From Rhizobium sp. Q54 (GTDB taxonomy: Bacteria > Pseudomonadota > Alphaproteobacteria > UBA2966 > CAIVPW01), in NCBI GenBank assembly GCA_945947575.1, contig CAMEYM010000026.1, positions 1 through 34,200 of the forward strand: a DNA stretch of 34,200 nucleotides, in the 5' to 3' direction. Shown here one piece after another: positions 1 to 34,200 of this stretch (its first letter is position 1; every line of letters begins with the position of its first letter). A model generated the notes under the pieces. The model worked only from the letters and a program-made list of their open reading frames with translations, was not told where the DNA came from and did not search any database. Position numbers and translations under genes: made by a program.

Positions 1-2097
1 GGCGACGATGCCGGCGTTGCCGTCGCGGCCGTCGGCGGCGAGTTTCCCATCGACGTCGCGCAGGAGCAACGCGCGCCCGGCGTTGGGGCTTTCGGCAACC
101 AGATCCGGACCGACCACCAGCACGACTCGCTCTGCGAACTCGCGCACCGCGGTCGGCACTCCGGCGAGAGCGGCGACGACGAGGCCGATGGCGGCCGCCC
201 GCAAGCCGAGCTGCGCACGCCGGCGTCCGGCGAGAGCGCGGCCGTAAGCGAGAGCGCGGAGGGTCAGGAACTGCTCGCTGCCCCGCCCGGCGATCCACGT
301 CTCAGCGATCAACGCAACCAAGGCCGTGACCAGCAACCACCGCCAGAGCGGCGGCAGAGTTTGGTCCGGCGGCGACACTGGATTGCCGTCACCCAGTGGC
401 GCCAATGCGGTCTCCGTCGCGCCGGCACGATTGACGGCGACCCACCGCCGGCTCTCTCCGGATTGGAGCGCGTAGAGCCCAGCACGCGCCGGCACGAAGG
501 CGGCGTCGGCGCCCGAGAGGAGAAACTCGGCGTCCGCGCGCCCCCGCGAAACCGTCGTGCCATCGGGTGCGATAATCTGCGCCGAACTCCGGCGCGCTTC
601 GATCGAGCACGCAACGCCGACGACGCAGGGTTGCGTGGCGGGCCCAAGCCAGCGCATCACGTTGTTCAGGAATAAGGGGAGTCCGGCGCTGTCGGCCCAC
701 CCGGAGCCGGCGAGATCGAACGCGACCTGGATCTCCCGCCCAGCCGGGGTCGTGCGCGCCTGCACCAGGGGTCCGTGTGTGGCCTCCGCGAGCACCGTGG
801 CGCCCGGCAGCCGTTCGACGCGATAAGCGCGCGGCGGCGCGATCGACGTCCAGTCGAGCTGATCGGACAGGGGATGGGTTGTGTCCCAGCCGGTGATGTA
901 CGGAGCGCCGAGCGGCGCCGGTGGTGGCTGACCGCCGGCGTGCGCCGCGCCGAGCCAAAGCACGTTGGTAGCGGGGCGGCGCGCTACCGCGACCCCGTCG
1001 ACCACGACGAGGTCGAAGGTGTGGTCGTCCGCCGGCAAACGGTCGGCGCTGAGAAGCTCGACGGCGTCCATCGCCTGCAGGGCGATCAGCAGCGGGCCGT
1101 CCGCGGCACCGACATAGAGAACGCGGGCGCGCACGGGGCCGGGGTCCACAACGAAATACATGGCGTTGTCGTGTGGCCCTGCGTCGTCGGGCAGGCGCAA
1201 CTCGACGGCGCCGGGGCCGGGAAGCTCCAGCATCAGATCGAAGGCAACGCTCGGCGGTCCGCCTCGGCGCGCAACACGCGTGGAGGCGAGCGGCGTGAAG
1301 GCGCCGCCGCCGCTTGGCTGGAACAAGGCCTCCAGCACGACGTCCGGCGGCGTGGCCCCGCCGAATTGCACCGTGCCGGTGACACGCCAGGTTCCGGGCA
1401 AGTCGGCGGCCGGCGCGAGGGCGGCCATCAGGCCGACGTTCGCGGCGTCGGCACCCGCAAAGACCCGGGCCGCAGCGATGTCAGCAAACGCATTCTGAAA
1501 ATCGGCCGCCGCCGGGTCGGCGCCATCGGTCAGCACGACGATGCGCGTCGCCTCGCCGTCGCGGCGGATGGTCGCCACCAAGGCGACGGCCGCTTCCCAA
1601 TCGGCGGCTCCGTCGCCCGCTTGCAGGTCCTCGGCGAGCGGGAGTATCCCGGCCGCTTCGCGCTGGCGGGCGACGTGGATGCGCGGCGCGGCGTCCACGT
1701 GAACGACGGAAATGCGCGTGCGGGAGTCTGCCGCCTCTGCGGCGATGGCCGCGAGCAGATGTTGGCGCGCGGCGGTGAAGCGACTGGGGGCGAGATCGGT
1801 CGCGCGCATGCTGCCCGATGCGTCCAGCACAAAGATCGTGTGCGCGGGAGCGTCGCGGCCGCCGAGTTGCGGCTGCGCCAAGGCGAGCGTCGCCAGGACG
1901 ACGACGAGCAATTGCAGCGCGAGCAGGAGGCTGGGCGGCGGAGCGCGCAGCGAACGGCGCGCCACGGCGGTGTTCTGCAGCATCTGCCAGATCAATACGC
2001 TGGGAACTTCGCGGCGGCGGCGGTTGCGCATATGCAGCACCAGCACCAGTGCCGTCAGTCCCCCGAGGAGCAACCAACCGGGGGCGAGGAACGTCAT
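1..2097 (-). CDS. BatA-like / von Willebrand factor A membrane protein, partial (C-terminus beyond left edge)
   Basis: The reading frame is open from an ATG at 2097 to the window edge, at least 699 codons. Residues 1-20 form a hydrophobic segment starting MTFLAPGWLLLGG, followed by an Arg cluster (RNRRRR) and a second hydrophobic segment at about 55-75. This is the layout of the N-terminal aerotolerance-regulator (BatA) domain. A VWA domain follows, with the metal-site motif DASGS (D92, S94, S96). Another membrane segment lies near residues 583-600, and more hydrophobic sequence near 635-645. The ATG overlaps the stop of the upstream membrane-protein gene by 4 bases (ATGA), so the two are probably coupled. 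BatA-type proteins usually sit beside MoxR AAA ATPases and DUF58 proteins; none is visible here, though one could lie beyond the left edge. The family assignment is fairly secure and the cellular role is not. Confidence 0.8.
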   Translation of the reverse strand, partial: MTFLAPGWLLLGGLTALVLVLHMRNRRRREVPSVLIWQMLQNTAVARRSLRAPPPSLLLALQLLVVVLATLALAQPQLGGRDAPAHTIFVLDASGSMRATDLAPSRFTAARQHLLAAIAAEAADSRTRISVVHVDAAPRIHVARQREAAGILPLAEDLQAGDGAADWEAAVALVATIRRDGEATRIVVLTDGADPAAADFQNAFADIAAARVFAGADAANVGLMAALAPAADLPGTWRVTGTVQFGGATPPDVVLEALFQPSGGGAFTPLASTRVARRGGPPSVAFDLMLELPGPGAVELRLPDDAGPHDNAMYFVVDPGPVRARVLYVGAADGPLLIALQAMDAVELLSADRLPADDHTFDLVVVDGVAVARRPATNVLWLGAAHAGGQPPPAPLGAPYITGWDTTHPLSDQLDWTSIAPPRAYRVERLPGATVLAEATHGPLVQARTTPAGREIQVAFDLAGSGWADSAGLPLFLNNVMRWLGPATQPCVVGVACSIEARRSSAQIIAPDGTTVSRGRADAEFLLSGADAAFVPARAGLYALQSGESRRWVAVNRAGATETALAPLGDGNPVSPPDQTLPPLWRWLLVTALVALIAETWIAGRGSEQFLTLRALAYGRALAGRRRAQLGLRAAAIGLVVAALAGVPTAVREFAERVVLVVGPDLVAESPNAGRALLLRDVDGKLAADGRDGNAGIVA

Positions 2098-3560
2098 TGG
2101 CCGCGTTCCGCTGTCATGGCCTGGAAGTAGCGGCCGACCAGGTCGCGAGCAGTGACGGGTAGGGCCGTACGCGTCACCTCGTGTTCGGCCGCCGCGCGCC
2201 ACGCGGTGCCAGCCGCCGGCGCACCGGTGACGACCGCTTCGGCCGGCTGACCGGCGAGATTGAGCCGCGTGCGGCGGCCGCCTTCGCCGAGCGGATTGTC
2301 GAGCAGGAGGTCGCCGGTCGCGGTGAGGCCTAGGCGAGCGGTGGGAGCGCCGGTCAGCGCGCGGGTCCCGAAGCCTGCGTAATCGCCCGGCGCACCGCCG
2401 CCGGCGCCGCCGAACACCTGGCCGGCGCCACCCTCCTCGGCGGGCTCGCCGCCCAGGTCGCGATAATCCTGTTCCGCATCAACCGTCGCGGCCGCGAGGG
2501 CTGCATCTGTGAGTGCGTCGAGGGCGCCTCCGGGCGGACGCGCACCGGCGATGGTGCGCTCGGGCGCCGGCAAGAGGGGAGCGGCGCCGCCGGGGCCATT
2601 GCGCTGGCCCGGTGGGCGTGGGGCAGCGGCGGCGTCCTGGGCCGCACCGGCCGTAGCGGCCTGGCCGGACCCGGCGGCCCGTGGCATCGCAGCGCCGCGA
2701 CGCGCGGAATCCAAAGCGCGCGGGTGGCTGAGCGCGACCGGCGGCGATTCCCCGGCGCGGGCATAGGCGTCGTTGGCGGCGGCCAAGAGTCGCTCCATTC
2801 CGTCGGCTAGGCCCGCGCGGTCCATTGCCGGAGTCTCGGCAAAGCGCTGGGCGAGAGCGCCCAACTCCTGGGCCACCGCCTGCAGCTGCGGGTCGGCACG
2901 CTCCCGCCCGTCCCGGCGCACGATCGCGGCCAGCGCTGCCACGGTTGCAACGTCCTCGGCGCGCTCCGCGGCGTGTTGAACCGACTGAGGCCCACTGGCG
3001 GGACGCAGCGCCGCCAGCGCCTCATGCAGGACCGGAGGCGGCACGGCAGTCAGCAGTGCTGCAACGAGCAGCAGCGCCGGCACAGCCAGCGCCGTGCGCG
3101 GCAGCCGCAGCGGCACCAGGCGGCGGACATCGATACGATCGGCATGCGCGGCGGCGCTTTGCACCAGCGCTTCGCCGATGACGCCGAAGCGGCCCGGCTC
3201 CTTCGCCGCGACCTCGAGTGCCGTGGCGACGCACTCGTGGAGCGCGAAGGTGCGGTCGGCGGTGCGCGCCATGGCGCCGATCGAGGGGTGGCGTCGCGCG
3301 GCAACGATCGCCGCGGCGGCGACGGCAAGCGCGCCGGCGCCGAGCGCAACCAACCCGTAAAGTGCGAGGGGAGCCGGACCGGATCCCGGGAGAAGATGCC
3401 GGATCTGCAACACGCAGTAGAGCGCGAGAACGAAGAGCGCGCACCCCGGCAGCATCTCGGCCAGCGAGCGCCACACTTGGCGGCGGCCGCCGTCGTGCAA
3501 CCGCGCGACGAGTCCGGCGAGACGTGGGTCGCCCAAAGACGGACGTCGGGAGGCGTTCAC
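2094..3560 (-). CDS. Membrane protein of unknown function coupled to the BatA-like gene
   Basis: A 488-residue protein with a GTG start at 3560. Hydrophobic segments lie at about 35-53, 64-88 and 156-174. Between the second and third is a soluble stretch with HPSIG and RTFALHECVATALE. The C-terminal half (about 270-420) is rich in Ala, Gly and Pro and probably disordered, and it ends in a more ordered region with a predicted beta character. The layout loosely recalls large membrane proteins found in MoxR/BatA operons (DUF4175-like), but it is much shorter and I do not claim membership. It shares an ATGA overlap with the BatA-like gene downstream, so a joint envelope role is the simplest inference. 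The start is weakly supported because only a run of G lies directly in front of the GTG. Confidence 0.7.
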   Translation of the reverse strand: MNASRRPSLGDPRLAGLVARLHDGGRRQVWRSLAEMLPGCALFVLALYCVLQIRHLLPGSGPAPLALYGLVALGAGALAVAAAAIVAARRHPSIGAMARTADRTFALHECVATALEVAAKEPGRFGVIGEALVQSAAAHADRIDVRRLVPLRLPRTALAVPALLLVAALLTAVPPPVLHEALAALRPASGPQSVQHAAERAEDVATVAALAAIVRRDGRERADPQLQAVAQELGALAQRFAETPAMDRAGLADGMERLLAAANDAYARAGESPPVALSHPRALDSARRGAAMPRAAGSGQAATAGAAQDAAAAPRPPGQRNGPGGAAPLLPAPERTIAGARPPGGALDALTDAALAAATVDAEQDYRDLGGEPAEEGGAGQVFGGAGGGAPGDYAGFGTRALTGAPTARLGLTATGDLLLDNPLGEGGRRTRLNLAGQPAEAVVTGAPAAGTAWRAAAEHEVTRTALPVTARDLVGRYFQAMTAERGQ

Positions 3561-3623
3561 CCCCCGGGTACTAACGCACGTGTGTTCCCGCTGTGTGACG
3601 CCGCCTGCGTCGCGCTGTCGCGC

Positions 3624-4424
3624 TTACGGTGCGAGGCCGGACGCGGCCCAGCAGCGGTGCAGCACCTGCAGCGGCTCGGTCGCGAAGCGCGCGCGCAACA
3701 AGGTCTGCAACTCCGCGTCGAAGGTGGCGACTTCCTCGGTGGACAAGGAGCCCTGGATCGGCGCGCTAGCGCGGACGCGGCCCTGCCATTGGACGTGCGT
3801 GAACGGCACGTCGAGGTCGAAGGAGAACGTCTCGATGGCGGCGAAACCGGCTTCGGCGAGGTCGCGCAGCCAGGTGGGGTAGACACCGTTGCCGCCGGCA
3901 AGCGGCCAGCGCGGATTGTGCTTGAGGATCAGGGCTTCGGTGGCGGCAGCCACGGTGCCGGGCAGCGGGATCCAATCGAAGTGGGCGATGACGACGCGGC
4001 CGCCCGGGCGCAAGAGGCGCCGCACTTCGGCGGCGGCGCGCGGGCGGTCGAACCAGTGCCAGGCTTGGCCGACGGTGACGAGATCGAAGCTCGCCGCGGG
4101 CAGACCGGTGTCCTCGGCGGGAGCGCGCACATAGCGCACTTTCACGTCGGCCGCGTCGTCCAGCGCGTCGGCGACATGCATGAGCTCGCCGGCGATGTCG
4201 GCGGCGGTGACGGTGGCGCCGGCGCGCGCCAGGCCGCGAGCGACGGCGCCGGTGCCGGTGGCGAGGTCGAGGGCGGCCTGGCCGGAGCGCAGCCAGCCGC
4301 GCGCCGCGAGGCTATCGAAGAATGCTTGCGGGAAGCCGGGACGGTAGCGGCGGTAGTCACCGGTGGTGCGCCCGAAATCCAGGGTCGCACCGAACTCGCG
4401 CGCGCGTTCGACGTCGGAGGGCAT
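3624..4424 (-). CDS. Class I SAM-dependent methyltransferase (UbiE/methyltransferase-11 type)
   Basis: A 266-residue Rossmann methyltransferase. Motif I is LDLATGTGAVARGLA (about 52-66), followed by the acidic residue of strand 2 (VTAADIAG, D75), the post-II segment FDLVTVGQAWHWFD (about 113-126) and LLRPGGRVVIAHFDW. Proteins with the QAWHWFD signature are methyltransferase-11 members whose substrate is usually unknown, often a small metabolite. The ATG at 4424 lies 10 bases after the stop of the upstream dehydrogenase, so the two are likely co-transcribed. The full Rossmann domain is present and nothing looks broken. The substrate cannot be told from the sequence. Confidence 0.87.
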   Translation of the reverse strand: MPSDVERAREFGATLDFGRTTGDYRRYRPGFPQAFFDSLAARGWLRSGQAALDLATGTGAVARGLARAGATVTAADIAGELMHVADALDDAADVKVRYVRAPAEDTGLPAASFDLVTVGQAWHWFDRPRAAAEVRRLLRPGGRVVIAHFDWIPLPGTVAAATEALILKHNPRWPLAGGNGVYPTWLRDLAEAGFAAIETFSFDLDVPFTHVQWQGRVRASAPIQGSLSTEEVATFDAELQTLLRARFATEPLQVLHRCWAASGLAP

Positions 4425-4434
4425 GGCGCGCGAC

Positions 4435-5424
4435 TTAGGTCGTCACTCCGGCGATGACGCGGTCGGGCGGCGGGTTGCCGTCGACGAAGCTCTTGATGTT
4501 GATGATGACTTTCTCGCCCATGGCGATGCGGCCGGCGACGGTGGCCGAGCCGAGGTGCGGCGTGAGGACCACGTTGTCGAGCTTGAGCAAGCGCGGATTG
4601 ACGTGCGGCGCGTTCTGATGGACGTCGAGGCCGGCGCCGCCGATCAGGCGCTTCTCCAAGAGGTCGCAGAGCGCGTCCTCGTCGATGATCTCGCCGCGCG
4701 CGGTGTTGACGATCACCGCGTGGCGCTGCAGGCGGGCGAGGCGCGCGGCCGAGAGCATGCCGCGCGTCGCGTCGGTGAGCGGACAGTTGACCGAGATGAT
4801 GTCCATGTGGGCGAGCATCTGGTCGAGGTCTTCCCAGTAGGCGGCCTCGAGCTCGGCCTCGGTCGCTTCGGGCACGCGCTTGCGGTTGTGGTAGTGCACC
4901 GACAGGCCGAAGCCACGGGCGCGGCGAGCTACAGCCTGGCCGATGCGGCCCATGCCGACGATGCCGAGGCGCTGGCCGGTGATGCGATGGCCGAGCAGGA
5001 AGGTCGGGCCCCACCCTTCCCACTTGCCGGCGCGCACGAGGCGCTCGCCTTCGGTGATACGGCGGGGCGTGGCGAGGATGAGCGCCATGGTGAGGTCGGC
5101 AGTATCCTCGGTGAGCACGCCCGGCGTGTTGGTGACGGTGATGCCGCGCTCGGCGGCCGCCTTCAGGTCGATGTGGTTGATGCCGGTGCCGAAGTTGGCG
5201 ATCAGCTTGAGCTTGGGGCCGGCGTTGGCCAGGACGGCGGCGTCGACGCGGTCGGTGACGGTCGGCACCAGCACGTCGGCGGTCTTGACGGCCTCGATGA
5301 GCTCGGCCGGGGAGAAGCGGTGGTCGTCGATGTTCAGGCGCGCGCGGAACAGCTCCATCATGCGCACCTCGACCGCCTCGGGCAGCTTGCGCGTGACGAT
5401 GACGTCGGGCTTCTTGGTGCTCAA
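4435..5424 (-). CDS. D-2-hydroxyacid dehydrogenase, glyoxylate reductase GyaR-like, with an altered catalytic triad
   Basis: From a TTG start at 5424 the protein is 329 residues, the usual size, and begins MSTKKPDVIVTRKLP, which matches how GyaR-type enzymes begin. The frame stays open further upstream but without family sequence. The NAD(P)-binding loop is GIVGMGRIG (154-162). The substrate-binding region contains NFGTG and TPGVLTEDTADLTMALIL. Catalytic Arg243 (NTARG) and His290 (TPHLGSAT) are present. The third triad residue, normally Glu in GLDVFxxEP, is Ala272 (GLDVHQNAP). The family reduces glyoxylate or hydroxypyruvate with NAD(P)H; activity of this copy is uncertain because of that change. 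It is the first gene of a minus-strand run with the methyltransferase and the BatA pair. Confidence 0.87.
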   Translation of the reverse strand: MSTKKPDVIVTRKLPEAVEVRMMELFRARLNIDDHRFSPAELIEAVKTADVLVPTVTDRVDAAVLANAGPKLKLIANFGTGINHIDLKAAAERGITVTNTPGVLTEDTADLTMALILATPRRITEGERLVRAGKWEGWGPTFLLGHRITGQRLGIVGMGRIGQAVARRARGFGLSVHYHNRKRVPEATEAELEAAYWEDLDQMLAHMDIISVNCPLTDATRGMLSAARLARLQRHAVIVNTARGEIIDEDALCDLLEKRLIGGAGLDVHQNAPHVNPRLLKLDNVVLTPHLGSATVAGRIAMGEKVIINIKSFVDGNPPPDRVIAGVTT

Positions 5425-5543
5425 GGGTATCCGGGGAGTGGGGCGGCGGCCCTCTCTAGCATGCGCCGTGGCAGGCCGACAAACCGCAGAAACGGCCGCC
5501 GCGGGCGTTGTCAGAGCGCCCGGAGGCATGATTCACTACGCCC

Positions 5544-5900
5544 ATGAAGCCAGAGGAAGCTGCGGTCTTTGAGGGCTTTGAGGCGGTCGTGCGCGCCACG
5601 TACGATGCCGTCATGCGGGCCGTGCTCAAGTTCGGCCCCGTTGAGGTCGACGCCAAGAAGAACTCGATCCATCTGATCGCCGGAACCGCGTTCGCCATCG
5701 TGCATCCGCGCAAGAGCGCCCTGTCGCTTTCCATCCGCACCGACAAGCCGATGGTCAGCACGCGCGTTGCCAAGGTGAACGCGATTTCGCGCAACGTCGT
5801 GCACAACGAGATCCTGCTGGCAGCACCCGGCGCGGTGGACCGGGAACTGACGGCGTGGCTGAAGGCGGCGTACGCACTCGGTGCGGAGAAGACCGCCTGA
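5544..5900 (+). CDS. DUF5655-like small protein
   Basis: A 118-residue soluble protein starting MKPEEAAVFEGFEAVV. It contains a segment like that of DUF5655 domains: a negatively charged helix, then KKNSIHLIAGTAFAIVHPRKSALSLSI, which resembles the 'FA.VHP.K..L.L.L' core, and a C-terminal helix ending in ALGAEKTA. The family fold is small alpha/beta and its function is unknown; such domains sit alone or fused to DNA-related proteins. It is transcribed away from the dehydrogenase gene, with 119 bases between the two starts. An SD-like GGAGG lies about 20 bases upstream of the ATG, further than usual. The next gene starts 8 bases after its stop, so the two probably form a unit. The assignment is by motif reading only. 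Confidence 0.7.
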   Translation: MKPEEAAVFEGFEAVVRATYDAVMRAVLKFGPVEVDAKKNSIHLIAGTAFAIVHPRKSALSLSIRTDKPMVSTRVAKVNAISRNVVHNEILLAAPGAVDRELTAWLKAAYALGAEKTA

Positions 5901-5908
5901 CCCATCGC

Positions 5909-6385
5909 ATGCGTGTGGTGTGGTCGTGCATCGTGACGCTTGCGGTGTGCGCGGTTGCTGCCGCTGCGGTTGCCCAAGCGCTGGCCATCCCGCGCTTCGT
6001 GTCGCTGCGCTCCGGCGAGGTCAACGTGCGCACGGGCCCGGGCATGCAGTACCCGGTGGTGTGGGTGTTCGTGCGCGCCGGCATGCCGGTCGAGATCGTC
6101 GCGACCTTCGACGTGTGGCGCAAGGTGCGCGACATCGACGGCGTCGAAGGCTGGGTGCACCAGAACCTTCTGTCGGGCGAACGCCGCGCCATCATCCTGG
6201 GCGAGGTGCGCACCCTGACGCGCACTCCCACCAACGTGCAACCGGTGGCGATGGCGGAACCCGGTGTCATCGCGCGGGTGCTGGAGTGCGCGGGGCCGTT
6301 CTGCAGGCTCGACATCGAGGGCCACAAAGGATGGCTGCCGCGCGAGCAGATCTGGGGCGTGTATCCGAACGAGATGCTCGACTAG
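5909..6385 (+). CDS. Secreted bacterial SH3-domain protein
   Basis: A 158-residue protein from the ATG at 5909; a longer frame upstream would overlap the preceding gene. Residues 1 to about 26 form a signal peptide (MRVVWSCIVTLAVCAVAAA, then an Ala-rich cleavage region). Two SH3-like units follow. The first has the typical SGEVNVRTGPGMQYPVVWV and VEGWVHQNLLSG. The second has RTPTNVQPVAMAEPGV, CRLDIEGHKGWLPREQIWGVYP and two cysteines (in ECAGPFC) close together. Proteins of this SH3 type are periplasmic and thought to bind peptidoglycan or other ligands. The gene converges on the DUF3501 gene with only 4 bases between the two stops. Function beyond periplasmic binding is not known. Confidence 0.87.
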   Translation: MRVVWSCIVTLAVCAVAAAAVAQALAIPRFVSLRSGEVNVRTGPGMQYPVVWVFVRAGMPVEIVATFDVWRKVRDIDGVEGWVHQNLLSGERRAIILGEVRTLTRTPTNVQPVAMAEPGVIARVLECAGPFCRLDIEGHKGWLPREQIWGVYPNEMLD

Positions 6386-6389
6386 GCTC

Positions 6390-7007
6390 CTAGTGCACCA
6401 CCGCTGAATCGAAGTCCGTAGCCAGAGCCGCGCGCATCTCATTGGACAGCCCGGCGGCGTGGCGGTAGGCGGGGTGCTTGATCTCCAAGGTCACCTCGGC
6501 GTTCTCGGCGCGGAAGGCGGCGATCTGGTCGCCGGCAAACGGGAAGTGCAGGAAGTGCACCGAGGACGTCTTGCCGGTCTCGGGATCGGTGCGCTCGACG
6601 TCTTGCTCCGGCACGGCCTTGACGACGTGGTCGCCGAAGCGGAGCTGGACCTGTTCCTCGATGTTGCCGAGCTTGACCAGCTCGCGGGCGCGGGCGACCG
6701 GGCTGTCGATCTCCAGCATCATGGTCGCGACCAGCTCGCGGCCGTTCGGAATGAGCGGGTTGTAGGCGGCGAGCTCGTCTTCCAACTGGGCGTCGCCGCC
6801 CTTTTCGGTGCGCAGCATCTCGTGCACCTGCACCCACATCGAGTCGTAGGACTCGAAGGTGAAGTGGGCGTAGGGCCCGACCTCGATCTGGCGGTGCTTC
6901 TTCTGGGCACGGATCTCGGCGCGCTTGGCGGACCGCACGGCTTCGTAGGCGTCGAGCGGCAGGATGTCCTCGCGTGTGATCGAGCGGCGTCTGGTGCGGA
7001 CCGTCAT
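6390..7007 (-). CDS. DUF3501 family protein of the rubrerythrin operon
   Basis: A 205-residue soluble protein from the ATG at 7007. The family is recognisable from [43 protein letters not shown]-like text ([10 protein letters not shown]), [11 protein letters not shown] and the C-terminal [16 protein letters not shown]. Its biochemical function is not known. It is the last of three minus-strand genes (rubrerythrin, Fe-S protein, DUF3501). Its ATG overlaps the Fe-S gene stop (ATGA at 7004-7007), which indicates translational coupling. Co-occurrence with rubrerythrin and a GlpC/HdrD-type Fe-S protein suggests a role in an electron-transfer or peroxide-defence path; that is inference from context. 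Confidence 0.88.
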
Positions 7008-8368
7008 TTCGAGACTCCAACTTCGATGCCGTAGGCGCGGGCGAACAACAGGATCGGGTGGACCGACTCTTTGATGTCGGCGCCCGGTTCGAGTTCGCGC
7101 GCGCCCTGGACGATGTGATCGCCGGCCAGAGGGCACTCGGACGAGACGTGCGCCGGTTTCAAGTCAAGCACACGGCGGAAGACCGGCTTGCCGACCTTCA
7201 GCGCTACGTCGAAGTTGGGCTTCTCTGCCCCCCACGCGCCGCCGTGACCCGAGCAGCGCTCGATGATCGTGACGTTGGCCTCGGGGATGAGCCGCAGCAT
7301 GTCGGCAGCCTTGGCGCCCATGTTCTGGGCCCGGGAGTGGCAGGCGATGTGGAGCGCGACCGGCTCGGGCATCGGCGCCAGCGTGCCGGCGAGGCCGTCC
7401 TTCTTGGCGACCTCGACGATGTACTCGGAGACGTCCCGCGTCGCCTTGGCGAGGCGGGCGACGTTCGCGTCCTTGGGCACGATCAGCGGCCACTCGAACT
7501 TCAGCATGAGCGCGCACGACGGGGTGAGCGCGACGATGTCGTAGCCCTTATCGACCCAGGCAATCAGATCAGCCGCAACTTTTCTGGCGCTGGTCGCGAC
7601 GGCAGCGAGATCGCCGATCTCCAGCTGCGGCATGCCGCAGCAGCCGGGATGGACGACGACCGTCTCGATGCCGTTGCGGGCGAGGACGGCGCGGGTGGCG
7701 AGGCCGATCTCCGGCTTGTTGAAGTTGCCGGCACAGGTTGCGTAGAGCACGACCTTGCGCTGAGTCTTGGTCCCTTGGGCGGCAGGCGTCACCGGCAGCG
7801 GCTCGCGCGCCGCGCGCGTCGTCAGCACGTCCTTGGCGGGCACGAAATCCGGCAGCCAGGCGCGCGGATGGATGTTGGCGGCGGCGGACAGGACCGAGCG
7901 GCCGAGCGTGTTGGTGACGCTGCTCGCCCAATTGGCGAGGCCGGCCATGTGCGAGGCGAGCGCGCCGTTGCGATCGGTCTTGCGGATCTCGCGTTGGGCG
8001 AACGTGACCTTGCCCTGGCGCTCCTCCATGACGCGGTGGCGCAGCATCAGGTGCGGGAAGTCGATGTTGAAGGCGTGCGGCGGCACGTATGGGCACTTCG
8101 TCATGAAGCACATGTCGCACAGCGTGCAGGCGTCCACGACCGGCTCGAAGTCCTTGGATTCGACGGTGTCGAGCTCGCCCGACTTGGCTGCGTCGATGAG
8201 ATCGAACAGGCGCGGGAAGGAGTCGCACAGGTTGAAGCAGCGCCGGCAACCGTGACAGACGTCGAACTGGCGGCGCTCCTCGGCGTCGAGGGCGGCGGGG
8301 TCGGTGTAGGACGGGTCGTCCCACGCGATGACGTGGCGAGTCGGTGCGCCGGTGCCTTCGGAGTGCAT
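7004..8368 (-). CDS. Heterodisulfide reductase-related (GlpC/HdrD-like) Fe-S protein with two CCG domains
   Basis: A 454-residue protein from the ATG at 8368, which has AAGAAG ahead of it; a longer frame to 8407 lacks such a site. Two Fe-S motifs sit near the N-terminus. The first is C38-x2-C41-x2-C44-x3-C48 ([11 protein letters not shown]). The second is C81-x2-C84-x2-C87-x4-C92 followed by Pro, with one residue more than the classical spacing. Two cysteine-rich CCG domains follow: [15 protein letters not shown] with [13 protein letters not shown], and [12 protein letters not shown] with CSGHGGAWG. Such domains bind non-cubane or additional Fe-S clusters and transfer electrons, as in GlpC and HdrB. 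Placed between rubrerythrin and DUF3501, it may feed electrons to the di-iron peroxidase; this is inference. No membrane segment is seen. Confidence 0.9.
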
Positions 8369-8418
8369 CGTTTCTTCTTTTCGTTCGAGCGGCGGGCGCT
8401 GTCGCACCGGTTTTCTTG

Positions 8419-8488
8419 CCCCTCACCCTGCCCTCCCCGTCGCGCCGGAGGCGCGCTACACGCGCGACGCGGGGGGAGGGTTGAGGGG
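8419..8488 (-). repeat. REP-like intercistronic palindrome between rubrerythrin and the Fe-S gene
   Basis: A 70-base imperfect hairpin starts with CCCCTCACCCTGCCCTCCCC and ends with GGGGGGAGGGTTGAGGGG, with the inner arms GTCGCG and CGCGAC closing the stem. It lies in the 135-base gap between the rubrerythrin stop and the Fe-S gene start, on the transcribed strand of both. Elements of the CCCTCACCC/GGGTGAGGG type are widely dispersed in proteobacterial genomes. A hairpin here could stabilise the rubrerythrin part of the mRNA or attenuate the downstream genes. Whether it is a family member in this genome cannot be seen from one copy. Confidence 0.65.
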
Positions 8489-8503
8489 AGAGTGCGGCGG
8501 CGA

Positions 8504-8923
8504 TTAGCCGAGGGTGTCGAGGGCCTTTTGGAAGCGGCCGGCGTGGGAGCGCTCGGCTTTGGCGAGGGTCTCGAACCAGTCGGCGATCTCCTCGAAGCCT
8601 TCCTGGCGCGCGGTCTTGGCCATGCCCGGGTACATGTCGGTGTACTCGTGCGTCTCGCCGGCGATGGAGGCGGCGAGATTGAGCTTGGTCGCACCGATCG
8701 GCTTGCCGGTGGCGGGGTCGCCCGAGGCTTCCAGGTACTCGAGGTGGCCGTGGGCGTGGCCGGTCTCGCCTTCCGCGGTGGAGCGGAATACGGCGGAGAC
8801 GTCGTTGTAGCCCTCGACGTCGGCCTTCTGCGCGAAATACAGGTAGCGGCGGTTCGCCTGGGACTCGCCCGCGAACGCGGCCTTCAGGTTGTCTTCGGTC
8901 TTGCTGCCCTTCAACGCCTTCAT
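8504..8923 (-). CDS. Rubrerythrin (di-iron domain only)
   Basis: A 139-residue rubrerythrin without the C-terminal rubredoxin domain. Candidate di-iron ligands are E20 ([15 protein letters not shown]), E53 and H56 (EGETGHAH), E90 and E93 (AGETHEY) and E124 with H127 (AERSHAGRF). Rubrerythrins reduce hydrogen peroxide in the cytoplasm using electrons from rubredoxin or another carrier. Lacking its own rubredoxin, this protein needs an external donor, and the Fe-S protein encoded next is a plausible one. The start is well supported by AGGAGA 7 bases upstream of the ATG. A sigma70-like promoter and an ICE-like palindrome lie between this gene and irr, so iron or heme control by Irr is likely. 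Confidence 0.94.
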
Positions 8924-9012
8924 GGTCTTTCTCCTGTTCGTTAGCCGGAGGCTCGCGCGAACGAAGCGGCGGCACTATCCGTGCCACTACCTACGCTTGC
9001 GACTGTTCGCTC

Positions 9013-9041
9013 TATGTATGACGGCGCACGATTGCCGTCAA
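9013..9041 (-). promoter_or_regulatory. Predicted sigma70-type promoter of the rubrerythrin operon
   Basis: Read on the minus strand, TTGACG (9041-9036) and TACATA (9018-9013) are separated by exactly 17 bases. Transcription would start near 9005, giving a leader of about 80 bases before the rubrerythrin ATG. The -35 element starts 4 bases downstream of the ICE-like palindrome at 9046-9060. Confidence 0.6.
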
Positions 9042-9045
9042 TAGA

Positions 9046-9060
9046 TTAGAATTATTCTAA
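9046..9060. promoter_or_regulatory. ICE-like (Irr box) palindrome upstream of rubrerythrin
   Basis: A perfect 15-base palindrome, TTAGAA-TTA-TTCTAA on the plus strand (the middle base is the centre). It matches the core TTAGAA-N3-TTCTAA of the iron control element bound by Irr in alphaproteobacteria. It ends 9 bases short of the irr stop codon and begins 4 bases upstream of the predicted -35 of the rubrerythrin promoter. Its centre is about 48 bases upstream of the inferred start of transcription. That position fits an activator at least as well as a repressor. Confidence 0.7.
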
Positions 9061-9069
9061 CTAAAGAAA

Positions 9070-9525
9070 CTAGCGGCGGCGCAGGCGCACGATGACGTCG
9101 ATGCTCGCCACCTCGGTGCCGCGCGGAGTCGGCGGCAGGCCCTTGATGGCGATGCCACCGGCGTCCACGTCGCGCAGCTCGCCCGAATCCTCGAAGTAGA
9201 GGTGATGGTGATCGCCCATGTTGGTGTCGAAGTGCGAGGTGCCGGGATCGACGACGAGCTCGCGCAACAGGCCCGCCTCGGTGAACTGGTGCAGGGTGTT
9301 GTAGACGGTGGCGAGCGAGACGCGCGCGCCGCGCCTGCGCGCCTCGTCGAACAGCATCTCGGCGGTGACGTGGCGGCCGTGCGGGTGGCCGTCGAACAGC
9401 AGCGCGGCGAGCGCAACGCGCTGGCGCGTCGGGCGCAGGCCGGCGTCGCGCAGGCGATCGAGCGCCCCCGGCTTTCCGGGCTGCGCGCGGGCGGTCTTGC
9501 GGGTCTTGGATGCGGGCTTGACCAT
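9070..9525 (-). CDS. irr: Irr-type iron response regulator (Fur superfamily)
   Basis: A 151-residue Fur-superfamily protein from the ATG at 9525. The winged helix spans RDAGLRPTRQRVALAALL to VSLATVYNTLHQFTEAGLL. The histidine-rich loop DTNMGDHHHLYFEDSG (H106-H108) and the ending IDVIVRLRRR are typical of Irr rather than Fur, Mur or Zur. There is no cysteine at all, so neither a structural zinc CxxC pair nor a Cys-Pro heme motif is present, as in many Irr proteins outside Bradyrhizobium. Irr senses iron through heme and represses or activates iron genes via ICE sites. Two ICE-like palindromes flank the gene, one on its own start and one before rubrerythrin. A longer frame to 9618 would read through the operator and is rejected. 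Confidence 0.88.
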   Translation of the reverse strand: MVKPASKTRKTARAQPGKPGALDRLRDAGLRPTRQRVALAALLFDGHPHGRHVTAEMLFDEARRRGARVSLATVYNTLHQFTEAGLLRELVVDPGTSHFDTNMGDHHHLYFEDSGELRDVDAGGIAIKGLPPTPRGTEVASIDVIVRLRRR

Positions 9526-9527
9526 GT

Positions 9528-9569
9528 TTGGAATGATTCCAAGATAGGGCGGCGGGCCGAAGATTGCCA
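9528..9569 (-). promoter_or_regulatory. irr promoter with overlapping ICE-like operator
   Basis: A perfect palindrome TTGGAA-TGA-TTCCAA occupies 9528-9542, two bases before the irr ATG. On the minus strand a weak sigma70-like pair, TGGCAA (9569-9564) and TATCTT (9546-9541), has a 17-base spacer. The -10 element overlaps the palindrome by two bases, so the start of transcription would fall inside it and the mRNA would be almost leaderless. The palindrome differs from the rubrerythrin one by a symmetric A-to-G change in each arm, plus a different 3-base centre. Negative autoregulation is the natural reading. Confidence 0.55.
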
Positions 9570-9577
9570 GCCCCCCG

Positions 9578-10162
9578 CTATTTGACGCTGGCCTCGAGGA
9601 TGAGGATGCGGCGCTCAAGCTCGGCGGTCTCGATGGCGCGGCGCTGGGTTTCGATGACGCTCGCGATCTTCTGGGCTTCGGACGGGGTCAGACGGCCCTC
9701 GCTGACCATGGCGGTGACGGTGCCCGCGGCGCGGACCGCGTCCTGGGCGGTGACGATCGCCGGGAGCTCGATGTCCACCGGCAGATCGCGGCGGGCCGGC
9801 AGGAGGCGCGTGCTGCAGATGCGCAACGCCGGGAGGTCGCCGGCGAGGGCGAGCGCCACGAGGCTGCGCGCGAAGGTCTCGGCCTGTTCATCCAAGAGGT
9901 TGCGGGCGATGAGGGTCGCCTTGTTGAGCGAGCCCTTGGGGCGGCCCGACCAGCCTTCGGTGAAGCGGCCGGTTTCCGGGTCGCGGCCGACAGGCGGGGC
10001 GGGCTCCGCATCCAAAAGAATGGGCGATCTATGGTCCCGCTGCTCCCGCTCTTCGCGCTCGCGCTCCAGATTGTCTTGGATGGCGCGGTGGACGCGGCCT
10101 TCGGCCTCGGCCTCAATTTGGTCCAGGGAAAGGCCGGAAAGGCTTGGTTTTCTGGGGATCAT
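9578..10162 (-). CDS. DUF5681-domain protein
   Basis: A 194-residue soluble, charged protein. The ATG at 10162 has GGAG 8 bases upstream; a TTG at 10174 is an alternative. The N-terminal third is rich in Glu and Arg (EREREEREQRDHRSP). The core GRFTEGWSGRPKGSLNKATL matches the DUF5681 signature, and it is followed by helices with LALAGDLPALRICSTRLLPARRDLP and a C-terminal helical stretch ending ETAELERRILILEASVK. DUF5681 proteins are common in alphaproteobacteria, often in or near phage packaging genes, and resemble small terminase subunits or DNA-binding adaptors; the function is not established. No phage gene is near. Its promoter carries two direct repeats suggesting tight regulation. Confidence 0.78.
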   Translation of the reverse strand: MIPRKPSLSGLSLDQIEAEAEGRVHRAIQDNLEREREEREQRDHRSPILLDAEPAPPVGRDPETGRFTEGWSGRPKGSLNKATLIARNLLDEQAETFARSLVALALAGDLPALRICSTRLLPARRDLPVDIELPAIVTAQDAVRAAGTVTAMVSEGRLTPSEAQKIASVIETQRRAIETAELERRILILEASVK

Positions 10163-10193
10163 GGGTCGCTCCAAACGGGCGGGTTTGGAGGAA

Positions 10194-10234
10194 ACAATAC
10201 ACTATGTGACTATTCGTGGCAATACATTATGTGA
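10194..10234 (-). promoter_or_regulatory. Promoter of the DUF5681 gene with two direct-repeat operators
   Basis: On the minus strand TTGCCA (10222-10217) and TATTGT (10199-10194) are 17 bases apart. Two 15-base direct repeats, CAATACACTATGTGA (10195-10209) and CAATACATTATGTGA (10220-10234) on the plus strand, differ at one base and are spaced 25 bases apart. One covers most of the -10 box and the other overlaps the -35 box. The second repeat contains the palindrome ACATTATGT. The segment is conspicuously AT-rich against its neighbours. Confidence 0.6.
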
Positions 10235-10247
10235 TAACGCCGCCTCG

Positions 10248-10982
10248 TCAGCCGCCCGCCGCAAGAGCATGCCAACGCCCGCGGTCCGGGACCTGGGCGT
10301 CGATCACCGCGAAATCGGCGACGAAGCGAGCGTCGGGAACGGTCTTCGCGCGGGATATCCGATCCATGCGGAACATGCGCGGCTCTCCTTTGTCGATGTC
10401 GCGGGCAAGGACGTACCAGACCGGCGGCTCGACCAGCAGCCCATGCGGCTCGATGTGCCGGTGACTGCGGCGGCCATTCTGATCGGTGTAGTCGAAGCGG
10501 AGTCCGCACCGCTCCGAGAAAGCGCGCTCGAAGATGCCGAGGAACTCCCGTTCCGGTGCGGCTGACCGCGCGCGAACGCTCTCGCTGGCGGGCGGGCCGA
10601 CAATGACCCGGCGGCAGAGCGCGTGGAGCTCGGCGGCGCGGGGTCGGGCCAGCGAGCCGAGCAGCTTGGCAAGGCCGGTGCGCGCGGCACCGCTCCACGG
10701 CAGGTCGGTAGCGCCTTGGGAAAGCCGGGCAGCCAGCCAAAGCGAGACGACCTCGGCGAGGGTAAGGAGAACCCGGTGCGGGCTGCGACCGCGATCGAGG
10801 CGAATGCCGCCACCCGGCCCGGAATCGGCGGCGATCACCAGGCCGCGCTCGCGCAGCAAGGCGAGGTCGCGAAAGACCGTGCGCTCACTGACCGAGAGCG
10901 CCGCAGCCACATCCGCCACCGTCGTCTCGCCACGCCCGCGCAGGAGGTGCTCCAGCTCATCCAATCGATCCAAGCGCGACAT
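10248..10982 (-). CDS. YafY-like transcriptional regulator (HTH + WYL domain)
   Basis: A 244-residue protein. The N-terminal winged helix is MSRLDRLDELEHLLRGR to TTVADVAAALSVSERTVFRDLALLRERG (about 1-50), followed by the wing GPGGGIRL. The C-terminal WYL domain contains LRFDYTDQNGRRSHRHIEPHGLL and PPVWYVLARDI, where WYV replaces the name-giving WYL, and then RMFRMDRIS. YafY/WYL regulators bind a ligand in the WYL domain and typically control a divergent gene. Here the neighbour is the small monooxygenase-like gene at 11047, and a perfect 7-3-7 palindrome sits 3 bases before the ATG. The ATG at 10982 is chosen because the HTH begins directly after it. Confidence 0.88.
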   Translation of the reverse strand: MSRLDRLDELEHLLRGRGETTVADVAAALSVSERTVFRDLALLRERGLVIAADSGPGGGIRLDRGRSPHRVLLTLAEVVSLWLAARLSQGATDLPWSGAARTGLAKLLGSLARPRAAELHALCRRVIVGPPASESVRARSAAPEREFLGIFERAFSERCGLRFDYTDQNGRRSHRHIEPHGLLVEPPVWYVLARDIDKGEPRMFRMDRISRAKTVPDARFVADFAVIDAQVPDRGRWHALAAGG

Positions 10983-10985
10983 ACG

Positions 10986-11002
10986 ATGACAGTTTCTGTC
11001 AT
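10986..11002. promoter_or_regulatory. Palindromic operator between the WYL regulator and the divergent gene
   Basis: A perfect inverted repeat ATGACAG-TTT-CTGTCAT lies in the 64-base gap between the two divergent starts, 3 bases before the WYL gene ATG. On the plus strand TGACAG with GGATAC 17 bases downstream could form a weak promoter for the divergent gene, with the palindrome over its -35. It is the likely binding site of the adjacent regulator, controlling both directions. Confidence 0.6.
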
Positions 11003-11046
11003 GGATTCAGGATACGCAAGCGGCACCAAACCGAGGAGGAAACATT

Positions 11047-11376
11047 ATGCCGAAGGAGGATGTCGTCATCGAGTGGGCGCCGTTCCGCGTTCGGGCCGGA
11101 GTCACGGTGGAAGCACTGATCGCCGCGTCGGATCAGCTGCAGGCGGATTTTCTTGCCCGGCAGCCCGGATTCGTGTCGCGCGAATTGCTGCGCGGACCCG
11201 ACCGGCAGTGGACGGACTTGGTATTTTGGGAGAGCCGCGCCGCAGTCGATACCGCGATGCAGAAGGTGGCCGACAGCCCCGCGTGCGGCCGCTACTTCGC
11301 GCTGATGGAGGTGGCAGACCACGCCGATGCCGGCGCGGGCGTCCTGTTGCTCGGACGCGTCAAACGCTACGACTGA
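11047..11376 (+). CDS. Small ABM/dimeric alpha-beta-barrel-like protein
   Basis: A 109-residue protein from the ATG at 11047, with GAGGAGGAAA just upstream as a strong ribosome site. The pattern of an initial strand (VVIEWAPFRVRAGVTVEALIAAS), a helix (DQLQADFLARQPGFVSREL) and a strand (QWTDLVFWESRAAVDTAM) fits antibiotic-biosynthesis-monooxygenase-like or related ferredoxin-fold proteins. In these, the 'QPGFVSREL' and 'W..L.FWES' segments recur. Most lack an assigned activity. It is divergent from a WYL regulator with a shared palindrome, suggesting induction by that regulator's ligand. It converges on the flavoprotein gene with 7 bases between the stops. Confidence 0.7.
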   Translation: MPKEDVVIEWAPFRVRAGVTVEALIAASDQLQADFLARQPGFVSRELLRGPDRQWTDLVFWESRAAVDTAMQKVADSPACGRYFALMEVADHADAGAGVLLLGRVKRYD

Positions 11377-11383
11377 GCCGAGA

Positions 11384-12781
11384 TCAATCGCCCGTCATGA
11401 TCCGCTCGACCAGCTCTCTGACCGTCGGGATGAACTTGTTCGAGTAGAACGGATCGCTCGCGAAGCGGTAGGCGCCGTGGCCGGCGAACATCAGTTCGTG
11501 CTCGACGTCGGACGTGTGCGAGACATTCTGCAGGGTCTTCTGGATGCAGAAGCTGCGCGGGTCGGCCTTCTTGCCGGTGGTGCCTTCGGGGCCCTGATCC
11601 CAGTTCGAGAAGCGGCACTGGGACAGGCAGCCCATGCATTCGATCTGGTCGATGCGGATCTTGCGGGCGCGGTCGGGCGTGACGAAGACGAGGGTCGAGT
11701 CAGGAGTCTTGAGGGCTTCGGTGTAGCCCTGGGCGACCCATTCCTGGGCGCGCACGCGGTCGCCGGCAGTGAGGTACACGAGGCGGCCGCGCGGACCCAT
11801 GGGGAACTCGGCCTGGTGCTCGCCGACGACTTCCATGGTGTAGGCGATCTGGCGCGCCTCGCGGCCCTTGAGCTCGCGCAGGAACTCGTTCTCGACCGCG
11901 GACGACCAGAAGCCGGTCGGCGAGAATCGGTTGAGATAGATGTCGCCTTCCTTGAGCGTCAGCAGCTTCTCCTTCCACTCGGTGGAGATCGGGCTTTCCT
12001 TGGTGAGCAAGGGGCGCGTGCCGAACTGGAAGGCGATGGGGCCGATCTCGGGATTGTCGAGGTAGTCGTCCCAGTCGCGCAGGTACCAAACGCCGCCCGC
12101 CATGACGATGGGCGTGCTCTGCAGACCGAACTCGTTCATCTGCTTGCGCAACTCGACGAGGCGCGGATACGGGTCCTCGGGCTTGGTGGGGTCTTCGGAG
12201 TTGGAGAGGCCATTGTGGCCGCCGGCGAGCCAGGGGTCTTCGTAGACCACCGCGCCGAGGAACTCGGCGGTCTTGTGGTAGGCGCGCTTCCACAACGCGC
12301 GGAAGGCGCGCGCCGAGGAGACGATCGGGTAGTAGTAGACGCCGTACTTGGCGGTGATCTCGGCCAGGCGATACGGCATGCCGGCGCCGCAGGTGACGCC
12401 GTGGATCAGGCCCTTGGCGCCCTCCAAGATTCCGGTCAGCACCGGCTCGGCGCCGCCCATCTCCCACAGGATGTTCATGTGGATCCGGCCCGCGCCGGCG
12501 CGGAGGTTGTGGGCGATCTTGGCCTGGGCGATGCCGCCCAGGATGCCGAACGCGACGAGTTCGTCGTGGCGCTCGCGGCGCGTCTTGCCCTTGTAGATCT
12601 GCGGCACGAGGGCGCCGTTCTCGTCGTAGAAGTCGGCATTGACGCCGGAGAACGTGCCGATGCCGCCGGCGGCCGCCCAGGGGCCGGAGGACTGGCCGGT
12701 GGTGATGGAGACGCCCTTGCCGCCCTCGACCAAGGGCAGCACCTCGGCCCCCGACATGCGGATGGCGTTCAGCGCCTTCAT
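11384..12781 (-). CDS. Nitronate monooxygenase-type FMN oxidoreductase with C-terminal cysteine cluster
   Basis: A 465-residue TIM-barrel flavoprotein of the nitronate monooxygenase/2-nitropropane dioxygenase family. Seen are the N-terminal GVSITTGQSSGPWAAAGGIGT, GLIHGVTCGAGMPYRLAE, a candidate FMN/substrate segment DPWLAGGHNGLS, and TPIVMAGGVWYLRDWDDY with AFQFGTRPLL. The family oxidises alkyl nitronates or acts as a flavin-dependent reductase; the true substrate here is unknown. After the barrel comes an extra region with C382, C385 and C389 (IECMGCLSQCRFSNW) and C412, four cysteines that could bind a metal or Fe-S cluster. The gene lies downstream of pnp on the same strand, separated by 153 bases that hold a strong hairpin, so it may have its own promoter. 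Confidence 0.85.
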   Translation of the reverse strand: MKALNAIRMSGAEVLPLVEGGKGVSITTGQSSGPWAAAGGIGTFSGVNADFYDENGALVPQIYKGKTRRERHDELVAFGILGGIAQAKIAHNLRAGAGRIHMNILWEMGGAEPVLTGILEGAKGLIHGVTCGAGMPYRLAEITAKYGVYYYPIVSSARAFRALWKRAYHKTAEFLGAVVYEDPWLAGGHNGLSNSEDPTKPEDPYPRLVELRKQMNEFGLQSTPIVMAGGVWYLRDWDDYLDNPEIGPIAFQFGTRPLLTKESPISTEWKEKLLTLKEGDIYLNRFSPTGFWSSAVENEFLRELKGREARQIAYTMEVVGEHQAEFPMGPRGRLVYLTAGDRVRAQEWVAQGYTEALKTPDSTLVFVTPDRARKIRIDQIECMGCLSQCRFSNWDQGPEGTTGKKADPRSFCIQKTLQNVSHTSDVEHELMFAGHGAYRFASDPFYSNKFIPTVRELVERIMTGD

Positions 12782-12870
12782 TGGCCCCAGCCTCCCCCGA
12801 AGCGGCCCAACAGCAACCCGAGCATAGCGAACCCCCGCGCATACCGCACGGGACCGTGCAAAGGGCAGTT

Positions 12871-12911
12871 CGGTTCAGCGCGCCCCGCAACTCCGCTGGC
12901 GCGCTGAACCG
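12871..12911 (-). terminator. Perfect 14-bp hairpin downstream of pnp
   Basis: CGGTTCAGCGCGCC (12871-12884) and its exact complement (12898-12911) form a 14-bp stem with a 13-base loop, beginning 24 bases past the pnp stop. The run of T usually seen in an intrinsic terminator is missing; only CTTT follows about ten bases later. It may end transcription with help, or protect the 3' end of the pnp mRNA. Confidence 0.6.
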
Positions 12912-12934
12912 ATTTCCGTTCCCCCGGCAGCGTC

Positions 12935-15085
12935 TTAGCCAGCGTGGCCCTCGGCGGGCTCGCGCTGGTCCTTCTTCTCTTGCGGCAGTTCCTTGCCGGT
13001 GGCCTGGTCGACCACCTTCATGGACAGGCGCACCTTGCCGCGATCATCGACGCCCAGGACCTTCACGTAGACTTCCTGGCCCTCGCTGACCACGTCCGAG
13101 ACCTTGGCGACGCGGCGCTGCGCCATCTCGGAGATGTGGACGAGGCCGTCCTTGCTGCCGATGAAGTTGACGAAGGCGCCGAAGTCGACGGCCTTCACGA
13201 CCTTGCCCTTGTAGATCATGCCGATCTCGGGCTCGGCGACGATGCCCTTGATCCAATCGACGGCGGCCTTGGATGCGGCCGGATCGGAGGCGGCAACCTT
13301 GACGGTGCCGTCGTCCTCGATGTCGATCTTGGCGCCGGTGGTCTCGGTGATCTCGCGGATGACCTTGCCGCCGGTGCCGATGATCTCGCGGATCTTGTCC
13401 TTCGGCACGGTGAAGGTGGTGATGCGCGGCGCGGTCGCGGCGACGTCGGAACGCGCCGAGGTGAGCGCCTTGGCCATCTCCTTCAGGATATGGAGGCGGC
13501 CGTCCTTCGCCTGGGCGAGCGCCTTCTCCATGATCTCGGCGGTGATGCCGGCGACCTTGATGTCCATCTGCAGCGAGGTGACGCCGACTTCCGTACCGGC
13601 GACCTTGAAGTCCATGTCGCCGAGGTGATCCTCGTCACCGAGGATGTCGGAGAGAATGGCGAACTTGCCGCTCTTCTCGAGGATCAGGCCCATGGCGATG
13701 CCGGCGACGGGACGCTTCAAGGGCACGCCCGCGTCCATCATGGACAGGGACGAGCCGCACACCGAGGCCATCGACGAGGAGCCGTTCGATTCGGTGATCT
13801 CGGAGACCACGCGGATCGTGTACGGGAACTCTTCTGGCTTGGGCAGCAGCGGATGCACGGCACGCCACGCGAGCTTGCCGTGGCCGATCTCGCGGCGGCC
13901 GGGGCTCTTCATCATCGAAGCCTCGCCGACCGAGTACGGCGGGAAGTTGTAGTGCAGCAGGAACGTCTCGCGGTACTCGCCTGCGAGTGCGTCGATGATC
14001 TGCTCATCGCGGCCGGTACCGAGGGTGGTGACGACCAGCGCCTGGGTCTCGCCGCGCGTGAACAGCGCCGAGCCGTGCGCACGCGGCAGCACGCCGACTT
14101 CGGCAACGATCTGACGCACGGTCTTGAGGTCGCGTCCGTCGATGCGCGGCTTGCCCTCGATGATGGCACCGCGCACGATCTCGCTCTCGATCTCCTTGAA
14201 CTGCTTGGCGACGACGACCGCGTCGACATCCGCCTGATCGGCGAAGCCGGCGATCGCCTTGGCACGCGCCGCTTCGATCTTCTCGTGGCGGGCCTGCTTG
14301 ACGCGCTCGCCGTAGGCGGCGCGCAGGTCGGCGGCGACCAGCGAGCGGACCTTGTCGGCGATGGGAGTGACATCGCCCTTCACGGGGAGCGCCATCGGCT
14401 CCTTCGCCGCGAGCTCGGCGAGAGCAATGATGGCGTCGATGACTGGGCGGAAGCCCTTGTGGCCGAAGACGACGGCCTCGAGCATCTTTGCCTCGGTCAG
14501 CTCGTGCGCCTCGGATTCGACCATCAGAACGTGGTCGACGGTGCCGGCGACGACGAGATCGAGCGTGGTCTTTTCGTCCTGCTCCAGCGTCGGGTTGAGG
14601 ACGAGCTCGCCGTCAACCATGCCGACGCGGGCGCCGCCGATCGGGCCCATGAACGGAATGCCGGACAGGGTGAGCGCGGCCGACGCGCCGACCATGGCGA
14701 CGATGTCGGGATCGTTCTGCAGGTCGTGCGCGAGCACGGTGCAGATGACCTGCGTCTCGTTGTGGAAGCCCTTGGCGAACAGCGGGCGGATGGGACGGTC
14801 GATGAGGCGCGAGGTCAGCGTCTCCTTCTCGGCGGGGCGACCTTCACGCTTGAAGAAGCCGCCCGGGATCTTGCCGGCGGCGAACGTCTTCTCCTGGTAG
14901 TTGACCGTGAGCGGGAAAAAGTCGATGCCGGGGCGCGGCTGCTTCGCGGCGACAGCGGTGCACAGCACCGTGGTCTCGCCGTACGTCGCGAGTACCGCGC
15001 CGTCGGCCTGACGCGCCAGGCGTCCCGTCTCGAGGGTGAGCTTGCGGCCCGCCCACATGATTTCCTTCTTATGGATTTGGAACAT
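12935..15085 (-). CDS. pnp: Polyribonucleotide nucleotidyltransferase (PNPase)
   Basis: A 716-residue protein of full family length. It begins with [33 protein letters not shown], the first RNase PH domain. After the helical linker comes the second RNase PH domain, containing [19 protein letters not shown] and the [17 protein letters not shown] segment of the phosphorolytic active site. A KH domain with [15 protein letters not shown] (GTGG loop) and an S1 domain with [15 protein letters not shown] and [11 protein letters not shown] follow. It degrades RNA 3' to 5' using phosphate, as a trimer and as part of the degradosome. AGGAAGGAAGAG lies upstream of the ATG at 15085. It is downstream of rpsO, separated by a 296-base leader with at least one hairpin, the usual place for PNPase autoregulation. 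Confidence 0.97.
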
Positions 15086-15171
15086 TTCTTTCTCTTCCTT
15101 CCTGGACGCCGCCGTATGCGGTCGCCCCCTTCGTGCCTGCGGACCCGCGCCTATCGCGAGCCCAAGGCAAT

Positions 15172-15201
15172 GCCTCGCGCTGCCTTACCCGGCAGCGAGG
15201 C
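15172..15201 (-). other. Hairpin in the rpsO-pnp intergenic leader
   Basis: In the 296-base gap between rpsO and pnp the arms GCCTCGCTGCC and GGCAGCGCGAGGC (minus strand) pair over 11 bp with a 2-base bulge and a 6-base loop. In enterobacteria a hairpin at this place is cut by RNase III and mediates PNPase autoregulation; the same role here is inference. I see no gene in the rest of the gap. Confidence 0.45.
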
Positions 15202-15381
15202 GCGCGCGACCCGACGCAGCAACTGCGAATGCAAATGCTGGCGCCCGGGAGTTCCGACCCGGAGGTGGCGCGGTACAACGCGCGTCCGGCGAGCGTGCAG
15301 GCGAATCAGTTCGCCGCACGCGCGGACGCGCGAGATTCGTAGGTGACAACGCGTGAATCGAGTACGTGCCTGCTGGCAACG

Positions 15382-15651
15382 TTACTTCCGCAATCCGAGG
15401 GTCTTGATGATCGCCTCGTAGCGGCCCGTGTCGCGCTTGCGCAGGTAGTCGAGCAAGCTGCGGCGCGTGTTGATGAGCTTGATCAAGCCGCGGCGGGAAT
15501 GCGTGTCCTTGGCGTGGGTCTTGAAGTGCTCGGTGAGATTGTTGATGCGCTCGGACAGGATCGCGACTTGGACTTCCGGCGATCCGGTGTCGCCCTTGGT
15601 GCGGGCGAACTGCGTCATCACTTCGGCTTTGCGTTCGGTGGTGATCGACAT
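15382..15651 (-). CDS. rpsO: 30S ribosomal protein S15
   Basis: An 89-residue protein of standard length. It begins [17 protein letters not shown] and contains the conserved [49 protein letters not shown] and [14 protein letters not shown]15 binds 16S rRNA at the three-way junction of the central domain and starts assembly of the platform. The ATG at 15651 is preceded by GAGGAG. It lies 24 bases after truB and upstream of pnp, the order found across proteobacteria. Confidence 0.98.
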
Positions 15652-15675
15652 CTGCTCCTCGGGTCTGAATGGCAG

Positions 15676-16584
15676 CTACAAATTGAATACCCGGACGACG
15701 CGCACCTCTCCGTCCTGCATCTGCGCCACGGCGACGGGGACACCGTCGTTCATCGCGCAGATAGCTCCGTGCGCCGCAGAGGACGCCCCGGGTGAGGAAG
15801 GTCGGATTGCCTGTCCGGCTTTCAATCGTTGGGCTTCGTCGCCGGTTACCGCGATTGCCGGGATGTCGGCCAGCGCAGCGGTAACGGGCAGAAGGAACGC
15901 CAACGGCGGGGGACTTAGCACGAGTTCGCCAAGGGTTGCCAGGGAAAATGCCTGGGATTCGTGGAACGGGCCGACCCGGGTGCGCCGCAAAGCCGAGACG
16001 TAGCCGAGGGTTCCGAGCGCCAGGGCGAGGTCCTGGGCGAGGACTCGAACGTACGTGCCTTTCCCGCAGACAACCTGGAGCGTGGCCTCGTCCGGGGTGG
16101 CCGAGACCAGCTCGAGGGCATCGACCTGCACCGTGCGGGCGGCCAGGACGGGCGGGGCACCGGCGCGGGCGAGGTCGTAGGCACGCTGGCCGTCCACCTT
16201 GAGGGCCGAATAGGCCGGCGGCGTCTGCTGGATGCGGCCGACGAAGCGGGCCAAGACGGCGCGGAGCGCGGCCTCGGCGGGGCGGACGGAGCTGGTGCCG
16301 GTGACGGCCCCGGCGGCGTCGAGGGTGTCGCGGGACTCGCCCCAGCGGACGGTGAAGGCGTAGCCCTTGGTACCGTCCTGGACGTAGGGGACGGTCTTGG
16401 TCGCCTCGCCCAGCGCGATGGGCAAGACACCGGTGGCAAGCGGATCGAGGGTGCCGGCGTGGCCGGCCTTGGCGGCGTCGAGGAGGCGGCGGACCTGGCC
16501 GACCGCCCAGGCGGAGGTCTTCCCCAGCGGCTTGTCGAGGATGACCCAGCCGTGGACCGGAAGACCCTGGCGGCCTCGGCTCAC
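15676..16584 (-). CDS. truB: tRNA pseudouridine(55) synthase TruB
   Basis: A 302-residue protein from a GTG at 16584. It begins MSRGRQGLPVHGWVILDKPLG and has the catalytic motif GHAGTLDPLATG, with Asp47 as the nucleophile. KTVPYVQDGTKGYAFTVRWGE, QQTPPAYSALKVDGQRAYDLAR and CGKGTYVRVLAQDLA follow. It isomerises U55 of the T-loop in most elongator tRNAs. The GTG overlaps the rbfA stop (GTGA), so translation is coupled. The frame continues upstream through rbfA but without family sequence. The C-terminal region (about 245-302) is the usual PUA-like extension. Confidence 0.96.
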   Translation of the reverse strand: MSRGRQGLPVHGWVILDKPLGKTSAWAVGQVRRLLDAAKAGHAGTLDPLATGVLPIALGEATKTVPYVQDGTKGYAFTVRWGESRDTLDAAGAVTGTSSVRPAEAALRAVLARFVGRIQQTPPAYSALKVDGQRAYDLARAGAPPVLAARTVQVDALELVSATPDEATLQVVCGKGTYVRVLAQDLALALGTLGYVSALRRTRVGPFHESQAFSLATLGELVLSPPPLAFLLPVTAALADIPAIAVTGDEAQRLKAGQAIRPSSPGASSAAHGAICAMNDGVPVAVAQMQDGEVRVVRVFNL

Positions 16585-17075
16585 TCTTCCTCGTCCGGCT
16601 TCTTGGCGAGGTCGCGCGCGACCTCGGGCGCGCGCAGCACTTCTTCGATGCGGCGCGCGGCGTCGAACGAGGTGTCGATGGCGAAGAACAGCTTCGGCGT
16701 GTAGCGCAGCGGCACCATCTCGGCCATGCGCGCGCGCAGGAACGGTGCGGTGCGCGCCAGCGCCGCGAGGAAGGCCTGGTCTGCACCACCGCCGAGCGGT
16801 GTGACGTAGGCGGTGACGTTGCGCAGATCGGGCGAGGCGCGCACCTCGGTGACGGTGAGGGAGCGGCCCATCAGATCGGGATCGCGCAGCTCGCCGCGCG
16901 CGAAGATTTCCGAAAGCGCGTGGCGCAGCTCCTCGCCGACGCGCAGCTGACGCTGGCTCGGCGGACGCGCGGTGCCGCGCGCTTCGGGGGCGCGGTCGCG
17001 CGACTTGTGGGACGCGTGGCCGCCGCGCGATTTGCCGGACGCGGAATCGCCGTGACGAGAGGAGCGACGGTCCAT
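16581..17075 (-). CDS. rbfA: Ribosome-binding factor A
   Basis: A 164-residue protein. The first 35 residues are basic and probably disordered (MDRRSSRHGDSASGKSRGGH). The KH-like domain then runs from SQRQLRVGEELRHALSEIFARGELRDPDL through VTEVRASPDLRNVTAYVTPLGG, LARTAPFLRARMAEMVPLRYTPKLFFAIDTSFD to RRIEEVLR, all typical of RbfA. It binds the 30S subunit during late 16S rRNA maturation and cold adaptation. AGGGG lies just upstream of the ATG. It sits 20 bases after infB and overlaps truB by 4 bases. Confidence 0.96.
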   Translation of the reverse strand: MDRRSSRHGDSASGKSRGGHASHKSRDRAPEARGTARPPSQRQLRVGEELRHALSEIFARGELRDPDLMGRSLTVTEVRASPDLRNVTAYVTPLGGGADQAFLAALARTAPFLRARMAEMVPLRYTPKLFFAIDTSFDAARRIEEVLRAPEVARDLAKKPDEEE

Positions 17076-17095
17076 GGCGGACCCCTAAAGCGCGA

Positions 17096-19669
17096 CTAGA
17101 GGGTGCGCGCGATCGAGGTGACCTCGAAGGCTTCGATGACGTCGCCGACCTTGAGGTCCTGGTACTTCTCGAAGGCCATGCCGCACTCCAGGCCCTGCTT
17201 GACCTCGTCCATGTCGTCCTTGAAGCGCTTGAGCTGCGAGAGCTTGCCCTCGTGGATGACGACGTTGTCGCGCAGCAGGCGCACGGGGGCACCGCGGCGC
17301 ATGACGCCTTCGGTGACGCGGCAGCCGGCGATCTTGCCGACCTTGGAGATGTTGAAGACCTCGAGAATTGTCGCGTTGCCGAGCAGCGTCTGCTTGATGG
17401 TCGGCGCGAGCTTGCCGGTCAGCAGCGTGCGCAGGTCATCGGTCACGTCGTAGATGATCGAGTAGTAGCGGATCTCGACGCCCTCGCGGGTCGAGAGATC
17501 GCGCGCCTGCGCGTTGGCGCGCACGTTGAAGCCGATGACGAGCGCGCCGGATGCCTTGGCGAACTGCACGTCGGACTCGTTGATGGCGCCGACGCCGCCG
17601 TGGATGACGCGCACCGCGACCTCATCGGTCGACAGCTTGCGGGCGGCGCCGATGAGCGCTTCGAGCGAGCCTTGGACGTCGGTCTTGACGACGACCGGCA
17701 CCTCGGCGATCTCGCCGGCCTTGATCTTGGCGAACAACTGCTCGACCGTGGTGCGCTCGCCGCCGATGCGGACGGAGCGGCCGCGGCGCTGACGGTACGC
17801 CGCAACCTCGCGGGCGCGCGCTTCGTTCTCGACGACCAGGAAGGTGTCGCCGGCTTCGGGCGCGCTGGTGAGGCCGAGCACCTCGACCGGCACCGACGGC
17901 CCCGCGGACTCCAGCTTCTGGCCACGGTCGCCGACGAGGGCGCGGACGCGGCCGACGACGCCGCCGGCGACGAAGTTGTCACCGACGCGCAGCGTGCCGC
18001 GCTGCACCAGGACGGTGGCGACGGGGCCACGGCCGACATCGACCTTGGCTTCGACCACGGCGCCTTCGGCCATACGATCCGGGTTGGCCTTGAGCTCGAG
18101 GATTTCCGCAGTGAGCAGGATGGTCTCCTCGAGCTTGTCGAGGCCGGCGCGGGTCTTGGCCGAGACATCGACCGCGATGGTGTCGCCGCCGAGCTCTTCG
18201 ACGACGATCTCGTGCTGCAGCAACGCCTCGCGCACCTTGCGCGGATTGGCGGTGTGCAGGTCGATCTTGTTGACCGCGACGATCATCGGGACCTTCGCCG
18301 CCTTGGCGTGGCGGATGGCTTCGATGGTCTGCGGCATGATGCCGTCGTCGGCGGCAACGACCAGCACGACGATGTCGGTGACGTTGGCGCCGCGCGCACG
18401 CATGGCGGTGAACGCCTCGTGGCCCGGCGTGTCGAGGAAGGTGATCTTGGCGCCCGAGCTCATCTCGACCTGATAGGCGCCGATGTGCTGGGTAATGCCA
18501 CCGGCTTCGCCGGCGGCGACGGACGTCTTGCGCAGCGCGTCGAGCAGCGACGTCTTGCCGTGGTCGACGTGGCCCATGACGGTGACGACCGGAGCGCGCG
18601 GCTGCAGCGTCTCGGCGGCATCCACTTCGCCGGTCAGGCCGACTTCGACGTCCGCTTCGGCGACGCGCTTCACGCGGTGGCCGAACTCGGCGACAAGCAA
18701 CTCGGCGGTGTCGGCGTCGATGGTGGCGGTGACCGTGACCATCATGCCCATCTTCATGAGCGACTTGACGACGTCGACGGCGCGCTCGGCCATACGATTG
18801 GCGAGCTCCTGGACGGTGATCGCCTCGGGAACGACAACATCACGCACGATCTTCTTCGGCTCTTCCTGTTCGGTGCCCTGGCGCTTCTCACGCTCGCGGG
18901 CACGGCGTACGGAGGCGAGCGAGCGTGTGCGCTCGCTTTCCTCCAACTCGTTGAGGGTCAGGCGGCCGGTGCGGACGCGCGGCTCGGCCTTGCGGCCGGG
19001 CATGCGGCGCGCAACCTCGGGCGGCCGCGGGCGGCGCACGACGGCGGCGGCGCGCTGCTCTTCGGTCTGCGGCACTGCGGGATCGGCGAGCTTGCGCGCG
19101 GCGGTTTCTTCGCCCTTGCGCTTGGCTTCTTCCTCTTCCTTCTTGCGCGACTCTTCTTCGGTCTTGCGCCGTTCGGCCTCGTCGCGCTCGCGGGCGAGAC
19201 GCGCGTCTTCTTCGGCCTTCTTGCGCGCATCGTCGTCGGCGCGGCGACGCAGTTCCTCGTCGCGGCTGCGCGCGCCATCGACGGCGCGGGCGCGCGCGGC
19301 CTTCTCGTCGTCGGTCAACGACTTGAGAACGACACGGCCGCGCTGCGAAGACTGGGACTGGGACTGGGTCAGCGACTGCTGCGCCGCCGTCTGCACAGGC
19401 GCCGCCGGGGCCTTCGCCTCGACTTGCAGCGGCTGCGGAGCGGGAGCCTCGACGGGCGCTTCCTTGCGCTCGCCCGGATCGCTGAACAGGGCGTCGCCGG
19501 GTCCGCGCCCGACGGTGCGGGTCTTTTTGACCTCGACCTGGACTGCCTTGGTGCGGCCGCGACTGAAACTCTGACGGACTTGGCCTGAGCCCACCGTCTT
19601 CTTGATCTCGAGTCGGCGCGGCGCCTTCAACGTCAGCGGAGCGTCGTCGGAATCCTTGGTGTCACTCAT
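17096..19669 (-). CDS. infB: Translation initiation factor IF-2
   Basis: An 857-residue protein. The N-terminus is long and low in complexity. It includes a Gln/Ser run ([12 protein letters not shown]) encoded by tandem GACTGG-type units, and a highly charged Glu/Arg/Lys coiled stretch (about 118-195). The IF2-N region follows ([31 protein letters not shown]). The G domain has G1 GHVDHGKTS (366-374), [13 protein letters not shown]3 DTPGHEAF, G4 NKID and G5 SAK. Domains II-IV continue to the end. It delivers fMet-tRNA to the 30S subunit and joins the 50S subunit by GTP hydrolysis. AAAGGACTGAC precedes the ATG at 19669. The gap to ylxR is 33 bases. Confidence 0.98.
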
Positions 19670-19702
19670 GTCAGTCCTTTGGGCAAACCTACTGCGTGCA
19701 TA

Positions 19703-20319
19703 TCAACGGGTGCGAGCACCCGAACTCTCAGCTGAGCGTTGGTGGTCTCCACCGGAGGGGACCACGGCCGAACCGCCGCGGAGGCCCCGCAAACACTGCG
19801 CATGGCGCAGGTACTGCTCGATCAACGAGCTCGGGGCAGGGCCAGCGTGTACCACATTTCGGCGGCTCCCGGCCAAACTCATTTCGGACAAGGCCAAGGC
19901 GGCGACGCCCACCGCCTCCGAGGCACGCGCCGGCGCACCCTTGGCGATCACGGCGCTCACGGCGCCGTCATCGGCAGCGGCCAAACCGTTGCGCCGCAAG
20001 CGTTCCCGCAGCGCGCTCACGTGCTGGGCGACCGCTCGTTCGGTGCGCAACGCGAGATCGTCCGGCACCGTCACCGAGCGCCGCGCCGAGCGCGCAAACA
20101 GGTTGCGCGCGACCGCGCGCTCGATGGCGTCACGATCGGCGGTCACCCACATACCGCGCCCCGGCATGCGGCCGGCCGCGTCCGGAATAACCGTGCCGCC
20201 GGCGTCCACCGCGAAGCGAATCAGCTCCGCCGGCGGGCGCGTGGCACCGGTCGCAATGCAGCGCCGCTCGCGCTGGCGCGGATGCGCCGGAGGCGCAATG
20301 CAGCGCCGGGCTCGGGCCG

Positions 20320-20323
<4 letters not shown>
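19703..20323 (-). CDS. ylxR: YlxR/DUF448 RNA-binding protein with apparent CTG start
   Basis: The YlxR core is RRCIATGATRPPAELIRFAV, then GGTVIPDAAGRMPGRGMWVTADR (the PGRG motif) and FARSARRSVTVPDD, followed by a C-terminal L7Ae-like region with LAAADDGAVSAVIAKG. The first ATG/GTG/TTG in frame is a GTG at 20209, which would remove the RRCIATG part of the fold. Upstream, between a stop inside nusA and that GTG, the only plausible start is a CTG at 20323. It overlaps the nusA stop (CTGA) and has GGAGG exactly 7 bases before it. From there the protein is 206 residues. YlxR binds RNA or RNase P in some bacteria. The CTG start is inferred from sequence, not proven. A second RRCIA occurs 14 residues upstream. 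Confidence 0.8.
20252..20308. repeat. Direct repeat of 15 bases in the 5' end of ylxR
   Basis: CGCAATGCAGCGCCG occurs at 20252-20266 and again at 20294-20308, 42 bases apart, which is 14 codons. Both copies encode RRCIA in the ylxR frame. The bases between do not continue the match, so only a partial duplication remains. Confidence 0.7.
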
Positions 20324-21894
<1,571 letters not shown>

Positions 21895-21910
21895 CGGAGT
21901 CTGGTCCTAA

Positions 21911-22480
21911 CTAAGCCGAGGCCTTCGCCGCCGGCGTCTGTACCGCGTCCGCGACGACCAGTTGTTCTTTGCCGCGTGCGCGGCGCTGGGCGTCCCGGGC
22001 GATGAGTGCGTCGGTGAGCACAAGCTTGGCCGACACGATTTGGTCGAGCGGAATGGCGTAGCTGGTGTGGTCGGCGCCGTCTTCCACTCGAATGTGGACG
22101 GTGCCGTCGGTGATTCCTTCGAGCGCGCCGCGCCAGCGCTTGCGGCCGGCTATCAACTCGCCCGTCTCGATCTTGGCTTCCTCGCCCTTGAAGCGTTCGT
22201 AATCGGCCGCCTTGACCAGCGGCCGATCGATGCCGGGGCTGCCGACCTCGAGGTTGTAGGCGCCGGCGATCGGATCTTCGACGTCGAGCACTGCGGAGAT
22301 ATGACGGCTCACCAGGCTGCAGGCGTCGAGGTTCATGGAGCCGCCGCCGGCGGGCTCTATCAGCACCTGCAGGGTCGGGCGGCCGCTCGGCATCAGGCGC
22401 AGCTGCACCAGCTCATAGCCCAGGGAGGCGAGCGACGGCGCCAACAACTCGTGCAATTCCTTGGCCTTGGTCGAATTCAA
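21911..22480 (-). CDS. rimP: Ribosome maturation factor RimP
   Basis: From a TTG at 22480 the protein is 189 residues beginning MNSTKAKELHELLAPSLASLGYELVQLRL, which fits the RimP N-terminus. ISAVLDVEDPIAGAYNLEVGSPGIDRPLVKAADYERFKGEEAKI is the strongly conserved core, followed by the SH3-like C-terminal domain (GALEGITDGTVHIRV). The frame stays open upstream without family sequence, and an in-frame CTG at 22504 is a poorer alternative. There is no good Shine-Dalgarno site, so the start is uncertain by a few residues. RimP binds the 30S subunit and helps its maturation. It is the first gene of the rimP-nusA-ylxR-infB unit. Confidence 0.93.
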   Translation of the reverse strand: MNSTKAKELHELLAPSLASLGYELVQLRLMPSGRPTLQVLIEPAGGGSMNLDACSLVSRHISAVLDVEDPIAGAYNLEVGSPGIDRPLVKAADYERFKGEEAKIETGELIAGRKRWRGALEGITDGTVHIRVEDGADHTSYAIPLDQIVSAKLVLTDALIARDAQRRARGKEQLVVADAVQTPAAKASA

Positions 22481-22604
22481 TGCGCTGCTCGAAGTGCCCG
22501 ACAGACAATAGGGTTCGCGCTCCGGCCTGCCGCCCGGCCCGCAACCTTGGGTCTTTTTGGGGGTGCCGTACTGACAGCGAAGCGTCAGGCCGACCGATGG
22601 GTCC

Positions 22605-22633
22605 GATATAGGGCGGCGGCCGGGCGGGGGCAA
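22605..22633 (-). promoter_or_regulatory. Predicted promoter of the rimP-nusA-infB operon
   Basis: On the minus strand TTGCCC (22633-22628) and TATATC (22610-22605) have a 17-base spacer in an otherwise very GC-rich gap. It would give a leader of about 115 bases before the rimP TTG. The leader includes a small hairpin, CTGAC-GCTTCGCT-GTCAG, and no tRNA gene, unlike the enteric metY-rimP-nusA arrangement. Confidence 0.5.
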
Positions 22634-22642
22634 CAGCAAAGT

Positions 22643-22656
22643 GGCCGTCTCCGGCC
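22643..22656 (-). terminator. Terminator-like hairpin downstream of trmB
   Basis: On the minus strand GGCCG-GAGA-CGGCC forms a compact stem with a GNRA-type tetraloop, followed by ACTTTGCTGTT. It lies about 40 bases past the trmB stop. Between the two, CGCCGGAT and ATCCGGCG can also pair. It could end the metK-trmB transcript, but the T run is poor. Confidence 0.35.
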
Positions 22657-22694
22657 TGCGCCGGATGCGGCGCGGATTGATGCCCGATCCGGCG

Positions 22695-23399
22695 TCAGCC
22701 GCGCGGCAGGCGGCAAAACGTGAGGAAAACCGGGGCTCTCCCGGCGGCGCGCCCCCGCTCCTCGTAGCGCGTCGGCGGCCAGTCGGCGGGGCGTTCGCGC
22801 CAGTCGCGGGCCGATTCCGCCGTCCAGGCGAAGGCGCCGTGGCGCAGCACCCGCGCCAAGGCCCAGGTGCAGTATTCGGCGTGGTCCGTGGCAAAGCGGA
22901 ACTCGGCGCCGTCGCTCAGCACCTTGGCCAGGAGATCGAGGACGTCCGGGCGCACGAAGCGGCGGCGGTGATGGCGCGCCTTGGGCCACGGATCGGGGAA
23001 CAGGAGAAACGCGCGATCGATCGAGGCGGGCGGCAGCGCGCTGAGCACGCGGAACGAGTCGGTGTCGGCGATGCGGACGTGGGCGAGGCCCTGGTCGCGC
23101 ACATGGCGCAGCAGGCTGGCGACGCCGTTGATGAACAGCTCGCAGCCGAGGATGCCGACGTCGGGATTTGCGGCGGCCTGCCAGGCGAGGTGCTCGCCGC
23201 CGCCGAAGCCAAGTTCCAGCCAGACGGCGCGGACGCCTGGGAACAGCGCCGCTACATCGAGGCGTTGCCCTTCGTCCACGACCACACGGAGGTCGGGCAG
23301 GAGCGTGTCGATCAGCTCCGCCCTAACCTTGCGCAGCGGCCGTCCGATGCGGCGGCCGTAGACCCGGGTGTTGCGCTTCCCTGTGGGTGCGGTCGTCAG
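22695..23399 (-). CDS. trmB: tRNA (guanine-N7-)-methyltransferase TrmB, non-canonical start
   Basis: The family core runs from TGKRNTRVYGRRIGRPLRKVR through the SAM motif WLELGFGGGEHLAWQA, GCELFINGVASLLRHV and IDRAFLLFPDPWPKARHHRRRF to the end FLTFCRLPRG. It makes m7G46 in tRNA. Between the metK stop (23434) and the conserved YGRR segment there is no in-frame ATG, GTG or TTG; only CTG (23399, 23414, 23429) or ATT are available. I give the nearest CTG (234 residues), but the start is open. The first GTG downstream would cut away the YGRRxGRPLR motif. A 15-base tandem repeat covers the region. The gene lies just downstream of metK on the same strand. Confidence 0.85.
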   Translation of the reverse strand: MTTAPTGKRNTRVYGRRIGRPLRKVRAELIDTLLPDLRVVVDEGQRLDVAALFPGVRAVWLELGFGGGEHLAWQAAANPDVGILGCELFINGVASLLRHVRDQGLAHVRIADTDSFRVLSALPPASIDRAFLLFPDPWPKARHHRRRFVRPDVLDLLAKVLSDGAEFRFATDHAEYCTWALARVLRHGAFAWTAESARDWRERPADWPPTRYEERGRAAGRAPVFLTFCRLPRG

Positions 23400-23431
23400 A
23401 ATCTCTGGCGTCAGAATCGCTGGCGTCAGCG
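23394..23431. repeat. 15-bp tandem repeat between metK and trmB
   Basis: CGTCAGAATCTCTGG (23394-23408) and CGTCAGAATCGCTGG (23409-23423) differ at one base and are followed by a third, partial unit CGTCAGCGG. In the trmB frame the units encode ILTPE/ILTPA-type pentapeptides. Each contains a CTG, so the repeat also multiplies the possible non-AUG starts of trmB. Confidence 0.75.
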
Positions 23432-23433
23432 GC

Positions 23434-24603
<1,170 letters not shown>

Positions 24604-24769
24604 GCTTCAGCCTCCCTCAGGTTTGCGCAGGGCTTTCCCCACACGCAGCGCCGCACGCATTGCCCAACGCACGCGAGCGCGGCCTCTTCGTGAAGGGTTT
24701 GGCCGGGACGGTCAAGAGGTTCTGGGGTCGCCGGGACCAGGTGTGACGGCAGGCGTTCAAATAGGGACG

Positions 24770-25237
24770 CTATGGGCGCTTGGCGCGACGCTCCTCGGAA
24801 CGCGACAGAGTCTTGGTGAGCTCGAAGATGCGCCGCCGCACGGTCGGGTCGGCGATGCGGTAGTAGGCGCGGACGAGTTCCAGGGTCTCGCGGCGCGCCA
24901 GCTGGTCCTGCTCGAAGGGCTCGGGCGCGCCGTCGACGGGAGTCGCCGTCTTGGTCTCGTCGGTGCCGTCCGGCATCTCGTCGTAGAAGAACGACACCGG
25001 TACATCGAGCACGTGGGCGAACTGGAACAGCCGGCTGGCGCCGATGCGGTTCGAGCCACGCTCGTACTTCTGGATCTGCTGGAAGGTCAGGCTGACGGCC
25101 TTGGCCAGTTTCTCCTGGCTCATGCCGAGCAAAGTCCGGCGCAGGCGTACCCGGCCACCGACGTGAACGTCGATCGGGTTGGGGCCTCCCTTGCCCCCGC
25201 GCTTTTTGCGCGTCGCAGTGCCTGCGTTAGTTGCCAC
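24770..25237 (-). CDS. XRE-family HTH regulator upstream of metK
   Basis: A 155-residue protein with a GTG start at 25237. After a basic N-terminal tail (TRKKRGGKGG), the HTH_3 domain runs from VHVGGRVRLRRTLLGMSQEKLAKAVSLTFQQIQKYERGSNRIGASRLFQFAHVLDVPVSFFYDEMP (about 25-90). The C-terminal part holds a helical region with LELVRAYYRIADPTVRRRIFELTKTL. This architecture is conserved upstream of metK across alphaproteobacteria; its target genes are not well known. A GCATACG-TC-CGTATGC palindrome at its predicted transcription start suggests autorepression. The gene is separated from lnt by a terminator-like hairpin and its own promoter. Confidence 0.9.
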   Translation of the reverse strand: MATNAGTATRKKRGGKGGPNPIDVHVGGRVRLRRTLLGMSQEKLAKAVSLTFQQIQKYERGSNRIGASRLFQFAHVLDVPVSFFYDEMPDGTDETKTATPVDGAPEPFEQDQLARRETLELVRAYYRIADPTVRRRIFELTKTLSRSEERRAKRP

Positions 25238-25339
25238 GCGAGAACCCCCCTAGGTTTTTGGATTGGTACTCGCCGGAGTTTTCGTCCGGATCACTACGCG
25301 GGAAATACAAACGCACGCAAGGACATACGGGAACAAATC

Positions 25340-25385
25340 GCATACGTCCGTATGCTAGATAGGAGCATGCGTGCAGAGTGGTCAA
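25340..25385 (-). promoter_or_regulatory. Promoter and palindromic operator of the XRE gene
   Basis: On the minus strand TTGACC (25385-25380) and CTATCT (25362-25357) have a 17-base spacer. Directly downstream, at the expected start of transcription, lies the perfect palindrome GCATACG-TC-CGTATGC (25340-25355). A half-site CATACGG recurs at 25324-25330. A repressor bound here would block its own gene and any read-through to metK. Confidence 0.6.
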
Positions 25386-25387
25386 CG

Positions 25388-25425
25388 AAAAAATCCGGCC
25401 CGGTTTCCACTATTGAATTTGCCGG
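25388..25425 (-). terminator. Candidate intrinsic terminator of the lnt operon
   Basis: On the minus strand CCGGC and GCCGG, separated by 21 bases, are followed by A and then six T (25393-25388). It begins 31 bases after the lnt stop and abuts the -35 box of the next promoter. The stem is short, so the assignment rests mostly on the T run and the position. Confidence 0.45.
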
Positions 25426-25455
25426 AAGGTAGTTAGCGCATCCGCCGCACATGTT

Positions 25456-27030
25456 TTATCTATCGCCGCTCTTGGCTTTCCTGTTTGCAATTGCAGCAAC
25501 CACAAGTACCGCGCCCAGCAACAGGAGCGCGGTGAGCAGCGGCAGGTCGCGCCAGCGCGCATAGAACGTGGGCGATAACGCTTTCGGCAGAGGCGCATCG
25601 ATGATGCCTTGCTCGAGCAGCCCGAGCGAGGCGCGCACGCGGCCATAGCTGTCGACCATTGCGGAGATGCCGGTATTGGCGGCACGCGCCAGTGGCAGGC
25701 CTTCTTCAACGGCGCGGACCCGCGCCATGGCGAAGTGCTGATAGGGGCCGGCCGAGCGGCCATACCATCCGTCGTTGGTGACGTTGAGCAGCCAGGCGGG
25801 CCGGTCGCTGGCGGTGACCGCGCCGGGGAAGATGACTTCGTAGCAAATCAGCGGGCTGAGGGCGGGCAAGCCGGGCACCGTGAGGGTGCGCGGGCCGGGA
25901 CCGGCTGTGTGATCGAGGAAGCCGGTGACCGCCTGCACGCCGACCGCGGACAGCAGCGGCCGGAACGGCACGTACTCGCCGAACGGCACCAGATGGGCCT
26001 TGTCGTAGAAGCCGGCGATGGCGCCAGTGGAATCGATCAGGGCGATGCTGTTCCAGATGCGCGCCAGGGAGCGCCCGGACGCGTCCAGCTCGTAGCGCGG
26101 CACGCCGGTGGCGAGCACGGCGCCCGGCGCGATCAGGCCACCGAGCGCGCCACGCAGCGCCGCGTCCCGCTCGACGTCGTACGGCAGGGCGGTCTCCGGC
26201 CACACGACGACGCGCACGCTTTCGATACCGGGGCGGCGCGTCAGCTCGAGGTGGCGCTCGACATTGGAGCGCAGCTGGTCCGGCTCCCACTTGAACGTCT
26301 GGGCGATGTTCGCCTGCACGATGCGCACCGTGACGTCCGCCACTGTGCTGCCGTCGGCGGATGCGAGGCGCAGGAATCCGAACACGAAGCCAGCCGCGAG
26401 CAACACGCTCGCCAGCGCCGCCAGCGGCCAGCCGCGTGCATTGGCGCGGCCGCCGGATGACGTGAGCGCGGCCGGCGCCGCCGCGACGAGAACCGTGAGG
26501 AAGCTCAGGCCATAGATGCCGAGCACCGAGGTGACCTGCAGCATCGCCTCGGACCACGTCCAGGTGTAGCCGGCGAGGTTCCATGGGAAGCCGGTGAAGG
26601 CGTGGCCGCGCACCCATTCGGCCGCGCTCCACGCTACCGCCAGGACGAGCACACGCGTGGCGCCCGGCTGCCACAGCAGGTACGCGAGCAGCGCCGCAGC
26701 GGCGGTGAATAGCGCCAGCAGCGCAGGCACGCCCGCCACCGCGAAGGGAATGAGCCAGGCGAACTGCGTCGCGTCGGTGAGCAGGGCGTAGGCGATCCAG
26801 TACAGGCCGGCGACGAAGAAGCCGAAGCCGAACCACCAGCCGTCGAGGGCGGCGCGCCACGCGCGGCCACTGCCGTCCAGAAGCCAAACCAGCCCGGGGA
26901 ACGCGATGAGCAGTGCCGGGGTGAACGAGACCGGCGGCATCGCCGCCGTGGCGACCACGCCGAGCACGAACGCCAGGACGGCACGGCGCCAGCCGCGGAC
27001 GGCGGCAAGACGCGCGGCCAATGCGTTCAT
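25456..27030 (-). CDS. lnt: Apolipoprotein N-acyltransferase
   Basis: A 524-residue inner-membrane enzyme with several hydrophobic helices in residues 15-220 and one near the C-terminus. The nitrilase-like periplasmic domain carries the catalytic triad E279 (VVWPETALPY), K344 (FYDKAHLVPFGEYVP) and C396 (LICYEVIFPG), with NVTNDGWYG and HFAMARVRAVEEGLPLARAANTG as further signatures. It transfers the third acyl chain to the N-terminal Cys of lipoproteins. Its ATG at 27030 overlaps the corC stop (ATGA). A terminator-like hairpin follows its stop, making it the last gene of the unit. Confidence 0.96.
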   Translation of the reverse strand: MNALAARLAAVRGWRRAVLAFVLGVVATAAMPPVSFTPALLIAFPGLVWLLDGSGRAWRAALDGWWFGFGFFVAGLYWIAYALLTDATQFAWLIPFAVAGVPALLALFTAAAALLAYLLWQPGATRVLVLAVAWSAAEWVRGHAFTGFPWNLAGYTWTWSEAMLQVTSVLGIYGLSFLTVLVAAAPAALTSSGGRANARGWPLAALASVLLAAGFVFGFLRLASADGSTVADVTVRIVQANIAQTFKWEPDQLRSNVERHLELTRRPGIESVRVVVWPETALPYDVERDAALRGALGGLIAPGAVLATGVPRYELDASGRSLARIWNSIALIDSTGAIAGFYDKAHLVPFGEYVPFRPLLSAVGVQAVTGFLDHTAGPGPRTLTVPGLPALSPLICYEVIFPGAVTASDRPAWLLNVTNDGWYGRSAGPYQHFAMARVRAVEEGLPLARAANTGISAMVDSYGRVRASLGLLEQGIIDAPLPKALSPTFYARWRDLPLLTALLLLGAVLVVAAIANRKAKSGDR

Positions 27031-27989
27031 GCGCCGGAAGCGTCTTCCGCCGGAGGCGACTGCTCTTCCGCGGCCTTGGTGAGACGACCGACGCCAGCGA
27101 TGCGCACGCGCTTGACGCGGCGCGGGTCGGAATCGAGCACCTCGAATTCGAGGCCGGTCGGATGGGCGATCAACTCGCCGCGCATCGGCACGCGACCGGC
27201 GAGCGAGACCAGCAGCCCGCCGACCGATTCGATTTCCTCTTCGTGCTCCTCGGGCACCAAGGCGACGCCGAGGCGCTCTTCGAGGTCGCTGACGGGTGCG
27301 CGCCCCTGGGCGAGGATGCTGCCGTCGGCTTTGACGGTGAACATCGGGCCCTGGACGCGCGCGTGCTCGCCTTCGATCTCGCCGACGATCTCCTCGACCA
27401 GGTCTTCGATCGAAACGAGTCCGTCGCTGCCGCCATACTCGTCGACGACGATGGCGAGGTGGACGCGCGTCAGGCGCATCTTCAGCAACAAGTCGACGAC
27501 CAGCATCGAGGCCGGCACGAACAGAATCTCGCGCACGATACGGCGCAAGTTGAAGGTCTTGGCGCGATCCCAGAACTCGAGCAAGTCCTTGATGTGGACG
27601 AAGCCAAGGACGTCATCGAGGCTGGCGCGATACACGGGCAGCCGCGAGTGCACGCCGTCGCGGAACAACTTGATCAGCTCCGGCAAGCGGATGTCCTCGC
27701 CAACGGCGACGATGTCGGCGCGTGGCACCATGACGTCGCCGACGCGCACCTCGCCGAGCTTGAGCACATTGAGAAGGATGAGCTTCTCGCCGGGCGTCAG
27801 GTTGTCGAACGCCCTCGCGTCTTCGCCGAGACGGTCGGCGAGAGTTTCGTCTGCGTCGTCGCCGCGACCGGCGAGATTGCGCAGCCAGTCGCCGAACGTC
27901 TGGGCGACGGACGGCTGCTGCTCGGCCGCGGCCTCGGCGGCGCGCGCCGCCTCTTCGAGTTCCGCGGGATCGTCGGGGCGGCGACTCAT
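27027..27989 (-). CDS. CorC/HlyC-type CBS-domain protein
   Basis: A 320-residue cytoplasmic protein. A helical N-terminus leads into two CBS domains, the first with VRVGDVMVPRADIVAVGEDIRLPELIKLFRDGVHSRLPVYRASLDDVLGFVHIKDLL. The second has MLVVDLLLKMRLTRVHLAIVVDEYGGSDGLVSIEDLVEEIVGEI, whose DEYGG motif is typical. The C-terminal CorC_HlyC (transporter-associated) domain follows with LEERLGVALVP and VGGLLVSLAGRVPMRGELIAHPTGLEFEVLDSDPRRVKRVRI. No membrane segment is seen, so it is the short, soluble form, as in E. coli YbeX. It probably modulates ion transport or ribosome maintenance. Overlaps on both sides are ATGA. Confidence 0.92.
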   Translation of the reverse strand: MSRRPDDPAELEEAARAAEAAAEQQPSVAQTFGDWLRNLAGRGDDADETLADRLGEDARAFDNLTPGEKLILLNVLKLGEVRVGDVMVPRADIVAVGEDIRLPELIKLFRDGVHSRLPVYRASLDDVLGFVHIKDLLEFWDRAKTFNLRRIVREILFVPASMLVVDLLLKMRLTRVHLAIVVDEYGGSDGLVSIEDLVEEIVGEIEGEHARVQGPMFTVKADGSILAQGRAPVSDLEERLGVALVPEEHEEEIESVGGLLVSLAGRVPMRGELIAHPTGLEFEVLDSDPRRVKRVRIAGVGRLTKAAEEQSPPAEDASGA

Positions 27990-28789
27990 CGCTTGGATCG
28001 GCGCGCCGGCTTGGATTTGCTCGCGGCGGGCCGGCGGGGGGGCGCCTTCTTCTTCGGCGCTGCCTTGCGGGGTGCGGGCTTGCGGGCAGGCGCCTTCTTT
28101 GCGACCGGCTTCTTGGCCGCAGCGCGCTTCGCCGGGGCTTTCTTGGCAGCCAGCTTCTTCGGAGCCACCTTCTTGGCAGCGGCCTTCTTGAGGGCAGGTT
28201 TCTTAGGAGCGGCTTGGGCCTTCGGCGCTGCGGCGGGTGCCGCGACGGGCGGCGGGACCGGCTCGGGCGCGGCCTCTTCCTTCGGCGGCAACTCGGCGTA
28301 CGGATCGCCGATGCCCATGGCCTTCAGGACGCGGCGCTCGAGATTCTCCATGCTCTCGGCATCCTCGTTGCGCTCATGGTCGTAGCGGCACAGGTGCAGG
28401 GTGCCGTGCACGAGCAGGTGCGCAAGGTGATGGTCGAAGGTCTTGCCCTGGTCTTCGGCCTCAGCCACGACGCGCTCGTACGAGAGGACGATGTCGCCGA
28501 GGATAAGTGGACGGGCGCGCACGGTATAGGCACCGCCCTCGTCGTCGAGCGGCTCGCCTGGGAACGCCAGCACGTTGGTCGCCTTGTCGATGCCACGATG
28601 CTCGTTGTTGAGAAGGCGCAGCTCGCGATCGTCGCTGAGCACCAGCGACACTTCGGAATCGGAGTGGACGCGGCCGCTCGCCTCGACGGCGCGCTGCACA
28701 ACCTCCGTGACGAACTTCGGCACGTCGGGCTTGTTGGCCTGCCACAATTCTGAGGGGGCCATGATTCGGACGAGGCAATTCTCGGTCAT
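27986..28789 (-). CDS. ybeY: rRNA maturation endoribonuclease YbeY with histone-H1-like C-terminal tail
   Basis: A 267-residue protein, about 100 longer than usual. The YbeY domain (about 1-165) has LSDDRELRLLNNEHRGIDKATNVLAFP and the zinc motif H128-x3-H132-x5-H138 in HLLVHGTLHLCRYDHE. CRYDH replaces the more common GYDH text, but the three His are intact. YbeY processes 16S rRNA and takes part in ribosome quality control. Residues 170-190 are a Pro/Glu/Ala linker, and residues 191-267 are a Lys/Ala/Pro tail of repeats such as KKAAAKKVAPKKLAAKK and KKPVAKKAPARKP, like histone H1, AlgP or bacterial H1-like proteins. The tail is very basic and probably binds nucleic acid. ATGA overlaps on both sides place it in the miaB-phoH-ybeY-corC-lnt unit. 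Confidence 0.95.
   Translation of the reverse strand: MTENCLVRIMAPSELWQANKPDVPKFVTEVVQRAVEASGRVHSDSEVSLVLSDDRELRLLNNEHRGIDKATNVLAFPGEPLDDEGGAYTVRARPLILGDIVLSYERVVAEAEDQGKTFDHHLAHLLVHGTLHLCRYDHERNEDAESMENLERRVLKAMGIGDPYAELPPKEEAAPEPVPPPVAAPAAAPKAQAAPKKPALKKAAAKKVAPKKLAAKKAPAKRAAAKKPVAKKAPARKPAPRKAAPKKKAPPRRPAASKSKPARRSKR
27989..28237 (-). repeat. Lys/Ala/Pro repeat coding region in ybeY
   Basis: This stretch encodes the basic tail, built from imperfect KKxxAKK and KKAPAxK units about 5-8 residues long. Repetition at the DNA level is imperfect; the plus strand shows recurrent GGCxxCTTCTT blocks. The length is likely to vary between strains. Confidence 0.65.
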
Positions 28790-29820
28790 GATCGATCGTC
28801 GATGCCGCTTTCGGCTTCCCTGGTTTCGTAAGCTTTGACGATGCGGGTTACGAGCGGGTGACGCAACACGTCGGCCTGCCCGAACTGCAGGAAGGCGACG
28901 CCTTCCATACCGGCAAGCACGGACACCGCCTCTTTCAGGCCGGATTTCATGCCCTTGGGCAGGTCGATCTGAGAGAGGTCGCCGGTCACCACCATGCGCG
29001 AGTTTTCGCCCATGCGGGTCAGCGCCATCTTCATCTGCGCGGGCGTGGTGTTCTGCGCCTCGTCGAGAATGATGAACGAGTCCCCCAGCGTGCGGCCGCG
29101 CATGAAGGCGAGCGGCGCGATCTCGATCTCGCCGGATTCCAGCAGCCGCGCCACGCGGTCGGCCGGCATGGTGTGATAGAGCGCGTCGTAGAGCGGACGC
29201 ATGTACGGGTCGACCTTCTCGCGCAGGTCACCGGGCAGGAAGCCGAGACGCTCGCCGGCTTCCACCGCCGGGCGCGACAGAATGATGCGCTCGACGCGCC
29301 CCTCCAGCAGCATCGACACGCCGACAGCGACGGCGAGGAATGTCTTGCCGGTGCCGGCGGGGCCCAAGCCGAACACCAATTCCTTGGCGCGCAGCTCGCG
29401 GATGTATTCGGCCTGGTTGGGCGAGCGCGCCGCGATGGGCTTGCGGCCGCGAGTCTGGATGACGGTGTCGTCGGCCTCCCAGCCCGCCTCGCCGGCCTTG
29501 GCGTGCGCCGGCGCGCCACGCTCGGCCATGCGGATGGCGCTGGAGACGGCGGCGTCGCCGACATCGAGGCCGCGGCGCGCCTGGTCATAGAGGGTCGTGA
29601 GGACGATCTTGGCCCCCTGCTGCGCGGCGGCCGGGCCGGAGATCGACACGCGATTGCCGCGCGAGGAGACAACGACGCCGAGATCCTTCTCTATGCGCGC
29701 GAGGTGGCGATCGTGTTCGCCGAAGAGCTGGCTGAGCAGGCGGTTGTCGTCGAAGTTCAGCAGCAGCGGCGGGCGTGCTGCGACCTTGGCCGCGGGCCTG
29801 CGCGGGGCGGAGGCTTTCAA
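28786..29820 (-). CDS. phoH: PhoH-family ATPase
   Basis: A 344-residue protein with a TTG start at 29820 that overlaps the miaB stop (TTGA). The N-terminal part (about 1-110) resembles the KH-like region, with [30 protein letters not shown]. The PhoH P-loop domain has the Walker [34 protein letters not shown], Walker [24 protein letters not shown] and [12 protein letters not shown]. The PhoH/PhoL class next to ybeY is an RNA-helicase-like ATPase that acts with YbeY in rRNA processing. No good ribosome site precedes the TTG, so translational coupling to miaB is likely. The overlap with ybeY is ATGA. Confidence 0.95.
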
Positions 29821-31178
29821 AGCGCGAGCCGGCCGGTGAGGCTGTTCGGATTGGCGGCGACCACATCGACCGCGGCGACCGAGCCGAGCAGGCCCGCCGG
29901 CGCATCGACGTGGACCGCGTGCATGTAGGGGCTGCGGCCGGCGAGCTGTCCCGCCTTGCGGCCGCCGCGCTCTAGCAGGACGTCGAGGGTGCGGCCGACC
30001 ATCGTCTTGTCGAAGGCGATGCGTTGCGCCTCGAGTTTCGCAAGGAGCGCGGCGAGCCGCTCTTCCTTCACCGAGTCGGCCATCTGGTCGCCGTGATCCG
30101 CGGCGGGCGTGCCCGGGCGCGCGCTGTACTTGAACGAGTACGCGTGTGCGTAGCCGACGTCATCGACCAGGCGCAGGGTGTCGGCGAAGTCCGCGTCGGT
30201 CTCGCCCGGAAAGCCGACGATGAAGTCGCCCGACAGGGCGATGTCGGCGCGCGCATCGCGCAGCGCATCGACGACGCGACGGTAGTCGTCGGCGCGATGG
30301 CGGCGATTCATTGCCGCCAGGATGCGGTCGGAGCCGGACTGCACCGGCAGGTGCACGAAGGGCATCAGCGCCGGCACCTCGGCGTGGGCGCGAATGAGAT
30401 CGGCGTCCATGTCGAGAGGATGCGAGGTGGTGTAGCGGATGCGCTGCAAGAGCGGGATCTCAGCGAGACGGCGCACCAGCTCGCCGAGCGAGCAGCGGCC
30501 GCCGTCGGCGCGCTCGCCGTGGTAGGCGTTGACATTCTGGCCCAAGAGCGTGATCTCGCGCGCGCCGAGCTCGACCAAGCGCTCGGCTTCGGCCTGCACG
30601 TCGGCGAACGGGCGCGAGTATTCGGCGCCGCGCGTGTAGGGCACGACGCAGAACGTGCAGAACTTGTCGCAGCCTTCCTGCACTGTGAGGAACGCAGCGG
30701 CCGCGGACGAGGTCTGCGCGGGGAGCGCGTCGAACTTCGAGACGACGGGGAACTCCGTATCGACCGCCTGGGTCTTGCTTGCCTCGAGGGCGGCGACGAG
30801 GTCGCCGAGGCGATGGTAAGCCTGCGGTCCGACGACGAGATCGACGAACGGCGCGCGGCGCTGCATCTCGCCGCCTTCGGCTTGCGCGACGCAGCCCGTC
30901 ACCGCGATGCGGAGGTCACGCCCCTCGCTGCGCCGGAAGCGGCGCAAGGCGTTGAGGCGGCCGAGTTCGGAGTAGACCTTCTCGGCGGCCTTCTCGCGAA
31001 TGTGGCAGGTGTTGATGACGACGAGGTCAGCCTCTTCGGGAGTCGCGCACGCAGCGTAGCCTTGGCCGCAGAGCACATCCGTCATGCGCGCGGAATCGTA
31101 GACGTTCATCTGGCAGCCGTAGGTCTTGATGAACAGCTTCTTGGTCAACGGTTCCAGCTCCGGCTGGGGCACAGGCAA
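29817..31178 (-). CDS. miaB: tRNA-2-methylthio-N6-dimethylallyladenosine synthase MiaB
   Basis: A 453-residue radical SAM methylthiotransferase with a TTG start at 31178 (a GTG at 31172 is an alternative). The N-terminal MTTase domain has the three auxiliary-cluster Cys C22 (TYGCQMN), C58 (NTCHIREKA) and C96 (TGCVAQ). The radical SAM domain has C170-x3-C174-x2-C177 ([10 protein letters not shown]), then [29 protein letters not shown] and [16 protein letters not shown]. The C-terminal TRAM domain is in the last 65 residues ([25 protein letters not shown]). It makes ms2i6A37 in tRNAs. It overlaps phoH by 4 bases and follows plsC by 75 bases that hold a small hairpin. Confidence 0.96.
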
Positions 31179-31213
31179 TGGCAGCAGCCGGTATCCCGGG
31201 CCGCAGCGCGCGT

Positions 31214-31244
31214 CTTGGATGGATGCACGACGTTAGCATCCAAG
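31214..31244 (-). other. Hairpin between plsC and miaB
   Basis: On the minus strand CTTGGATGC and GCATCCATCCAAG pair around a 9-base loop with a 4-base ATCC bulge. It starts 9 bases after the plsC stop. There is no T run, so an mRNA-stability or attenuation role is more likely than termination; this is inference. Confidence 0.4.
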
Positions 31245-31253
31245 GGTCCGCAG

Positions 31254-32087
31254 TCAAGCCGGGGGCGGCGGGGCGGCTACCGCGGGTTGGGGCACCGCAA
31301 CCACCTGTTGCGGGCGGCCGTTGATGGCGCGCGCGTGACCCTCCGTCACCCGCGCCTGGCAGAACTGCGCAAGCTCCTTGCGCGACGGGAACTCGTTGGG
31401 GCGCACCGGCGCGTGAAACTGCACCACCACCCGCGCGTAGCCATGACCCAGCACCTGCCACAGATGCGACGGCAACGACATCTTGCCGTACCAAGTCAGG
31501 CGATGGCGCTGTCGCCGCCCGAGCGGAAACCCATCGAGATGCGTGTATGCGATCGACACCGGCTGCACGGTCGGCAGCCGGCCACCGCCGACGTCGGTCT
31601 CGGCCGCCGAGAACATCGCCGACTTGAACGGCCGCACGCTGTTGCCGTCGCCGTTGGTGCCTTCGGCAAACAAGACGATGTTGTCGCCGGAGCGCAGGCG
31701 CGTCTGGATGTCGTTGACGCCCTCTTTGGTCTTGCCGCGACGCCGCTCGATGAACACCGAGCGCTGCAACTTGGCGAGGATCGAGAATCCGGGCCAGCGC
31801 GCGATCTCGCTCTTGGCGACGAAGGACAGCGGCGCCGTCGTGCTGAGCACCACGATGTCGAGCCACGACGAGTGGTTGGCGATGAACAGTACCGGCCCGT
31901 CCGCCGAAGGCGACCCGAACACCTCGATCCGAATGCGCAGCGTGCGCACCACGAAGCGATGGAACATGACGGGCAACGCGCGCTGAAGGCGGGAGCCCGT
32001 CAGGACGAAGGCGAACTGGACGGGGATGAGGACGAACGTCCAGGCCAGCAGGACGGTCAGTCGCCATACGCGGAGGATGTTCAGCAT
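31254..32087 (-). CDS. plsC: 1-acyl-sn-glycerol-3-phosphate acyltransferase (PlsC family)
   Basis: A 277-residue protein from the ATG at 32087; a TTG at 32120 would add 11 residues of low-quality sequence. A hydrophobic N-terminal helix (WRLTVLLAWTFVLIPVQFAFVL) anchors it in the membrane. The acyltransferase motifs are NHSSWLD (block I, H-x4-D) and VFIERRRGKTKEGV, and the block III variant LFAEGTNGDG replaces the usual FPEGT. It acylates lysophosphatidate in phospholipid synthesis. The C-terminal tail is Pro/Ala-rich (PQPAVAAPPPPA). It is on the same strand as fur and miaB and probably part of one unit with them. The lysophospholipid substrate has not been shown. Confidence 0.9.
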   Translation of the reverse strand: MLNILRVWRLTVLLAWTFVLIPVQFAFVLTGSRLQRALPVMFHRFVVRTLRIRIEVFGSPSADGPVLFIANHSSWLDIVVLSTTAPLSFVAKSEIARWPGFSILAKLQRSVFIERRRGKTKEGVNDIQTRLRSGDNIVLFAEGTNGDGNSVRPFKSAMFSAAETDVGGGRLPTVQPVSIAYTHLDGFPLGRRQRHRLTWYGKMSLPSHLWQVLGHGYARVVVQFHAPVRPNEFPSRKELAQFCQARVTEGHARAINGRPQQVVAVPQPAVAAPPPPA

Positions 32088-32138
32088 GTTCGGGCCGGCC
32101 GCGCCGGCGGACGCCGGCAACCCGCGACGGGGCGCAGG

Positions 32139-32612
32139 CTAGTCCTTCTTGTCGGCGTCGAGCGGCACACCGTAGAGCTCGAGGCGATGGTCAACCAGCC
32201 GAAAGCCGAGACGCTCGGCGACCTCGCGCTGCAGCTTCTCGATGCGATCGTCGGTGAACTCGATCACCTTGCCGGTGCGCACGTCGATGAGGTGATCGTG
32301 GTGCTGCTCGGGCGCCATCTCGTAGCGCGCCCGGCCATCGCCGAAGTCGTGGCGCGCCAGAATGCCGGCATCCCCGAACAGGCGCACGGTGCGATAGACC
32401 GTGGCGATGCTGATCTTGGGATCGACCGCGCTCGAGCGGCGATGCAGCTCCTCGACGTCAGGATGATCGGCCGATTCGGACAGCACGCGAGCAATGATGC
32501 GGCGTTGCTCCGTCATGCGGATGCCGCGCTCGCTGCACAACTCGTCGATCCGGCGCGAGTCCGGCGTGTTTCCGTGTTCCGAAACCTTGGCGCCGGACGG
32601 CACAGCAGGCAT
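32139..32612 (-). CDS. fur: Fur-family metalloregulator (Fur/Mur)
   Basis: A 157-residue protein. The winged helix has DELCSERGIRMTEQRRIIARVLSES and ISIATVYRTVRLFGDAGIL. The metal-binding region has HDFGDGRARYEMAPEQHHDHLIDVRTGKVIEFTDDRIEKLQREVAERLGF. It has no CxxC pairs, so the structural zinc site of classical Fur is absent. In alphaproteobacteria this class includes Mur, which senses manganese, and Fur, which senses iron; which of the two cannot be told here. It follows mucR by 9 bases. AAGAAGG is directly before the ATG at 32612, too close for an ideal ribosome site. Irr encoded elsewhere in the window gives the cell a second Fur-superfamily regulator. Confidence 0.9.
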   Translation of the reverse strand: MPAVPSGAKVSEHGNTPDSRRIDELCSERGIRMTEQRRIIARVLSESADHPDVEELHRRSSAVDPKISIATVYRTVRLFGDAGILARHDFGDGRARYEMAPEQHHDHLIDVRTGKVIEFTDDRIEKLQREVAERLGFRLVDHRLELYGVPLDADKKD

Positions 32613-32621
32613 CCTTCTTGG

Positions 32622-33044
32622 CTACCGCTTGACTCGCTTGCGGCGGCGCGTGGTGCCGAGGCCGATCTTCTTGGCGAGGTCGCTGCGCTGCGCGGCGTAG
32701 TTCGGCGCGACCATCGGATAGTCAGCCGGCAGTCCCCAGCGCTCGCGGTACTCGTCGGGCGTCAGGTTGTAGCGAGTCTTCAGATGCCGCTTGAGCATCT
32801 TCAGCTTCTTGCCGTCTTCCAAACAGACGATGTAGTCCGGCGTGATCGAACGCTTCAACGACACTGCCGGCGTCGGACGCTCCTTCGCCGCGAGCGCAGT
32901 GCCGACGCCGGCGAGCGCCGTGTAGACCTGCTGGATGAGCTGCGGCAAGTCCTGTATGGCAACGGTGTTGTTGGCGACGTGCGACGACACGATGTCCGTC
33001 GTGAACGCCAGAAGGTCGCTACTTGTTTCCGTTTTCTCGGTCAT
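32622..33044 (-). CDS. mucR: MucR/Ros-family transcriptional regulator with altered zinc ligands
   Basis: A 140-residue protein from the ATG at 33044; the frame extends to 33173 without family sequence. The N-terminal half (about 8-55) is the oligomerisation region. The DNA-binding domain has RSITPDYIVCLEDGKKLKMLKRHLKTRYNLTPDEYRERWGLPADYPMVAPNYA. The zinc ligands in Ros are Cys, Cys, His, His. Here C74 and H87 remain, the second position is D77 as in other MucR proteins, and residues 91 and 92 are Arg and Tyr, where the last His would be. The C-terminus is Lys/Arg-rich (TTRRRKRVKR). MucR proteins silence AT-rich DNA, control exopolysaccharide, motility and virulence genes, and repress themselves. 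A good promoter lies just upstream. Confidence 0.92.
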   Translation of the reverse strand: MTEKTETSSDLLAFTTDIVSSHVANNTVAIQDLPQLIQQVYTALAGVGTALAAKERPTPAVSLKRSITPDYIVCLEDGKKLKMLKRHLKTRYNLTPDEYRERWGLPADYPMVAPNYAAQRSDLAKKIGLGTTRRRKRVKR

Positions 33045-33077
33045 TACTCTCAATCCTGAGGATCGAAGTCTGCTTTG

Positions 33078-33106
33078 TATATATTGGCGGCCCGTGTCTC
33101 CGGCAA
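33078..33106 (-). promoter_or_regulatory. Predicted promoter of mucR-fur
   Basis: On the minus strand TTGCCG (33106-33101) and TATATA (33083-33078) have a 17-base spacer. Transcription would start about 25 bases before the mucR ATG. The AT-rich TATATA step and the AT-rich segment further upstream (about 33130-33185) are suitable for MucR autorepression. Confidence 0.65.
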
Positions 33107-33199
33107 CACGGAAATTCTTGCGCGGCCCGGATTGTCTTTGGGAATGGCGAGAATTCGCCGCTAAATACTGCAACTACTTGCAGTTAGGAGCTTGGGCAG

Positions 33200-33874
33200 T
33201 TAGCGCCTGGCCTCTTCGAGGGTCCGCGCATGCGGCTTGCGCACGTACAGCGGACGCGGCGCGCCCGGATCGCGAAACTCCGGCAGCGCGGCGCGCGCCT
33301 CGGCGAGCGCCGCGATCGTGCCGGCATCGGCGGCGCCAAAGCCGGTCAGAACGCGCACGGGCCGCGCGACGTACGGCGCGACGAGCGCGGCGGCGCTGCC
33401 AAGCAGAACAGCGTCGGCGGGCAGGGCACGCGAGGCATCGCGCAGCGGCAGCAGAACGGCATCTGCGTGCGGTGTTGCGCTGGCGCTGAAGGCCTGTGCG
33501 TAGACTTCGTCGTTGCGAGCATCGTTGACGACATAGAGCGATTCGCCGGCACGTAGGTCCGCGATCGCGCGTACCGCCACGGCGTGCAGCGTGCCGATGC
33601 CGATTGCCGGCACCTTCAGGACGAGTCGCAGTCCCCGTACCGCCGCGATACCAACCCGTACGCCGGTGAACAGGCCGGGCCCAATTCCCACCGCCAGCAG
33701 ACCGATATCCGCGTAGCGGAGCCCCGCCTCGGCCAGCGTCGCGGCAATGACCGGCAGCAATTGCTCCGCCTGGGTCTTGCCGTCGGCCAGCGTGCGGCCC
33801 GCAGCCACGCGGCCGCCGTTGCGCACGGCCACCGAGCCGCCGGCTTGGGCTGTTTCCACGGCCAGGACGATCAT
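33200..33874 (-). CDS. tsaB: tRNA threonylcarbamoyladenosine biosynthesis protein TsaB
   Basis: A 224-residue ASKHA-fold protein from the ATG at 33874 (a GTG at 33892 is an alternative). It begins MIVLAVETAQAGGSVAV and has KTQAEQLLPVIAATLAEAGL, LLAVGIGPGLFTGVRVGIAAVRGLRL and PLYVRKPHART near the end. TsaB is the inactive paralogue that partners TsaD in making t6A37 in tRNAs. In many bacteria rimI follows; here the next gene downstream is mucR, so rimI is not adjacent. It is divergent from the secreted deacetylase, with 59 bases between the starts. Confidence 0.93.
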   Translation of the reverse strand: MIVLAVETAQAGGSVAVRNGGRVAAGRTLADGKTQAEQLLPVIAATLAEAGLRYADIGLLAVGIGPGLFTGVRVGIAAVRGLRLVLKVPAIGIGTLHAVAVRAIADLRAGESLYVVNDARNDEVYAQAFSASATPHADAVLLPLRDASRALPADAVLLGSAAALVAPYVARPVRVLTGFGAADAGTIAALAEARAALPEFRDPGAPRPLYVRKPHARTLEEARR

Positions 33875-33933
33875 TCGGGGTAGCCGCTCCACAGGCAGCT
33901 CGGGCCGAAATCCTGGTGTATCCTTGGCCGCAT

Positions 33934-34200
33934 ATGCGTGACCTTGGCCTTGCCCTGAGAACCCTGCGCGCTGCCGCCGCGTGCATCGCGGCGGCCGTGC
34001 TGCTGAGCGCGCCGCACAGCGTGCATGGCCAGGCGGCGCAGTCGCCGGCAGCCCCGACGGGCGCGGTCATCGTGAACTACCACCGCTTCGGCGAGAATGA
34101 CATTCCCAGCACCAACATCCGGATCGAGCAGTTCGAGGCGCATATCGCCGAACTGAAGAACGGCCGGTTCAATGTGGTGCCGTTGACGGAGATCGCCGAC
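33934..34200 (+). CDS. Secreted polysaccharide deacetylase family protein, partial (3' end beyond window)
   Basis: Eighty-nine codons are visible from the ATG at 33934. Residues 1 to about 34 form a signal peptide (LRTLRAAAACIAAAVLLSAPHSVHG, then QAAQ). The mature part begins TGAVIVNYHRFGENDIPSTNIR, where VNYHRF is the first strand of NodB/polysaccharide deacetylase domains, followed by IEQFEAHIAELKNGRFNVVPLTEIAD, which matches the start of that domain. The metal-binding Asp/His residues lie beyond the edge, so activity cannot be judged. It would be periplasmic. It is the only gene running rightward at this end and is divergent from tsaB. Confidence 0.82.
   Translation, partial: MRDLGLALRTLRAAAACIAAAVLLSAPHSVHGQAAQSPAAPTGAVIVNYHRFGENDIPSTNIRIEQFEAHIAELKNGRFNVVPLTEIAD

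Follow-up and report, generated by a model that had tools for sequence, protein, structure and literature searches.

A 15-base palindrome resembling the Irr box (ICE) separates irr from a rubrerythrin gene in Rhizobium sp. Q54, and a box of this kind recurs before most rubrerythrin genes examined in related genomes. On sequence evidence, the palindrome is very probably an operator for Irr, repression and activation being counted together. That Irr represses rubrerythrin from this site is preferred over activation, at a confidence close to even.

The irr-rubrerythrin locus

The window, that is, the whole stretch of DNA analysed, comprises positions 1-34,200 of contig CAMEYM010000026.1 (34,200 nucleotides), from a genome of 2.49 Mb that is 95.7% complete. 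The order on the minus strand is irr, 9 bases, the palindrome, TCTA, TTGACG, 17 bases, TACATA, rubrerythrin, a CCG-domain iron-sulphur gene and a DUF3501 gene, with these features:

9528-9542, no strand: second palindrome TTGGAATGATTCCAA, likely autoregulatory site, covering a -10-like TATCTT box and ending 2 bases from the irr start codon
9070-9525, minus: irr gene, 151 amino acids, without cysteine, with an HHH motif (NCBIfam NF045678 and NF045677; alignment)
9046-9060, no strand: Irr-box (ICE)-like palindrome TTAGAATTATTCTAA, putative operator (letters, motif match, conservation before rubrerythrin)
9042-9045, minus: spacer TCTA from palindrome to -35 box (CTA or CTG kept in relatives)
9036-9041, minus: -35 box TTGACG (sequence; same place in relatives)
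9013-9018, minus: -10 box TACATA, a weak match (3 of 6 bases of the consensus), invariant within the genus
about 9006, minus: putative transcription start, +1, placed 7 bases past the -10 box
8931-8935, minus: AGGAG, likely ribosome-binding site of rubrerythrin (read from the sequence)
8504-8923, minus: rubrerythrin gene, 139 amino acids, without a rubredoxin domain (Pfam PF02915, 102 bits; nearest structures 9onm and 4di0)
7004-8371, minus: iron-sulphur/CCG-domain oxidoreductase gene, second gene of a likely operon (Pfam PF02754)
6390-7013, minus: DUF3501 gene, third gene of the likely operon (Pfam PF12007, 196 bits)

No terminator was found between irr and rubrerythrin. An earlier note on this DNA had named the target a rubrerythrin, and the domain match bears this out; the protein is single-domain, and 9onm and 4di0 are the closest solved rubrerythrins. 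Excerpts of a report on ferriperoxin, a single-domain rubrerythrin-type protein of Hydrogenobacter, describe reduction of hydrogen peroxide and organic hydroperoxides (PMC3317640). The CCG-domain gene follows rubrerythrin in 70 of 76 loci, five of the six without it being short fetched stretches (L214-L218), and rubrerythrin, the CCG-domain protein and the DUF3501 protein (6390-8923) possibly form an electron-donor operon for a rubrerythrin that has no rubredoxin domain.

Just upstream of the gene at 9578-10174, whose product weakly matches DUF5681, a direct repeat is present as CAATACACTATGTGA (10195-10209) and CAATACATTATGTGA (10220-10234), 25 bases apart. The repeat at 10195-10234 was spotted by eye, and the automatic repeat search at its seed length does not list it.

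Geometry and conservation of the palindrome

The earlier note had described an exact Irr-box core that ends 4 bases from a promoter and is centred near -48. The core TTAGAA-N3-TTCTAA, which we take to be the Irr-box consensus and which its class-wide association supports, is present near the promoter at 9046-9060 with all 12 core bases, as expected of an ICE/Irr box. TCTA (9045-9042, minus strand) separates it from TTGACG, and counted from the putative start at about 9006 the box spans -54 to -40 with its centre at -47, one base from the position claimed.

Within the window, two motif matches occur at up to 2 mismatches, against 0.04 expected in shuffles. The genome scan for the 15-mer that the note had proposed finds 9046-9060 as the sole match at up to 1 mismatch in 2.49 Mb, but the backwards control also has 1 match, so that genome-wide rarity of the palindrome alone proves little. 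At up to 2 mismatches there is no excess in the whole genome (34 matches against 51 in the backwards control), and weak sites are for that reason not read as targets. In seven relatives (G001-G007), match numbers at up to 1 mismatch are at or below the control in six, the seventh, G005, having 13 against 10. Perfect matches to TTRGAA-N3-TTCYAA number only two in the window's genome, one before rubrerythrin and one over the irr start.

The real evidence that the palindrome is a likely functional site is its conservation. Among 61 related genomes searched, a close rubrerythrin (E 2e-51 or better) occurs in 35, and match coordinates place irr directly upstream on the same strand in 32 of these. 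The three exceptions are G030, with irr 1.4 kb upstream, and G020 and G034, which have no irr match and also no box, the best candidates having 4 and 5 mismatches. All loci pooled give 76 distinct rubrerythrin upstream regions; irr is adjacent in 71, and a box with up to 3 mismatches is present in 71. Cultivable relatives that share the arrangement include Parvibaculum sedimenti (L038), Nitrospirillum (L039, L043) and Magnetovibrio (L114). The five regions lacking the box comprise two without irr (L024, L214) and three with it (L027, L048, L216), L027 having a 4-mismatch remnant in the same place. A chance palindrome without function, to which the equal count of one in the genome and in the backwards control might point, is refuted for practical purposes, since 71 of the 76 regions keep both place and sequence; its probability is negligible.

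Spacing was counted in an earlier pass of 50 distinct regions, 41 of which show TTGAC no more than 12 bases past the box. The distance between the two is 3, 4, 5, 6 or 7 bases in 2, 31, 4, 2 and 2 of these, respectively, and the -35/-10 spacing of the rubrerythrin regions varies from 16 to 19. Since the gap is fixed while the -35/-10 spacing varies, the box is anchored to the -35 box and not to the start. The last three spacer positions of the 31 gap-4 regions are C (22), T (27) and A (22) or G (9); other TTGAC sequences are preceded by CTA in 3 of 344 cases and by CTG in 15 of 344. In G030 (L215, about 1125-2020, minus strand), a redoxin gene (Pfam PF08534) lies between irr and rubrerythrin and the module occurs twice, as a box with ACTA-TTGACA before the redoxin gene and as a box with TTGACG 4-5 bases on before rubrerythrin. 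The box and the -35 box behave as one portable unit attached to peroxide-reducing genes. No description of an irr-rubrerythrin site was found in the literature searched; Rodionov 2006 and Rudolph 2006 lie outside that search, so the site may already be published.

The regulator and other candidate readers

The earlier note had also called the adjacent gene irr, and the curated models agree: its product scores 191 bits against NF045678 (cut-off 150) and 177 bits against NF045677 (cut-off 170), and passes none of the PerR or Fur curated models. The PerR models gave 67 of 200, 61 of 250, 49 of 180 and 40 of 200 bits (score and cut-off), which places the protein outside PerR. Alignment locates the HxH haem motif of Irr at H106-H107-H108. 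As the 151 residues include no cysteine, the protein has neither the Cys-Pro haem regulatory motif linked to degradation nor the structural CxxC zinc site of PerR. Excerpts of a review (PMC7762939) give the Cys-Pro motif for Irr of some genera and another mechanism for R. leguminosarum; the motif is a feature of an Irr subset, not a family requirement. Irr proteins bind DNA when haem is absent and release it or are degraded when haem is present; a ferrochelatase gene is present in the window's genome.

A second Fur-family gene, Fur-like, lies at 32172-32531 on the minus strand of the contig that carries irr, some 22 kb away from it, and scores 102 bits to PRK09462, below the cut-off of 146. 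A third Fur-family gene is on contig C20.

It is improbable, though worth weighing, that another Fur-family protein reads the box (the Fur-like product of 32172-32531 or a PerR-like sensor), or that Irr acts as a PerR-type metal-dependent peroxide sensor. In the alignment, H52, D100, H106, H108 and D119 of Irr match five positions that we take to be the metal ligands of PerR, and the class-wide targets described below are peroxide genes. Compared with the B. subtilis PerR box TTATAATNATTATAA, the palindrome has 2 mismatches in 15 positions, and the same source reports perR-rbr operons from Desulfovibrio and Geobacter (PMC545781). However, the box accompanies an adjacent irr and is lacking in genomes without irr, the best PerR model stops far below its cut-off at 67 of 200 bits, and the structural zinc cysteines are absent. 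Irr from the adjacent gene is preferred as the probable reader.

The second palindrome fits this assignment. Both sites, before rubrerythrin and before irr, were found in all seven relatives tested (G001-G007). In other species (L009, L069, L073) the site before rubrerythrin has the form TTGGAA...TTCCAA, with TTGAC after it; one protein therefore probably reads both palindromes. The local Irr circuit that the earlier note thought likely is well supported, since the only two perfect matches genome-wide are those of rubrerythrin and of irr itself. By this strict match test, which leaves weaker sites uncounted, the results suggest that Irr has two strong predicted sites in this 95.7% complete genome.

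The rubrerythrin promoter

The promoter had been called good, which overstates it. TTGACG agrees with the -35 consensus at 5 of 6 bases, TACATA with the -10 consensus at only 3 of 6, and a threshold promoter scan reports no promoter there. The five genomes of the genus that were examined (G000-G004) nevertheless share TTGACG-17-TACATA without change. The -10 score of TACATA is 0.59, against a mean of 2.96 for 58 promoters with an upstream box. Promoters with the box upstream and those with the box in the core hardly differ in -10 strength (means 2.96, n=58, and 2.72, n=31; p 0.96), and among the 58 upstream-box promoters box quality has no link to -10 strength (rho 0.08, p 0.58). As core-promoter strength shows no difference between the geometries and no dependence on box quality, this test gave no sign of general activator dependence among upstream-box promoters.

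Box position across the class

A search of 385 alphaproteobacterial genomes for a box, 0-30 bases and TTGAC gave 55 matches in 52 genomes, against 9 in the backwards control, with a gap of 4 in 25 and of 6 in 12. Thirty loci were fetched from this search; 19 have the irr-box-rubrerythrin arrangement and the others include genes for SufB, a KatG-type peroxidase and AhpC. Boxes downstream of TTGAC in the 385 genomes front genes for AhpC, KatG-type peroxidase, catalase, Dps-like ferritin, redoxin, MbfA-like proteins, SufB and Rrf2, and in this core-promoter set the box centres cluster near -17, -6 and 0 (class-wide target loci L118-L121, L131, L135, L140 and L159-L188). These predicted targets suggest that Irr regulates peroxide defence in many lineages.

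Automatic promoter choice places 55 of the 71 rubrerythrin boxes at -46 to -50, 9 at -17/-18 and 7 elsewhere. Four of the nine at -17/-18 also have TTGAC 4 or 5 bases downstream; these are L133, L144, L190 and L198, where a rival promoter with the box at -17 outscores TTGAC at gap 4 or 5. For L010, L029, L031 and L057 the automatic choice differs from the reading by eye. The rubrerythrin box is inside the core promoter in families f36 (L017, L183, L184) and f92 (L181, L182) and in two genera of f2 (L022, L023, L029, L031), the core placement of L017, L022, L023, L029 and L031 resting partly on reading by eye. Family f2 is a sister family within the window's own order, and L171 (f51) has a box at both positions. 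On a tree of 68 Irr rows, with the core labels of L022, L023, L029, L031 and L169 set by eye and L181 and L182 not among the rows with usable irr, parsimony needs 5 changes between upstream and core position; a single change is all that the starred branches require, and the tree does not fix how often the position switched.

Repression or activation

In the preferred reading, Irr from the gene just upstream would control the rubrerythrin operon through the palindrome. One Irr dimer would bind -54 to -40, hard against the -35 box, where it would crowd the landing site of sigma region 4 and alpha-CTD. Rubrerythrin would be kept low when haem or iron is scarce and released when Irr is inactivated by haem or an oxidant, and the second site over the irr start would close a negative autoregulatory loop. 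The earlier note had judged the position to suit an activator, while allowing that Irr might block upstream contacts. An overlap with the -35 box, the -10 box or the start, typical of repressed promoters, is absent here; the palindrome ends 4 bases upstream of the -35 box, a position typical of activated ones. Neither positional feature decides function, and an adjacent box does not exclude repression. A box between or over the -35 and -10 boxes usually results in repression, and the core-promoter boxes in f36, f92 and part of f2 for that reason favour repression; a uniform sign is simpler than a change of sign inside one order, though such a change is possible. Excerpts from work on R. sphaeroides describe Irr binding to the ccpA upstream region with a KD of 0.9 uM, a ccpA start about 40 nt downstream of the Irr box, and ccpA expression 1.8-fold higher without irr at low iron, that is, mild repression (PMC3413700). 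Of the note's two suggestions, the one that suits an activator keeps the fixed 4-base gap in its favour and has against it the core-promoter boxes of other lineages and this mild repression at the same distance; blocking of upstream contacts is at least as likely as activation.

Several observations run against repression. A steric repressor needs no exact gap, and the gap of 4 in 31 of 41 regions together with the conserved spacer argues against one; the site ends upstream of the -35 box, and the -10 box of the window is weak, as in activated promoters. In excerpts of the same R. sphaeroides study, hydrogen peroxide lowers ccpA about 5-fold and raises mbfA, whose start is inside its box, about 9-fold (PMC3413700), and these opposite responses are counted against repression. 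Irr might instead be a direct activator, a reading that is a serious possibility though short of even: docked at -54 to -40, it would touch sigma region 4 and/or alpha-CTD and stimulate a weak promoter under shortage of iron or haem, and iron-poor cells would then make more rubrerythrin. Consistent with this are the distance to TTGAC, exactly 4 bases in 31 of 41 rubrerythrin loci while the -35/-10 spacing ranges over 16-19, the class-wide gaps of 4 (25 of 55 box and TTGAC matches) and 6 (12), the conserved asymmetric CTA spacer and the weak TACATA of the genus. Excerpted sources add that the location of its box decides whether Irr activates or represses (review PMC7762939), that the Streptomyces Zur activator protects down to -40 (PMC11077047), and that rubrerythrin mRNA of Ca. 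Pelagibacter ubique rises 1.57-fold under iron limitation (PMC2864753). Against activation, orthologous rubrerythrin genes in three families carry the box inside the core promoter, and box quality is unrelated to -10 strength (rho 0.08, p 0.58, n=58). In the excerpts available, R. sphaeroides ccpA is not lower without irr (PMC3413700), and activation of haem genes by B. japonicum Irr involves the coactivator HmuP (PMC11442138). The hmuP region of G372, a genome of Bradyrhizobium size, was included as a control for a known Irr-activated promoter; it has only a 3-mismatch match in 3.1 kb, which is chance level and bears on neither reading. A bolder form of activation, in which a single Irr dimer 4 bases from the -35 box would be a sigma-contacting, class-II-like activator of a di-iron peroxidase at iron shortage and sites moved to the core would have flipped sign, is rather unlikely.

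Expression reports from other organisms were consulted in excerpt. For Magnetospirillum they give a 2.1-fold decrease of rubrerythrin in anoxia and irr genes that are responsive to iron or to oxygen (PMC9549626, PMC5459824, PMC6532209); nothing on an irr-rubrerythrin site was found in the excerpts of these three papers. In sulphur-limited P. ubique, rubrerythrin mRNA goes down and the protein up (PMC5069961), which has no bearing on the sign.

Comparison with known systems

In its workings the site appears to resemble known Irr boxes. Those features of box and regulator that could be checked are present. It shares with the ICE/Irr box and Irr of Bradyrhizobium and Rhodobacter a palindromic core, an Irr-type regulator and an iron or peroxide target. 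The boxes of Bradyrhizobium bfr and mbfA are at the -10 box or start, and in G372 boxes were likewise placed there by eye, whereas the present box adjoins irr itself and keeps a fixed 4-base distance upstream of the -35 box. The R. sphaeroides ccpA box resembles it in having the start about 40 nt downstream and a peroxide-reducing iron enzyme as target; at the ccpA box, binding of Irr is reported (PMC3413700). The perR-rbr operons of Desulfovibrio and Geobacter also have a Fur-family regulator gene beside rubrerythrin and a palindromic operator, but the regulator is PerR and not Irr, the palindromes are different, and the Geobacter operator overlaps the -10 box (PMC545781). Streptomyces Zur at zitB is, like Irr, of the Fur family, and its downstream edge is at -40, a position that is predicted here; protection from -78 to -40 is given, in the excerpts, as the promoter-proximal region protected by a Zur variant (PMC11077047). 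Zur acts there as a hexamer with upstream copies, in contrast to the single 15-base site here (PMC11077047).

Implications

In this small-genome lineage, the results suggest that Irr would be a local peroxide/iron switch, not a global iron regulator. If activation were true, the conserved irr-box-rubrerythrin module would show, widely and in minimal form, a Fur-family protein activating a promoter directly. The relatives provide a natural series with the same regulator, target and operator, in which the operator occupies the core promoter in some lineages and a fixed place before the -35 box in others, and with both positions available the rule that box position decides between activation and repression by Irr is directly testable.
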